Part shown: positions 1 through 64,000 of the stretch, one piece after another
Layout of the letters: each line of letters starts with the position of its first letter
How positions within the stretch are numbered: the first letter of the stretch is position 1
From: an uncultured Lysobacteraceae bacterium
GTDB lineage: Bacteria > Pseudomonadota > Gammaproteobacteria > Xanthomonadales > Xanthomonadaceae
DNA: 64,000 nucleotides
Direction of reading: 5' to 3'
Assembly (NCBI GenBank): GCA_902825775.1
Contig: CADECF010000009.1
Span: forward strand, 115,310 to 179,309
Translations under genes and position numbers: made by a program
Notes under the pieces: generated by a model
Seen by the model: only the letters and a program-made list of their open reading frames with translations
Database searches by the model: none
Told to the model about the DNA's origin: nothing

Positions 1-1
1 G

Positions 2-133
2 AAACGCAAGACCTTCGCGCCCGACAGGCCGGCGTACTTCCGCCTCAGCCGCGATCCGCAGGGCCGCGATGTGGTCTGGACGTTGGCGGGAGATGTGGAT
101 CCGGCGAAGCCGGAGCCCGCAACGACGCGCTGA
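2..133 (+). CDS. C-terminal 43 residues of an unidentified protein (5' end outside window)
   Basis: An open frame enters from the left edge and ends at TGA 131-133. The visible tail is arginine- and proline-rich (KRKTFAPDRPAYF ... PAKPEPATTR). It is too short to name a family. The next gene on this strand begins 167 bases later and is probably separately transcribed. Confidence 0.55.
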   Translation, partial: KRKTFAPDRPAYFRLSRDPQGRDVVWTLAGDVDPAKPEPATTR

Positions 134-300
134 CCCGCCCGGTTTCAACCCGCGAAGACGGTGCGCGAGTCTGCGAGAAGATTTTTCGAACCTTCACCCC
201 ACCGCTACCTCGCGTACACGCCCGCAATGGTAAGAAAGCACGCGCATGAACGCCGGCCTGGCCGGCAGCGTATTCCTCCACCTCTATCCTGGAGTCGAAC

Positions 301-795
301 GTGGCCAACAAGAAGATCGCCAAGAACACGATTTGCCTGTGGTACGACCGCAACGCGCAGGAAGCTGCGGAGTTCTATGCGAAGACCTTTCCCGACAGCT
401 CGGTCGACGCGATCCACCACGCCCCGGGCGATTATCCCGACGGTAAGAAGGGCGACGTGTTGACGGTCGATTTCACCGTGCTGGGCATCCCCTGCGTGGG
501 CCTCAACGGCGGACCGAGCTTCCCGCACACCGAGGCGTTCTCGTTCCAAGTGGCCACCGACGACCAGGCCGAAACCGACCGCTTGTGGAATGCGATCGTC
601 GGCAACGGCGGCAAGGAAAGCGAATGCGGCTGGTGCAAGGACAAGTGGGGCCTGAACTGGCAAATCACGCCGCGCATGCTGATCGAAGCGGTCACCGATC
701 CGGACCCCGCGGCCGCCAAGCGTGCGTTCGACGCGATGATGACGATGAAGAAGATCGATATCGCCAAGATCGAAGCAGCGTGGAAGGGAAAATAG
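301..795 (+). CDS. VOC-superfamily protein (PhnB / 3-dmu-9_3-mt type)
   Basis: 164-residue protein of the vicinal-oxygen-chelate fold, PhnB-like subgroup (often annotated as 3-demethylubiquinone-9 3-methyltransferase, although most members are not methyltransferases). The N-terminal motif TICLWYDRNAQEAAEFYAKTF and the C-terminal CGWCKDKWGLNWQITP segment are typical of the subgroup. The length is normal for a single-chain member that pairs as a homodimer. The start is GTG 301, chosen because GGAG lies at 291-294 and because the family begins just before the first beta strand. The substrate cannot be told from sequence. The gene stands alone, and an R1 palindrome begins nine bases after its stop. 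Confidence 0.85.
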   Translation: MANKKIAKNTICLWYDRNAQEAAEFYAKTFPDSSVDAIHHAPGDYPDGKKGDVLTVDFTVLGIPCVGLNGGPSFPHTEAFSFQVATDDQAETDRLWNAIVGNGGKESECGWCKDKWGLNWQITPRMLIEAVTDPDPAAAKRAFDAMMTMKKIDIAKIEAAWKGK

Positions 796-803
796 CGCAG
801 CGC

Positions 804-897
804 GTAGCCCGGGTAAGGCCGAAAGCCGCACCCGGGTTCGCGGCGGCGGATAGGTCGAACCCGGGTGCGCTTCGCTTACCCGGGCTACGCTTGCTAC
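804..897. repeat. R1 palindromic element (REP/BIME-like), copy 1
   Basis: Inverted repeat opening with GTAGCCCGGGTAAGGCCGAA and closing with TTACCCGGGCTACGCTTGCTAC. Near-identical copies lie at 3019-3111 and 51069-51160. The closing GCTAC overlaps the TAG stop codon of the minus-strand flotillin gene (894-896). It lies between convergent genes, so it may also act as a transcription-stopping stem. Confidence 0.9.
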
Positions 898-2288
898 TTC
901 GCGTCCTCTTCCGATTTGCTGACGAACTTCTGCAACATCTTCTTGCCTTCCGGCGACTGCGCCAAGCCTTCGAGCATGCTGGCTATGGCGGTGCCGCCAT
1001 CGGCGGAGAACAGGTCCATCACGCTGGACAGCCCTTTGCCCGGTGTGCCGGCATTGGAAATCACTTTGACGTCGGCGGATTTGAGCGCCTCGGCTTGGGC
1101 CGTGCCGACGGCCTGGGCCGCTTCGATGTTGCGGATGCCGAGCAGGTAGTTCTGGTAGCCCTGATCGCTGCCGATCTTCTCGGCCAGCTTGATCTGCGCA
1201 TCCACCGGCGCCATCAGGATCGCGGTTTCGGCCGTGCCTTTGGCGTTGCCTTCCACCGCGATGCCCTCGGCATTGCGCTTAGCGGCTTCGAGCTTGCCTT
1301 CGGCGGTGAGCACGGTCTGCTGCTTGTTGCCCTCGGCCGAGACGATGGCGACCTGCTTGGCGGCGTCGGCCTGCACGATCGCTACTTCTTTGGCCTGCGC
1401 GGCAGTGATCACCGCCACCTCGCGGTCGATCTCGGCGCCGCGCACGTTCTTCACCTGCACCACGTCCATTTCCTTGGCCGCGGTTTCGCGCTGCTGCACC
1501 TTCACTTGCTGCGAAGCCTGTTCGTTGGCCACGCCGACGTTCTTGTCCTTCTCGGCCGTGCGCAGGCCTACCTGCTCGGCGGCCAGCTGGCGCGACATTT
1601 CGATTTCGCGTTTGGCGGCGATCTCGGCCATTTCGGCCTGGCGGCTGTTGTCGGCCACCACCAGCCGCGATTCGCGCTCGATGCCCGAGGTGCGCTTGGC
1701 CATGATGTTCTGGATGACGTCGCTTTCCTTCGCGTCGCGGATATCCATCAGTTCGATGTTCTTGATCGCCTCCACGCCCCACCCGCCCAGCTGCGGCTGC
1801 ACTTCCTTGGTGAAGGCCTCGCCGAAGCGGCTGCGATCGAGCATGATCTGATCGATCTCGTGCGCGGCCAGCACGGTACGCACGGAGCCCTGCACGATCG
1901 CGGTCAGCTGTTCCTTGAGTTCCTCGAACGAGGCCACGCGCTGCGCGCAGGTATTGGAGTCGCTGATGCGGAAGAAGGCCATCACATGCACCAGGAACGG
2001 CACGCGTTCCTTGTCGTACGCGGCATAGTCCGGCAGGTCGATGGCGAAGTTGGACACGGGCAACGTCACCCGCTGCAGACCGATCAACGGAATCCGCGAC
2101 GGCCACTCGTAATAGGTATTGCTGGCGAAGCCCTTGCCGTAGGAAACGGTGTTCTTGCGGGTCTGGACGATATGTACCTCGTTGACCGGGACGACGCGGC
2201 GGAGGGCGATGACCCAGAAAAACAGGACGACGCCGACAAGGGCGGCGGCAATGACGATGGCGGCCAGAATCAGGGACGTGCCGAGCAT
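894..2288 (-). CDS. flotillin-like SPFH/Band 7 membrane protein
   Basis: 464 residues. One hydrophobic segment at about 4-28 is followed by an SPFH (Band 7) domain to about residue 190 (NEVHIVQTRKNTVSYG; YAAYDKERVPFLVHV). A long Ala/Glu/Lys-rich helical region follows (KEVAIVQADAAKQVAIVSAE and similar), as in flotillin and E. coli YqiK. Such proteins oligomerise at the inner membrane and organise membrane microdomains; this role is inferred from the family. No NfeD-type partner is adjacent. The start is ATG 2288. The stop codon falls inside the end of R1 copy 1. Confidence 0.88.
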   Translation of the reverse strand: MLGTSLILAAIVIAAALVGVVLFFWVIALRRVVPVNEVHIVQTRKNTVSYGKGFASNTYYEWPSRIPLIGLQRVTLPVSNFAIDLPDYAAYDKERVPFLVHVMAFFRISDSNTCAQRVASFEELKEQLTAIVQGSVRTVLAAHEIDQIMLDRSRFGEAFTKEVQPQLGGWGVEAIKNIELMDIRDAKESDVIQNIMAKRTSGIERESRLVVADNSRQAEMAEIAAKREIEMSRQLAAEQVGLRTAEKDKNVGVANEQASQQVKVQQRETAAKEMDVVQVKNVRGAEIDREVAVITAAQAKEVAIVQADAAKQVAIVSAEGNKQQTVLTAEGKLEAAKRNAEGIAVEGNAKGTAETAILMAPVDAQIKLAEKIGSDQGYQNYLLGIRNIEAAQAVGTAQAEALKSADVKVISNAGTPGKGLSSVMDLFSADGGTAIASMLEGLAQSPEGKKMLQKFVSKSEEDAK

Positions 2289-2366
2289 GGGTGGTCCGGA
2301 GGTTTGGGCTGGGACGGCCAGTATAGATTGGGGCTGGCGCTCCGAAGCGACCCCTCCAAGGATCCT

Positions 2367-2464
2367 TAGGGCGGAACCGCCGCAGGCGATTCCGCCGATC
2401 GATCACCGGATCTTCGAGACATGCGGCGGAATTCGCTTCGCAGGTTCCGCCCTACGCTTGCTAC
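2367..2464. repeat. R9 palindromic element
   Basis: Inverted repeat: TAGGGCGGAACC at 2367 pairs with GGTTCCGCCCTA near 2444-2455. It closes with the same CTACGCTTGCTAC tail as R1, although the core differs. The tail supplies the stop codon of the gene at 2461. Confidence 0.75.
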
Positions 2465-2922
2465 TTGGCGGCCGGCGCAGAATCGTCCGATGGATGGTCC
2501 ACGGTATAAAGCCAGCGCCCATCGATCATTTTCTGCACATCGGTGAAACGCCCACGCTGGACGCTTTCGACCTTCGTCGCCTTGTCTACGGTACGAATCG
2601 AATAGGTTCCCCAAGCCGCCCTGGCATCGCCGACGGTCTCGTGTCCCATGTCCGTCAACTCGACATCCTCGATCGTCACGGTGCCTAGATAATGCGCAAA
2701 CCCATCGCGGATCGCCGCGCGTCCTTTTGCCATCGGCCCACCCGGAAACCAGATAATCGCGTCTTCCGCGTAACAGGCAGCCACAGCATCCGCATTTTCG
2801 GATTCGAGCGCGGTTACGAAGCATTCGCTGGCGGAAGGCGTCGTTTCGGTCGCCGTCGCATCATCAGCCGCCAACAGACCTGCGCACAACAATACGGCGC
2901 CACATCGTATGGATACCGGCAT
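2461..2922 (-). CDS. exported NTF2-like (SnoaL/DUF4440-type) protein
   Basis: 153 residues. The first ~24 residues (MPVSIRCGAVLLCAGLLA...ATA) resemble a signal peptide. The rest is a cone-shaped NTF2/SnoaL-like domain: SECFVTALESENADAVAACYAEDAIIWFPGG, then a RAAIRDGFAHYL helix and a final strand with DGRWLYTVDHPS. Members range from small-molecule isomerases to binding proteins; no function can be assigned. The start is ATG 2922, with AGGGG about 8 bases upstream. The TAG stop is formed by the end of repeat R9. Confidence 0.75.
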   Translation of the reverse strand: MPVSIRCGAVLLCAGLLAADDATATETTPSASECFVTALESENADAVAACYAEDAIIWFPGGPMAKGRAAIRDGFAHYLGTVTIEDVELTDMGHETVGDARAAWGTYSIRTVDKATKVESVQRGRFTDVQKMIDGRWLYTVDHPSDDSAPAAK

Positions 2923-3018
2923 GGTTCTGTCCCCTAGGTTGTGGTGGTTTATCGGAAGACGTTTTCATTCGGGAAAACGCCGGGCCGGACCTACAACGGC
3001 CAAGCGCCGAGCAATGCC

Positions 3019-3111
3019 GTAGCCCGGGTAAGGCCGAAGGCCGCACCCGGGTCCGCCGCAGCGGAGAGTTCGCACCCGGGTGCGCTTCGCTTACCCGGGC
3101 TACGCTTGCTA
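3019..3111. repeat. R1 palindromic element, copy 2
   Basis: Same opening (GTAGCCCGGGTAAGGCCGAA) and closing (TTACCCGGGCTACGCTTGCT) as copy 1. It runs directly into the RAYT remnant: the last bases of the repeat form the first codons of the remnant's open frame. Confidence 0.9.
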
Positions 3112-3310
3112 TTGGGAGCACACCATTGCCGATGAGGTAGACCTCCAGCGGCATGTCGATTACATCCACTTCAATCCGGTCAAGCATGGTTATGCGCGGC
3201 TTGCCTCTGAGTGGCCTTACAGCTCAATCCATCGATACATCAAAGCCGGTGATATGCCGGCTGATTGGGGTGACTCTTCTGATGAGGCTGCGGGAGGTGA
3301 AAGGTCGTGA
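3110..3310 (+). pseudogene. C-terminal remnant of a REP-associated tyrosine transposase (RAYT, Y1_Tnp family)
   Basis: About 66 codons ending at TGA 3308-3310. The residues read YWEHTI, then LQRHVDYIHFNPVKHGY and WPYSSIHRYIKAGDMPADWG. The HVDYIHFNPVKHG and WPYSSxHRY blocks are the hallmark C-terminus of RAYT proteins (IS200-related, single HUH nuclease, thought to mobilise REP palindromes). The HUH motif and catalytic tyrosine region are missing; the frame instead begins inside an R1 repeat, so the gene is truncated by or recombined with a REP. A short stem (GTTGGGGTTTCACCCCAAC) follows at about 3313-3331, a usual neighbour of such genes. Confidence 0.85.
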
Positions 3311-3360
3311 TGTTGGGGTTTCACCCCAACCTACCGCGCTCTTCCACTCTAATTTACGAC

Positions 3361-4227
3361 CTAATCATATTCAGTCTTATGTTGATAAGCGCAAAAAAAC
3401 TCTGATTCACTCAACGCAGCGTAAGCAGCAATCTGCCAACTGTTCTTCACGGGCAGAAGTCCTGCGGGATTTCGGCGGGTATGTGCCTCTTCAGTCAAGT
3501 GATTGGCAACAGACACAGCTCCGCCTGATGCGAAAAGCCTGTTCATACGAAATCCAATATCCGCGATCAGCCTGCCCGTATGAGCAATAAATAGCTTATT
3601 CAGTCCAAGAACCCTGAAATGCTCTTTAACCCTTCCCTGCTTTATTTCTGACCAATGTGCGGGTGGGTCGGCTGCGAAGTTCACGCTAGGAGGATTGCTT
3701 TCAATCACCGTGGCCTTTAGCCACACGCCATCTTCGACATTGTCGAAATAGGGATGAAGAAGCTGAAGGTCTGCGCTAGCGGCCTGTATAGTCGATTTGA
3801 TCTTGTTACAGTCGCTACAGCAGGGAACTAGATTTACGGGAGTGACAGCGAAGGCAGGGTGAGAATCTTTAGGAAGATAGTGATCAAGCGTAGACACGGT
3901 GCGCTGATAACACGATGGACATATGCCAAATGGCGCGCTTACCAGCAGCGCATCGTAGAATGTGGCTCTTAAATACGAGCCTTTGCGAACAAAACTCCCG
4001 TTGTAGAGCTTTTTCATCTCTGCTAGAGACATAAAACCAATCTCAGCCGCAGCAGGAATCAAGTAGAGCTGCTCCGCGACCGCTCTTTGCAGGTAAGCTA
4101 TTTCGGCCGCCTCAATCTCTGGTACTGAATTCCAAAGACGCTGAACGGTGTCAGCATCTTTCAAAATTTGCACCGCTGCATCCAGAACTGGACGCACCGC
4201 GAACCCAGGAAGTCCCACTGGGCGCAT
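3361..4227 (-). CDS. HNH endonuclease, PtuB-like (Septu-type defence operon, third gene)
   Basis: 288 residues from ATG 4227, which lies just after the upstream stop (TAATATG). A longer form from TTG 4260 would overlap the ATPase by 32 bases. I prefer the ATG because the resulting MRPV start resembles PtuB/retron-associated HNH proteins. The nuclease core is central: CPSC at 103-106, then LDHYLPK with H116, N132 in PVNLV, and CCSDCNKIK at 136-144. This gives two CxxC zinc pairs around a His-Asn nuclease centre. The N-terminal ~100 residues are helical, and the C-terminal third has no recognised domain. As the effector it would cut DNA or RNA under control of the ATPase encoded upstream. G+C is visibly lower than in the flanking genes. 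Confidence 0.85.
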   Translation of the reverse strand: MRPVGLPGFAVRPVLDAAVQILKDADTVQRLWNSVPEIEAAEIAYLQRAVAEQLYLIPAAAEIGFMSLAEMKKLYNGSFVRKGSYLRATFYDALLVSAPFGICPSCYQRTVSTLDHYLPKDSHPAFAVTPVNLVPCCSDCNKIKSTIQAASADLQLLHPYFDNVEDGVWLKATVIESNPPSVNFAADPPAHWSEIKQGRVKEHFRVLGLNKLFIAHTGRLIADIGFRMNRLFASGGAVSVANHLTEEAHTRRNPAGLLPVKNSWQIAAYAALSESEFFCAYQHKTEYD

Positions 4228-4228
4228 A

Positions 4229-5368
4229 TTATTCTGTGGCTTCGTTCTGCTGTAACTCAAAACCCAAACCTCGAGCTATCGCGCGAGCTTCGGCTCCCAA
4301 CTGACCGTTGAACTGTCGCAATACAGCTGCATAATCGCCATCTGAGGCTGTCACTGCATCTGCAATCAATTTGTGAAATCCAGACGCTGTAACCTCAAGC
4401 CCAAAAACCTCACGCGTTAGAGAACCTACATTTTCACCAAAAGTCTCTAACTGAGGTCGCTCGGCAACTGCAACCGAGCCAGATCGCCGCAATACCCATA
4501 CACACGAACGTGGAACTTCTTGCAGCACAACGGGCGAATGCGTGGCGATGACAGCCACTCCGTTACGCGCGGTCAGTAGGTTAGAGAGCGAGCGCACCAA
4601 CGCGGACAGCAATGGGGGGTGGAGATGACCCTCTGGCTCATCTATTAGGACGATAGTCCTTTCATCCACAAGTTCTACCAAACGGGTAATAGTTAGAAGC
4701 ACCACTGCGTGCCCAGAACTAAGTTTTCCAAAGAACTCTTCACTCTTCTCGCGCCATTCTCCCTCACCCAGGTCTGCCAGTGACGTAACTTGCGTTTCCT
4801 CAAACAATGGGTCGCTTTCAAGTGCCGTAATAGCATCAATCCAACGTCGTCTGCGAAGGCCCACCCTGCAGGCCTCAAAACTCTTTCTGAAAATTCGGGC
4901 ACCGCTCTTAGTGGTCTGGCCACTTCGGTCTGTGACCGCCCCCTCACCGATTAAACTAACCTGGGCAGACCGAAATGAGGATTGCGAGGGGCGCGGAAGC
5001 TCGAAATCATCGAAAGCGCTGAATGAGACATACACGAGCCCAGCAAATGAACCTCCAACATCTTCATTAGTAATTAGCGTTCCAACTGGATTCGTAGTGT
5101 TCCCGGAATTCAGAATTGACCCAGCGAACGCTTGCAAGAATCTTGTTTTACCCGCCCCGTTCCTTCCAATCAGAACATGCACATTTGTCGGAGGGGCCGA
5201 TTCCGGGATCACATGAAAATCAATAGTTGCCCCGTATGCATCTTGTCGATCGCCATTAAACGTAAACGAGAATTCAAACTCAGTTAACTGCGAATCTCCG
5301 TGTGCGAGCCTATTGAACTTGCTCAACACAGTAGAACGATTGATGAACCTGAGCAGAGATTCTCGCAT
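4229..5368 (-). CDS. AAA/ABC-type ATPase, PtuA-like (Septu-type defence operon, second gene)
   Basis: 379 residues. Walker A is GRNGAGKT at 68-75, a signature-like KLSSGH lies at about 215-220, Walker B with its catalytic acid is TIVLIDEPEGHLHP at 238-251, and the switch histidine is in IATHSP at about 274-279. This is the architecture of SMC/ABC-like ATPases found in overcoming-lysogeny-defect nucleases and in PtuA, but there is no fused TOPRIM domain. The HNH gene takes that place. The start is ATG 5368, sharing one base with the upstream TGA (TGATG). A strong AGGAGG lies just before it, and GTG 5371 is an alternative. The tight overlaps with both neighbours indicate one coupled operon. Confidence 0.87.
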   Translation of the reverse strand: MRESLLRFINRSTVLSKFNRLAHGDSQLTEFEFSFTFNGDRQDAYGATIDFHVIPESAPPTNVHVLIGRNGAGKTRFLQAFAGSILNSGNTTNPVGTLITNEDVGGSFAGLVYVSFSAFDDFELPRPSQSSFRSAQVSLIGEGAVTDRSGQTTKSGARIFRKSFEACRVGLRRRRWIDAITALESDPLFEETQVTSLADLGEGEWREKSEEFFGKLSSGHAVVLLTITRLVELVDERTIVLIDEPEGHLHPPLLSALVRSLSNLLTARNGVAVIATHSPVVLQEVPRSCVWVLRRSGSVAVAERPQLETFGENVGSLTREVFGLEVTASGFHKLIADAVTASDGDYAAVLRQFNGQLGAEARAIARGLGFELQQNEATE

Positions 5369-5766
5369 CACCTCCTCTTCCTGGTTCTGAAAAAAATATT
5401 CAGATCGTAGGCGCAGTCTCTTATAGCAACAAGAATCTTTACGCCGATCTCTCCAGGAAGAGATCGAAGAGTTTCATAATATGTTTCATCCTGTCCCAGC
5501 GAGAAGAAATCGCTATTGAGATCCGAGAAAGATTGTGGGAGTTCTGGAGCGCGGTGACCGGGAGAGATTCTTTCAGCCGGCAGCAATCCTGCTTGACCAA
5601 GCTTTACATTCCCAATATCAAACTTCTGCCCTTCTTCATCAAACACAACAAGATAGAACTGAGTTCTAAATTTAGCCCAGTCGTCCCAGCGATCCTCGAT
5701 CAGATACGCAACCCAAGCGCCCAGAATTGGCGCGGTCCTTGAAGCGTTGACTATCTTGAACTCCAT
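5368..5766 (-). CDS. unknown 132-residue protein, first gene of the defence-like operon
   Basis: No family recognised. Visible features: N-terminal EFKIVNASRTAPILGAWVAY, an aromatic-rich WDDWAKFRTQFYLVVFDEEG strand region, DIGNVKLGQAG, FFSLGQDETYYETL near residue 90, and a basic C-terminal end (FFRTRKRR). It has no signal peptide, membrane segment or cysteine cluster, so it is probably a soluble mixed alpha/beta protein. It starts at ATG 5766 with AGGAA about 14 bases upstream, only 27 bases after the icmF stop, and ends overlapping the ATPase start. Translation coupling to the ATPase suggests a sensor, adaptor or regulator of the ATPase/HNH pair; that role is inference. Confidence 0.75.
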   Translation of the reverse strand: MEFKIVNASRTAPILGAWVAYLIEDRWDDWAKFRTQFYLVVFDEEGQKFDIGNVKLGQAGLLPAERISPGHRAPELPQSFSDLNSDFFSLGQDETYYETLRSLPGEIGVKILVAIRDCAYDLNIFFRTRKRR

Positions 5767-5793
5767 GTGGGGGCTACCCCTTCCTTTCGTTGA

Positions 5794-8700
5794 TCACATG
5801 TTCCTTCGATATTCTCCGCCCACATCATATAAAGCATGACTGATCTGCCCCAACGAATGCGTCTTAACCGCCTCCATCAACGCCGAAAACACGTTCTGGC
5901 GGTTGCGGGCGGTGTTCTGCAGGTAAGCCAGGCCGTGGCCGTCGTGGATGAAGGTGGTTTCTTCGTCGGCGTCGGCCAGGTGGGCGTGGGAGGTTTCGCC
6001 TTTCGGGGCTAGCGCGTTGCGCGAGGCCTGCCAGTTGGCGACGTTTTCGATCTGCTGGCCCTTCTCGCCTTCCGTGCTGCGGATCAGTTCGATCTCGGTG
6101 GCGATCTCGCCGCCGTGTTCCTTGGGCAGGAAGGTGTTGACGCCGACCAGGGGCAGCGAGCCGTCGTGCTTCTTGTGCTCGTAGTACATCGACTCTTCCT
6201 GGATCTTGCCGCGCTGGTACATGGTGTCCATGGCGCCGAGCACGCCGCCGCGCTCGCTGATGGCTTCGAATTCCTTGTACACGGCTTCTTCGACGATGTC
6301 GGTGAGGTACTCGACCGCGAAACTGCCCTGCCACGGGTTCTCGTTGAAATTCAGGCCCAGCTCTTTGTTGATGATCATCTGGATCGCCACCGCGCGGCGC
6401 ACGCTTTCCTCGGTGGGCGTGGTGATGGCTTCGTCGTAGGCGTTGGTGTGCAGGCTGTTGCAGTTGTCGAACAACGCATACAACGCCTGCAGCGTGGTGC
6501 GGATGTCGTTGAACTGGATTTCCTGCGCGTGCAGCGACCGGCCGCTGGTCTGGATGTGGTACTTCATCATCTGGCTGCGCGCATCCGCGCCGTAGCGCTC
6601 GCGCATGGCGCGGGCCCAGATACGGCGGGCGACGCGGCCGATGACGGTGTATTCCGGGTCCATGCCGTTGCTGAAGAAGAACGACAGGTTGGGCGCGAAG
6701 TCGTCGATCTTCATGCCGCGCGCCAGGTAGTACTCGACGATGGTGAAGCCGTTGCTGAGCGTGAACGCCAGCTGCGAGATCGGGTTCGCGCCGGCTTCGG
6801 CGATGTGGTAGCCGGAGATGCTGACCGAATAGAAGTTGCGCACCTTCTGGTCGACGAAGTACTGCTGGATGTCGCCCATCATGCGCAGCGCGAATTCGGT
6901 GCTGAAGATGCAGGTGTTCTGCGCCTGATCTTCCTTCAGGATGTCGGCCTGCACCGTGCCGCGCACGCTGGCCAGCGTTTCGGCCTTGATGCGGGCGTAA
7001 GTGTCCGCATCGACGAGCTGATCGCCGGACAAACCGAGCAGGCCCAATCCCAAACCATCGTTGGTCGGCGGCAATTCGCCGTGGTACTGCGGGCGCTGGC
7101 GGCCTTCGAAGAGTTTCGCGATCTTCTTCTCGGCATCGGCCCAGCGCTTCGGATCGGCCTTCAGGTATTTCTCCACCTGCTGGTCGACGGCGGTGTTCAT
7201 GAACATCGCCAGGATGATCGGCGCCGGGCCGTTGATGGTCATCGACACCGACGTGGTCGGCGCGCACAGGTCGAAGCCGGAGTACAGCTTCTTCATGTCG
7301 TCCAGCGTGGGGATGTTGACGCCGGAGTTGCCGATCTTGCCGTAGATGTCCGGGCGCGGCGCCGGGTCTTCGCCGTACAGCGTGACGCTGTCGAAGGCGG
7401 TGGACAGGCGCGCGGCCGGCTGGCCGACGCTGAGGTAGTGGAAGCGACGGTTGGTGCGCTCGGGTGTGCCTTCGCCGGCGAACATGCGGATGGGGTCTTC
7501 GCCGGCGCGGCGGTACGGGTAGACGCCGCCGGTGTAGGGATAGCTGCCGGGCAGGTTTTCTTTCTGCAGGAACACCAGCAGTTCGCCCCAGCTTTTGTAG
7601 GTGGGCGCGGCGATCTTCGGGATCTTCTGGTGGCTGAGCGATTCGCGGTAGTTTTCGACGCGGATTTTTTTGCCGCGGACTTCGTATTCGGTCACTTCGT
7701 CGGTGATCGACTTCAGGCGTTGCGGCCATTCGCGCAGGAGCTTGAGCGATTCGGAAGTCAGCGATTGGATGGCGTCGTTGTAGCGTTGGCGCAGGGTCAG
7801 CAACGAGCGGTCGGGCGCTTGAGCCCCTCTCCCCTCGGGAGAGGGGTTGGGGTGAGGGTTCGGAGCACCAGCGGCTCCGCTGGCCGCCGAACCCTCACCC
7901 TCGGTCCCTCTCACGGAGGGAGAGGGATGCAAAGCATCGACGCTGTAGAGATCGAGCTGCTTGGGCAGCTTGTCGTCGCCGATGTCCTGCAGCGATTGCC
8001 AATAACTCTGAGCCCGATCGGCCGCCTCAGCCTGCTTGTCGATGCCGGCATTGATCGCCCTGCCCTGTTCGGCGATTTCGGCCAGGTAGCGGACGCGGGC
8101 GCCGGGGATGAGCACGGTGGCGCGCGGTTCCTTGAGGGTGGTGTCGATGTGTGGGTGCCAATCGACGCGCGCTTGGCTCTTTGTGGGAGCGGCTTCAACC
8201 GCGAGCTTTTGATCTTGGAGTCCGCCATGGGCCGAAGAGCTCGCGGCTGAAGCCGCTCCCACAACAGCAGTACCTGCGGCAGCGAAGCCCAGATGCAGCT
8301 TCTCGCGCAGCAGACGGCACAGGTTGGCGAACATCCAGCTGATGCCGGGGTCGTTGAACTGGCTGGCGATGGTGGGATAGACCGGGACGTCTTCGTCCTT
8401 GGTCTTGAAGGCGACGCGGTTGCGCTTCCACTGTTTGCGGATGTCGCGCAGCGCGTCTTCGGCGCCGCGCTTGTCGTACTTGTTCAGCACGATGAGTTCG
8501 GCGTAATCGATCATGTCGATCTTTTCGAGCTGGCTGGCCGCGCCGTAGTCGCTGGTCATCACGTACATCGGGAAATCGACCAGATCGACGATTTCCGAAT
8601 CGGATTGGCCGATGCCGGCGGTCTCGACGATCACCAGGTCGTAGCCCAGGCCTTTCAGGAACGCGATGCAATCCTTCAGCACCGCGTTCGTCGCCACGTT

Positions 8701-9576
8701 CTGCCGGCGCGTGGCCATCGAACGCATGTAGACGCGGTGGCTGCGCAGCGAGTTCATGCGGATGCGGTCGCCCAGCAGCGCGCCGCCGGTACGGCGGCGG
8801 GTGGGGTCGACCGAGATCACGGCGATGCGCATCTGCGGGAAATTGGCGAGGAAGCGGTTCAACAATTCGTCGGTGACCGACGATTTGCCGGCGCCGCCGG
8901 TGCCGGTGATGCCGACGACAGGGGTCTTGCCCGCGGCCAACTGCCATTGCTTGCGCAGCTTGGAGAGTTCGCTTTCGGAATAAATGCCGTCTTCGAGTGC
9001 CGACAGCACTTTACCGATCGCGATTTCGTCCTGCAGGGCGGACCCCGATCCGCCTTCTGCACGCGAGAGGGGATTTTCGATGTCTGGCGGAAGGCGGGTC
9101 AGGACCCGCCCTACGCTATCGCGGGATTTCGACGCGCGCGCGACCACATCCTCGATCATTTCCACCAAACCCATCTTCATGCCGTCGTTGGGGTGGTAGA
9201 TGCGTTCGACGCCGTAGTCTTCGAGTTCGCGGATCTCTTCGGGGGTGATCGTGCCGCCGCCGCCGCCGAATACGCGGATGTGCGGGGCGCCGCGCTCTTT
9301 GAGCATGTCGACCATGTACTTGAAGTACTCGACGTGGCCGCCCTGATAGCTGGACAGCGCGATGGCATCGGCGTCTTCCTGCAGCGCGGCGCGGACCACG
9401 TCTTCCACCGAGCGGTTGTGGCCCAGGTGGATGACTTCGGCGCCCTGGCCCTGGATCAGGCGGCGCATGATGTTGATCGCGGCGTCGTGGCCGTCGAACA
9501 GGCTGGCGGCGGTGACGAAGCGCAGCGGCGCGGTGTCGGCCTGGGTCTCGGGGATGCTCTGGGCAGGCGTGCTCAT
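5794..9576 (-). CDS. icmF: fused isobutyryl-CoA mutase (IcmF)
   Basis: 1260 residues, adenosylcobalamin-dependent interconversion of isobutyryl- and n-butyryl-CoA. Order: B12-binding domain ~17-150 (DGHDAAI holds the DxH cobalamin ligand motif), MeaI-type G-protein chaperone ~215-435 (GTGGAGKSS Walker A; NKYD base motif), linker, TIM-barrel mutase ~640 onward with a helical C-terminus. The substrate loop reads YPYRR...[10 protein letters not shown], with Phe where methylmalonyl-CoA mutases have Tyr, which supports IcmF over methylmalonyl-CoA mutase. Known IcmF proteins are about 1,090 residues. The surplus lies largely in three linker insertions encoded by palindromic repeats (residues ~155-180, 438-466, 551-585). 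It fits the valine/leucine catabolic theme of genes at 15781-18195. Start ATG 9576. No cobalamin riboswitch recognised upstream. Confidence 0.92.
7824..7926. repeat. R5 palindrome inside icmF
   Basis: CCCTCTCCCCTCGGGAGAGG and a second arm ending in GGAGGGAGAGGG enclose GGGTGAGGGTTCGG / CCGAACCCTCACCC. This is the same family as 31255-31380 and 52259-52312. It is in frame and encodes residues ~551-585 of IcmF ([17 protein letters not shown]... and [11 protein letters not shown]). Confidence 0.85.
8181..8264. repeat. R2 palindrome inside icmF
   Basis: TTGTGGGAGCGGCTTCAACC and GGCTGAAGCCGCTCCCACAA form the ends. The family is the same as the intergenic copies at 10138-10315, 21670-21770 and 25508-25597. 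In frame it encodes about 28 residues ([16 protein letters not shown]...) in the linker after the G domain. Confidence 0.9.
9037..9114. repeat. R8 palindrome inside icmF
   Basis: GGCGGACCCCGATCCGCC and GGCGGGTCAGGACCCGCCCTAC form two stems. It encodes residues ~155-180 of IcmF, between the B12 and G domains. No second copy is seen in this window, but the arrangement is that of the other palindromes. Confidence 0.7.
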
Positions 9577-9645
9577 GGCGCGGCTCTATACGGAATTTGC
9601 GATGGACGTATTGTAGCGCCTTTGGTTTTTGGGCCCTTTGGAAGA

Positions 9646-9691
9646 GCAAATCCCCCTCGGCCCCCTTTTTCAAAGGGGGAAGAACAGCCCG
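9646..9691. repeat. R3 palindromic element, short copy
   Basis: GCAAATCCCCCTCGG followed by the stem CCCCCTTTTT-CAAAGGGGG. Related copies lie at 16884-17003, 61743-61858 and 63978-64000. It sits between divergent icmF and the YXWGXW gene. Confidence 0.85.
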
Positions 9692-9799
9692 GGCTTGCCG
9701 GGGGCTGAACCGCAGTCGGGACAGCCGTCAACAGACTGCCAAGGCCCGCGTTGTGAGCGATGACGGTGGTGATCCGTCGAACCACAACGGAGTCCTGTT

Positions 9800-10123
9800 A
9801 TGAACCTGCGTCCCCTCCTCCTTGCCGCGGCGATCGCTGCGGTCCCGTTGACGGCCCTGCATTCCGCGCCTGCGCAGGCGCGCGGCTACGTCAGCATCAA
9901 TGTGGGCATCGCGCCTCCGCCGCCGCGCTACGAGCGCGTGGCGGTGCGGCCCGGTTACGTCTGGGCGCCGGGTTACTGGCGCTGGAATGGCCGTCGCCAT
10001 GTTTGGATCGGCGGTTATTACGTGCCTGCGCGGCGCGGTTATGCGTATGTGCCGGCGCGCTGGCAGCCGTATCGGCATCACTGGCGCTTCCGCGATGGGT
10101 ATTGGGTAGTGCGGCGCCGCTGA
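9800..10123 (+). CDS. YXWGXW repeat-containing exported protein
   Basis: 107 residues with a clear signal peptide (MNLRPLLLAAAIAAVPLTALHSAPAQA, cleavage after AQA). The mature part is Arg/Tyr/Trp-rich with repeated motifs of the YXWGXW type: RPGYVWAPGYWRWNGRRHVW, IGGYYVPARRGYAYVPARW. These periplasmic or surface proteins are frequent in Proteobacteria and have no assigned activity. The first ATG after an adequate purine-rich stretch (GGAG at 9790-9793) is used. It is divergent from icmF and is followed immediately by a cluster of R2 palindromes. Confidence 0.85.
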   Translation: MNLRPLLLAAAIAAVPLTALHSAPAQARGYVSINVGIAPPPPRYERVAVRPGYVWAPGYWRWNGRRHVWIGGYYVPARRGYAYVPARWQPYRHHWRFRDGYWVVRRR

Positions 10124-10137
10124 CGGATGCGGGCTGT

Positions 10138-10315
10138 CTGTGGGAGCGGCTTTTTTGTGGGAGCGGCCTTTGTGGGAGCGGCTTTAGCCGCGAGCTTTTT
10201 TGGTAACAGCGAAGAAAGGTCAAGAGCTCGCGGCTAAAGCCGCTCCCACAAAGGCCGCTCCCACAAGAGCCGCTTTCACAAGAGCCGCTTCCACACAGTC
10301 GCTCCCACAAAAGCC
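10138..10315. repeat. compound R2 palindrome cluster
   Basis: Several partial GTGGGAGCGGC units on the left and their complements (GCCGCTCCCAC) on the right enclose a full R2 core (GCTTTAGCCGCGAGC ... GAGCTCGCGGCTAAAGC). The repeated half-units suggest successive insertion or slippage. It separates convergent genes and should form a long stem on either RNA. Confidence 0.9.
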
Positions 10316-10318
10316 ACG

Positions 10319-12388
10319 CTAGAGATCCAAAGCGTTGCAGAGCAGCCGACGGCGTTCTTCCAATCCCGCTTCCGAACGGTTGATATCGAAACTCACCGGC
10401 GCGCTGCGCTTGCCCAGGATGCGGGCGATGGTGGCTTCCAGCGTGGCGCGGTCGTCGTCGAAACCGCCGTGCGCGGTCGCGTTGGCGCTATCGGGCGACG
10501 GCGTGGGCGTAGGCGATTGCACCCAGCCCAGACGGCCGTCGCGGATCAGTTTCTGCACGCGTTCGTAGCCGTAGGCCTGGTCGGCCGGCGTCTTGGCTTC
10601 GATGAAGCGCGCCATCCCCGCCAACGGCGTGCCCTGGCTCAGCCGGCGATCGATCCAGCTGCGCGCCTGCGCTTCGAACGCATGCGCGATCAGGTACAAA
10701 AGCGACTTGTGGTAGATGCCGGCGCAGTGGTCGTCGTTCTCGGCCTTGTCGGTCAGCGTGAACAGGCACGCGCGGTCGACGGCTTTGGATTCGATCGCCG
10801 GCACGTACGCCATCAGGAACATATCCATCGTGACGGCCGGCGCCCACAGGTTGACGCTTTCGATCTTGCCGCCCAGTCCCGACATGCCGTGCGCCGGGCC
10901 GCCGATGATCCGGCCCGGCCGCGTCAGCAATTGCAGCAACGGCGCCATCAGAACGCTGCCGCCGCTATGCGCGGCGATGTGCAATTCCACCGACGGATCT
11001 TCCTGCTGCCATTCGTGCAATAGCCGCGCCACCTGCGCGGCGCCGCCGGCTTCCTGCACGCCGGTTTCGGTGCGGACGACCGCGGTGGTGGCGAGGATCG
11101 CGTTCTCTTTCATCTCGTCCCACAGCGCCTTGCCGCCGAGGGCGCGCGCGAGCGGCTCGAGCGTGTCGTCGAGTCGATCCAACAGAAGATCCTTGGCTTT
11201 GTCGAGCAGGCCTTCGCTGCGCGGCTTGGCGACGTCGCGCAGGATGTTGCCCAGCGTGCTCCAGAAATCGGTCTTCCAGACGAAGCACAGCGGATAGATT
11301 TCCTCTTTCAGCATCGCTTCGCGGTAATCGGCGACGCGCTGGATCGCGGCCTGTTCCGGGACGAGGCCGCCGTGCGCGTACAGCAGCACGCGTTTTTTCT
11401 TCCAATCGCGCATGGTTTCGCGCATGTCCTTGCGGATGATGTTGCGCGCGTCGTCGACGGTGGTGCCGAAACGGCCGCTGTCGCGCAGTTGGCCGTTGTT
11501 GCCCAGGCTGATCACGTGCGGGCGCAGATCCGCCTGCGCGTAACCGGTGGATTGCCGCGCCAACGCGGAATTGCTGACCGCTGCGGCCTGCGCGCGGCGC
11601 AGGTGCACCGGTACCGCCAACCGCGCGACCCAGACGTCGGTGCCGCGCTGCAGCCATTCGTCGTAACTGACGTGGCCAAAGCCGCCTCGGCCCCAATCCT
11701 TGCCCCAGGAATTCTGGAACCAGAAGCCGTCGCTGTCGTAGCCGACGATGGCGAAGGCGTGGAAGCCGATCTCTTCCTGTTCGCTCCACGCCATCGCGCC
11801 GCTCTTGGGCGGATCCAGCCAACCTTCGTGCGCGCCGCACGAGGCGTACAGCACGCCGACTTCGGCGAAGGCCGCGTGCATCGCCACCAGATCCTTGTGG
11901 TTGACGCGCAGATAGGCGCCGAGCGGATTGCGCAACGCATCGCGGGCGCGCGCCTCGGTGTACGGCTCCATCCGTAGGCCGGGCTTGTACGGCCAGATGC
12001 GTTCGGAGCACACGCCGTGGCGGTGCCAGCCCTTCATCGCGCCGCGGCAGCTGGAACCGGAATAGCTCTCGCCGTGCCATTCGTCGTAGCGCCGCGCCAT
12101 GTCGTAGAACATGCGCGTGCTGACCAGGGTGCGATTGGCGCCGGAACCACGGGTGCGCAGCAGGGTGTGCGCGACGGTGGCCAGACCGAAGGCGGTGCAG
12201 GCGCCCTCCTCGCCCTGGTCCAGCACCGGCACGTTCAGGCGCAGGTGGCGCGACAGCGGCACCGATTCGGGCACGTCGACCAGGGTCGGTTCGAACATGC
12301 GGTCGCGGAAGTCGGCGGTGTCCGGGCGGGCGTCGAACAGACGGGCGTTGGCGGCGGGGGTGCGGGGGGATTTTTTGCGGGTGGCCAT
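10319..12388 (-). CDS. papain-like (C1) cysteine protease fused to an alpha/beta-hydrolase-like domain
   Basis: 689 residues. The N-terminal half is a C1 peptidase: oxyanion Q58 and nucleophile C64 in LDQGEEGACTAFG, catalytic H210 in GFHAFAIVGYD, and N226 in FQNSWGKDWG. There is no signal peptide, and the peptidase core begins within 60 residues, so there is little room for a classical inhibitory prodomain. From ~330 a second domain shows VLLYAHGGLV, and a lipase-type elbow HSGGS with S475, as in alpha/beta hydrolases. The combination may be a toxin-like or intracellular processing enzyme; the substrate is unknown. Start ATG 12388. The stop abuts the R2 cluster. The gene stands alone. Confidence 0.82.
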   Translation of the reverse strand: MATRKKSPRTPAANARLFDARPDTADFRDRMFEPTLVDVPESVPLSRHLRLNVPVLDQGEEGACTAFGLATVAHTLLRTRGSGANRTLVSTRMFYDMARRYDEWHGESYSGSSCRGAMKGWHRHGVCSERIWPYKPGLRMEPYTEARARDALRNPLGAYLRVNHKDLVAMHAAFAEVGVLYASCGAHEGWLDPPKSGAMAWSEQEEIGFHAFAIVGYDSDGFWFQNSWGKDWGRGGFGHVSYDEWLQRGTDVWVARLAVPVHLRRAQAAAVSNSALARQSTGYAQADLRPHVISLGNNGQLRDSGRFGTTVDDARNIIRKDMRETMRDWKKKRVLLYAHGGLVPEQAAIQRVADYREAMLKEEIYPLCFVWKTDFWSTLGNILRDVAKPRSEGLLDKAKDLLLDRLDDTLEPLARALGGKALWDEMKENAILATTAVVRTETGVQEAGGAAQVARLLHEWQQEDPSVELHIAAHSGGSVLMAPLLQLLTRPGRIIGGPAHGMSGLGGKIESVNLWAPAVTMDMFLMAYVPAIESKAVDRACLFTLTDKAENDDHCAGIYHKSLLYLIAHAFEAQARSWIDRRLSQGTPLAGMARFIEAKTPADQAYGYERVQKLIRDGRLGWVQSPTPTPSPDSANATAHGGFDDDRATLEATIARILGKRSAPVSFDINRSEAGLEERRRLLCNALDL

Positions 12389-12800
12389 CCTGGTTTCCTC
12401 TTGGGCGGATTCTCAGCTCCGCTTTTGTTTGGACCTTAACGCTTTAGTTTTTAAAGCCGTCATTCCCGCGAAGGCGGGACTGTGGAGGCAGGGATGCCGG
12501 AACGAACATTTGCGGAGCAAATGGCCCGAAGGGCAGGCCGCAGGAGCGGCCTGTCATCCAGTGACTTTCGCTCCTCCAGACAGCGACGACGCGACCTGCC
12601 ATCCCGCGTGCCCTCACCCAACCCTCTCCCGCGAGCGGAAAGGGCTTCACCTGCAAGCGGGCTTAGGCCTCCGCGTCCAAGCCATCGTACGAAACCCCCG
12701 TCTCTCAAACCGCGACTGGCTTCGCGCTAAGCTTGTGGCCGCGCTCGGCGCGCCCGATACTCCACCGTATCGGCTGCATCACGGACTTGGGGAAGCCCGA
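12389..12800. other. 412-base gene-free stretch holding R4 and R5 repeats
   Basis: Between divergent genes. 12456-12577 is an R4 element (GTCATTCCCGCGAAGGCGGGA at the left, CATCCAGTGACTTT near the right end), and 12611-12647 is a partial R5 element. The remainder shows no credible coding potential; short frames here only read through the repeats. Promoters for the two flanking genes should lie here, but I could not place them. Confidence 0.7.
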
Positions 12801-14375
12801 ATGACGCGCGTCAAACGCATCCTGGCCTGGGGCGCTTTCGCGCTTGTCCTGATGATGATCAGCGGGATTTTCCTGGCCGATCATCTGACCCCGCCCGCTA
12901 CCGGCAAACCCAGCACGGCGCTGCCGCTGCGGGCCACGCAAACCGAACTCGACCGCGAACTGGTGCCGCTGCTGGCGCGCCACCCCGGCCAGACCGGGGC
13001 GCTGATGCTGCCCGAGGGCCTGGATGCGTTCGCCGCACGTGCGATGTCCGCCCGGCGCGCCGGCCGCAGCCTGGACCTGCAGTACTACATCTGGCACGAC
13101 GACCTCACCGGCCGCCTGCTCGGCCGCGAGGCCTACCTGGCGGCGCAGCGCGGCGTGCGCGTGCGCATGCTGATCGACGACATGAACGCCGAGGGCCTGG
13201 ACTCCAAGCTACTCGCGCTCGACCAGCACCCGAACATCGAGATCCGCGTCTACAACCCGTTCCGCAACCGCAAAGGGCTGTGGCGATTGCTAGAACTGGC
13301 GCAACGCGTATTCAGCGTCAACCACCGCATGCACAACAAGGCCTGGATCGCCGATGGCCGCGTCGCCGTCGTCGGCGGGCGCAATATCGGCGAAGAATAT
13401 TTCGATGCCGCGGTGGAAGTGAATTTCCGCGACCTGGATCTGCTGCTGTTCGGACCGGCGGTGGGCGAAGCCAGCGAGATCTTCGACCGGTACTGGAACA
13501 GCGAAGCCGCGGTGCCGCTGGCCGCTTTGGCGCGCAAATATCCGCGCGAGCTGGCATCGCTGATCGTCGACGCGCGCCGCGAGGCCGCCAGCGCGCCTGC
13601 GCAACGTTATCTGAGCAGGGTCGAGGCCTCCAGCAAGGTGCGCCACTACTTGTCGCAGACGCTGAAGCCGTTCTGGAGCGATCGCATCCACGTGGTCGCC
13701 GATCCGCCGCTGAAATGGAAGGACGACGACCGCAAGGACTGGCTATCCACGCGGATCAACGAGGAGCTGGGCGATGCGCGCCGCAAGGCCATGGTGATTT
13801 CGCCCTACTTCGTGCCCGGGCCCGGCGTGACCGCCGACTTCATCCAGCTGGCGCGGCACGGCGTCGACATCGGTGTGATCACCAACTCGTTGGCGGCGAA
13901 CGACGTGTTCGCCGTGCACGGCGGCTACAGCAAGTATCGCGGGGACCTGCTGCGCGGCGGCGTTCGCCTCTACGAAATACGCGCGCAGGCGCGCACCGGC
14001 GAAACCGGCGGCGCCGGCAGCGGCAGCATGTTCGGCAGCAGCGGCGCCAGTCTGCACACCAAGGCGTTCGTGGTGGACGACGAGCGCGGCTTCGTCGGCT
14101 CGTTCAATCTCGATCCGCGTTCGATCGACCTCAACACCGAGATGGGCGTGATCTTCGAAGACGCCGGACTGGCGGTCGCGCTGCGCAACGAATACCTGCG
14201 CCTGGCTTCGCCGGAACTGAGCTACTGGGTATTCCTCAACGGCGAAGGCGACCTGCGCTGGCTAGACCGCGCGCACAAGCCGCCGCTGCTGCTGGATCGC
14301 GAGCCGGACACCACCGCCGGCAAGCGCGCGCTGACGCGCGCGATCGGCTGGCTGCCGATCGAATCGCAATTGTGA
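12801..14375 (+). CDS. phospholipase D-like / cardiolipin synthase-family protein
   Basis: 524 residues. An N-terminal membrane anchor (residues 7-26, hydrophobic) precedes two PLD domains. HKD motif 1 is H178-N-K180 with D185 (NHRMHNKAWIAD). HKD motif 2 is H419-T-K421 with D426 (SLHTKAFVVDD), followed by GSFNLDPRS. These are the catalytic residues of phosphatidyltransferases and phospholipases D. The family includes cardiolipin synthases and the YmdC/ClsC group, which this resembles. An open frame extends upstream, but ATG 12801 has GGGGA 8 bases before it and gives the expected anchor. The next gene begins at or across its stop, so the two are likely co-translated. Confidence 0.88.
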   Translation: MTRVKRILAWGAFALVLMMISGIFLADHLTPPATGKPSTALPLRATQTELDRELVPLLARHPGQTGALMLPEGLDAFAARAMSARRAGRSLDLQYYIWHDDLTGRLLGREAYLAAQRGVRVRMLIDDMNAEGLDSKLLALDQHPNIEIRVYNPFRNRKGLWRLLELAQRVFSVNHRMHNKAWIADGRVAVVGGRNIGEEYFDAAVEVNFRDLDLLLFGPAVGEASEIFDRYWNSEAAVPLAALARKYPRELASLIVDARREAASAPAQRYLSRVEASSKVRHYLSQTLKPFWSDRIHVVADPPLKWKDDDRKDWLSTRINEELGDARRKAMVISPYFVPGPGVTADFIQLARHGVDIGVITNSLAANDVFAVHGGYSKYRGDLLRGGVRLYEIRAQARTGETGGAGSGSMFGSSGASLHTKAFVVDDERGFVGSFNLDPRSIDLNTEMGVIFEDAGLAVALRNEYLRLASPELSYWVFLNGEGDLRWLDRAHKPPLLLDREPDTTAGKRALTRAIGWLPIESQL

Positions 14376-14383
14376 GCGCCGCG

Positions 14384-15586
14384 ATGACGCCGGCCGCCGA
14401 TCACGAACTGGCCGGATTGCGCGCCGCCATCGACGGCGGCGATCCGGAGGCGATGTACCGCGTCGCCACCGCATTGGCCGCCAAAGGCGACGCCGAGCAG
14501 GCGTTCGCGCTGCATAAGCGCGCCGCGATCGAAGGCCATGCCTTGGCGCAGATCGCAGCGGCGCGGATGCTGCTGCAGGGCAACGGTTGCCTCACCGATC
14601 CGCGCACGGCCGTGTATTGGCTGCGTCGCGCCGAAGCGGCGGGACAGGCCGAAGCCAGCTACTACCTGGCCTTCGTATCGCTGGGCGGCGTGGCGATGCC
14701 GCGCGACGGACGCATCAACGAGCGCGTGCTGAGCGCGGTGCAAGGCGAGTACCCGCTCGCCTTGCGCGCGGCGGCGATCCATTTCGGGCGCAAGCGGCAC
14801 GAAGTGGACCAGAGTTCGTGCGTGCGCCTGCTCGATCGCGCGGCCAGTTTCGGCGATGTGATTTCCGCGCAACTGCTGGCCGAACGGCTCGCGCGCGGCG
14901 AAGGCTGCAGCCTGCAAGCCGAAGCGGCGCGGCGCATCGCGCGGCGGCTGGCGGAACTGGGCGTATCCGGATTGCCCGACATCGCGGTGACTCTCCCAGA
15001 ACCGCCGGCCGAAGGCCATGCCAAGGCGCCGCCGCCGGGCACCATCGCGCTCGAGGACAACCTGCACGCCGCACCGGCGCAATCGCTGTCGTCCGAGCCG
15101 CGGGTGATGCAGATCGACGGCCTGTTGTCCGCGGACGAATGCCGCCTGCTGATCGCCAGTGCGCCGCATCGCGCGAAGTCGCCGGTATCGCAGGACATCG
15201 ACATCGGCTATGAGGATCTGGCGCTGCGCCTGGTGGAATTGCGCATGGCGCGTTCGGCGCGCATGGAACTGGCGCAGGCCGAACCCCTGCTGCTGTCGCG
15301 CTTCGATGCCGGGCAGCCCTACCTGCCGCGCGAACCCGCGGAGAAACGCGGCGATGCCGCCGCGCGCGCCGGCGAACGCATCCGCACCATCCATGTTTTC
15401 CTGAACGAAGTGCGCGGCGGCGGCGGGATCGTATTCGACGCCAGCGGCCCGATCGCGGCCGCAGCGGGCCGCGCTGTGATCGTCGACGGCATCGAACCCG
15501 AAGCGACGCCCGAACGCATCGTCCGCAGCGGACCCAAATGGCTGGCCACACTGCGCTTCCGCCACCGCCGCTACCGCGACGCCTGA
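14384..15586 (+). CDS. Sel1-repeat protein with a degenerate prolyl 4-hydroxylase-like domain
   Basis: 400 residues from ATG 14384. GTG 14372, overlapping the upstream stop as GTGA, is an alternative. Residues ~15-175 form Sel1/TPR-like helical repeats (GDPEAMYRVATALAAKGDAE; AQIAAARMLLQGNG; AEASYYLAFVSLGG). The C-terminal ~170 residues follow the 2OG-Fe(II) prolyl-hydroxylase pattern (RIRTIHVFLNEVRGGGGIVFDASG, then SGPKWLATLRFRHR). However, the iron-binding HxD is replaced (YLPREP) and the distal His before SGPKW is absent (RIVRSGPKW). The domain is therefore probably catalytically dead and used for binding. Pairing with the PLD enzyme suggests a shared envelope role; this is inference. Confidence 0.75.
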   Translation: MTPAADHELAGLRAAIDGGDPEAMYRVATALAAKGDAEQAFALHKRAAIEGHALAQIAAARMLLQGNGCLTDPRTAVYWLRRAEAAGQAEASYYLAFVSLGGVAMPRDGRINERVLSAVQGEYPLALRAAAIHFGRKRHEVDQSSCVRLLDRAASFGDVISAQLLAERLARGEGCSLQAEAARRIARRLAELGVSGLPDIAVTLPEPPAEGHAKAPPPGTIALEDNLHAAPAQSLSSEPRVMQIDGLLSADECRLLIASAPHRAKSPVSQDIDIGYEDLALRLVELRMARSARMELAQAEPLLLSRFDAGQPYLPREPAEKRGDAAARAGERIRTIHVFLNEVRGGGGIVFDASGPIAAAAGRAVIVDGIEPEATPERIVRSGPKWLATLRFRHRRYRDA

Positions 15587-15780
15587 ACCCGCAAAACCCA
15601 TCCGCCTGCGTATGCCGGCTTTTTTGCGGCTTTTAGGGCCGGAACTGCTTAGAATATCGCGCCTGCATCGTCCTGGTCGCGCATTCCTTTCGCCAGGAAA
15701 CGCAGGCATTTCAATATCTTATTCCACCTTCTTAACATCCCGCACGACGCGCGATTTGCCGTGTGCGCTCGGAGTTCACG

Positions 15781-16881
15781 ATGATTTTCGAAACCCTCGA
15801 CACCTTCGGCCATGAGCAGGTCGTTTTCTGCCACAACAAGGACGCCGGCCTGAAGGCCATCATCGCGATCCACAACACGGTGCTGGGCCCCGCACTGGGC
15901 GGCACGCGCATGTGGCCGTACAAAACCGAGGGCGATGCGCTCAACGACGTGCTGCGCCTGAGCCGCGGCATGACCTATAAGAACGCGGTCGCGGGTTTGA
16001 ACATCGGCGGCGGCAAGGCCGTGATCATCGGCGATCCGGCCACCGACAAGTCCGAGGCGCTGTTCCGCGCGTTCGGCCAGTTCGTCGAATCGCTGGGCGG
16101 GCGCTACATCACCGCCGAAGACGTCGGCATCGACGTCAACGACATGGAATACGTGTACCGCGAAACCGAATACGTCACCGGCGTGCATCAGGTGCACGGC
16201 GGTTCCGGCGATCCGTCGCCGTTCACCGCGTACGGCACGCTGCAGGGCCTGATGGCCACGTTGAACAAGAAGTACGGCGACGAGGAAGTCGGCAAGTATT
16301 CCTACGCCGTGCAGGGCCTGGGCCACGTCGGCATGGAGTACGTGAAGCTGCTGAAGGAACGCGGCGCCAAGATCTTCGTCACCGACATCAACAAGGGCCT
16401 GGTCGACAAGGCCGTCAGCGAATACGGCGCAGAAGCGGTGGGCCTGGACGAGATCTACGACGTCAATTGCGATGTCTATTCGCCGTGCGCGCTCGGCGGC
16501 ACCGTCAACGAACAGACCCTGCCCCGCCTGAAGGCGAAAATCATCTGCGGCGCGGCCAACAACCAGCTGGCCAACAACGCGATCGGCGACGAAGTGGTCC
16601 GGCGCGGCATCCTGTACGCGCCCGACTACGCGGTCAACGCCGGCGGCGTGATGAACGTGGCGCTGGAGCTGGACGGCTACAACCGCGAACGCGCGATGCG
16701 CATGATGCGCACCATCTACCACAACCTGGCGCGCATCTACGAAATCTCCGAGCGCGACGGCATCCCGACCTACCAGGCCGCCGACCGCTTGGCCGAAGAG
16801 CGCATCAACACCATCGGCAAGCTCAAGCTGCCGCTGGGCCGCGCGGCGCCCCGTTTCCAGGGCCGTATCCGCGGGCATTAA
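15781..16881 (+). CDS. ldh: leucine (branched-chain amino acid) dehydrogenase
   Basis: 366 residues, NAD-dependent oxidative deamination of leucine, valine and isoleucine to 2-oxo acids. The catalytic and substrate lysines are K67 (MTYKNAVAG) and K79 (GGGKAVIIGDP). The Rossmann motif is GLGHVGMEYV, followed by VTDIN, whose acidic end favours NAD. Length and landmarks match leucine dehydrogenases (about 365 residues) rather than glutamate dehydrogenases. Start ATG 15781 with GGAG at 15771-15774. The next gene on the same strand is isovaleryl-CoA dehydrogenase, so the two form the entry and a later step of leucine breakdown, separated only by an R3 repeat. Confidence 0.93.
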   Translation: MIFETLDTFGHEQVVFCHNKDAGLKAIIAIHNTVLGPALGGTRMWPYKTEGDALNDVLRLSRGMTYKNAVAGLNIGGGKAVIIGDPATDKSEALFRAFGQFVESLGGRYITAEDVGIDVNDMEYVYRETEYVTGVHQVHGGSGDPSPFTAYGTLQGLMATLNKKYGDEEVGKYSYAVQGLGHVGMEYVKLLKERGAKIFVTDINKGLVDKAVSEYGAEAVGLDEIYDVNCDVYSPCALGGTVNEQTLPRLKAKIICGAANNQLANNAIGDEVVRRGILYAPDYAVNAGGVMNVALELDGYNRERAMRMMRTIYHNLARIYEISERDGIPTYQAADRLAEERINTIGKLKLPLGRAAPRFQGRIRGH

Positions 16882-16883
16882 GG

Positions 16884-17003
16884 CTGTACCTCCCCCATTG
16901 AAAAAGGGGGATCGAGAGGGATTTGCTGTTGATGTTGTTTTTGCTTTAAAAGCTTTGAAAGCAAATCCCCCCTGCCCCCCTTTTTCAAAGGGGGGAACAG
17001 CAA
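16884..17003. repeat. R3 palindromic element, full copy
   Basis: Ends GCTGTACCTCCCCCATTG and CAAAGGGGGGAACAGC pair. Inner arms AGGGATTTGCT and AGCAAATCCCC also pair. It fills the gap between leucine dehydrogenase and isovaleryl-CoA dehydrogenase and could attenuate read-through. Confidence 0.88.
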
Positions 17004-17037
17004 GGCGACGTTTCCCACTTCTTCGATCTGGACTGAC

Positions 17038-18195
17038 ATGCGACCTTTCTCGTTAGGCGAAGAAATCGATGCCCTCCGCGACGCGGTACGCCGCTTCGCC
17101 GATGCCGAGATCGCGCCGCGGGCGGCGCAGATCGACGAAGAGAATCTTTTCCCGCAGGACCTGTGGCCCAAGTTGGGCGAGATGGGCCTGCTCGGCATGA
17201 CCGTGCCGAGCGAGTACGGCGGCAGCGACATGGGTTACCTGGCGCATCTGGTGGCGATGGAGGAAATCTCGCGCGCTTCGGGTTCGGTGGGTCTTTCGTA
17301 CGTCGCCCATTCGAATCTGTGCGTATCCAATCTCTACGCCAACGGCAACGAAGAGCAACGCAACAAATACCTGCCCAAGCTGTGCAGCGGCGAATGGAAG
17401 GGCGCGCTGGCGATGAGCGAGCCGGGCGCTGGTTCGGACGTGGTGGGCTCTATGGCCTGCCGCGCGGAGAAGCGCGGCGACGTCTGGGTCGCCAACGGCA
17501 GCAAGATGTGGATCACCAACGGCCCCGAAGCCGACATCGCGGTCGTCTACATGCGCACCGCCGGCAAGGATGCGGGTTCGCAGTGCATGACCGCCTTCAT
17601 CGTCGAAAAAGGCATGAAGGATTTCTCGACCGCGCAGAAACTCGACAAGCTAGGCATGCGCGGCTCCAACACCTGCGAGCTGGTGTTCGAGAATTGCGAA
17701 ATCCCCGCCGAGAACGTGCTGGGCGAAGTGAACCGCGGCGTCAAAGTGCTGATGAACGGCCTCAACACCGAGCGCCTGGTGATCAGCGGCGGACCGCTGG
17801 GCCTGATGCAAGCGGCGATGGACGCCGCCCTGCCTTACGTGCGCGAACGCAAACAGTTCGACGCCCCGATCGGCACCTTCGGCCTGATGCAGGGCAAGAT
17901 CGCCGACATGTATACCGCGCTGCAGTCGTCGCGCGCTTTCGCTTATCAAGTGGCGCGAGATTTCGACGCCGGCCGCAAGAGCCGCATCGATGCGGCCAGC
18001 TGCCTGCTGCACGCGTCGGAAGCCTGTGTGCAGGTCGCATTGGAAGCGATCCAGGCACTGGGCGGCAACGGCTACATCAACGAATACCCGACCGGGCGCT
18101 TGTTGCGCGATGCCAAGCTCTACGCGATCGGCGCGGGCACCAACGAGATCCGGCGCATGCTGATCGGGCGCGAGTTGTTCGACGGCAAGTCCTAG
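17038..18195 (+). CDS. ivd: isovaleryl-CoA dehydrogenase
   Basis: 385 residues, FAD acyl-CoA dehydrogenase oxidising isovaleryl-CoA to 3-methylcrotonyl-CoA in leucine catabolism. Signatures: [24 protein letters not shown], and the C-terminal [21 protein letters not shown] followed by [17 protein letters not shown]. The putative catalytic base is E245 in [13 protein letters not shown], the position used by isovaleryl-CoA dehydrogenases, whereas short- and medium-chain enzymes place it near the C-terminus. Start ATG 17038. A diverged copy of the last ~25 codons lies at 20110-20184, beyond the FG-GAP gene. Confidence 0.92.
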
Positions 18196-18262
18196 CCGCT
18201 CTGCTTTGCATTAAGGCCGCCATCCCCGCCTTCGCGGGAATGACGGTTTTAAAGCAGAGCGG
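18196..18262. repeat. palindrome with R4 core between convergent genes
   Basis: CCGCTCTGCTTT at 18196 pairs with AAAGCAGAGCGG at 18251-18262 around an R4 core (CCCCGCCTTCGCGGGAATGACGG). It lies exactly between the stops of ivd and the FG-GAP gene and could serve as a two-way terminator. Confidence 0.8.
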
Positions 18263-19936
18263 TCAGGGTCTAGGTTTGGTCACAGCCAACGCGAAATGCT
18301 GACTGTCCTCCCCCGCACCCGCATCCACGCCTTTGCAATTGAAATCGAGCGCGCTGCAAGCGTCGTAAATCCATCCTGCACTGCCCGGCGCCGTCGTCAA
18401 AACATTCTTGTTGCCGATGATAGCCGGTTTGAAATGGATCTCTTCGACGATGCCTTGTTCGACGCCCCCGTAGTAATTGTCGAAAGGCACGCAAGCCAGT
18501 AATTCGTCGCCTTTCTTGCCGTCGAAATTGCCTCCGCCCAAGCAATAGCCCATCAAATCGCCCGGTTCCGGGTTACCTAAGACGTAATTATCGCCTTGGG
18601 AGTAAGCGTAGTACTGGCTGGCACTCAGACCGCTTGCGCCGCCCACCAGCAAACCGACGGACCCATCGCCGGCTTCGCCGAGAAAGCCCGCGCCGATGGC
18701 GCCCACCATCAGGTCCGCATTGCCGTCCTGATTGAAATCCCCCGCCGCGAGGTCCCAACCGAAAAGGTAGAGGTCGGTTTGCTTCGCTCCCGTAATAACG
18801 GGCAAATTCCAGAGCTGGTTCTTCGTCGCGACCAAGCCTGCCGAACTGCCGTAGACGACCTGCACTGCACCGGTATCTTCCGTCGTATTTCCGACATGGA
18901 AGACGTCTTCGAATGGCACGCCTATGGCCAAATCGCTGCATTGCTTACCGCCCGACTTATCGCCGTTGAAGTTTCCCGCCGCGAGCGAAAAGCCGAATTG
19001 GTCGCCGGCTTCAGCCGCATCTTTGATGAAGACGCCTTGTTTCCACAGCCACCCGCCGGGTCCGGCGTTGTACGCCAGCCCGCGCCGGTATGAACCATAG
19101 ATCACATGGACGGCGCCGGTTTGGGCCTTGCCATCCGAATGTTCCGGAATACCAACAGCGAGATCATCGCTGCCGTCGCAATTGAAATCTCCGCTGGCCA
19201 ATGCCTTTCCATAATGAGCATTGCTCTTCGCCGCCGCCTGTTGATTGATGACCGCCCCCGGCAGATCCAGATGGAATATTTCGTTCGGCAACGTCCCTGC
19301 TGCCTGCAATCCAGCCGGCCCGCCATAGACGAGATGAATGCTTCCGGCTTGCGCTTTGCCGTTGATCGAGTCGCCGGGCACGCCGACGGCCAAGTCGTCA
19401 TGGCCGTCGGCGTTGAAGTCGCCTGCCGCCAACGCCGCACCAAAGCGCGCTCCAGTAATGGCCGACCCGACGACCTGCGTAGAACGATGGAGAATCTGAT
19501 CGCTATCGGCGCAAAGCCCGCCGCAGAAGGCCTTGCCGTAAAAGACCTGTACCGAACCCGCTTGATGCGCCTCGCCTACCGTGTCTCCACTGACACCGAC
19601 GGCCAGGTCGTCGTATCCATCGCCGTTGAAATCGCCCCATGCGAGCGCGCTGCCGAATCGGGCCGACTCCGTTGCCGAACCTTTGATGTCTTCCTGCGAG
19701 CGGTTGAGGATATTGAGCCCCTGTTTGATCGCGGTAAGCCCTGAGTCGGATCCATAAGTGACCAGAACGTTGCCTGCCGACTTCTTTCCTCCGATCATTT
19801 TGTCCGGCATGCCCATCGCCGCATCTTCATAGCCGTCGCCGTCGAAATCCGGGCCTCGCGCTGAGACGGGATATATAACGCCGACCGCTAAAGCCAAAAG
19901 GGTTGAATACGCCGTTATCGCTTTGATCCTCACCAT
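18263..19936 (-). CDS. exported FG-GAP/integrin-alpha beta-propeller protein
   Basis: 557 residues. A signal peptide (MVRIKAITAYSTLLALAVGVIYPVSA) is followed by seven FG-GAP blades starting near residues 30, 102, 173, 250, 323, 400 and 470. Most carry a Ca2+-loop such as DFDGDGYED, DFNGDGYDD, DFNADGHDD or DFNQDGNAD, each followed by a hydrophobic AVGVP-like strand. Blades 5 and 7 have altered loops (NFNGDKSGG, NFDGKKGDE). Seven blades fit a closed propeller. It is probably secreted or surface-attached and Ca-binding; the ligand is unknown. The gene sits between ivd and a duplicated ivd 3' end, which suggests it was gained as an insertion. Confidence 0.87.
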   Translation of the reverse strand: MVRIKAITAYSTLLALAVGVIYPVSARGPDFDGDGYEDAAMGMPDKMIGGKKSAGNVLVTYGSDSGLTAIKQGLNILNRSQEDIKGSATESARFGSALAWGDFNGDGYDDLAVGVSGDTVGEAHQAGSVQVFYGKAFCGGLCADSDQILHRSTQVVGSAITGARFGAALAAGDFNADGHDDLAVGVPGDSINGKAQAGSIHLVYGGPAGLQAAGTLPNEIFHLDLPGAVINQQAAAKSNAHYGKALASGDFNCDGSDDLAVGIPEHSDGKAQTGAVHVIYGSYRRGLAYNAGPGGWLWKQGVFIKDAAEAGDQFGFSLAAGNFNGDKSGGKQCSDLAIGVPFEDVFHVGNTTEDTGAVQVVYGSSAGLVATKNQLWNLPVITGAKQTDLYLFGWDLAAGDFNQDGNADLMVGAIGAGFLGEAGDGSVGLLVGGASGLSASQYYAYSQGDNYVLGNPEPGDLMGYCLGGGNFDGKKGDELLACVPFDNYYGGVEQGIVEEIHFKPAIIGNKNVLTTAPGSAGWIYDACSALDFNCKGVDAGAGEDSQHFALAVTKPRP

Positions 19937-20109
19937 TTTTAATACTCGTCGTTATGACTCTCCCGGGCGCTCACGCTAGGCACGCCACATGACAAAGCGG
20001 TGATGGAACAGGGAGCGAAAACGCTGCGGGAACGTTTTTTCTAGGCAGCGTGGCCACTGGAGTATTCGTTTTACGTCTTTTCGATCTGGGTATTTTTTGC
20101 CCAGGCGAT

Positions 20110-20184
20110 CTATTCGATCGGTGCCGGCACCAACGAGATCCGGCACATGCTGATCGGACGCGAACTGTTCGACGGCAAGTCCTG
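20110..20184 (+). pseudogene. duplicated 3' end of an isovaleryl-CoA dehydrogenase gene
   Basis: In frame it encodes [20 protein letters not shown] and then FDGKS before TGA, against [20 protein letters not shown] and FDGKS in ivd. Over the last 66 bases before the stop I count six differences. Five are synonymous and one changes Arg to His. Nothing upstream of the IYSIG segment matches ivd. It is a fragment without a start. Confidence 0.85.
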
Positions 20185-20193
20185 ATTGCTCTT

Positions 20194-20220
20194 CGTAGGA
20201 GCGGCTTCAGCCGCGGGCTC
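20194..20220. repeat. half R2 unit
   Basis: CGTAGGAGCGGCTTCAGCCG followed by CGGGCTC matches the left arm of R2, without the right arm. Confidence 0.7.
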
Positions 20221-20255
20221 TTTCCGGCGACCGCCGCATGCGGGCAAGCGCTTGT

Positions 20256-20324
20256 GTAGGTGCGAATTCATTCGCACGCTCTTGTTGTGCGGAGCGAAAA
20301 GCGTGCGAATGAATTCGCACCTAC
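20256..20324. repeat. R7 palindromic element
   Basis: GTAGGTGCGAATTCATTCGC at the left and GCGAATGAATTCGCACCTAC at the right are perfect complements flanking a short loop. It is the only copy in this window and lies just past the stop of the ADYC gene. Confidence 0.85.
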
Positions 20325-20336
20325 GAAGAGCAACGT

Positions 20337-21113
20337 TCAACGCGAAGCGTTGAATAGCAAGGCGCCGCGACGACGCGCTTCTTGTTCGTCGCAGGTTTCG
20401 CCTACCGCGCCGGCCAAGCGCGGACAGCGCTTGACGAGTTCTTCCAGGCTCAGGTTCTCTGAAATCCTGGTATGGCTCACGCAGACGGCGCCCTGCGGCG
20501 TCCAACCGGCTTCGAAACGGAAACCGGGCAGATTATCGGGAGTCCACACGCCTTGATCGTCGAAAATCTCGACCGCCGTGCCGTCGCGCGTGGCCGAAGC
20601 GCCGTCGCCGCAGTAATCGGCGCGGGTCATCCGCACGCAGGACTCGTATAACGGAACCATCGGGCCGCCGCGCGGCGTCGGCTTCCACGGCTTGTAGCCG
20701 AACCGGACGCATTTGGCCTGCGCGCCGTCGGTGCAGGTCACCGCGATGTAATCCGAACCCGGATGGAAGCGGCCTTTTTCGTCCCAACGGCCGGGCAAAG
20801 GGAATCCTTCGCGCTTGCCGCTTCGGTCGGCGACGCAGGGGTTGTGCCAATCGTGCAACCCATCGCGGGTGCTGAAGGTGTGAAGCAGAATGTCGGGATC
20901 GGCGGGGTCGGTGCGTACCGCATCGATCCGTAACCAGTGACCGCCGCCCAAGTCGATCTCGGCGCCGATCAGATCAGGGCTGCGCAGCGTCCGGCCATCT
21001 TGTTGAAGCACGAAACCGGTGCCTTCGACCGAAAGATCGGCCGCACTCGCCGGCAGCAAGCTGCTGCCGGCGAGCAGGAAGGCACCACACAACCAGGCTG
21101 CGAAGGCCCGCAT
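20337..21113 (-). CDS. exported ADYC-domain protein
   Basis: 258 residues. Signal peptide MRAFAAWLCGAFLLAGSSLLPASAA. The central and C-terminal part carries the motif RMTRADYCGDGASATRDGT (ADYC at 165-168), which names the family, with conserved cysteines (C93, C127, C135, C159, C168, C211, C230, C241) suited to disulfides in an exported protein. Also seen: PCVADRSGKREGFPLPGRWD and DYIAVTCTDGAQAKCVRFGY. No activity is established as far as I know. It starts one base after the stop of the tandem-repeat peptide gene, so translation is probably coupled. Confidence 0.8.
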   Translation of the reverse strand: MRAFAAWLCGAFLLAGSSLLPASAADLSVEGTGFVLQQDGRTLRSPDLIGAEIDLGGGHWLRIDAVRTDPADPDILLHTFSTRDGLHDWHNPCVADRSGKREGFPLPGRWDEKGRFHPGSDYIAVTCTDGAQAKCVRFGYKPWKPTPRGGPMVPLYESCVRMTRADYCGDGASATRDGTAVEIFDDQGVWTPDNLPGFRFEAGWTPQGAVCVSHTRISENLSLEELVKRCPRLAGAVGETCDEQEARRRGALLFNASR

Positions 21114-21114
21114 C

Positions 21115-21462
21115 TCAGATCGCCGAAGCCAGGCGCACGGTCATCCGCGAAGCCGGCAAAGCCGACCAGTTCGGTGCCGCAGAGGCCTGGATCGCTTGCA
21201 CGATCGGACCGGCCGAAAGGCCGTTGATCTGGGTGCCCTGCAGGGTCGGACCCGGAACCGGCAGGCCGTTGATCTGAGTACCCTGCAAGGTCGGACCCGG
21301 AACCGGCAAGCCGTTGATCTGGGTGCCGTTTAGGCGGAAGTCCGGAGCTGGAGCCGACAGACCGTTGGTCTGCGTGCCATTGAGCTTCCAATCCGCCATC
21401 GCCTGACCGGCCGAGAGCACGGCAGGGATGGCTAGCAATGCCGCAAGAAGATGCTTGTTCAT
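21115..21462 (-). CDS. exported tandem-repeat protein coupled to the ADYC gene
   Basis: 115 residues from ATG 21462. Upstream in-frame starts would precede the signal peptide and are not used. The signal peptide is MNKHLLAALLAIPAVLSAGQAMA. Residues ~26-84 hold four copies of a unit of about 15 residues: KLNGTQTNGLSAPAPD, RLNGTQINGLPVPGPT, LQGTQINGLPVPGPT, LQGTQINGLSAGP. The C-terminal ~30 residues (QASAAPNWSALPASRMTVR) are non-repetitive and may be the folded or interacting part. No named domain. The stop TGA 21115-21117 and the next ATG are one base apart. Confidence 0.72.
   Translation of the reverse strand: MNKHLLAALLAIPAVLSAGQAMADWKLNGTQTNGLSAPAPDFRLNGTQINGLPVPGPTLQGTQINGLPVPGPTLQGTQINGLSAGPIVQAIQASAAPNWSALPASRMTVRLASAI
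21222..21378. repeat. in-gene tandem repeats of about 45 bases
   Basis: Three to four direct copies of a unit containing GGCAGGCCGTTGATCTGGGT and its variants, in frame within the gene at 21115-21462. Adjacent copies differ at only a few third positions, so copy number could change by slippage. Confidence 0.8.
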
Positions 21463-21571
21463 TTCAAAAGTCCTCGATTTAGGTGACGGGGGGAGGTGCG
21501 GGGCTCCACGCATCAAGGACTTTCCCTATCTCAATCTGCGAATCCATCGATCCATGGCCACCCGCGCCCTA

Positions 21572-21587
21572 CATGACGGAGGTCACA
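21572..21587 (-). promoter_or_regulatory. possible CRP/Clp-like operator
   Basis: On the minus strand TGTGA-N6-TCATG, against the CRP/Clp consensus TGTGA-N6-TCACA (8 of 10 fixed positions). It lies about 110 bases before the ATG of the tandem-repeat gene. No convincing -10 box was placed relative to it. Confidence 0.3.
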
Positions 21588-21669
21588 AACATAAGTGGCC
21601 ACTGAATTAGGAATTTTCTTAAAAAAGATTCGAATAACGAAAAAATAATACTGGCCCTTTCCAAGGCGC

Positions 21670-21770
21670 ACGGCTTTTCGTGGGAGCGGCTTCAGCCGCG
21701 AGCTCTTACCCGCAGGTCGCGGCTCTGAAGGAGAAGCTCGCGACTGAAGCCGCTCCCACGAAAAGCCGCG
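21670..21770. repeat. R2 palindromic element with extended stem
   Basis: GCACGGCTTTTCGTGGGAGC pairs with GCTCCCACGAAAAGCCGCG at the far side. The core has the GCGAGCTC inner arm typical of R2. Confidence 0.88.
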
Positions 21771-21787
21771 AACCATCTCGCTCTGCA

Positions 21788-21822
21788 AAAACAAAAAAAG
21801 CGGGCCGAAGCCCGCTTTTTCG
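21788..21822 (-). terminator. intrinsic terminator of pnp
   Basis: Minus strand: AAAAAGCGGGC-TTCG-GCCCGC followed by TTTTTTTGTTTTT, starting about 25 bases after the pnp stop. It is a GC stem with UUCG loop and U-tract. Confidence 0.9.
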
Positions 21823-21846
21823 TATTCGCTGCGATGACGCGACGGC

Positions 21847-23955
21847 TTATTCGGCCGTGACGCCCTCGCCTTCCTCGACGGCCTTCATCGACAGGCGGAT
21901 GCGGCCCTGCTTGTCGACTTCCAGCACTTTGACCTTGACCACGTCGCCTTCCTTGAGCACGTCGCTGACTTTCTCGACGCGGTCGTTGGAGATCTGCGAC
22001 ACGTGCACCAAGCCGTCCTTTCCGGGCGAAATGGTGACGAAGGCGCCGAAGTCCATCAGCTTGACCACCTTGCCCTCGTAGATGCGGCCCGGCTCGACAT
22101 CGGACGTGATCTGCTCGATGCGCGACTTGGCGGCCTGGCCGGCGGCGGCGTCGACGGACGCGATGGTGATGGTGCCGTCGTCCTGGATGTCGATCTGGGT
22201 GCCGGTTTCCTTGGTGATCGCCTGGATCACCGAACCGCCCTTGCCGATCACTTCGCGGATCTTGTCGGGATGGATCTTGATGGTGATCAGACGCGGCGCG
22301 AAATCGCTCAACTCAGGACGCGGCGCGGTCAGCGCGTGCGCCATTTCGCCGAGGATGTGCAGGCGGCCGGCCTTGGCCTGGCCCAGTGCGGTCTTCATGA
22401 TCTCTTCGGTGATGCCCTGGATCTTGATGTCCATCTGCAGCGCCGAGATGCCCTTTTCGGTACCGGCCACCTTGAAGTCCATGTCGCCCAGGTGATCTTC
22501 GTCGCCCAGGATGTCGGACAGCACGACGAAGTCGTTGTCTTCCTTCACCAGGCCCATCGCGATGCCCGCGACCGGCGCCGAGATCGGCACGCCCGCGTCC
22601 ATCAGCGCCAGCGAGCTGCCGCAGACCGAGGCCATCGACGAAGAACCGTTCGATTCGGTGATTTCCGAGACGACGCGGATCGTGTACGGGAAGGCTTCCA
22701 TGGTCGGCATCACGGCGAGCACGCCGCGCTTGGCGAGGCGGCCATGGCCGATTTCGCGGCGCTTCGGGCCCATCATGCGGCCCGCTTCGCCGACCGAGTA
22801 AGGCGGGAAGTTGTAATGGAACAGGAAGTGTTCTTTGTATTCGCCAGAGACGGCGTCGATGATCTGGCCGTCGCGCGCGGTGCCCAGCGTCACGGCGACG
22901 ATTGCCTGGGTCTCGCCGCGGGTGAACAGCGAGGAGCCGTGCACGCGCGGCAGCACGCTGACGCGCGAGGCGATCGGGCGCACGGTGTCGAGCGCGCGGC
23001 CGTCGATGCGGACCTTGGTCTTCAGCACCGAGCCGCGCATGGTCTGGTATTCGAGCTCGCCGAATTCCTTCGACATTTCGCCCGCATTCCAACCGTCGGC
23101 TTCGGCGCGGCCGGCCAGGCCCTGCATCACGTCCTTCTTGATCGCCGAGATGGCGTCGCGGCGCTGCAGCTTGTCGCGCACCTGGAAGGCCTCGGCCAGC
23201 TGGCCGCCGACGGCTTCGGTCAGGGCGGAGATCATCGCCTCGTTCTTGGCCGGAGCGGCCCAGGCGAAGGCCTTGGTGCCGGCTTCGACGGTCAGTTCGT
23301 TGATCGCGTTGATGGCCTTCTGCATTTCGCGATGGCCGAACATCACTGCGCCCAGCATCACGTCTTCCGACAATTCCTTGGCTTCGGACTCGACCATCAG
23401 CACGGCGTTGGACGTGCCTGCGACGACCAGTTCCAGCTCGGAATCCTTCAGCTCGCTGACGGTCGGGTTGAGCAGATATTCGCCGTTCTTGTAGCCGACC
23501 TTGGCGGCGCCGATCGGGCCCTGGAACGGGGTGCCGGCCAGCGACAGCGCGGCGGACGCGCCGATCAGGGCCAGGATGTCGCCGTCGACTTCCGGGTTCA
23601 TCGACATCACGGTGGCGATGATCTGCACTTCGTTGCGGAACTCTTCCGGGAACAGCGGGCGGATCGGACGATCTATCAGGCGCGAGATCAGCGTTTCCTT
23701 CTCGGTCTGGCGGCCTTCGCGCTTGAAGAAGCCGCCGGGGATGCGGCCGCCTGCGTAGAACTTTTCCTGGTAATCGACGGTGAGCGGGAAGAAGTCCTGC
23801 CCTTCGCGCGCGCTCTTGGCGGCGACTGCGCTGACCAGCAGCATCGTGCCTTCGCACGACACCATGACGGCACCGCCGGCCTGGCGTGCGATCTCGCCGG
23901 TTTCCAGGGTGACTTGCTGCTTGCCGTACTGGAAGGTCTTGGTAATTTTCGCCAC
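21847..23955 (-). CDS. pnp: polynucleotide phosphorylase
   Basis: 702 residues; phosphorolytic 3'-5' exoribonuclease and degradosome component. Two RNase PH-like domains (first ~10-140, second ~320-520 with [32 protein letters not shown]) flank an all-alpha linker. A KH domain ([20 protein letters not shown], ~555-610) and an S1 domain ([18 protein letters not shown], ~620-690) follow. Length is standard. The start is GTG 23955 ([15 protein letters not shown]) with AAGGAAA just upstream. rpsO lies upstream with a terminator and an extra stem in the 139-base gap, the classical rpsO-pnp arrangement in which RNase III processing and read-through set pnp expression. Confidence 0.96.
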
Positions 23956-24007
23956 TTTGGTTTCCTTGATGCTTATGAACCGGTGCGAGCCCTTGCCCTG
24001 ACCGGGT

Positions 24008-24024
24008 GGCCGCGCTGCGCGGCC
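24008..24024 (-). other. stem in the pnp leader
   Basis: GGCCGCG-CTG-CGCGGCC between the rpsO terminator and the pnp start. By analogy with E. coli it could be part of an RNase III-sensitive leader; this is inference. Confidence 0.4.
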
Positions 24025-24047
24025 CGTCCGTTAAAGAATTCTTTCGT

Positions 24048-24083
24048 AAAACAAAAAAACCGCGGCGCATCGCTGCGCCGCGG
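24048..24083 (-). terminator. intrinsic terminator after rpsO
   Basis: Minus strand: CCGCGGCGCA-GCGA-TGCGCCGCGG followed by TTTTTTTGTTTT, 11 bases beyond the rpsO stop. It should limit transcription into pnp. Confidence 0.92.
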
Positions 24084-24094
24084 TCGGGTTGTGT

Positions 24095-24355
24095 TTAGCG
24101 ACGCAGGCCCAGCTTCTGGATCAGGGCTTTGTAACGCTCGGCGTCTTTCTTGTGCAGATAGTCGAGCAGGCTGCGGCGGCGGTTGACCATCTTCAGCAGG
24201 CCGCGACGGCTGTGGTGGTCCTGCTTGTGGGTCTTGAAGTGGCCGGTGAGCTGCTCGATGCGTGCGGTGAGCAGGGCGACCTGGACTTCCGGAGAACCGG
24301 TGTCGTTGTTGCCGCGCTTGTTGTCGTCGATGATCTTGCTGGTGTCGATGGACAT
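24095..24355 (-). CDS. rpsO: 30S ribosomal protein S15
   Basis: 86 residues, the usual S15 length. Motifs: [21 protein letters not shown], then [22 protein letters not shown], which contacts 16S rRNA helix 22, and the C-terminal [13 protein letters not shown]. Start ATG 24355. A good sigma-70-type promoter lies in the 154-base gap after truB (TTGTTT-N17-TACAAT), so rpsO can be made independently of the nusA operon. A leader of ~115 bases leaves room for S15 autoregulation. Confidence 0.97.
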
Positions 24356-24476
24356 GTTGTTTGGGGTCTCGGTAGATGCGAAACCGGCAGGAACGCGCCG
24401 CCGGGAAAGCCGGACGGGCGCACCGCATGGTTCGCCGTGAACTTAAGGGTGTGTTGGGCCGAAAAACGGCCGCGAA

Positions 24477-24505
24477 ATTGTAGCCGCCAGGCCCTTTCGA
24501 AACAA
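24477..24505 (-). promoter_or_regulatory. sigma-70-type promoter for rpsO-pnp
   Basis: Minus strand -35 TTGTTT (24500-24505), a 17-base spacer, and -10 TACAAT (24477-24482). The expected start of transcription is near 24470, about 115 bases before the rpsO ATG. Confidence 0.75.
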
Positions 24506-24509
24506 GGCG

Positions 24510-25478
24510 TTAGTGCGAAGTATCGACTGGAGGACCCGGCTGCGCGGCCCAGGTGAACAGGCGCTGCGGACGCAGCCGCCCTTGCGGGTCGATATGGCCC
24601 AGGCCCAGCGCGCGGCCTCGCTCGCCGTACAGGGCGACCTCGCCGGCCGGCCGGAAGTCGCCGGCGACGGTCTGGCCCAGGGCCAGGCGCCGCGCCTGCG
24701 CCGAGTCCACCTGCACTTCCGGCCACGAGGCCATGCCCGCCTCCACCGGCAGCAGACAGGCTTCCAGGCTGGCTTCGCTGCGTGCGGCCAGCGCCTGCAG
24801 CGCTTCCAGGGTCCACATGCGCGGCTCCCGGAACGGATCGACCCACAACCGCCGCAGCTCGGCGACATGCGCCCCGCAGCCCAGCGCCTCGCCCAGGTCG
24901 CGAACCAGGCTGCGCACATAGGTGCCCGAGCCGCATTCCACATGCAGCCTCAGCAGCGGTTGGCCGGCGTCGAGCAGGTCGGCGGCCGACTGCAGCTCGA
25001 AGGCATGCACGTCGACTTCGCGCGTATCGATCTCCACCGTCTCGCCGCGCCGCGCCTTGGCGTACAACGGCTCGCCGCCGCGCTTGAGCGCCGAGTAGAT
25101 CGGCGGGCGTTGCTGGATGCGGCCGGTCAGATCGCGCAGCGCTGCGTCGAGGGTGGCGATGTCGAGCATCGGCACCGGGCGTTCGCGCAGCGGCTGGCCT
25201 TCGGCATCGTCGGTATCGGTGACCACGCCCAGCCGCGCCACCGTGTCGTATGCCTTGCGCGCGCCGAGCAGGCCGCCGGCGATCTTGGTCGCTTCGCCGA
25301 AGCAGATCGGCAACAGGCCGGTCGCAAGCGGGTCCAGGCTGCCGGTATGCCCGCCCTTCTCGGCGCGGAACAGATGGCGCACGCGCTGCAGGGCCTGGTT
25401 GGAACTCAGGCCGCGCGGCTTGTCGAGCAGCAGGATGCCGTCGAGCTTGCGGAATCGCGTGCGCGGCTTTTGGGTCAT
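24510..25478 (-). CDS. truB: tRNA pseudouridine-55 synthase
   Basis: 322 residues. Makes pseudouridine 55 in the T-loop of tRNAs. The catalytic aspartate is D49 in [17 protein letters not shown]. Further landmarks are [42 protein letters not shown] and the [19 protein letters not shown] block. A C-terminal PUA-like domain covers ~250-310. Start ATG 25478. It follows rbfA but is separated from it by a 124-base gap that contains an R2 palindrome, an unusual interruption of this operon. Confidence 0.95.
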
Positions 25479-25507
25479 TGGATGAGGATTGTATAGGTCG
25501 GCCGACG

Positions 25508-25597
25508 GCTTTTTGTGGGAGCGGCTTTAGCCGCGAGCTCTTACCGCAGAGGCGGTCGAAATCAAGAGCTCGCGGCTAAAGCCGCTCCCACAAAAGC
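25508..25597. repeat. R2 palindrome between rbfA and truB
   Basis: TTTTGTGGGAGCGGCTTTAG ... CTAAAGCCGCTCCCACAAAAG. A full element is inserted inside the nusA-infB-rbfA-truB transcription unit. Confidence 0.9.
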
Positions 25598-25602
25598 AAG
25601 AG

Positions 25603-25980
25603 TCAACCTTTATCGGATTCGTCGGCCGCGAGAGGCGGCAAATCGCGCAACAGATTGTCGATGCGCTCGCCGCGGTCCACCGAATCGTCGTACTGGAAGT
25701 GAAGCTCCGGCACGTGCCGCAGTTTCATGATGTTCGCCAGCTGGTAGCGAATCTCCTTGGCGTGCTCCTTCAGCCCTTTCACCGCTTCGGCGGCGCGGTC
25801 GGCCTGGAGGGCGATCACGAATACCTTGGCGTGCGCCATGTCGCGGGTGACTTCGACGTCGGACACGCTCGCCGACGGCAGCCCGTGCTCGTCGATGGTC
25901 TTGCGCACCAGCGCGCCCAGCTCGCGACGGAGCTGGGCGGAGACGCGGTCGGTGCGGTGGAAGGATTTCTTCTGCGGCAT
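25603..25980 (-). CDS. rbfA: ribosome-binding factor A
   Basis: 125 residues. KH-like fold protein needed for 16S rRNA 5'-end maturation and cold adaptation. Seen: RVSAQLRRELGALVRKTIDE, VSDVEVTRDMAHAKVFV, and LRHVPELHFQYDDSVDRGERID, the conserved C-terminal block. Standard length. Start ATG 25980, three bases after the infB stop, so it is tightly coupled to infB. Confidence 0.95.
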   Translation of the reverse strand: MPQKKSFHRTDRVSAQLRRELGALVRKTIDEHGLPSASVSDVEVTRDMAHAKVFVIALQADRAAEAVKGLKEHAKEIRYQLANIMKLRHVPELHFQYDDSVDRGERIDNLLRDLPPLAADESDKG

Positions 25981-25983
25981 GGC

Positions 25984-28593
25984 TTACAGCGTGCGCTGCA
26001 CTTCGATGCGCTCGAAGCACTCGATCTGGTCGCCCGGCTGCACGTCGTTGTACTGCTTCACGCCGATGCCGCACTCGGTGCCGTTGCGCACTTCGTCGAC
26101 GTTTTCCTTGAAGCGGCGCAGCGATTCCAGCTCGCCCTCGAAGATCACGGTGTTGTCGCGCAGCACGCGGATCGGCTTGTGGCGCTTGACCACGCCCTCG
26201 ATCACCATGCAGCCGGCGACAGCGCCGAACTTCGAACTGCGGAACACATCGCGCACTTCCGCGGTGCCGATGATCTCTTCGCGGATCTCGACGCCGAGGA
26301 TGCCGGACGCGACCTGCTTCACCTGGTCGATCACGTCGTAAATGATCGAGAAGTAGCGCAGGTCCACGCCGTTGGACTCGATCACCCGGCGCGCCGACGC
26401 ATCGGCGCGGACGTTGAAGCCGATGATCGTGGCCTTCGACGTCACCGCTGAGTTCGCATCGGATTCGGTGATGCCGCCCACGCCGGAGCCGATCACATTG
26501 ATGCGGATCGCATCGGTCGACAACGCGGTGAGCGCTTCGCGCAAGGCCTGCACCGAACCCTGCACGTCGGCCTTGATGATCAGCGGCAGGCTGAGCTGGC
26601 CTTCGGCCTGGCCCATCTGCGCCATGATGTCTTCCATGCGGTTGCCCGGCACGGCGATCAGGCGCGACTCGCGGCGTTTGGCGTCGCGTTGCGAAGCCAC
26701 GTCCTTGGCCAGACGCTCGTCCGCGACGACGACGAAATCGTCGCCGGCATCGGGCACGCCCGACAGACCGAGCACCTGCACCGGAATCGACGGACCCGCG
26801 CTTTGCACCTGCTTGCCGCTCTCGTCGAACAGCGCGCGCACGCGACCGTACTGGATGCCGCACACGAGGTAGTCGCCCTTCTCGAGCTTGCCTTGCTGCA
26901 CCAGCACCGTCGCGACCGGGCCGCGGCCCTTATCGAGCGAGGATTCGATCACCACGCCCGAAGCGCGGCCATCCGGCGCGGCGCTGAGTTCCAGCACTTC
27001 GGCCTGCAACGAGATCGCATCGAGCAGCGCATCGACGCCCTGCCCGGTCTTGGCCGACAACTCCACCATCTGGGTTTCGCCGCCGAAATCTTCGGCGACC
27101 ACTTCCTCGGCGAGCAGTTCGTTCTTGACCCGCAGCGGATCGGCGTCGGACTTGTCGATCTTGTTGATCGCCACGATCAGCGGAACGCCGGCGGCCTTGG
27201 CGTGCTGCACGGCTTCCTTGGTCTGCGGCATCACACCGTCGTCGGCGGCGACGACCAGCACGACGATGTCGGTGAGCTTGGCGCCGCGCGCGCGCATCGA
27301 AGTGAACGCGGCGTGGCCGGGCGTGTCGAGGAAACTGATGACGCCCTTCGGCGTTTCGACGTGATAAGCGCCGATGTGCTGGGTGATGCCGCCGGCTTCG
27401 CCGGACGCGACCTTGGTGCGGCGGATGTAGTCCAGCAGCGAGGTCTTGCCGTGGTCGACGTGGCCCATGATGGTGACCACCGGCGGACGCGGCTGGCGGT
27501 TGCCCTGGGTTTCTTCGACATGGGCGAGCAGTTCGGTCTCGGCATCGCCTTCGTCGGCGCGCACGGCCGTATGGCCGAGTTCTTCGACGACCAATACGGC
27601 GGTGTCGTGGTCGATGGTCTGGGTGATGGTGGCCATCACGCCCATCTTGAACAGCGTCTTGACCACGTCGCCGCCTTTCAGCGCGAGCTTCTGCGCGAGG
27701 TCGGCCACGGTGATCGCATCGCCGATGGCGACTTCGCGCACGATCGGCGCGGTCGGCCGCGAGAAGCCGTGCTGGGCGCTGCCGCCGCTGCGGGCCTGCT
27801 CGACCTGGCGCTTGGCCTTGGGCTTGCCGCGCGCACCGGTGCGGCGCGCGCGCTCGCTGGCGCTCAAATGCAGCTGGCCGGCGAAGCGCGCGGCGTTGTC
27901 GTCGTCTTCGACGCCGGCGACCATGACGTGCGAGCCGCGGGTCTTGTGTTTGTGCGCATTGCGGTCGTCGTTGCGCGGCGCAACGTCGTTGCGCGACGCG
28001 GACTTGCCGTGATGGCTGGAAGGCTTGGCGGCGCGGCCGACTTCTTCTTCGGTGGCGCCTTCGGCGACGGCGGCCGCTGCAGCGGCGGCCGCAGCGGCTT
28101 CGGCGGCGGCGAGCTTGGCCGCTTCTTCTTCCTGCTGGCGCTTGGCGGCGATCTCGTCGGCGCGGCGCTTATCGTCCTCGGCCAGCTTCTGCTGCTCGCT
28201 GAGGTTGCGGCGGCGGGATTCCTCGAGCTTGCGCAGCACTTCATCGCGCTCGTCGCTCTGCGGCACTTCGACTTCGCCGGCTTTGACGTAGGTGCGCTTC
28301 TGGCGCACTTCGACATTGACCGTGGTCTTGGTGCGGCCGGCGGCGACGGTGATTTCCTGCACCTTGCGGCGATTGAGCGTGATCTTGTTCGGCGCGGCCG
28401 CGCTTTCGACAGGCTTTTCGGCCTTGCCGTGGGCGCGCTTGAGGAAGCCGAGCAGCTTGACTTTCTCCATGCTGGTCACGACCTGGTCGGGACCGCTGAA
28501 GCTCATGCCGGCCTCGGCCAGCTGCTCCAACAGTTTCTCGACCGGCGTGTTCACCAGTTCGGCCAGCTTGCGTATCGTGGTTTGCTGCGACAT
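25984..28593 (-). CDS. infB: translation initiation factor IF-2
   Basis: 869 residues. GTPase that places initiator tRNA on the ribosome. An IF2 N-terminal domain occurs at the start ([20 protein letters not shown]) and again before ~90. Next comes a long charged Ala/Glu/Lys/Arg-rich linker with an alanine run near residue 165. The G domain begins near 375 ([29 protein letters not shown]), then domain II and the fMet-binding C-terminal domain. The start is ATG 28593; internal starts giving shorter IF2 forms are possible but not assigned. It lies 175 bases after nusA, with an R6 palindrome in the gap. Confidence 0.96.
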
Positions 28594-28670
28594 TCGGTTT
28601 CCGTGTCCTTGGCGCGGGCCGGGGCCGGCGCGTGATGGAACGATTCTAAATCTTTATGGGGCTAGAGCTT

Positions 28671-28756
28671 TTTTCGACACGGATAAAGTCCGATAAGGGC
28701 GGATTAAAGCCGTTTTTCAGTTTTTATCCGCTGTTATCGGACTTTATCCGTGTCTA
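28671..28756. repeat. R6 palindromic element between nusA and infB
   Basis: GACACGGATAAAGTCCGATA at the left pairs with TATCGGACTTTATCCGTGTC at the right. A related but less perfect copy lies at 55917-56017. Confidence 0.9.
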
Positions 28757-28768
28757 AGGCCTTGGCTC

Positions 28769-30274
28769 TCAGCCCTCCTTTTCCAGCCGGGCGATCATGT
28801 CGGCGCGGGCCGCCATGATCAGGGCCGCGGCGCGCTCGGCATCCATGTCTTCGATATCGGTGATCTCGTCGACCGCCAAGTCGGCCAGATCGTCGCGGGT
28901 GCGCACGCCACGCGAGGCCAGCACGTAGGCGGTCGCCTCGTCCATGCCTTCGAGCGTGAGCAGATCTTCGGCGGGCTGGTGTTCGTCCAGCTCTTCCTCG
29001 ACCGCCAGCGCATCGTTGAGCAGCGCGTCGCGGGCGCGGGCGCGGAGTTCCTCGACGATGTCCTCGTCGAAGCCCTCCACCGCCAGCAGCTCGCCGACCG
29101 GCACATAAGCGATTTCTTCGACCGTGCTGAAGCCTTCGGCGACCAGGATGCCGGCGATTTCGTCGTCGACTTCCAACTTCTCGACGAACAGCAAACGCGC
29201 CGAGGCCTGTTCGGCTTCCGACTTGGCGGCGACCTGGTCCTGGGTCATCACATTGAGCTGCCACCCGGTCAGGCGGCTGGCCAGGCGCACGTTCTGGCCG
29301 CCCTTGCCGATCGCCTGCGCCAGGCGGTCTTCCGCCACGGCCAAATCCATCGAATGCTTTTCTTCATCGACGATGATCGACTGCACTTCGGCCGGCGCCA
29401 TCGCGTTGATCACGAACTGCGCGGCGTTGTCGCTCCACAGGATGATGTCCACGCGCTCGCCGTTGAGCTCGTTGGACACCGCCTGCACGCGCGAACCGCG
29501 CATGCCGATGCAGGCGCCGATCGGATCGGTGCGCGCATCGTGGGCCAGCACGGCGATCTTGGCGCGGTCGCCCGGGTCGCGTGCGCAGGCCTTGATCTCG
29601 ACCAGGTCCTGGCCGACTTCGGGCACTTCCAGCTTGAACAGCTCCATCATGAATTCGGGCGCGGCGCGACTGATGAACAATTGCGGGCCGCGCGGTTCGC
29701 TGCGCACGTCGTACAGGTAGCCGCGGACGCGGTCGCCGGCGCGCAACACGTCGCGCGGGATGCCCTTGTCCTTGGGGATGAAGGCCTCGGCGTTGCCGCC
29801 CAGGTCCACGTAAATATTGCCGCGCTCGGCGCGCTTGACGGTGCCGGTGACCAGCTCGCCGACGCGGTCCTTCCAAGCATCGACGACCTGGGCGCGCTCG
29901 GCTTCGCGCACGCGCTGCACGATGACCTGCTTGGCGGCCTGGGCGGCGATGCGGCCGAAATCGGGGTTTTCGATCTGCTCTTCGATGAAGTCGCCGATCT
30001 CGGCGCCGTCGCTTTCGTCGACCGCGTCCATCAGGCGGATCTGGCGGTCCGGCGATTCCATGACCACGTCGTCGGCCACCACTTCCCAGCGGCGGAACGT
30101 CTCGTAGCTGCCGTCCTTCGGATCGATCGCCACGCGCACCGACACGTCCTGGTCGGGATAGCGCTTCTTGGCGGCCGAAGCCAAAGCGGCCTCGATCGCT
30201 TCCAGGATCACTTCCTGCGGCACGCCCTTCTCGTTGGCGACCGCGTCGACGACAAGCAACAATTCCTTACTCAT
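28769..30274 (-). CDS. nusA: transcription termination/antitermination factor NusA
   Basis: 501 residues. N-terminal RNA-polymerase-binding domain (~1-130), S1 domain (~135-200, ERGNIYVDLGGNAEAFIPKD), KH1 and KH2 (GACIGMRGSRVQAVSNELNG; AIGKGGQNVRLASRLTGWQ), then two acidic helix-hairpin-helix repeats (ILVAEGFSTVEEIAYVP; LLTLEGMDEATAYVLASRG) as in gammaproteobacterial NusA. Controls pausing and termination. Start ATG 30274, 48 bases after rimP. Confidence 0.96.
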   Translation of the reverse strand: MSKELLLVVDAVANEKGVPQEVILEAIEAALASAAKKRYPDQDVSVRVAIDPKDGSYETFRRWEVVADDVVMESPDRQIRLMDAVDESDGAEIGDFIEEQIENPDFGRIAAQAAKQVIVQRVREAERAQVVDAWKDRVGELVTGTVKRAERGNIYVDLGGNAEAFIPKDKGIPRDVLRAGDRVRGYLYDVRSEPRGPQLFISRAAPEFMMELFKLEVPEVGQDLVEIKACARDPGDRAKIAVLAHDARTDPIGACIGMRGSRVQAVSNELNGERVDIILWSDNAAQFVINAMAPAEVQSIIVDEEKHSMDLAVAEDRLAQAIGKGGQNVRLASRLTGWQLNVMTQDQVAAKSEAEQASARLLFVEKLEVDDEIAGILVAEGFSTVEEIAYVPVGELLAVEGFDEDIVEELRARARDALLNDALAVEEELDEHQPAEDLLTLEGMDEATAYVLASRGVRTRDDLADLAVDEITDIEDMDAERAAALIMAARADMIARLEKEG

Positions 30275-30322
30275 TTTTCGCTCCGCAATCGACGGCCGGA
30301 GCCGTCGGTTCGATGGTTGATC

Positions 30323-30919
30323 TCAGTTTTTCGCACGCGGCGCTTTCTTGCCGCTGCCATTGGTTTTCTTGGCCTTGCCCGGCCGCGCATCGCGCCCCGA
30401 GGCATCCTTGGCCGGGCCGAAGCCCAGCGCGACCCAATCCGGCATCAGTCGCGCCTTGTCGATGTTGTCGAACGCCACCGCGAACTCGCCGACGCCATCG
30501 ATGGCGAAGACGACCGTGCCGCCCTCCACGCGCAGGATCGTGCCCTGCAGCTTGCGGCGGCCGTCCTGCGGCAGTTTCAGGCCGACTTTGGCCTTCTCGC
30601 CGGCGAAACGCTCGAACTGCGCCGCGGTGAACAGCGGCCGGTCGACGCCCGGCGAAGACACTTCCAGCGTGTATTGGCCGGTGATCGGATCTTCGACGTC
30701 CAGTTGCGCCGACACTTCGCGGCTGACCGCTTCGCAATCCTCGATGGTGACCGCGCGCGGCGCGCCGTCGTCGGAGGTGTCGGTTTCCGGCACGTCGATG
30801 TACAGGCGCAGCGTGGCGCTGCCCGGGGCCGGTAGATATTCGGCGCCCAGCAGTTCCAGCCCCAGCGATGCGATCGTCGGAGTCAGCAGCTTGGCGATGT
30901 CGGTCGCTTTGTCGCTCAT
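30323..30919 (-). CDS. rimP: ribosome maturation factor RimP
   Basis: 198 residues. Acts in 30S subunit assembly. The start is ATG 30919 ([20 protein letters not shown]); a longer in-frame extension would run through a terminator stem and is rejected. Conserved features: [29 protein letters not shown] and [20 protein letters not shown]. The C-terminal ~35 residues are a basic, low-complexity tail ([18 protein letters not shown]), longer than in E. coli RimP. Two terminator stems in the leader suggest that expression depends on read-through from the initiator tRNA promoter. Confidence 0.94.
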
Positions 30920-30953
30920 TCGTATTCGGTATGAGTCCGTAGCGTTGCGGATC

Positions 30954-30987
30954 GTAAAAACAAACAAGGGGCCCATTGGGCCCCTTG
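30954..30987 (-). terminator. intrinsic terminator/attenuator in the rimP leader
   Basis: Minus strand: CAAGGGGCCC-AAT-GGGCCCCTTG followed by TTTGTTTTTA, 35 bases before the rimP ATG. It is a near-ideal 10-bp stem with a 3-base loop. Confidence 0.85.
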
Positions 30988-31054
30988 TCCGATACCACTG
31001 GATTTCGGTGCCGAGGCGCATCGCGTGCGCTTCGGCAAAGCCCGACTTTCCGGC

Positions 31055-31080
31055 CAACAAAAAAGCCTCTGAAGAGGCTT
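31055..31080 (-). terminator. intrinsic terminator after tRNA-fMet
   Basis: Minus strand: AAGCCTCT-TC-AGAGGCTTTTTTGTT, about 20 bases beyond the tRNA CCA end. Confidence 0.85.
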
Positions 31081-31099
31081 TCCGCCGGCTACGAAAAGC

Positions 31100-31176
31100 T
31101 GGTAGCGGGGGCAGGATTTGAACCTGCGACCTTCGGGTTATGAGCCCGACGAGCTGCCAGACTGCTCCACCCCGCA
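31100..31176 (-). tRNA. initiator tRNA-fMet (CAT)
   Basis: 77 bases with encoded CCA. The anticodon loop is CTCATAA on a stem ending in three G-C pairs (TCGGG/CCCGA), the initiator hallmark. The acceptor stem TGCGGGG/CCCCGCT leaves bases 1 and 72 (T and T) unpaired, as required for formylation, although E. coli uses C-A there. Position upstream of rimP-nusA-infB matches E. coli metY. Confidence 0.96.
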
Positions 31177-31187
31177 GCAGACCCGGA

Positions 31188-31216
31188 ATTATGGTGATTG
31201 AGGGGAACTATTGCAA
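31188..31216 (-). promoter_or_regulatory. sigma-70-type promoter for tRNA-fMet-rimP-nusA
   Basis: Minus strand -35 TTGCAA (31211-31216), a 17-base spacer, and -10 CATAAT (31188-31193). The predicted start is about 7 bases before the tRNA 5' end. Confidence 0.75.
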
Positions 31217-31254
31217 GCCCACGGCTGAATTCGGGGCCTCGCCGGGCCGGGGCT

Positions 31255-31380
31255 TTCCTTCTCCCTCCGGGAGAAGGTGGCGCGTAGCGCCGGATGAGGG
31301 TGCGGCGCGAGTGCGGTGCATCAATCCCACACCGAACCCTCATCCGCCCTTCGGGCACCTTCTCCCGAAGGGAGAAGGAA
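31255..31380. repeat. R5 palindromic element after nuoN
   Basis: CCTTCTCCCTCCGGGAGAAG and CCTTCTCCCGAAGGGAGAAG are small stems at the two ends; GATGAGGGTGCGG / AACCCTCATCCG pair across. It sits downstream of the nuo operon and may act as its 3' stem. Confidence 0.88.
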
Positions 31381-31389
31381 GAGCGTCAC

Positions 31390-32838
31390 TCAGGCGAACG
31401 CCTGCTGGCACCAGGCCATGATCGGGTTCCAGAACAACCCCAGCGCCAGCAGCGCGAGCGCGTTGACGCCGAACACGATGCCCAGCGGACGATCCGCGCG
31501 CGGGATCGGGCCCTCGCCCACCGGCTCGTCGAAATACATCGCCTTGATCACGCGCAGGTAGTAGAACGCACCGATCACCGCGGTCACGATGCCGACGATC
31601 GCCAACCACATCAGGTCGCCGTTCAAGGCCGCGCGGAGCACAGCGAGTTTGGCCCAGAAACCGAGGAAAGGCGGCACGCCGGCCAGCGATGCCATCACGC
31701 ACAGCACCAACCCGGCCAGCCATGGGCTGCGTGCGTTGAGGCCCTTGAAGTCGTCGATCTTGTCCGCCTCGAAGCCGGCACGCGACAGCACCACGATCGC
31801 GCCGAACGCTGCGGCCGACATGATCGCGTAGCTGATCGCATAGAACATCGCCGCCGCGTAACCCTGCGCGCCTCCGCCGGCCAGGCCCAGGAACAGGAAG
31901 CCCACGTGCGACACAGTGGAGTACGCCAGCATGCGCTTGAGGTTGGTCTGCGCCAGCGCAACCAAGTTACCGATGATCAAAGACAGCGCAGCCAAGCCCG
32001 CGATGAGCAATTGCCAGCGGCCGTCGAGCGGGCCGAAGCCGGATTCGAGCAAGCGATACGCCATGCCGAAGATCGCGAGCTTGGGCGCGGCGCCGATGAA
32101 GATCGTGATCGGCGTGGGTGCGCCGTGGTAGACGTCCGGCAGCCACATATGGAACGGCGCCGCACCGAACTTGAAGGCGATGCCGGCGACCACGAACACC
32201 AGGCCGGTGAGCATCAGGTCGGGGTTGGCCGATATGTCGGCGACCGCGCGGATCTGCGCCAGGTCCAGCGTGCCGGTCGCGCCGTAGATCAGCGACAACC
32301 CGTACAACAGGATGCCCGACGCCAACGAACCGAGCACGAAGTATTTGATCGCAGCTTCCGACGCGACCGGGCTGTCGCGATCGACCGCGACCAGCGCGTA
32401 CGAACTCAGCGCCAGCATTTCCAAACCCAGATAGACCGTGACCAGGCTGCCGGCGGAGACCAGCAGCATCATGCCGGACACCGCGAACAGCATCAGCACC
32501 GGTACTTCGCCCTTGTACAGACCGCGCTCGCGCAGGTAGGACCAGGCGTATACGAGCGACATCGCGCTGACCGCGCAGATGGCGATCTTCATCACGTCCG
32601 CGGCGCCGTCGCGCACGAACATGCCGTTGAGCACCGTGCCCTGCCCGCCCACGCCGGCCACGATCAGGCCGGCGGTGACCAGCAGGATCAGGATCGCTGT
32701 CAGATGCGTGATCACGCGCTTGGACTCATCGACGAACAGATCGAGCATCAGCAGCGCGAACGTGGCGCCGACCAGCGCCAGCTCCGGAATCAGCGGCAAC
32801 AGTTCGGCGGCGGGCGGAATCGGGAGCGTCATCGTCAC
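31390..32838 (-). CDS. nuoN: NADH-quinone oxidoreductase subunit N
   Basis: 482 residues, a multi-spanning antiporter-like proton channel subunit of complex I. Seen: ILLLVTAGLIVAGVGGQGTV, the conserved KYFVLGSLASGILLYGLSLI segment carrying a key membrane lysine, and FKFGAAPFHMWLPDVYHGAP. Start GTG 32838, overlapping the nuoM stop as GTGA; an ATG six bases later is an alternative. It is the last gene of the operon. Confidence 0.95.
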   Translation of the reverse strand: MTMTLPIPPAAELLPLIPELALVGATFALLMLDLFVDESKRVITHLTAILILLVTAGLIVAGVGGQGTVLNGMFVRDGAADVMKIAICAVSAMSLVYAWSYLRERGLYKGEVPVLMLFAVSGMMLLVSAGSLVTVYLGLEMLALSSYALVAVDRDSPVASEAAIKYFVLGSLASGILLYGLSLIYGATGTLDLAQIRAVADISANPDLMLTGLVFVVAGIAFKFGAAPFHMWLPDVYHGAPTPITIFIGAAPKLAIFGMAYRLLESGFGPLDGRWQLLIAGLAALSLIIGNLVALAQTNLKRMLAYSTVSHVGFLFLGLAGGGAQGYAAAMFYAISYAIMSAAAFGAIVVLSRAGFEADKIDDFKGLNARSPWLAGLVLCVMASLAGVPPFLGFWAKLAVLRAALNGDLMWLAIVGIVTAVIGAFYYLRVIKAMYFDEPVGEGPIPRADRPLGIVFGVNALALLALGLFWNPIMAWCQQAFA

Positions 32839-34355
32839 AGTCCGGTGAGTTTGGTGGCCGCCAGCTGCGCCGCCAGTTGCGCGATCGAAGGCTCCATCAG
32901 ATCGGTCAGCGGCTTAGGCCACAGGCCGATCAGCAGCACGCCGACGGCGTAGGTGCCCAGCACCAGCGCTTCGCGCGGATTGAGGTCTTCGAGTTCTGCC
33001 ACGTGCGAGTTGCCGATCTCGCCGTAGACCACGCGCTTGATCAGCCACAGCGTGTAGGCCGCGCCGGTGATCAAAGTGGTGGCCGCCGCGAACGCGATCA
33101 GCGGATGCTTCTGGAAGCTGGCCAAGATCACCATGAACTCGCCGACGAAGCCCGAAGTGCCCGGCAGGCCCGAATTGGCCATGCCGAACAAGACGAACAA
33201 CGCCGCGAACCACGGCATCACATTCGCTACGCCGCCGTAATCCTTGATCATGCGGCTGTGCATGCGGTCGTAGAGCACGCCGACGCACGAGAACATCGCA
33301 GCCGAAATGAAGCCGTGCGAAATCATCTGCACCATCGCGCCCTGCAGGCCCAGGCGAGCGCCGTCGACATTGGCGTAATCGCGCACGAGGCTGAAGGCGA
33401 TGAAGGTGCCCAGCGTTACGAAGCCCATGTGCGAGATCGACGAATAAGCGATCAGCTTCTTCATGTCGTCCTGCACCAGTGCGACCAGGCCGACGTAGAC
33501 CACCGCGATCAGCGATAGCGCGATCACCAGCCAGGCCCACTCCTGCCCCGCATCGGGCACGATCGGCAGGCTGAAGCGCAGGAAACCGTATCCGCCGATC
33601 TTCAGCATGATCGCGGCCAGGATCACCGAGCCGCCGGTCGGCGCCTCGACGTGCGCATCCGGCAACCAGGTGTGCACCGGGAACATCGGCACCTTGACCG
33701 CGAACGCGATCAGGAAGGCGAAGAACAGCCAAGTCTGTTCGGCGGCGGACAACTGCAACTGATACAGGTCGGCCAACTGCCAGCTGCCGCCTTTCAGATA
33801 CATGTAAATCAGCCCGACCAGCATGAACACCGAGCCGAGGAAGGTATACAGAAAGAACTTGATCGACGCGTACACGCGCCGCGGGCCGCCCCAGACGCCG
33901 ATGATGATGAACATCGGGATCAGCATGCCTTCGAAGAACACGTAGAACAGCATCGAATCCAGCGCGCTGAACACGCCGATCATCAGCCCTTCGAGGAACA
34001 GGAACGCGGCGTAGTACTGGCTGACGCGCTTGTCGATCGAGCCCCATGCGCCGATCAGCACCAGTGCGGTGACGAGCGTGGTCAGGCCGATCAAGGCGAC
34101 GGAGATGCCGTCGGCGCCGAGGTGGTACTGGATGTCGTAGGCCGGGATCCAGGCCTTCTGCTCCAGGAACTGCATGCCGGCATCGGCGTAATCGAAGCCG
34201 GTGAACAGCGGCACGCTCAGCGCCAGGCTCGCCAGCGCGACGGCCAGCGCCAGCCAGCGCGCTGCGCTCGGACGATTGTTGCCGAGCGCGAGCACGGCGG
34301 CGCCGCCGAGGATCGGCAGCCAGATCAACGCACTTAACAAGGGCCAGTGGCTCAC
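32835..34355 (-). CDS. nuoM: NADH-quinone oxidoreductase subunit M
   Basis: 506 residues, antiporter-like membrane subunit. Conserved stretches: FYVFFEGMLIPMFIIIGVWG (Glu used in proton transfer), KVPMFPVHTWLPDAHVEAPT and LIAYSSISHMGFVTLG. Start GTG 34355, 16 bases after nuoL; the 3' end overlaps nuoN by four bases. Confidence 0.96.
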   Translation of the reverse strand: MSHWPLLSALIWLPILGGAAVLALGNNRPSAARWLALAVALASLALSVPLFTGFDYADAGMQFLEQKAWIPAYDIQYHLGADGISVALIGLTTLVTALVLIGAWGSIDKRVSQYYAAFLFLEGLMIGVFSALDSMLFYVFFEGMLIPMFIIIGVWGGPRRVYASIKFFLYTFLGSVFMLVGLIYMYLKGGSWQLADLYQLQLSAAEQTWLFFAFLIAFAVKVPMFPVHTWLPDAHVEAPTGGSVILAAIMLKIGGYGFLRFSLPIVPDAGQEWAWLVIALSLIAVVYVGLVALVQDDMKKLIAYSSISHMGFVTLGTFIAFSLVRDYANVDGARLGLQGAMVQMISHGFISAAMFSCVGVLYDRMHSRMIKDYGGVANVMPWFAALFVLFGMANSGLPGTSGFVGEFMVILASFQKHPLIAFAAATTLITGAAYTLWLIKRVVYGEIGNSHVAELEDLNPREALVLGTYAVGVLLIGLWPKPLTDLMEPSIAQLAAQLAATKLTGL

Positions 34356-34371
34356 GTCGCGGGTCCTTGGG

Positions 34372-36456
34372 TCATAGCCAGAATTTGATGATCACGCCCA
34401 GGCACACGATCAGGCCGAGGATCATCGCGAAAGCGTAGTGGTAGAGGTAACCGGACTGCGTACGGCGCAGCAGGTTGGCGCTGAAATCGACCAGCCGCGC
34501 GCTGCCGTTGACGAAGGCACCATCGATCACCCTCTCGTCGTTCTTGCGCGACAGCCTGCCGAGCTTGAGGCCGCCGCCGGCGAAGCCGCCGATCCACAGG
34601 TTGTCGAAACCGTACTTGTTTTCGAGGATCCGTTTGGCAAGTGCGACCGGCGCGATCCGGGTGAGCTTTGCCGGCAGTTCCGGCTTCCACCAATACAACA
34701 CGGTCGCCAGCGCGAAGCCGGCTAAGACCAGCAGGAACGGCGCTGCAATGAAACCATGCCACGCCATCGCGGCCGGGCCGTGCCAATGCTCTTCCTTGAC
34801 CTTGGCCACCGTATCGTGGATCGCGGCCACGTCGATCGAGCCGAGGAAATACGGCAGTTGCGCATGGTGGCCGGTCCAATCGGTGGCGAACAGCATCGGG
34901 CCGACCGTGAAGTAGCCGATGATCACCGACGGAATCGCCAGCAGGATCAGCGGCACGGTCACCACCCACGGCGATTCGTGCGGTTCTACCGGGCCGTGGT
35001 GGCCGTGATCGTCGTGCGCATCGTGGCCGTGATCGGCATGCGCGTCGCGGAAACGTTCCTTGCCGAAGAAGGTCATGTACAGCAGGCGGAAGCTGTAGAA
35101 CGAAGTCACGAAAGCGCCGAGCAGTACGGCCCAATAGCCGTAGCTGGCGATCCAGCTCGGCGCTTCGTGCGCATGCGCGGCGGCGGCTTCGATGATCGTG
35201 TCCTTCGAATAGAAGCCGGCGAAGAACGGCGTGCCGACCAGCGCCAGCGTACCGATCACGCTGGTCCAGAAGGTGATCGGCATGTATTTACGCAGGCCGC
35301 CCATCTTGCGCATGTCCTGCTCGTGGTGCATGCCGATGATCACCGAGCCGGCGGCCAGGAACAGCAGCGCCTTGAAGAAGGCGTGCGTCATCAGGTGGTA
35401 GACCGCCGCCGAATAAGCGGACACGCCCAGCGCCACGGTCATGTAGCCGAGCTGCGAGAGCGTGGAGTAAGCCACCACGCGCTTGATGTCGTTCTGCACC
35501 ATGCCGATCAGGCCGGTGAAGAAGGCGGTGGTCGCGCCGATGAACAGCACGAAGCTGAGCGCGGTTTCCGACATCTCGAACATCGGCGACATGCGCGCGA
35601 CCATGAAGATGCCGGCGGTGACCATCGTCGCGGCGTGGATCAGCGCCGAGATCGGGGTCGGGCCTTCCATCGAATCGGGCAGCCAGACGTGCAGCGGCAC
35701 TTGCGCCGACTTGCCCATCGCGCCGATGAACAGGCAGATGCAGATCACCGTGGCCACCGACCAGGGATGGCCTTCCATCAGCGTCATCTCGGCGCCCGCC
35801 ATCAGCGGCGCGTTTGCGAACACCGTGGCGTAGTCCAGCGTGCCGAAGTAATACAGCACCGCGGCGACGCCGAGCAGGAAGCCGAAATCGCCGACGCGGT
35901 TGACCAGGAAGGCCTTCAGGTTGGCGAAGATCGCGGTCGGGCGCTTGAACCAGAACCCGATCAGCAAGTACGACACCAGGCCCACCGCTTCCCAGCCGAA
36001 GAACAGCTGCAGGAAGTTGTTGCTCATCACCAGCATCAGCATGCTGAAGGTGAACAGGCTGATGTAGCTGAAGAAGCGCTGGTAGCCGTCGTCGTCGGCC
36101 ATGTAGCCGATGGTGTAGATGTGGACCAGCAACGATACGAAGGTGACCACCACCATCATCATCGCGGTCAGCTTGTCGATCATGAAACCGACGTGCGCGT
36201 CGAAGCTGCCGATCTGGAACCAGGTGTAGACGTTCTCGTTGAACGGCGCCGCGCCCTGGCCGACCAACTGCCACAGCACCCAGCACGACAAGGCGCAGCT
36301 GACCGCCACGCCGAGGATGGTGACGCTGTGCGCGCCCACCCGGCCGACGCGGCGACCGAACAGGCCGGCCACGATCGCGCCGATCAGCGGCGCCAGCACG
36401 ATCGCCAGCAGGACGGTCTTGGAGATTGCGTAATCGTGCATGTCTGCGCCCGGCAT
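34372..36456 (-). CDS. nuoL: NADH-quinone oxidoreductase subunit L
   Basis: 694 residues, the distal antiporter-like subunit with the long lateral helix at its C-terminus. Seen: LFFGWEAVGLVSYLLIGFW, KSAQVPLHVWLPDSMEGPTP, VAYSTLSQLGYMTVALG. A histidine-rich loop (RDAHADHGHDAHDDHGHHG, ~480-500) lies before the last helices. Start ATG 36456, four bases after nuoK; ATG 36441 (MHDYAISK) is a possible alternative. Confidence 0.96.
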   Translation of the reverse strand: MPGADMHDYAISKTVLLAIVLAPLIGAIVAGLFGRRVGRVGAHSVTILGVAVSCALSCWVLWQLVGQGAAPFNENVYTWFQIGSFDAHVGFMIDKLTAMMMVVVTFVSLLVHIYTIGYMADDDGYQRFFSYISLFTFSMLMLVMSNNFLQLFFGWEAVGLVSYLLIGFWFKRPTAIFANLKAFLVNRVGDFGFLLGVAAVLYYFGTLDYATVFANAPLMAGAEMTLMEGHPWSVATVICICLFIGAMGKSAQVPLHVWLPDSMEGPTPISALIHAATMVTAGIFMVARMSPMFEMSETALSFVLFIGATTAFFTGLIGMVQNDIKRVVAYSTLSQLGYMTVALGVSAYSAAVYHLMTHAFFKALLFLAAGSVIIGMHHEQDMRKMGGLRKYMPITFWTSVIGTLALVGTPFFAGFYSKDTIIEAAAAHAHEAPSWIASYGYWAVLLGAFVTSFYSFRLLYMTFFGKERFRDAHADHGHDAHDDHGHHGPVEPHESPWVVTVPLILLAIPSVIIGYFTVGPMLFATDWTGHHAQLPYFLGSIDVAAIHDTVAKVKEEHWHGPAAMAWHGFIAAPFLLVLAGFALATVLYWWKPELPAKLTRIAPVALAKRILENKYGFDNLWIGGFAGGGLKLGRLSRKNDERVIDGAFVNGSARLVDFSANLLRRTQSGYLYHYAFAMILGLIVCLGVIIKFWL

Positions 36457-36460
36457 CGCG

Positions 36461-36778
36461 TCAGCCCTTCAACGTGTCGATTTCGGCGACGTCGATCGTG
36501 CGCCGGTTGCGGAACAGCGTGACCAGGATCGCCAGGCCGATCGCGGCCTCGGCCGCGGCCACGGTCAGGATGAAGAACACGAACACCTGGCCGGCCGCAT
36601 CGCCCATTTCTCGCGAAAACGCGACGAAATTGATATTGACCGCCAGCAGCATCAGCTCGATGCACATCAGCAGCACGATCACGTTCTTGCGATTGAGGAA
36701 GATGCCGGCCACGCTGATGCAGAACAGCACCGCGCCGAGCGCGAGGTAATGGCCCAGGCCGATGGTCAGCGCGGTCAT
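36461..36778 (-). CDS. nuoK: NADH-quinone oxidoreductase subunit K
   Basis: 105 residues, three transmembrane helices. [20 protein letters not shown], then [20 protein letters not shown] with the conserved membrane Glu, then [20 protein letters not shown] with the second Glu. Start ATG 36778, overlapping nuoJ by four bases. Confidence 0.96.
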
Positions 36779-37413
36779 GGCTGCTTCCCCTCTGCGGCCG
36801 CGTCCGGTTCGGACGGGCGGCGCTCGGCCTGCATGCTCACCATGCGCAGGCGATCCGAGGCCTTGACCCGCGACTGCGCGGACGGGCTCTGGTGCTTCAC
36901 GCCGACGCGTCGACGCAGCGTCAGCATCACCGCCGCGATCACCGCCACGGTCAGGATCACCGCAGCGGTCTCGAACGGCAGCAGGAACTCGGTGAACAGC
37001 GCGCGCGCCAGCCAGGTGGTATTGGGAATGTCGCTGGCGGCCTCGACCACCGGCTTGAACGGCACCGAGCGCGCCTTGACGCCGATCAGCACGAACATTT
37101 CGACCAGCATCGTCACCGCCACCACCAATCCGACCGGCAGATAGCGCACGAAACCTTCGCGCAGCGGCGCGGTGTCGACGTCGAGCATCATCACCACGAA
37201 CAGGAACAGCACCATCACCGCGCCGACGTAGACCAGGATCAGGGTCACGCCGAGGAACTCGGCGCCGGCCAGTATCCAGGTGCAGGCCACCGTGAAGAAA
37301 GTCAGCACCAGGAACAGCGCGGCGTGCACCGGGTTCTTGACGCTGATCACCGCCACGGCCGACATCACGGTGGCGGCGGCGAAGACGTAGAAGGCGAGCG
37401 AGGCAAGGTCCAT
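36775..37413 (-). CDS. nuoJ: NADH-quinone oxidoreductase subunit J
   Basis: 212 residues with five predicted membrane helices ([40 protein letters not shown], containing the pi-bulge glycine/tyrosine region). The cytoplasmic C-terminal tail is long and charged ([11 protein letters not shown]...[10 protein letters not shown]). Start ATG 37413, nine bases after nuoI. Confidence 0.94.
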
Positions 37414-37422
37414 TCGTCGTCC

Positions 37423-37911
37423 TCAGCGGAAAGCGGCGTCGGCGGCGCGGCGCTCGGCGATCTCGGATTCGAGACGGTCGCCGATCGCCAGCAGCTGCGG
37501 TTTAGTGAGGATGTTCTGGCCGCGTTTGTCGAAGTGGTATTCGTGGATGTGGGTTTCCACGATCGAGTCGACCGGGCAGCTCTCCTCGCAGAAGCCGCAA
37601 TAGATGCACTTGAACAGGTCGATGTCGTAGCGCGTGGTGCGGCGGGTGCCGTCGGCGCGCTGCTCCGAATCGATGGTGATGGCCAGCGCCGGGCACACCG
37701 CTTCGCACAATTTGCAGGCGATGCAGCGCTCTTCGCCATTCGGATAGCGGCGCAGCGCATGCACGCCGCGGAAGCGCGGCGACATCGGCGTCTTTTCCAT
37801 CGGGTACATCAGCGTGTACTTGGGACGGAACAGGTATTTCAGCGTCAGCCACAGGCCGCCGAACAGTTCCAGCAGCAGCAGGCTCTTGAAATAGGAGGCG
37901 ATTCTGCTCAT
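37423..37911 (-). CDS. nuoI: NADH-quinone oxidoreductase subunit I
   Basis: 162 residues carrying clusters N6a and N6b: [16 protein letters not shown] and [16 protein letters not shown], each CxxCxxCxxxCP. The amphipathic N-terminus contacts the membrane arm. Start ATG 37911, one base after the nuoH stop. Confidence 0.97.
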
Positions 37912-37912
37912 G

Positions 37913-38977
37913 TCAGCGGCCCGCCTCGATCACGCCGAAATAGGCCAGCAAAGTCGTCACGGCGATCCAGGCGATGGTGAGGGGAATGAAGACTTTCCAG
38001 CCCAGCCGCATGATCTGGTCGTAGCGGTAGCGCGGGAACGAAGCGCGGAACCAGATGAAGGCGCTGGCGAAGAAGAACACCTTCGCGAACAGCCACCACC
38101 AGCCGTCCACCGACAGGAACGGAATGCCCCAACCGTGGAATGGGCTGAGCCAGCCGCCGAGGAAGAAGATCGAGGTCAGGAAACTGACCAGGATCATGTT
38201 GGCGTATTCGGCCAGGAAGAACAGCGCGAACGCCGAACCGGAATACTCGACCATGTGGCCGGCGACGATTTCAGACTCGCCTTCCACCACGTCGAACGGC
38301 GCGCGGTTGGTTTCGGCCACGCCCGAAACGAAGTAGACGATGAACATCGGCAGCAGCGGCAGCCAGAACCACTCGAAGAAGCCCATGTCGCCGGCCTGCG
38401 CCATCACGATCTGGCTCAGGTTGAGGCTGCCCGCGGCGATCAGTACGCCGACCAGGGCGAAGCCCATCGCGATTTCGTAGGACACCACCTGCGCAGCCGA
38501 ACGCATCGCGCCGAGGAAGGCGTATTTGGAGTTGGACGCCCAGCCGGCCAGGATGATGCCGTACACGCCCAGCGAGGTCATCGCCAGCAGATAAAGCAAA
38601 CCGGCGTTGGCGTTGGACAACACCACCTGCGCATCGAACGGCACCACCGCCCACGCGGCGAACGCCGGTGCGAGCGTGATCAGCGGCGCCAGGATGTACA
38701 GCGCTTTCTGCGCGCTGGTGGGCTGGATCACTTCCTTGAACAACAGTTTGAAAACGTCCGCGAACGCCTGCAGGATGCCTTTGCCCACATACATCGGGCC
38801 GCGGCGCACGTGCATCCAGCCGATCAGCTTGCGTTCCCACACCACGTAGAACGCGACCGCGACGATCACCGGCACGGCGATCGCCAGGATCTTCAGCACG
38901 ATCCACACCAGCGCGCCGATGGCGCCGAACGAAAGCAGCCAGTCGCGGAACGGGTCGATGAGCATCGTCGAAATCAT
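37913..38977 (-). CDS. nuoH: NADH-quinone oxidoreductase subunit H
   Basis: 354 residues, about eight membrane helices, contributing to the quinone chamber. Seen: [40 protein letters not shown], and [20 protein letters not shown], the conserved acidic loop. ATG 38977 chosen: it overlaps the nuoG stop by four bases. The frame remains open far upstream only because it runs antisense-free through nuoG in another phase. Confidence 0.96.
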
Positions 38978-41223
38978 GCGCGACTCACCTTCACCTTGGC
39001 GGCGGCCAGCGGCGCGGTGGCGCCGTAGCCGGTTTCGACCCAGACGCTGCCGGCCGCGACCTGGTCGCTGACGAACACTTGCAACGTCGCGACACCGCGG
39101 CCGTTGTCGAGCTTGGCCATGGCGCCCTCTTCCAAACCATGCGCGCGCGCGTCGTCCGGGTGCAGCGTGACGCGCGGACCGAGCGTCAGCGGGTGCGCCT
39201 GCAACGCGGCCGCGCGGCGGGTGATGCCGTCGACGCGATAAATGGCTTGCGAAGCGGCCACTTCCAGACCCTCGCCGGATGCGGGCGCTTTGGATGCGGC
39301 GATCGCGGCGACATCGCGCGGCGCGATGCCCGCGCGCAGGCCGGCCAGATCGGTGAATTCGAAGCCCGGCGCCTGCAGCACAGAACCCAATGCGCGCAGC
39401 ACGCGCCAACCCGGACGCGCTTCGTCGGGCAGCTTGCCGGCGGGCACGGCGACCTGGTTGCGGCCGTCGAGATTGGTCAGCGTGGCGTCGATTTCCGGCA
39501 AGGAACCGATCGGCAGGATCACATCTGCCACCGCGCGCGTCGATTTGCAGGCGAAATGGCTGAAAGCCACGACCTGCGCATCGCCGAGCGTCTTCATCGC
39601 AACGGCCTGATCGGCGAAATCCAGGCCCGGCTCGATGCCGTAAATCACGTAAGCGCTGCGCGGCTGCTCGAACATGGCCTTGGCGTCGTGCGACGCCGGC
39701 AGCACGCCGTGGCGCGCCAGGCCGACCGCGTTCGCGCCCTGCGGGATGCGGCACAAACGCGCGCCGGTCGCCTGCGCCAGCGCGCGGGCGGCGGCACGGA
39801 TCGCCGCAGCGTGCGGGCCGTTCTCGGCGACGCCGCCGACGATGATGGCAGCGTTGCCGCCGGCATCGGCCAGCAGTTTCGACAATGCGGCGTCGCCCAG
39901 CGATTCGGCGATGCGCGACGGCGACACGATGCGCTTGGATGCGAAATCGAACGCAACGTCGAAATCGACCGGATTGACCGAATGGATCTTGGCGCCGTTG
40001 CGCCAGGCCTTGCGCAGGCGCGCGTGCACCAGCGGCAGTTCGTGGCGGATGTTGCTGCCGACGATCAGTACGGCCGACGCTTTTTCGAGTTCGGCGACCG
40101 GCATGCCGAAGACTTCTGCACGGGCGCCGTCGGACAGGTCCTGCTGGCCGATGCGGTGATCGAGGTTGCCCGTGCCGAGCGCGTCGGCCAGGCGTGCGAG
40201 CAGCGCGCCCTCTTCGTTCGATGTCGCCGGATGCACCAGCACGCCCAGATCGTCGGCGGCATTGTCTTTCAGGATTTTCGCGGCGCGGGCCAGCGCTTCG
40301 TCCCACGAAGCGTCGCGCCAGCTTTCATCAGGTGTGCCGCCGTTGTCCTTCACCATCGGCCGCTTGGCGCGGTCGTCGGCGTACAGGCCCTGGCTCGCGT
40401 AGCGGTCGCGATCGGACAGCCAGCATTCGTTGACGGCTTCGTTGTCGCGCGGCACCGCGCGCATCACGTCGCCGCGGCGCGCATGGATGAATAAATTGCT
40501 GCCCAGCGCATCTTGGAAGCCGAGCGATTCCTTGGCGATCAGTTCCCACGGCCGCGCACGGAAACGGAACACCTTGTTGGTCAGCGCGCCGACCGGACAC
40601 ACGTCGATGACGTTGCCGGACAGTTCCGTGGTCAGCGGTTTGCCGTCCCAGGTGCCGATCTCGAGATTCTCGCCGCGCTGCATGCCACCGAGTTCGTAGG
40701 TGCCGGCGATATCGGCGGTGAAGCGCACGCAACGCGTGCACTGGATGCAACGGGTCATGTCGCTGGAGACCAGCGGACCGAAATCCTCGTCGGCCACCAC
40801 GCGCTTGCGTTCCTGGAAGCGGCTCACCGAGCGGCCGTAGCCCAGCGACAGGTCCTGCAGTTCGCATTCGCCGCCCTGATCGCAGATCGGGCAGTCGAGC
40901 GGATGGTTGATCAGCAGGAATTCCATCACGTTGCGCTGCGACTTCAGCGCCTTGTCGCTGCGCGTGGAGATCTTCATGCCGTCCATCACCGGCGTGGCGC
41001 AGGCCGGCGCGGGCTTGGGCATCTTTTCGACTTCGACCAGGCACATGCGGCAGTTGGCCGCGATCGCCAGTTTGTCGTGGTAGCAGAAGCGCGGGATCGG
41101 AATGCCGGCCTTGTCGGCGGCCTGGATGATCATCGAGCCTTTCGGCGCGGCCAGTTCCTTGCCGTCGATGAAGACAGTGACGTGATCCGGCGGCAGATTC
41201 GGGTTAACGGGTTGTGCGCTCAC
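38974..41223 (-). CDS. nuoG: NADH-quinone oxidoreductase subunit G
   Basis: 749 residues. N-terminal [2Fe-2S] ferredoxin domain ([21 protein letters not shown]), then [16 protein letters not shown] and [17 protein letters not shown] binding [4Fe-4S] centres, then a molybdopterin-oxidoreductase-like body that no longer carries a cofactor. The start is GTG 41223 in GTGA with the nuoF stop. No near-ATG gives the expected N-terminus ([20 protein letters not shown]). Confidence 0.95.
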
Positions 41224-42551
41224 GCCGCCACTCCGTACTTGCCATCGACGATCGAACGGCCGTTGCGGATGAAGTACTCGAACTCGTCCCAGTAATGGCG
41301 CAGGAAACCCTGCACCGGCCACGCCGCGGCTTCGCCGAAGGCGCAGATGGTGTGGCCTTCGATTTGCCCCGCGGCGGCTTTGAGCACGTTCAAATCGTCG
41401 AGCGTGGCTTTGCCGTCGACGATGCGGGTCAGCATGCGGTACATCCAGCCCGTGCCCTCGCGACAGGGCGTGCACTGGCCGCAGGATTCGGCGTAGTAGA
41501 AGCGCGCGATGCGCTGGCAAGCGCGGACCATGCAGGTGGTTTCGTCCATCACGATCACCGCGCCCGAGCCGAGGCCGGAACCGGCTTTCTGGATCGCGTC
41601 GTAATCCATGGTCAGGCCCATCATCGTTTCGGCCGGCAGCACCGGCATCGACGAACCGCCCGGGATCACGCCCTTCAGCTTGTGGCCGTTGCGCACGCCG
41701 CCGGCCATTTCCAGCAGTTCGGCGAACGTCGTGCCGAGGCGGATTTCGTAGTTGCCCGGCTTGTTGACGTGGCCGGATACCGAGAAGATCTTCGGCCCGC
41801 CGTTATTCGGCTTGCCGAGATTGAGGAACCACTCGGCGCCGTTGCGGATGATCGCCGGCACCGATGCGTAAGTCTCGGTGTTGTTGATCGTGGTCGGCTT
41901 GCCGTACAGGCCGAAGTTGGCCGGGAACGGCGGCTTGAAGCGCGGCTGCCCCTTCTTGCCTTCCAGCGATTCCATCAGCGCGGTTTCTTCGCCGCAGATG
42001 TAGGCGCCGGCGCCGAGCGCGTTGTAGATATCGATGTCGATGCCGCTGCCGAGCACGTTCTTGCCCAGCCAGCCGTTGGCATAGGCCTCGGCGGTCGCTT
42101 CTTCCAAGTGCTCGAACGGCTCGTGGTGGAACTCGCCGCGCAGATAGTTGTAGGCCACGGTGCTGCCGGTGGCGTAGCAGGCGATCGCCATGCCTTCGAT
42201 CACCGAATGCGGGTTGTAACGCAGGATGTCGCGGTCCTTGGCCGTACCCGGCTCGGATTCGTCCGAATTGCAGAGGATGTACTTCTGCATGTCGCCCTTG
42301 GGCATGAAGCTCCACTTCAGGCCGGTCGGGAAACCCGCGCCGCCGCGGCCGCGCAGGCCGGATTGCTTGACCATTTCGACCACGTCGGCCGGCGCGATTT
42401 TTTCTTCGATGATCTTGCGCAGCGCGCTGTAGCCGCCGGTCTTGAGATAGTTCTCGTACGACCACGGCTTGTCGAAATGCAGCGTCGTGTAGACGACCTG
42501 GTGTTCTTTCGGCGCCGGGCCGACGGGGCCGGTGTTCTGATGGTGCGCCAT
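41220..42551 (-). CDS. nuoF: NADH-quinone oxidoreductase subunit F
   Basis: 443 residues. Binds NADH and FMN and one [4Fe-4S] centre (N3). Seen: [20 protein letters not shown], the [20 protein letters not shown] block, and [15 protein letters not shown] with the fourth Cys in HTICAFGEA. Start ATG 42551, three bases after nuoE. Confidence 0.97.
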
Positions 42552-42554
42552 GCC

Positions 42555-43082
42555 CTACTCCAGCCCGTCCAGCAGTTCGTCGACCTTGGCCGGCGTCAGC
42601 TTCTCGTGGTAATGCCCGTTGATCACCATCACCGGCGCGCCGCAGCACGCGGCCAGGCACTCTTCCTCGTTCTTCAGGAAGATGCGGCCGTCGGCGCTGG
42701 ATTCGCCGAGCTTGCAGCCGAGCTTCTTCTCGGCGTGCGCGACCAGGCCTTCGGCGCCGTTGAGCCAGCAACTGATGTTGGTGCAGAAGGCGACGTTGTT
42801 GCGGCCGACCTTGTGCGTTTCGAACATCGAATAGAAGCTCGCCACTTCGTAGGCCCACACCGGCGGCAGATCCAAGTATTTGGCGACGCCTGCGATCAGT
42901 TCGTCGGTCAGCCAGCCGCCGTTCTGTTCCTGCGCCGCGTGCAGGCCTTGCAGCACGGCCGAACGCTTGCGATCCGGCGGGAACTTGGCCAGCCAGTGGT
43001 CGATATGGGCGCGGGTCTTGTCGCTCAGCACGACCTGCGGGTCGACGTGGCGTGCGCTTTCGAAATTGCCTGTAGCTTTCAT
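42555..43082 (-). CDS. nuoE: NADH-quinone oxidoreductase subunit E
   Basis: 175 residues with a thioredoxin-like C-terminal domain holding [2Fe-2S] centre N1a: CTNISC (Cx4C) and CLAACCGAPV (Cx3C). A helical N-terminus precedes it (HIDHWLAKFPPDRKRSAVLQ). Start ATG 43082, 13 bases after nuoD. Confidence 0.96.
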   Translation of the reverse strand: MKATGNFESARHVDPQVVLSDKTRAHIDHWLAKFPPDRKRSAVLQGLHAAQEQNGGWLTDELIAGVAKYLDLPPVWAYEVASFYSMFETHKVGRNNVAFCTNISCWLNGAEGLVAHAEKKLGCKLGESSADGRIFLKNEEECLAACCGAPVMVINGHYHEKLTPAKVDELLDGLE

Positions 43083-43095
43083 CGGTCGTTCGCTC

Positions 43096-44399
<1,304 letters not shown>

Positions 44400-44403
<4 letters not shown>

Positions 44404-45143
44404 TTCGCGCCCTCCGCGGCCGCTTCGCCTGCGGCGGTCGCATAGCGCGCATCGTCGCGGATCACGCGCGGCACGAGCACGCGCGGTTCGACCGAAGTGA
44501 CCGGCTCGTAGATCACGCGCTGCTTCTCGGCGTCGTAACGCACTTCGACATTGCCGATCAGCGGGAAATCCTTGCGGAACGGATGGCCGACGAAACCGTA
44601 GTCGGTAAGGATGCGGCGCAGGTCGGGATGGCCGCGGAACACGATGCCGAACAGATCGTAGGCTTCGCGCTCGAACCAGCCGGCGCCGACCCAGACCCCG
44701 GTCAGCGAATCGACCATCGGCAGATCGTCGTTGTCGCAGAACGCGCGCAAACGCAGGCGCCGGTTGTGCTGCAGCGACAGCAAGTGCGCGACTGCGGCGA
44801 AACGGCGGCCGGGCATCGCGGTTTCGACGTGTTCGAATTGATCCAGCGGCTGCTCGCCGTATTTGAAGCGGCCGGGGCCGCGGCCTTCGACGCCGCGGCT
44901 GAAACCTTCGGACGACACGTCGGCGGTATCCCACTCGTCGCTGCCGTAGCCGAGGTAGTCGACGCCGCTGACGTCGACCAGTTGTTCGAAACCGAACTCG
45001 TCGCGCAACGCCTGCGCGGCGGCGAGCCAGCTCGCGGCGGGCACTTCCAGCGTCAATTCGCCGCGCGGCAAGGCGACATCGACTTTGGCATCGGCGAAAC
45101 GCGCGCGAAGGCGTTCGGCGAAAGCGGTCGCGGTTTCGCTCAT
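44400..45143 (-). CDS. nuoC: NADH-quinone oxidoreductase subunit C
   Basis: 247 residues, 30-kDa homologue. The signature is [20 protein letters not shown] followed by [21 protein letters not shown] ~35-residue Gly/Arg-rich insertion ([20 protein letters not shown]) lies between the first strands and the core. Start ATG 45143, overlapping nuoB by four bases. Confidence 0.95.
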
Positions 45144-45745
45144 ACCAGCGGACCCTGGGCGGCCGTTTCCCGATCGGCGATCGAGCGGGCCGAGAACGGG
45201 TTGCCTTGCGTACGGCGGATCTTCTTCTGCAATTGCAGGATGCCGTAGATCAGCGCTTCCGGCGCCGGCGGGCAGCCGGGCACGTAGATGTCGACCGGCA
45301 CGATGCGATCGCAGCCGCGCACTACCGCATAGCTGTAGTGATAGTAGCCGCCGCCGTTGGCGCAGCTTCCCATCGAGATCACCCATTTGGGATCGGGCAT
45401 CTGGTCGTAGACCTTGCGCAGCGCCGGGGCCATCTTGTTGACCAGCGTGCCGGCGACGATCATCACGTCCGCCTGGCGCGGCGACGGGCGGAACACCACG
45501 CCGTAGCGGTCGAGGTCCAAGCGCGAGGCCGCCGCGTGCATCATTTCCACGCCGCAGCAGGCCAGGCCGAACGTGAGCGGCCACATCGATCCGGTGCGCG
45601 CCCAGTTCCACAGCGCATCGAAGCTGGTGGTGACGAAGCCCTGTTCGAGCAGCGGGTTGTCGCCTTCCGGGCGCAGGATGTCGTCCAGCCGGCCTTCCGG
45701 CAGCGGGTTGTGCATCAGATTCGAGACGGTTTGGATCACTCCCAT
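45140..45745 (-). CDS. nuoB: NADH-quinone oxidoreductase subunit B
   Basis: 201 residues. Binds the terminal cluster N2: tandem cysteines in [10 protein letters not shown], then GSCANGGG and [10 protein letters not shown]. Start ATG 45745, overlapping the nuoA end by ten bases. The C-terminal ~20 residues beyond [10 protein letters not shown] are variable. Confidence 0.97.
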
Positions 45746-46092
45746 TCCAGCGCGCCCTTCTTCCAGACGTAGACGAAACCCAGGAACAACATGCCGACGA
45801 ACAAGCCCATCGTGACCAGTCCGCGCGCGCCGAGATCGTGGAATACCTGCGTCCACGGCACGATGAAGATGATTTCCAGATCGAAAATGATGAACTGGAT
45901 CGCGATCAGGTAATAACGCACGTCGAACTGCATGCGCGCGTCTTCGAAAGCGGGGAAGCCGCATTCGTAAGCCGACAGTTTGTCGGCGGTCGGGCGCTTG
46001 GGCCCGAGCAGGTTGCCGACGATAAGAAGAGCGACGCCGATACCGGTCGCCACGATCAAAAACAGCAGGGTCGGCAAATATTCGGCCAGCAC
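45736..46092 (-). CDS. nuoA: NADH-quinone oxidoreductase subunit A
   Basis: 118 residues, three membrane helices. The conserved loop [20 protein letters not shown] and [10 protein letters not shown] are present. Start GTG 46092; no ATG gives a full first helix. First gene of the 14-gene nuo operon, 135 bases downstream of tRNA-Leu. No strong promoter was seen in the gap, so transcription may continue from the tRNA or secG. Confidence 0.95.
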
Positions 46093-46138
46093 TCGCTATC
46101 TCTCTCGGCTACTAGCCGCGTCGCCGCGGCCGTTGCTC

Positions 46139-46162
46139 GATGCCGGACTCGCGTCCGGCATC
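46139..46162 (-). other. stem-loop between tRNA-Leu and nuoA
   Basis: GATGCCGGACTCGCGTCCGGCATC: a 10-bp stem with no U-tract. It could be a tRNA 3' processing or weak termination signal. Confidence 0.45.
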
Positions 46163-46227
46163 GCGTTGCCCTCCTGCGTGGGATCCGCACCTGGCGGTGC
46201 GTTTCGGCGCGCGGGGGAGCGCAGTTA

Positions 46228-46312
46228 TGGTGCCCAAGGGGGGACTCGAACCCCCACGACCTAAGCCGCTACCACCTCAAGGTAGTGCGTCTACCAATTC
46301 CGCCACCTGGGC
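46228..46312 (-). tRNA. tRNA-Leu (GAG)
   Basis: 85 bases with encoded CCA. Acceptor stem GCCCAGG/CTTGGGC, D-arm GGCGGAATTGGTAGACGC typical of leucine tRNAs, anticodon loop TTGAGGT, long variable arm (CGGCTTAGGTCG) and T-arm GGGGGTTCGAGTCCCCC. It lies between secG and nuoA. Confidence 0.96.
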
Positions 46313-46361
46313 TGACGTTCGCGCCGATGCACCGGCGCTATGCCGCTAATTGTATTCGGTA

Positions 46362-46850
46362 TCAGCCGCCTTGCGGAGTGGCTGGCGGCGTTTGCGATGC
46401 CGGCTGCGTTTGCGCGGGCGCAGGCTGCTGCGGTTGGGTCTGCTGCGGCTGCGTGCCCTGCGTTGCCGGCGCCTGCGGAACGACGGCGGGCGCTGTTGCC
46501 GGTGCGGCCGGGATATTCGACGCCGGCGCGCTGGGCACCTTGGCGTTGTCGCCTGCGGCAGGCACAGGCTGTTGCGCCATCACGCCCAGGTCCTGCGCCA
46601 CCGGCACATTGCTGCTGGAACGCGTGTGATACCAGGCCATGAAGAGGCTGATGGCGAAGAACACGATCGCCAGCCACTTGGTGCTCTTGGACAGGAAGTT
46701 GGATGCGCCGCGCGCACCGAACACCGTGGCCGAAGCGCCGCCGCCGAAGCCGGAACCGGCTTGCGCACCCGCGCCGCGCTGCATCAGGATCAGCGCGATC
46801 ATGGCGATCGCGAGCAACACGTAAACCACGTTGAGGACGAGCAGGAGCAT
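46362..46850 (-). CDS. secG: preprotein translocase subunit SecG
   Basis: 162 residues. Two membrane helices (~2-22 and ~58-75) flank the conserved cytoplasmic loop GAGAQAGSGFGGGASATVFG followed by ARGASNFL. The C-terminal ~75 residues are Pro/Ala/Gln/Thr-rich and low-complexity (TQPQQTQPQQPAPAQTQP). This tail is common in xanthomonads and has no known role. Start ATG 46850, 19 bases after tpiA. Confidence 0.94.
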   Translation of the reverse strand: MLLLVLNVVYVLLAIAMIALILMQRGAGAQAGSGFGGGASATVFGARGASNFLSKSTKWLAIVFFAISLFMAWYHTRSSSNVPVAQDLGVMAQQPVPAAGDNAKVPSAPASNIPAAPATAPAVVPQAPATQGTQPQQTQPQQPAPAQTQPASQTPPATPQGG

Positions 46851-46869
46851 CAGGAACCTTGGCTATCGT

Positions 46870-47616
46870 TTAGGCCATCGCAGCGGCGATAGCGAGGAAA
46901 TCACGGGCAACCAGCGAGGCGCCGCCCACCAGCCCGCCATCGACGTCTGGCTGCGAAAACAGCGCGGAGGCGTTGTCGGGCTTGCAGCTGCCTCCGTACA
47001 GTATCGGCAGCAAGCCCGCGATTTTAGCATCGCGGGCCGCCACTTCGCCACGAATGAAGGCATGCACGGCCTGCGCCTGTTCGGGCGAGGCGGTCTTGCC
47101 GGTCCCGATCGCCCAGACGGGCTCATAGGCCACGACCGCGCCATCGAAGGCGGCCCCGCCCTGGGCCAGCACCGGCGCCAGTTGCTCGCGGATGCGGGCT
47201 TCGGTCTGCCCGGCCTCGCGCTCGGCCAGGGTTTCGCCCACGCACAGGATCGGGGTCAGCCCGGCTCGCTGGGCGGCGAAGAACTTGGCGGCGACCAATT
47301 CGCTGGTCTCGGCGTGGTACTGGCGCCGTTCGGAATGGCCGACCAGGCCGTAGACGCAGCCGATCTCCCTGAGCATCGCCGCCGATACTTCGCCGGTGTA
47401 GGCGCCTTTCTCGTTGGCGCTGACGTCCTGGGCGCCGAAGGCGACGTCGTGATCGGCGTAGTGCTCGATCAGCTCGGACAGATAGGGCAGCGGCGGCAGG
47501 ATGACGCGCTCGGCGCCGCCGGATGCGGGCGTTGCGACAAGCTCATCGATCAAGGCACGCGCGAACGCGCGGTCGCCATGCAGCTTCCAGTTTCCCGCCA
47601 CGATCTTGCGTCGCAT
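46870..47616 (-). CDS. tpiA: triosephosphate isomerase
   Basis: 248 residues, a TIM barrel interconverting dihydroxyacetone phosphate and glyceraldehyde 3-phosphate. Catalytic residues: N and K in AGNWKLHG (K12), His in VGHSERR, Glu in [20 protein letters not shown] with loop 6 following. [10 protein letters not shown] binds phosphate. Start ATG 47616. It leads the tpiA-secG-tRNA-Leu unit. Confidence 0.96.
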
Positions 47617-47727
47617 CGCGACTCCGTCCGGTCATGCAAAGGACGGATAGGATAGCGGCGCACCCCGAGCACCGCACGCGAACCGCGGCCGGGGCGCGCC
47701 CGACAGCGGCCGATCGACGCTTCAGGC

Positions 47728-47832
47728 TTATCGCCAGAGGGCGCCCACGACGGCCAGCACCAGCAGCAGCTGAAGTCCCCATTGCGTGACTTGCGTCAAT
47801 GAAATTTTTTGTTTGTCGGACGATCCGGCCAT
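47728..47832 (-). CDS. 34-residue single-pass membrane peptide
   Basis: MAGSSDKQKISLTQVTQ followed by WGLQLLLVLAVVGALWR: a short polar N-terminus and one hydrophobic C-terminal helix. Start ATG 47832 preceded by GGGAGGGGAAC, an excellent ribosome binding site directly upstream; stop TAA 47728-47730. It stands between tpiA (111 bases downstream) and a divergent methyltransferase. No family recognised. The ribosome binding site and clean membrane segment are the evidence that it is real. Confidence 0.6.
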   Translation of the reverse strand: MAGSSDKQKISLTQVTQWGLQLLLVLAVVGALWR

Positions 47833-48098
47833 GTTCCCCTCCCGCTCGCCGCTTCCGGCGTCCGCGGTAATCATTCCCCTTGAAGGTGGATACGCAAGGC
47901 CCATGCCACGGTCTTGTCCCTCCGTAACCGCAGTTGCCGCCATTCGCGCTTCGTTGCGACGGGCGCCATCTGCCCTTCCAGGTCATCTGCGGCAAATCCT
48001 GCCGCATTGATCAAGACAACGAAAAGACAACAAGCGTCAGGCCGGGTCGCGCAACGCGCATTCATCTACGGGCCAGCCGCACGTTAAGCTCCGCACCC

Positions 48099-48956
48099 AT
48101 GACTACCGTCAAATACGAATCCGTCGTCGATCTCGAAGACCGTCACAACTCGCACAGCCTGCTGCACCATCTGGTCGTCGAAAACGGCAAGGCGCAGATG
48201 GACCTGCTCGAAGTGGGCTGCTCGAGCGGCTATCTGGGCGCAACCCTGGTCGCCAAAGGCCACCGCGTCACCGGCGTGGAGCTGGACCCGGAGGCCGCAC
48301 GCGCCGCCGAAGCGGTATTGAGCGAGGTCCACAACGGCGATGCGGAAGGCTTTTTCGCCGCGCATCCGCAGCGCCGTTACGACGCGGCGCTGCTCGGCGA
48401 CGTGCTCGAACACATGGTCGACCCCGTAGCCACGCTGCGTTTGTGCGTCGCCCATCTGGCCGACGGCGGCTCCGCGGCGATCTCCCTGCCCTGCGTCGCC
48501 CACGGCAGCGTGCGCGCGATGCTGCTCGAAGGCCGCTGGGACTATGCCGACTATGGCCTGCTGGACCGCACCCACCTGCGCTTCTTCTCGCGCAAGGGCA
48601 TGGCCGAACTGCTGTCCGCGGCCGGGCTGGAAATCGTCCATCTGCACGCGACCACGATGCCGATCGAACACGCCGCCCGCGAGTACGGCATGCATCTGCG
48701 GCCCGAGTCGATCGCCGCGGTCGAACTGATGGCCGAGGAAGACGACCTGCTGGATTTCCAGTACGTCACTCTCGCCCGCCCTTCGCGATCGGATGCCGCC
48801 ACGCTGCTCGCGCACAACCTCGCGATGCCCGTCGAGCGCGCTCCGCTGCCGCGCAGGCCGGGCGCGAAGTCGGCCGCGCAACGACTGCGGATACGGCTGT
48901 GGAAATCGCTGCTGCAAGGCATCGCGCGCCGCCGTTTCCGGGGCGTTCGAGCGTGA
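48099..48956 (+). CDS. class I SAM-dependent methyltransferase
   Basis: 285 residues. The SAM-binding motif I is LLEVGCSSGYLGATLVAKGH followed by RVTGVELDP, then YDAALLGDVLEHMVDPVATL as motif III. A DRTHLRFFSRKGMAELLSAAG block is typical of methyltransferases in cell-surface polysaccharide or O-methylation clusters (Methyltransf_23 type). Start ATG 48099 (MTTVKYESVVDLEDRHNSHS); the upstream in-frame extension is not conserved-looking. It overlaps the next gene by four bases, so the two are coupled. Substrate unknown. Confidence 0.82.
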   Translation: MTTVKYESVVDLEDRHNSHSLLHHLVVENGKAQMDLLEVGCSSGYLGATLVAKGHRVTGVELDPEAARAAEAVLSEVHNGDAEGFFAAHPQRRYDAALLGDVLEHMVDPVATLRLCVAHLADGGSAAISLPCVAHGSVRAMLLEGRWDYADYGLLDRTHLRFFSRKGMAELLSAAGLEIVHLHATTMPIEHAAREYGMHLRPESIAAVELMAEEDDLLDFQYVTLARPSRSDAATLLAHNLAMPVERAPLPRRPGAKSAAQRLRIRLWKSLLQGIARRRFRGVRA

Positions 48957-49765
48957 GCGGCGCCGAAACCGGAGCCAGCCAGGGTTACGCCTTGATCACC
49001 GGCGCCTCCAGCGGCATCGGTGCCGAGATCGCGCGCGAATACGCGCGGCGCGGCGTGCCGTTGATCCTCACCGCGCGCCGCGAAGATCGGCTGGCGCAGT
49101 TGGCGGAAGAACTGCGCGCGATGGTGCCGGTAGAAATCATTCCGGCCGATTTGGCCGATCCCGCGGCGCCGGCGCGGCTGTGCGACGAAATCGAACGCCG
49201 CCGCCTGCCGGTGCGCATCCTGGTCAACAATGCCGGCTATGGCGTGCCTGGACGCTATCGCAGCAAGGATTGGAAGACGCACGCCGATTTCCTGCAGGTG
49301 ATGCTGGGCGCGGCGAGCGAGCTGACCTGGCGCTTGCTGCCGTCGATCCGCGCCGACGGCCGCGGCCGCATCATCAATATCGCTTCGTTCGCGGCCTTGG
49401 TGCCGGCGGCGGACGGACAAACGCTGTACGCGCCTGCCAAGGCGTATCTCGTCAAATTCAGCGAGGCGCTGTCGCTGGAGAACGCCGATCGCGGCGTGCA
49501 CGTCACCGCATTGTGCCCCGGCTTCACCTGGTCGGAATTCCACGACGTCACCGGTACCCGCGAGATGATGTCCAAGCTGCCGAAATGGATGTGGCTGCAG
49601 GCCGATGCGGTGGCGCGCGCCGGCATCGATGCGGCCGAACGCGGACAAGTCGTCGTGGTGCCGGGATGGTTCTACAAAGCGATGTATTGCTTGATCCGGC
49701 ATTTACCGGACAGCTGGGCCTTGAAACTGATGGGCAAGAATTCCCGAAAGATCCGTAAAACGTAG
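48953..49765 (+). CDS. short-chain dehydrogenase/reductase (SDR)
   Basis: 270 residues. Classical SDR: TGASSGIGAEIAREYARRG (dinucleotide binding), ILVNNAGYGVPG (NNAG), catalytic Ser in IINIASFAA and YxxxK in LYAPAKAYLVKFSEAL. RREDRL after strand 2 suggests NADP preference. A C-terminal VVVPGWFYKAMYCLIRHLPD segment resembles DltE-type/very-long-chain 3-ketoacyl-reductase-like SDRs. Start GTG 48953 in GTGA with the methyltransferase stop. The substrate is unknown. Confidence 0.86.
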   Translation: MSGAETGASQGYALITGASSGIGAEIAREYARRGVPLILTARREDRLAQLAEELRAMVPVEIIPADLADPAAPARLCDEIERRRLPVRILVNNAGYGVPGRYRSKDWKTHADFLQVMLGAASELTWRLLPSIRADGRGRIINIASFAALVPAADGQTLYAPAKAYLVKFSEALSLENADRGVHVTALCPGFTWSEFHDVTGTREMMSKLPKWMWLQADAVARAGIDAAERGQVVVVPGWFYKAMYCLIRHLPDSWALKLMGKNSRKIRKT

Positions 49766-49949
49766 GCCGGATGGAGCCGAAGGCGATATCCGGGGCTTGC
49801 GGAGCCGCGTTGTGTTTCACAGGATCGAGGGCAAAAAACTCGTCGCAATTGTCCGTTCGCAACTCGCGGCGGCGCGTTGGAGCGGTATAGCAACCCCATA
49901 ACCCCGCGGCGCGGTATCGCCTTCGGCCCCAGCCGGGCTACAGTGCGGC

Positions 49950-50627
49950 ATGCTTCCGAACCGCCCACGCCCTGCGCCGCCGATATTGCCCTACCGCAAG
50001 CCGACGCTCGGCCGCGATTACTGGCTATTGGACGATGCCGTCGCCAACGCCGACGAGATCCGCGCGCGTTGCCTGGCCAAGACCGACTGGGTCGAAGGCT
50101 ATCCGTACAAGCCCGAGAGCTGGCCCGGATTGCGCACGATGCCGGGACTTGAAGAACAAGAGCTCGAGCCGATAGAAACCTGGGTGAAGCAGGTCACCGG
50201 CGCGAAGAAACTCTGGGTGGAAACCGCGCAGGACGGCAGCCGCCTCAACCACAACTGCATCCAGGTCGTCGGCATCGACGAATGCGAGCCGCGGCCGCAT
50301 ACCGATTCGCGCACGCTATGCCGCTATGCGGCCGTGCTCTATCTCAACCCGACTGCGCCTGAAACGTGCGGCACCGGCTTCTACCGGCAGCGCCTGCCGG
50401 GCGGCCAACTGGGCGGCAATACGGTGATGCCGCCGCACAACAATTTGTCGGCGGCCTTGGGCACGCGTTTGGTGGCGCCGGATTCGTTCGCCGTCGACGT
50501 GAAAGTCCCGTACCGCTACAACCGGCTGCTGCTGTACCGCGCCAACATGATCCACAGCGCCACCGGCTACTGGGGCACGACGCTGGAAGACAAACGCATG
50601 GCTGCGGTTTTTTTCTGGATGGCGTGA
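49950..50627 (+). CDS. DUF6445-like protein with a 2OG-Fe(II) dioxygenase-type metal triad
   Basis: 225 residues. A putative facial triad is visible: H117-x-D119 in ECEPRPHTDSRTLCRYAAVL and H202 in RANMIHSATGYWG, with R216 able to bind 2-oxoglutarate. I associate the overall sequence with the DUF6445 family, from memory. Start ATG 49950. It is 184 bases after the SDR stop, so it is not clearly in the same operon. Some members occur with tryptophan-halogenase-like secondary metabolism genes; nothing here supports that role. Confidence 0.7.
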   Translation: MLPNRPRPAPPILPYRKPTLGRDYWLLDDAVANADEIRARCLAKTDWVEGYPYKPESWPGLRTMPGLEEQELEPIETWVKQVTGAKKLWVETAQDGSRLNHNCIQVVGIDECEPRPHTDSRTLCRYAAVLYLNPTAPETCGTGFYRQRLPGGQLGGNTVMPPHNNLSAALGTRLVAPDSFAVDVKVPYRYNRLLLYRANMIHSATGYWGTTLEDKRMAAVFFWMA

Positions 50628-51199
50628 GGCGCCAGTTTGCAGCTGGGTGGGCCGGCCACCTTTCGCAGGCGCTCGGACCTCTTCAATCGCTTTGATATTT
50701 CGATACCGGCGATCGGCCAAAACGCCTCCTAGCGCAATTCCGCAAAAGCCGCGTTACCCAACTGCGGCGAATCAAAATCTAGTGCCTGCGTAAGAAGGTC
50801 AACCACGACGAATACCCGGCCGCTTGCAGCTTTTCAGAAGCTTCGGATCTCTTAAGCTTCGGGCCCTTTCTTTGGTTACTTTCTTTGGGCCAACAAAGAA
50901 AGTGACCCGGCGTAGCCGGAAGCCTTTTTCCATGGTGCGAGTCGCTGCGCCGTTCACCGGCCATGTCGGGCCTGGATCCTGGCGTGCGCCGGAAAGACAG
51001 CTTAGGGGCAAGATCAAAATGGGTCCCAGCGTTCGCTAGGATGACGGCTTAAAGACAAGAGCAGTGCCGTAGCCCGGGTAAGGCCGAAGGTCGCGCCCGG
51101 GTCCGCCGTCGCGGAGAGGCTGCACCCGGGTGCGCTTTGCTTACCCGGGCTACCTTTGCTGCACGCGTTAGTTCGCGTCCTTTCTTTTCGCGGAGACGT
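50628..51199. other. 572-base gene-free stretch rich in repeats
   Basis: Contains TTGGTTACTTTCTTTGGGCC and its inverted partner AACAAAGAAAGTGACCC (about 50873-50912), a dispersed element common in xanthomonads. A partial R4 fragment lies near 51025-51055 and R1 copy 3 at 51069-51160. Short frames read through these repeats and are not genes. Confidence 0.75.
51069..51160. repeat. R1 palindromic element, copy 3
   Basis: Opens GTAGCCCGGGTAAGGCCGAA and closes TTACCCGGGCTACCTTTGCT. It lies 40 bases past the stop of the 2OG-Fe(II) oxygenase gene. Confidence 0.9.
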
Positions 51200-52138
51200 C
51201 TACTTGAGTTTGATTTCCTTCAAGCGCTCGTCCAGATAGCCCTGCGCGGTGATCGGCTCGGGATAACGGCTGGGATTGTCGGCGCCGATCGTCGACGGCA
51301 GCACGTCGATCAGGAAATCCGGATTCGGATGCAGGAAGAACGGCGTGGAATATCGCGGCTTGCGCGCCTCCGCACCCGGCGGGTTGACGACGCGGTGCGT
51401 CGTCGACGGATACACATGGTTGGTCAGGCGCTGCAGCATGTCGCCGATGTTGACCACGATGGTGTCGGCTTCCGCGGTGAACGGCACCCACTCGCCCTGG
51501 CGCGACTTCACTTCCAAACCGGCCGCGCTGGCGCCGACCAGCAACGTGATCAGGTTGATGTCTTCGTGCGCGCCCGCGCGCTCGTTGGGGATGTCGTCGG
51601 CGGTGATCGGCGGGTAGTGGATCGGGCGCAGGATCGAGTTGCCGGAATCGGTCTTGTCGGCGAAGTAGTCATCCGGCAGGCCGATGTGCAGCGCCAGCGC
51701 GGACAGCACGCGCGAGCCCAACTCGTCGAGCGTCCGGTACAAGCCGTAGCCGGTTTCCTTGAAGTCCGGAATTTCCTCCGGCCACAGGTTCGGCGGCATC
51801 ACGTCGGCATATTTGGAATCGCGCGGTATCTCGCGGCCGATATGCCAGAACTCCTTGAGATCGGAATACTTGGCGCCCTTGGCGGTCTCCACGCCGAACG
51901 GCGTATAGCCGCGCGCGCCGCCGCCGCCGGGCACGTGGTATTTCTTCTTCACTTCTTCCGGGAGCGCGAAGAAGCGCTTGAACACGTCGTAGGACGCATC
52001 GATCTGGGATTGCGGAATGCCGTGGCCGCTGATGCCGGCGAAACCCCACTCGCGGTAGGCGGCGCCGAGTTCGGCGACGAAGGCGTCGCGATCGGTGTCG
52101 TAACGGCGGATGTCTAAGGTAGGAATTCGTGATGTCAT
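51200..52138 (-). CDS. 2OG-Fe(II) oxygenase of the isopenicillin N synthase family
   Basis: 312 residues. A DIOX_N-type N-terminus (REWGFAGISGHGIPQSQIDA) leads into the 2OG-Fe(II) core with H191-x-D193 (GAHEDINLITLL), H248 (PSTTHRVVNPP) and R262-x-S264 (RYSTPFFLHP) for iron and 2-oxoglutarate. GARGYTPFGVETAKG is typical of bacterial IPNS-like enzymes of unassigned substrate. Start ATG 52138. The gene stands alone between R1 and R4/R5 repeats. Confidence 0.87.
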   Translation of the reverse strand: MTSRIPTLDIRRYDTDRDAFVAELGAAYREWGFAGISGHGIPQSQIDASYDVFKRFFALPEEVKKKYHVPGGGGARGYTPFGVETAKGAKYSDLKEFWHIGREIPRDSKYADVMPPNLWPEEIPDFKETGYGLYRTLDELGSRVLSALALHIGLPDDYFADKTDSGNSILRPIHYPPITADDIPNERAGAHEDINLITLLVGASAAGLEVKSRQGEWVPFTAEADTIVVNIGDMLQRLTNHVYPSTTHRVVNPPGAEARKPRYSTPFFLHPNPDFLIDVLPSTIGADNPSRYPEPITAQGYLDERLKEIKLK

Positions 52139-52157
52139 CGCAGTGCTCTTGCCTTTA

Positions 52158-52197
52158 AGCCGTCATTCCCGCGAAGGCGGGTATCCAGTGACTTTAG
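52158..52197. repeat. R4 element
   Basis: GTCATTCCCGCGAAGGCGGG then TATCCAGTGACTTTAG, as at 12456-12577. Confidence 0.75.
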
Positions 52198-52258
52198 TTT
52201 TTCTTCCGTGTACCGGTAAGCGTATTTGAGGGGCCGTGGTTTCGCTCTAGAAGCCGGA

Positions 52259-52312
52259 CCCTCTCCCTGGCCTTCGGCCTGCCCCTCTCCCGCGATGCGG
52301 GAGAGGGAAAAG
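52259..52312. repeat. R5 element (short)
   Basis: CCCTCTCCCTGGCCTTCGGC and CCCCTCTCCCGCGATGCGGG then AGAGGG: small stems just past the glmM stop. Confidence 0.75.
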
Positions 52313-52320
52313 CGGCTGCC

Positions 52321-53667
52321 TCAGTATTTCGCTGCGTTCTCTACAGCATCGGCCAACTTGTCCAAAGTCTGTTGCATCAACGCATCGTCATCCGCTTCGA
52401 CCGTCACGCGGACCACAGGCTCCGTGCCGGACGGGCGCAGGAAAGCGCGCCCGCGTCCCTGCACTGCCGTCTGCGCATCGGCCAGCGCGGCTTTGACGCT
52501 ATCGGCTTCGGCCGGTTTCGCGCCGTTGCCGTAACGCACGTTCACCGTCTTCTGCGGGACCTTGGCCAGGCCCTTCAACGCGGCTTGCAGCGAAGTGCCG
52601 CGCCGATGCAGCACTTCCAGCACCTGCAGCGCGCTGACGATACCGTCGCCGGTGCTGGCGCGGTCCAGGCATAGCAAGTGCCCGGAAGCTTCGCCGCCCA
52701 GCACGCTGCCGTGCCCGACCATCGCCTGGTGCACATGGCGATCGCCGACCTTGGCGCGGATGAAACCGATACCGCGCTCGGCCAGCGCGCGCTCGAAACC
52801 GTAATTGGTCATCAGCGTGCCGACCACCGGGCCCTGCAGCCGTCCGCTTTCCTGCCAATCGCCGGCCAGCACGTACAACAGATCGTCGCCGTCGCGCACT
52901 ACGCCATCGCCATCGATGAACAGCACGCGGTCGCCGTCGCCGTCGAAAGCGATGCCCAGGTCCGCGCCTGTCGCCAACACTCGGGCCGCGAGCGCTTCGG
53001 GATGGGTCGAACCGACGCCGTCGTTGATATTGAGGCCGTTGGGTTCCACGCCGATCGCATCGACGCGCGCGCCGAGTTCGCGCAGCACCAGCGGGCCGAT
53101 CTGGTAAGTCGCGCCGTTGGCGCAATCCACCACGATCCGCATGCCGCTCAGATCGAAACCCTTGGGCACCGAATTCTTGCACGCTTCCAGATAGCGTCCG
53201 ATGGCGTCGCGCGTGCGCACCGCCCTGCCCAAACCTTCGGATGCGACGGTGCGGAACGGTTGCTCCAGCGCGGCTTCTATCGCCAGTTCGGTCGCGTCGT
53301 CGAGCTTTTCGCCGTCGGCGGAAAAGAATTTGATGCCGTTGTCGTAGTGCGGATTGTGCGAGGCCGAGATGACGATGCCGCCATCGGCGCGCAAAGAACG
53401 CGTCAGATGCGCTACCGCAGGCGTCGGCATCGGCCCCATCAGCTGCACGTCGACGCCGGCCGCGACCAGGCCCGCCTCGAGCGCCGCCTCGAACATGTAG
53501 TTGGAGATGCGGGTGTCCTTGCCGATGATCACCTGCGGATTGCGCCACGCGTTCTTCTTCAGCGCGTGGCCGTAGGCGTTGCCCAGGCGCAGCACGAAAT
53601 CGGCCGAAATCGCGCCTTCGCCGACGCGGCCGCGGATGCCGTCGGTGCCGAAATATTTGCGGCTCAT
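52321..53667 (-). CDS. glmM: phosphoglucosamine mutase
   Basis: 448 residues; converts glucosamine 6-phosphate to glucosamine 1-phosphate for peptidoglycan and LPS. Active-site phosphoserine loop [20 protein letters not shown], metal loop [13 protein letters not shown], sugar-binding GGEASGH, and phosphate-binding [11 protein letters not shown]. Start ATG 53667 ([13 protein letters not shown]). It is 25 bases after accD, likely the end of this transcription unit. Confidence 0.97.
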
Positions 53668-53692
53668 GGGCGGATCCCGAGTGCCGAACCGG

Positions 53693-54580
53693 TCATGCCG
53701 CCTCCACGTCGTCTTGCGGCTGCGGCTGCTTCGTCAGCAGGGCCAGCAGATGGGCGATGCGTTCGCGCAGTTCGCGGCGATCGCAGATCTGGTCGATGGC
53801 GCCGTGGTCGAGCAAGAATTCGGAACGCTGGAAGCCTTCGGGCAGCGTTTCGCGCACCGTTTGTTCGATCACGCGCGGCCCGGCGAAGCCGATCAGCGCT
53901 TCGGGCTCGGCCATGTTGATGTCGCCGAGCATGGCGAACGAGGCCGACACGCCGCCGGTGGTGGGATGCGTCATCACCGAGACGTACGGCAATCCCGCGG
54001 CGCGCAAACGGCCGAGCGCGGCCGAGGTCTTGGCCATCTGCATCAACGAGAACAGGCTTTCCTGCATGCGCGCGCCGCCGCTGGCGGAGAAACTCACGTA
54101 CGGGCTGCCGATCTCCAACGCGCGTTCGGCCGCCAGCGCGAAGCGTTCGCCGACCACCGAACCCATCGAACCGCCCATGAAGGCGAAATCGAAGGCGCTG
54201 GCCACGATCGGCCTTTGCTTGAGCGTGCCCTGCATCGCGATCAGGGCATCGCGCTCGCCGGTGGCTTTCTGCGCGGCCTTGATGCGGTCCGAATATTTTT
54301 TCTGGTCCTTGAACTTCAGGACGTCGGTCGGGCCGAGCGCGGCGCCGATTTCCTCGCCGGTGCCGGCGTCGAGGAACGCCGCCAGCCGCGCCCGCGCGCG
54401 GATCGGCATGTGGAAGCCGCACTTGGGGCAGACTTCCAGGTTCTCTTCGAGTTCGGGCCGGTACAGCACCGAACCGCAACGCTCGCATTTTTCCCACAGG
54501 CCTTCGGGGACGCTGCGTTTCCTGCCGGGGCCGCTATCGGTGCGGATCCGGGAAGGCATTAGTTTCTTCAGCCAGCTCAA
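53693..54580 (-). CDS. accD: acetyl-CoA carboxylase carboxyltransferase subunit beta
   Basis: 295 residues. Zinc ribbon [20 protein letters not shown] followed by PKCGFH, then the crotonase-like core ([40 protein letters not shown]). Malonyl-CoA synthesis; AccA is not in this window. Start TTG 54580 ([14 protein letters not shown]) with AAGG about 10 bases upstream. The next ATG would remove conserved residues. It lies 112 bases after trpA. Confidence 0.96.
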
Positions 54581-54615
54581 GGGCGGTCTACCTTCATGGT
54601 GCGGATGTAAGGCTG

Positions 54616-54640
54616 CGGGCGGCGACGGCGCCGCCGCCCG
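54616..54640 (-). other. GC-rich stem between trpA and accD
   Basis: CGGGCGGC ... GCCGCCCG forms an 8-bp stem without a U-tract. It may slow polymerase but is not a standard terminator. Confidence 0.35.
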
Positions 54641-54692
54641 AGCCGACGTGGATCAGTCTAGCGCAGCGCCTCCGGACGCCCATGGACGGCGG

Positions 54693-55487
54693 TCAAATTC
54701 CGTCCAACGCGGCCCGCAAAGGCGCCAGGAACCGGCCTGCGGCGTCCGCCGGATCGGCCGCGTCGGCCAGCGCAGCCACCAGGGCGCTGCCGACGATCAC
54801 GCCGTCGGCCGCCTGCGCCATGGCTGCGGCGCTGGCGGCATCCTTGATGCCGAAGCCGGCCAGCACCGGCGCCGAACTCATCGCCCGGATCCGCTGCAGG
54901 CGTTCGCTCGCCAGACCGACGTCGAGCCGGTCGGCGCCGGTGACGCCGGCGAAACTGACGTAATACAGATAGCCCTGCGCATCGGCGCACAAGGCGCGCA
55001 AGCGCTCGTCGGTGGTGGTCGGCGACGCCAGGAGGATCAGCGCGATGCCGTGCGCCGCAAGAGCGGCGCGGCACTCGCCCGCTTCCTCGGGAGGAAGATC
55101 GACCAGCAACAGACCGTCGACGCCCGCAGCCGCGGCTTCTTCGGCGAAACGCGAATAGCCGCGGATCTCGATGGGATTCAGGTAACCCATCAACACCAGC
55201 GGCGTGTCGGCATCGCGTTCGCGGAAGGCGCGCGCGCAGTCGAGCACGTACGCCAACCCGGCACCGCGCGCCAGCGCGCGCTCGGAGCTGCGCTGGATGG
55301 TGGGGCCTTCCGCCATCGGGTCGGAGAACGGCACGCCGAGTTCGAGCGCATCGGCGCCTGCGGCGACCAGCGCGTGCAGCACCGGCACCGTCGCCTGCAG
55401 CGACGGATCGCCGGCGGTAACGAACGGCACCAGCGCCTTGCGGCCCGCCTCGCGCAACGCGCCGAGGCGCGCCGTGAGCCGGTTCAT
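54693..55487 (-). CDS. trpA: tryptophan synthase alpha chain
   Basis: 264 residues, TIM barrel cleaving indole-3-glycerol phosphate. E49 is present in DALELGVPFSDP. The position equivalent to E. coli catalytic D60 is Glu (PMAEGPTIQ), a conservative variant I believe also occurs in other proteobacterial TrpA proteins. YYVSFAGVTGADR and the phosphate-binding GFGIKDA and IVGSALV are standard. Start ATG 55487, overlapping the DUF3144 stop by four bases. Confidence 0.95.
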   Translation of the reverse strand: MNRLTARLGALREAGRKALVPFVTAGDPSLQATVPVLHALVAAGADALELGVPFSDPMAEGPTIQRSSERALARGAGLAYVLDCARAFRERDADTPLVLMGYLNPIEIRGYSRFAEEAAAAGVDGLLLVDLPPEEAGECRAALAAHGIALILLASPTTTDERLRALCADAQGYLYYVSFAGVTGADRLDVGLASERLQRIRAMSSAPVLAGFGIKDAASAAAMAQAADGVIVGSALVAALADAADPADAAGRFLAPLRAALDGI

Positions 55488-55885
55488 TCGCCCGAGGCGA
55501 GCGGCGAAACGCCGGGCTGCGGCTTGCCGACGCCTGCGGCCGCGTATTCGGCCGCCAGTTCGGATTCGCCGACGTTGACGCCGCGCTCGGCGCCGAGGCC
55601 ATCGAGGTTCTCGTTGAGCATGCGGCGGTACATGCGGGTCATGTAGTCGAGGAATTCCTTGCGCTCGGCGGCCGGGTCGCTGACGTTGGCCAGGTAGACA
55701 TGGGCGTTGAAACGCGAGGCCGCGTACATGCTCGCCATGCTGATGCGCTTCAGGCCTTGCTCTTTGGACTGCTTGTTGGTCAGTTCCAAGTATTCGTTGA
55801 CGCAGGTGAAGAACGCGGGATCGAGCTGTTGCGGTTGCTGCTGGCCGGCTTCCGCCTGCGCCTGGGTCTGATTCTCTTCGCTCAT
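55484..55885 (-). CDS. DUF3144 protein between trpB and trpA
   Basis: 133 residues, predicted cytosolic. A Gln/Glu/Ala-rich N-terminus is followed by DPAFFTCVNEYLELTNKQSK and RISMASMYAASRFNAHVYL, then EFLDYMTRMYRRMLNENLD. The pattern is that of DUF3144, a small helical family of unknown function. Start ATG 55885; the stop overlaps the trpA start (ATGA). Its place inside the trp genes means it is translated together with TrpA. Confidence 0.8.
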   Translation of the reverse strand: MSEENQTQAQAEAGQQQPQQLDPAFFTCVNEYLELTNKQSKEQGLKRISMASMYAASRFNAHVYLANVSDPAAERKEFLDYMTRMYRRMLNENLDGLGAERGVNVGESELAAEYAAAGVGKPQPGVSPLASGE

Positions 55886-55916
55886 CTTGTTGCTCCGTTG
55901 CAGTGTATTGATGGGT

Positions 55917-56017
55917 CTTTTTTGACACGGATAAAATCGGATAAGGGCGGATAAAGCTTTTTCAAACGATTGGCGCTGCTTTATCCGTGTTGATCAGATT
56001 TGATCCGTGTCGAAAAA
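55917..56017. repeat. R6 palindromic element between trpB and the DUF3144 gene
   Basis: TTGACACGGATAAAATCGGA at the left and ATCAGATTTGATCCGTGTCG at the right are complementary with some mismatches. Inside, GGCGGATAAAGC / GCTTTATCCG pair. Confidence 0.85.
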
Positions 56018-56030
56018 TCGTTTGAAAAAT

Positions 56031-57215
<1,185 letters not shown>

Positions 57216-57243
57216 GGCGTGGTAATCGATGCTGGGGGCCTGT

Positions 57244-57927
57244 TCAGGCGGGCTGGCTAGGGGCCGGCTCGGGTTCGGTGTGGCAGTCGGCACGTCTGAC
57301 TTCTTCGACGAAACGCCGCATCTTATCGCCATCCTTGATTCCGGGCGCGCTTTCTATGCCCGAAGCGACATCCACCCCCCACGGCAGCGTCGCCAGGATG
57401 GCGTCGAAGACGTTATCCGGATGCAGGCCGCCGGCCACCACGTAAGGCTTGTTCAGGTTCAGCGTGGACGGGATGAGGGACCAGTCGAACACGCGGCCGG
57501 TACCGCCGCCGGTACCCGGTTCGTGGCTGTCGAACAGGAAGCCGGCCGCACCCGGATAGCGGACCTGCAACGCGCGGGCGTCGATCGGCTCGCCCCGCAT
57601 CGGCACCGCCTTCATGTAGGGCACGCCGAAGCTGCGGCAGAAGGCGTCGTCCTCGTTGCCGTGGAACTGCAGCAGGGTCGGCCGCACCTGCTTGACCACG
57701 TCGCGCACTTCTTCGGCATCGTTGTCCATGAACAACGCCACCGCGTCGACCAGCGGCGCCAGCGCGTTGCGCATGGCGCGCGCCTCGGTGGCGTGCACGC
57801 GTCGCGGGCTGTTGGGCGAGAACACGAAGCCGACGGCATCGGCGCCCAGCTCGCTGGCCAAGCGCACGTCGCCGGCGCGGGTGAAACCGCAGAATTTGAT
57901 GCGGGTGCGGAACAAGGTCCTGCTCAC
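57244..57927 (-). CDS. trpF: phosphoribosylanthranilate isomerase
   Basis: 227 residues, TIM barrel of the third tryptophan step. Catalytic Cys in KFCGFTR and Asp in [20 protein letters not shown]; phosphate sites [10 protein letters not shown] and [15 protein letters not shown]. Start GTG 57927, in GTGA with the truA stop. The C-terminal extension ([16 protein letters not shown]) is low-complexity. Confidence 0.95.
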
Positions 57928-58709
57928 AGACTCACCTCGGTGGGCAACGCCCACGCTTTCGGATAAAGCGGCCCCAGGAATACTAGGCCCTGAGGGGGCG
58001 CCGTAGGCCCGGCTTGGGTGCGGTCGCGACTGCGCAGCACGTCGCCGACCCAGGCTTCCTGCCGGTCGCCGCGTCCGACTTCGAGCAGCGTACCGACCAG
58101 GTTACGCACCATATGGTGAAGGAAGGCGTTCGCCTGCACTTCGAATACCACTTCTTCGCCGCTGCGCCGCACTTCCAGCGCCTGCAGGTCGCGCCGCGCA
58201 TGCGGGGCCTGGCAGTGCACGGTGCGGAAAGCGGAGAAATCGTGTTCGCCGAGCAACGCTTGCGCGGCGCGAGCCATCGCCTCCGCGTCCAGCGGGCGGC
58301 GCTCCCACGACAAGGTCCTGCGTTCCAAGGCGGGACGTATCGGCCTGTTCAGCAGGCGGTAGCGGTAGCGCCGCGCGCGCGCCGAGAAACGCGCATGGAA
58401 ATCGTCGGCCACCGGCACGCACCAGCGCACGCAGACCGCATCCGGCAGGCGACTGGTGGCGCCGAGCATCCAGCCGCGCGGTTCGCGCGCCGCATCGCTG
58501 TCGAAATGCACCACTTGGCAGGCGGCGTGCACGCCGGCGTCGGTGCGCCCAGCGCAGACGGTCTGGACGGGCGCGGCCGCAACGTACGACAGCGCTTCCT
58601 CGAGCACCGCCTGCACGCTGCCGGGATCGCTTTCTCCGGGTTTGCTGAGCCGCTGCCAGCCGAGGAAATCGCTGCCGTCGTATTCGACGCCCAGCGCGTA
58701 GCGCGTCAC
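57924..58709 (-). CDS. truA: tRNA pseudouridine(38-40) synthase
   Basis: 261 residues. The catalytic Asp is D57 in [11 protein letters not shown]. Also seen: [16 protein letters not shown] and [19 protein letters not shown]. Start GTG 58709; no ATG is available before the first conserved strand. It is 19 bases after fimV and overlaps trpF. Confidence 0.95.
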
Positions 58710-58728
58710 TGCCGCCGGCCGCGACCTG

Positions 58729-60612
58729 TCATCGCGGCAAATCCTGCAGCAGGCGCACGGCTTCGGCGCGCGCATCGGGATCGCCGACCTGCACGATCTC
58801 CTGCAGCAGGCCGCGGGCGGTGTCGTGATCGCCCAGATCCATATAAGCGCGGGCCAGTTCGATGCGCTCATGGCCGATGCGCAGCTCGCCGTTGCCGCTG
58901 CCCTCGACGGCACCGCCGCCGTGCCAGGTCGGCGCCGAAGTGGCGTTGCCCGCCCAACGCGTCGGCGGTTGTGAGGCGCCGTTGCCGCGCGCGACAGTCT
59001 CGGCCGCGGCGGGCTTGGCGCTGGCGAATACCGGCACTTCCGGTTCGGCGACGACATCGGCGGTGGGCATGCTGGCCGCAAGCGCGGCGCTGTCCATCAC
59101 CGGTCGTGCCGACTTCGGCGCCGGCGTGCCGCGGCCGCGACGCGCCAGCCACCAGCCGATCAATCCGACCAGCACCAACCCCACGCCGCCGCCCAGCCAT
59201 AGCAAAGTACCGCTATCGGCCTGCGCCGGCGCCTTCTGGGTTTGAGCGGCCGCTGCGGCCGGTTTGGCCGCGGCTGGGTTGTTGGATTGGGCCAGGCGCT
59301 GCTGCGCGGCCGCCAGTTCGCTGTCCTTCAACGTGATCAGCTGCTGTTGTTGCTGCTGCAGTTTTTCCAGGTCGGCCAGGCGGGATTTGAGTTCCTGCAC
59401 TTCGGCGTCGCGCGCCGCCAGGGTTTCCTTGGTCGTTTGCAGTTCTTGTTGCTGTCGCAGCATGTCGCCCTCGCCTCCGGCGCTGGCGCCGGATCGTGTA
59501 CCTGCCTGCACGGCGCCATCGGCGGCCGGCGGGATGATTTCCAATCTTGCTCCGGCCACGGCAGGAGACTTCGGCGCAGCCGCATTCGGCGTTTCGCCGG
59601 CCGTCGTACTGGCCGCCGCCATCGCCGCGATGCTGGCCGCGCGCGCTTGCGCGCGCTCCTGCCGCGCACGGCGCCATTGTTCGATCTGGTCGCGGACGAT
59701 CACCGCCGCTTCGGCCGCACCGAGACTGGCGATTTCGTCGGCACCGGGCGCGCGCAATATCGCGCCCTGCTTGAGCTTGTTGATGTCGTTGCCGATGAAC
59801 GCGTCCGGATTGGTGCGCAGCAAGGCCAGCATGGTCTGGTCGAGCGTGTAGCCGGCCGGCTTCATCGCCACCGCGATTTCGGACAAGGTCTGGCCCGCTT
59901 TCACCGGCGCCAACGCGCCGTCCGGCGCGGCCGGTGCGGGAACCGCGGCTGCGGCTTCGTCCGGCGAAGGCATCGGCGCGGGCGGCGGTGGGACCCCGAT
60001 CGCAGACGACGGCGGCGGTTCGGAAGGTTCTGCGGCGACGGCTTCAGGCGCAGTTTCGGCCGGCGCTTCGGCGGGCTTGGGCGGCTCGGCGCCGAGTTCG
60101 GTCGGCGCGGCATCGATGGCCGGCGTTTCGGCCGGACGCGAGACCGTATCGGCCAACGTCGTCTGCGGCGCATCGATCATCGGCGCGCTGGGCGAAGGCG
60201 CATCGCGGGGCGGGTCGACCAATGCGGAATACTCGCGCACCAGCTTGCCCTGGCCCCATTCCACTTCGATCAGGAAGGTCAGCATCGGCTGGCTGATGGG
60301 CTGGGTGCTGGTCACGCGCACGGCCAGGCCGCCGCTGTTGTCGCGGACCACTGCGAACTGCAGATCGGCGACGATGCCCTGCGGCGGCTCCAGGCCGATG
60401 CGGGCGAAGGTTTCCGGCGAGGCCAGACGCGCCTGCAGTTGCTCGAGCTCGGCCGGATCGTTGGAAATGATCGGGATTTCCGCCAGCAGCGGCTGGTTGG
60501 CCTTGGACTTGACCTGGATCTGGCCCAGCCCGAGCGCCAACGCCTGTCCGCAGACCAGCGCCAACATCAGCGCGAATGCGACCCGGATTGCCCGTTTAGC
60601 CATTATCGACAC
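58729..60612 (-). CDS. fimV: FimV-family pilus assembly / polarity protein
   Basis: 627 residues. A signal peptide ends at ALA before [20 protein letters not shown], the FimV N-terminal domain that binds peptidoglycan. A Pro/Ala/Glu-rich linker and a LysM-like segment ([20 protein letters not shown]) follow. Then come a Gln-rich coiled coil (~395-450), one membrane helix ([20 protein letters not shown]) and a C-terminal TPR-like cap ([20 protein letters not shown]). Needed for type IV pilus function and polar targeting in relatives. GTG 60612 has GAGG eight bases upstream; ATG 60603 is an alternative. Confidence 0.93.
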
Positions 60613-60673
60613 GCAACCCCCCTCGGCTGCCCACGGCGCTTATACCGTGGCAACACTATAGGGCCCGTTGACG

Positions 60674-61702
60674 CTATTGGGATAGGCCACGCCCGGCCAC
60701 CACCAGTTCGGCGATCTGCACCGCGTTCAGCGCAGCGCCCTTGCGGATGTTGTCCGACACGATCCACATATTCAGGCCGCGCGGATGCGACAGGTCGTCG
60801 CGGATGCGGCCGACGTAGACGGCGTCGTTGCCCGAGGCATGGGTGACCGGGGTCGGATAGCCGCCGGGCTTGCGCTCGTCGACCACTTCCACGCCCGGGG
60901 TGGATTCGAGCAGCTTGCGCGCCTCTTCCGCGGTGATCTTGTCGCGGGTCTCGATATTCACCGCCTCGGAATGGCCGTAGAACACCGGCACGCGGACCGC
61001 GGTGGGGTTCACCTGGATGCTGTCGTCGCCGAGGATCTTGCGGGTTTCCCAGATCAGCTTCATCTCTTCCTTGGTGAAGCCGTTCTCCATGAACTCGTCG
61101 ATGTGCGGAATCACGTTGAAGGCGATCTGCACCGGAAAACGCTCGGGCTCGACGCTCTGGAAGTTCAGCAAGCCGCCGGTCTGGCGGCCGAGTTCTTCCA
61201 GCGCGGAGCGGCCGGCGCCGGACACCGACTGGTAAGTAGCCACGTTGATGCGCTCGATACCGGCCTTGCGATGGATCGGCGCCAGCGCCACCAGCATCTG
61301 CATGGTCGAACAGTTCGGGTTGGCGATGATGCCGCGCGGGCGGTTCGATGCCGCGTCCGGGTTCACCTCGCTCACGACCAGCGGCACGTCGTCGTCGTAA
61401 CGGAAGGCCGAGCTGTTGTCGATCACCACCGCGCCCGCAGCGGCGAATTTCGGCGCGTATTCCTTGGAGATGGCGCCGCCGGCCGAGAACAGAGCGATAT
61501 CGACGCCGGTCGGGTCGAATTTCGCCAGATCCTGCACGTCCACTTCGCGATTGTTGAAGATCACCGAATCGCCGGCCGACCGCGCGCTGGCCAGCGCGAC
61601 CAGCTCGCCGACCGGGAATTGGCGCTCGGCCAGGATCGCCAGCATGACTTCGCCGACCGCGCCGGTGGCACCGACTACCGCAACCTTGTACTGCTTACTC
61701 AT
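60674..61702 (-). CDS. asd: aspartate-semialdehyde dehydrogenase
   Basis: 342 residues, making aspartate semialdehyde for lysine/diaminopimelate, threonine and methionine. NADP site VVGATGAVGEVMLAILAERQ; active-site Cys in IIANPNCSTMQM; substrate residues in ATYQSVSGAGRSALEEL and HSEAVNIET. Start ATG 61702 with GAGGAAAAG directly upstream. The longer open frame runs into an R3 repeat and is not used. Confidence 0.96.
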   Translation of the reverse strand: MSKQYKVAVVGATGAVGEVMLAILAERQFPVGELVALASARSAGDSVIFNNREVDVQDLAKFDPTGVDIALFSAGGAISKEYAPKFAAAGAVVIDNSSAFRYDDDVPLVVSEVNPDAASNRPRGIIANPNCSTMQMLVALAPIHRKAGIERINVATYQSVSGAGRSALEELGRQTGGLLNFQSVEPERFPVQIAFNVIPHIDEFMENGFTKEEMKLIWETRKILGDDSIQVNPTAVRVPVFYGHSEAVNIETRDKITAEEARKLLESTPGVEVVDERKPGGYPTPVTHASGNDAVYVGRIRDDLSHPRGLNMWIVSDNIRKGAALNAVQIAELVVAGRGLSQ

Positions 61703-61742
61703 CTTTTCCTCGGGTTTGTTTTGCTTTGCTTGCTTTGTTTTG

Positions 61743-61858
61743 CCGTCTCCCCTTTTGAAAAAGGGGGACACAGGGGGATTTGCTCTTGACCTTGCGTTGA
61801 TGAGCAACAGCAAAAGCAAATCCCCTCAATCCCCCTTTTTCAAAGGGGGAGGAACAGC
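61743..61858. repeat. R3 palindromic element between the hydroxyacid dehydrogenase and asd
   Basis: CCGTCTCCCCTTTTGAAAAA and CCCCCTTTTTCAAAGGGGGA pair at the ends; AGGGGGATTTGCT / AGCAAATCCCCT pair inside. It also encodes the last residues and the stop of the 2-hydroxyacid dehydrogenase. Confidence 0.9.
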
Positions 61859-62851
61859 TGAGGGTTTCGCGGCTGGAATCGGATTGCGCGGCTTGCCCGC
61901 TTCAGAACCGAAACCCAACGCCGCGATCAGATTATCCACCGCCAGCGCCACCATCGCACGCCGCGTGGCCAAACTTCCGCTGGCGATGTGCGGCGTCAGC
62001 ACCACATTGCTCAGTGCCAGCAGGCGCGGGTCGACCTTGGGTTCGCCTTCGAACACGTCGAGTCCGGCCGCGGCCAGGCGCCCGTGCGCAAGCGCATCGG
62101 CCAGCGCCGCTTCGTCGATCAGGCCGCCGCGGGCGATGTTGGTCAGCGTGGCGGTGGGTTTCATCGTGGCCAGCGTCGCGGCGTCGATCAAGTGATGGTT
62201 CTGCGCGGAGTACGGCAATACCAGCACGGCATGATCGGCCTGCGCAAATAACGTTTCGTAATCGACATAGGACGCGCGGCATTCGTGTTCGACCGTGGCC
62301 GGCAGGCGATGCCGGTTGTGGTACAGCACGCGCATGCCGAAGCCCGCCGCACGCTTGGCGATGCCCTGCCCGATCCGGCCCATGCCCAGGATGCCCAGCG
62401 TCGATCCATGCAGGTCCGCGCCCAGCAGGCTCTTGAACGACCAGCCCTGCCACTGGCCATCGCGCAACCAGCGCTCGGCTTCGGTGATGCGGCGCGCGGC
62501 GGCCATCATCAGGGCGAAGCCGAAGTCGGCAGTGGTTTCGGTGAGCACATCGGGCGTATTGGTCGCGACGATGCCGCGCGCCTGCAACGCCGCCACATCC
62601 AGATTGTTGTAGCCGACGCCGACGTTGGCGATCGCACGCAAACGCAATGCCTGCGCCACTTGCGCTTCGCCGATCGGATCGTTCAGCGTCACCAGCGCGC
62701 CATCGGCCTCGCGCAACGCTTCGGCGATGCGCGCAGGCGCGTGATCGGCGACCTCGCCGGTCGCGTCGACGTCGAAATAGGGTTCCAGCCGCGCGATGAT
62801 GTCGTCAAAGAGCGGCTGCGAGACCCAGACACGGGGCCGCGCTGCGTTCAT
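61826..62851 (-). CDS. D-2-hydroxyacid dehydrogenase (glyoxylate/hydroxypyruvate reductase type)
   Basis: 341 residues. NAD(P) motif [17 protein letters not shown], catalytic Arg in [13 protein letters not shown], Glu in [12 protein letters not shown], His in [11 protein letters not shown]. Closest in style to GhrB/TkrA-like 2-ketoaldonate and glyoxylate reductases; the exact substrate is not decided. Start ATG 62851, overlapping the aroC stop by four bases. The C-terminal [10 protein letters not shown] is encoded by an R3 repeat, which therefore replaced the original 3' end. Confidence 0.9.
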
Positions 62852-63960
62852 TTCGGCGCTTTTATCGGCGACGACTTGCCCGGGATCCGAGGCATCACTT
62901 CGCCCACATCGCCGCATTGCGCGCGATGGCGCAACGCCTGATCCATCAGCACCAGCGCCAGCATCGCCTCGCAGATCGGCGTGGCGCGGATGCCGACGCA
63001 GGGGTCGTGACGGCCGGTGGTGACGATGTCGACCTCTTCGCCGTGCACGTCCAGGCCGCGCGCCGGCAGGCGCAGGCTCGAGGTCGGCTTGAACGCCACC
63101 GACACCGTCACCGGCTGGCCGGAACTGATCCCGCCGAGGATGCCGCCGGCATGGTTGGACAGGAAACCTTCGCGGGTGGCCTCATCGCGGTGCTCACTGC
63201 CTTTTTGCGCGACGGATGCGAAGCCGTCGCCGACTTCGACGCCCTTGACCGCGTTGATCGACATCATCGCCGCGGCGAGTTCGCCGTCGAGCTTGCCGTA
63301 GATCGGCTCGCCCCAACCCGGCGGCACGTTGTCGGCGACCACCGTGATGCGCGCGCCGACCGAATCGCCGGATTTGCGCAGCGCATCCATATAATTTTCG
63401 AGTTCGGCGACTTGCGAGGCATCGGGCCAGAAGAACGGATTGCCTTCGACCGCGTTCCAATCGAACGAAGCCGGCAGCACGTCGCCGATCTGCGCCAGGT
63501 GGCCGCGCACTTGGACGCCGTACTTCTCGCTCAGCCATTTTTTGGCGACGACGGCCGCCGCCACCCGCATCGTGGTCTCGCGCGCCGAAGAACGTCCGCC
63601 GCCGCGCGGATCGCGGGCGCCGTATTTCTGCCAGTAGGTGTAATCGGCATGGCCCGGCCGGAACTGTTCGGCGATCTTGTCGTAATCCTTGCTGCGCGCA
63701 TCGGTATTGCGGATCAGCAGCGCGATCGGCGTGCCGGTGGTCTTGCCCTGGTAGACGCCGCTGAGGATCTCGATCTCGTCGGCTTCGTGCCGGGCCGACG
63801 TGTGCCGGGTCTTGCCTGTCGCGCGGCGCGCGAGATCGTGCGCGAATTCTTCCGCCGCGATCGCGATGCCCGGCGGGCAGCCGTCGATCACACAGCCGAT
63901 CGCCGGACCGTGCGATTCGCCGAACGTGGTGACGCGAAACAGATGTCCGAAAGTATTCAC
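62848..63960 (-). CDS. aroC: chorismate synthase
   Basis: 370 residues; converts EPSP to chorismate using reduced FMN. Conserved: [20 protein letters not shown], the [20 protein letters not shown] block, [19 protein letters not shown], and the [20 protein letters not shown] block near the C-terminus. Start GTG 63960 ([11 protein letters not shown]) with GAGGG about 8-12 bases upstream. It feeds the tryptophan genes further along the same strand. Confidence 0.96.
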
Positions 63961-63977
63961 GCAACCCGCCCTCGCTG

Positions 63978-64000
63978 CCCCCCCCTTTGAAAAAGGGGGG
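63978..64000. repeat. R3 element, partial at window edge
   Basis: CCCCCCCTTTGAAAAAGGGG begins a stem 18 bases before the aroC start and runs off the window. Confidence 0.7.

Follow-up and report, generated by a model that had tools for sequence, protein, structure and literature searches.

Does the operon at positions 5766-3361 of the 64,000-nucleotide stretch analysed here (the window) encode a three-component defence system, or a two-component one that merely appears to have three genes? ORF calling gives three closely spaced minus-strand ORFs of 132, 380 and 288 aa. A preliminary description made from the sequence alone regarded them as a Septu-like operon, in which a leading gene of its own preceded a PtuA-like ATPase and a PtuB-like HNH nuclease. 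As detailed below, the operon is most likely a two-component system of the Septu type, ATPase plus HNH nuclease, whose ATPase gene has recently been split by a frame change. That the leading ORF is a piece of the ATPase gene, encoding its N-terminal domain, in a Septu-family operon of the PDC-M01 type, is given a probability of about 0.88.

Organization of the operon

The coordinates and the tight packing of the three ORFs given in the preliminary description hold. The features are as follows.

5368..5766, minus strand: ORF1 (132 aa), N-terminal domain of a PDC-M01A/PtuA-type ATPase, from profile matches and fusion in 91 of 92 relatives
4229..5371, minus strand: ORF2 (380 aa), remainder of the ATPase, with Walker A, an LSSGH signature-like motif and Walker B
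3361..4227, minus strand: ORF3 (288 aa), HNH nuclease of PDC-M01B/PtuB type, from PADLOC, conserved residues and predicted fold
5366..5396, minus strand: ORF1/ORF2 junction (T run, 18 bases, TGATG), from sequence, pattern and colinearity with the family profile
3341..5795, no strand: low-G+C cassette holding the three ORFs, from the icmF end to the stretch in common with sister genome G315, delimited by blastn against three sister genomes and by composition
5794..9576, minus strand: icmF-like gene, native neighbour, abutting the slot with its 3′ end; an ORF matched in four of four genomes of the genus
3163..3340, plus strand: RAYT-like remnant, named by eye, at the far cassette edge; 83% identical stretch in G315

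The names icmF and RAYT are those of the preliminary description. In TGATG, the TGA of ORF1 overlaps the ATG of ORF2, for which the GTG at 5371 is an alternative start. A single base separates the ORF2 stop from the ATG of ORF3, which ends at 3361 and starts either at this ATG (4227, 288 aa) or at a TTG at 4260 (299 aa).

One ATPase gene in two frames

Comparison with profiles places ORF1 and ORF2 end to end on the same models. On the PADLOC model PDLC04235 (PDC-M01A, 510 positions), ORF1 matches positions 1-123 (E 2.3e-34) and ORF2 positions 127-503 (E 1e-143), and together they cover the whole profile, N-domain included. On the PADLOC PtuA model PDLC00282 (520 positions), they match 2-121 and 128-512, ORF2 scoring 421 bits, and on PHROG 8066 (522 positions) 1-119 and 128-513. 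The division is thus the same in three profiles, two from PADLOC and one from PHROG, with lengths of 510-522. Pfam assigns ORF2 to AAA_21 and gives no match for ORF1. With the NCBIfam retron PtuA model, ORF2 stays far under the cut-off (56 of 500 bits). ORF2 carries the Walker A motif GRNGAGKT and the Walker B motif VLIDEPEGHLHPP, at positions that had been given correctly to within a few residues, and the Walker core residues are invariant in six aligned ATPases. These motifs and the PADLOC matches agree with the earlier assignment of a PtuA-like ATPase. Among solved structures, the nearest relatives of ORF2 are retron I-A effectors; the N-domain of ORF1 had no match at the thresholds used.

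Relatives were sought by protein search in genomes of the order, class and phylum, in one genome_contigs scan, and among plasmids and phages. Counting the window's own genome each time, the order gave 9 matching genomes out of 398, the class 2 out of 369 and the phylum 4 out of 398; the genome_contigs scan gave 94 relatives, the plasmids 46 records and the phages 20. Five of these plasmid records and two of the phage records were examined at the level of the locus. The set of 92 loci used below is made of 80 of the 94 genome_contigs relatives, 8 from the order search, 3 plasmids and phage lambda, and contains the duplicates L005/L022, L004/L028, L008/L091 and probably L013/L027.

In 91 of the 92 loci, the N-domain and the ATPase form a single open frame, and the remaining one (L042) is cut by the end of its contig; a separate N-domain gene occurs in none of the 92. 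Four further matches from the class and phylum searches are also unsplit, with open frames of 515-580. An HNH gene lies 3′ of the ATPase in 90 of the 92 loci according to a position filter. L085 has one that the filter missed, and the contig of L038, where no HNH gene was counted, ends 188 bases past the ATPase.

These data bear directly on the idea that the leading protein stands on its own and that the system truly has three components. The three ORFs do stand in one operon in the window genome, and two Streptomyces plasmid records also list a separate leading ORF. However, ORF1 corresponds to the front of the ATPase profile, a part that is fused in 91 relatives and separate in none, and the three-component system, now very unlikely, was rejected. 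The search of the three proteins against profiles did return defence models (PDC-M01 and PtuA), as had been anticipated, but it did not bear out ORF1 as a component of its own. Likewise, the homologues of the 132-aa protein, expected earlier to accompany the ATPase/HNH pair as a leading gene, are always found ahead of it in the 92 loci, yet within the same gene. It is because a frame change has split the ATPase that the operon looks like three genes: the apparent third component resolves to a split ATPase.

Frame breaks are also seen in other members of the family. In the Streptomyces NBC_00455 plasmid (L221, 2071-3565), the ATPase changes frame at position 150 of the profile, about 25-30 positions beyond the place of the change in the window. 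The record of the Streptomyces NBC_01023 plasmid shows a separate leading ORF too, in a layout that, from its listing, resembles that of NBC_00455. In the Streptomyces Sge12 plasmid (L220), the ATPase frame breaks at profile position 449, and another break lies in the HNH gene.

Origin and consequences of the frame change

At the junction stand seven consecutive T (5390-5396), which ORF1 reads as ATT TTT TTC; 18 bases and then TGATG follow. The two frames were compared with a family profile built from 85 of the 92 loci (L042, L022, L028, L091, L027, L075 and L077 being dropped). The ORF1 frame corresponds to positions 4-126, and the ORF2 frame, taken from 11 codons upstream of the GTG, to positions 118-512. 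The two frames overlap on the profile and no position is lost; the switch from one to the other falls in the linker, at or next to the T run.

Three origins of this change may be envisaged. In the first, the split is an error of sequencing or assembly, and the true genome has one unbroken ATPase gene. The seven-T run is the usual kind of site for such errors, and the layout with three ORFs is unique among the 92 loci. As a control, 38 of the 43 native ORFs of the window were given for comparison with sister genomes. Homologues were present there for 35, of which 30 are colinear, 4 diverge at their N-terminal end alone and 1 is a wrong-frame ORF spanning two genes, so that no clear frame break was found among the 35. 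This argues against an error, with the reservation that the window has six A/T runs of seven or more, and the control therefore says little on homopolymers inside genes. Overall, an error is considered improbable.

In the second model, the split would be a working one. Translation would either restart at TGATG or slip by -1 on T TTT TTC, yielding a free N-domain with the ATPase, or some full-length protein. Behind this model stand the rules of slippery heptamers and of translational coupling: the heptamer is in the phase of ORF1, and the TGATG overlap is preceded by G-rich, Shine-Dalgarno-like bases. A start-type codon is also present at the corresponding place in 43 of the 92 relatives. Furthermore, ORF1 does not appear to be relaxed, judging from its mean identity to 14 outgroups, 0.482 versus 0.421 for the unsplit copy of Methylobacterium bullatum. 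The identity of ORF1 to the M. bullatum copy itself is low (0.411, versus a mean of 0.52 with an sd of 0.06 for 136 background pairs of like ATPase identity); in view of the outgroup figures, this value reflects M. bullatum more than the window. On the other hand, none of the 92 relatives is split here, and a homopolymer of at least seven is found at the corresponding place in none of them, one of at least six in 2. No RNA structure was detected at the junction beyond that of shuffled sequences (z 0.78; 158 of 200 shuffles gave an equal or better fold), and the broken copies found elsewhere break at different places. A working split is therefore held to be rather doubtful in our subjective estimate, although it is less so than an error. 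More tentatively still, and with little confidence, it may be imagined that, in this lineage, a fused ATPase of the Septu type became a sensor made of two polypeptides, with the N-domain as a detachable regulatory subunit of a three-polypeptide Septu. The split site lends itself to asking whether the N-domain works in trans.

The unique layout, the lack of a conserved run and the differing breaks elsewhere favour a third origin, a recent and ordinary frame change, over a conserved device. Recent slippage in the T run is thus the most likely source of the change, and it would probably leave this copy of the ATPase weakened or inactive. For the two together, recent slippage and a weakened or inactive copy, our subjective odds are about even.

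The nuclease and comparison with known systems

ORF3 matches the PDC-M01B model PDLC04264 over positions 1-278 of 282 (E 8.2e-84), and the best 25 of the 45 PADLOC models found for it are all PDC-M01B. In Pfam, its only match is to HNH, under the cut-off. The residues C103, C106, H116, N132, C137 and C140, which make up the catalytic and zinc sites, are invariant in 39 aligned HNH proteins, and the predicted fold has as its best matches the nuclease chains of the Septu and retron I-A complexes. The PtuB-like HNH nuclease of the preliminary description is upheld by both lines of evidence, and the positions given there for its motifs hold to within a few residues.

Comparisons with the literature were made with the available passages of PMC13096335, PMC11555353, PMC11811056 and PMC11680222. 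The closest likeness is to PDC-M01: both proteins match its models over nearly their full length, the gene order is that of the relatives, and the PDC-M01B protein adjoins the ATPase, one base downstream of ORF2. The difference is that the ATPase, a single frame in 91 of 92 relatives, consists of two ORFs in the window. PADLOC lists PDC-M01 as a candidate, and the passages just cited were not found to contain a test of it.

With Septu, the operon shares a PtuA-type ATPase with Walker A and B, in ORF2, and a PtuB-type HNH nuclease, recognized by its residues and predicted fold. It differs from it in that the ATPase is split, and in the layout of the protein. In ORF2, the Walker A lysine stands at residue 75, with the 132-aa ORF1 ahead, whereas that of PtuA of Septu EcB88 is K43 (PMC13096335). 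The ATPase of the window thus has an N-domain of about 125 residues before its core, for which EcB88 PtuA would have no room, and it departs from the canonical PtuA layout with the core at the N-terminus.

A further relative is the lambda Ea59/Ea31 pair (L015, 4194-5084 and 2620-4197). The ATPases are 42% identical over 393 columns, the N-domain matches at 38% in the same frame, and a homologous HNH gene comes next (25% identity, E 1e-27). In contrast to that of the window, the lambda ATPase is unsplit, and the pair is phage-borne and beside int. No defence role for Ea59/Ea31 was found in the titles and abstract openings searched. The comparison of sequences shows an N-domain that is conserved in the Septu-like PDC-M01/Ea59 ATPases and absent from canonical PtuA. 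PDC-M01 and the Ea59/Ea31-type pair are already known, and the operon joins that kind.

Use of the pair by a retron I-A, or by another system with a reverse transcriptase, may be considered, since the nearest solved relatives of both ORF2 and ORF3 are retron I-A effectors. In the PtuA/PtuB modules of retron I-A (Ec78/Eco7), a reverse transcriptase and a retron RNA accompany the pair. However, the three ORFs take up the cassette (3341-5795) and do not include a reverse transcriptase, as had been noticed at the outset, and no match up to E 1 was obtained in 2300-6700 with Rfam, a database that may lack some retron RNAs. Such a use is thus extremely improbable.

A two-component Septu-type system accordingly remains the preferred description of the operon. 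A defence reading of it is well supported by homology to the Septu-type pair and by genomic context, two grounds on which the earlier suggestion of a defence-like setting also stands. The operon would have entered the genome horizontally and landed in the slot directly behind icmF; a frame change in the linker following the N-domain would have split the ATPase gene into two ORFs. By analogy with characterised PtuAB systems, the ATPase assembly would hold the HNH nuclease, and upon infection the nuclease would cut nucleic acid, thereby stopping the phage. The target in PtuAB systems is host tRNA for retron-Eco7 and Septu EcB88, and DNA has been reported for another Septu.

Probable horizontal gain and the slot behind icmF

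The operon is set apart by its composition. In 500-base windows, G+C is 45-54% within the operon versus 58-68% around it, as the preliminary description had noted by hand, and at third codon positions the three ORFs have a GC of 0.46-0.47 versus 0.85 for icmF, a comparison limited to icmF since the other native ORFs had been chosen for high third-position GC. In a tree of the ORF2-equivalent parts, the window stands beside M. bullatum (support 1.0) and apart from Luteimonas, whose copy comes from the window's own family. The similarity of the window to the three other genomes of the genus extends up to 5796, the last codon of icmF, where they diverge. The far edge (3163-3340) recurs at the corresponding place in G315 (83% identity by blastn), which sets the cassette at 3341-5795; it is not common to G359 or G398. 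Composition, tree and exchanged cassette together support a horizontal acquisition of the operon, in a cargo slot that immediately follows icmF, in keeping with the horizontally acquired island first proposed. The RAYT remnant claimed beside it fared less well: its 67-aa translation has no Pfam match at 0.001. Nearby, at 3008-3110, lies a palindromic repeat, REP-like by its layout, with dozens of matches across the genomes of the genus.

The cargo of the slot differs in the three sister genomes: a helicase with DUF2290 in G315 (PDLC03002, 3.3e-200; 1.9e-21), a NACHT protein (Pfam, 2.4e-11) with PDC-S71 (2e-125) in G359, and a Hachiman-like HamB helicase (7.8e-52) in G398. Of nine sister-slot proteins compared with PADLOC, four gave no match at 0.001. 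A survey was then extended to the best-matching 42 of 106 matching genomes (119 searched), of which 40 were read for ORFs, G355 and G160 being left out because their contig ends are too near. The slot loci are thus 3341-5795 of the window, L116, L117 and L118, and L165, L180-L209 and L211-L219. Slot G+C is at most 0.58 in 16 of these 40 further family genomes and above this in 24, with icmF at 0.61-0.66.

PADLOC was applied to 30 slot ORFs from 22 genomes. They belong to a list of 49 that had been drawn from 164 for low G+C or for lying in one of four named genomes, so that the match rate is not that of all slots. At E ≤1e-25, 13 of the 30 matched (10 genomes), and at 1e-5, 18 (13 genomes). 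Native genes of the window, which are not a matched control, gave 0 of 10 and 1 of 10 at these thresholds. The models matched at E ≤1e-25 are NsnA/B, DzbA/B, PDC-M01A, PDC-M34A, PDC-S33, PDC-S60 and a type II methyltransferase. In G1169, an unsplit and distant PDC-M01 occupies the same slot behind icmF. The slot thus looks like a hotspot of exchangeable, mostly defence-like cargo in the family. No paper joining the name icmF to defence hotspots or islands was found in the literature, and a survey of Stenotrophomonas names other genes as flanks in its available passages. The icmF slot, whose cargo is mostly defence-like and differs among the four genomes of the genus, as it often does in the wider family, is a place to seek new systems.

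In 7 of 46 genomes (G359, G1140, G1163, G363, G225, G1158 and G1176; loci L117 for G359, L165 for G1140, and L197, L198, L199, L205 and L217), the region downstream of icmF contains additional partial copies that reach its 3′ end, a hint that cargo may enter by recombination in icmF. Among the control genes, the ORF at 12111-14372 of the window has a DrmC match (E 1e-13); it is probably an ordinary phospholipase D-family enzyme.
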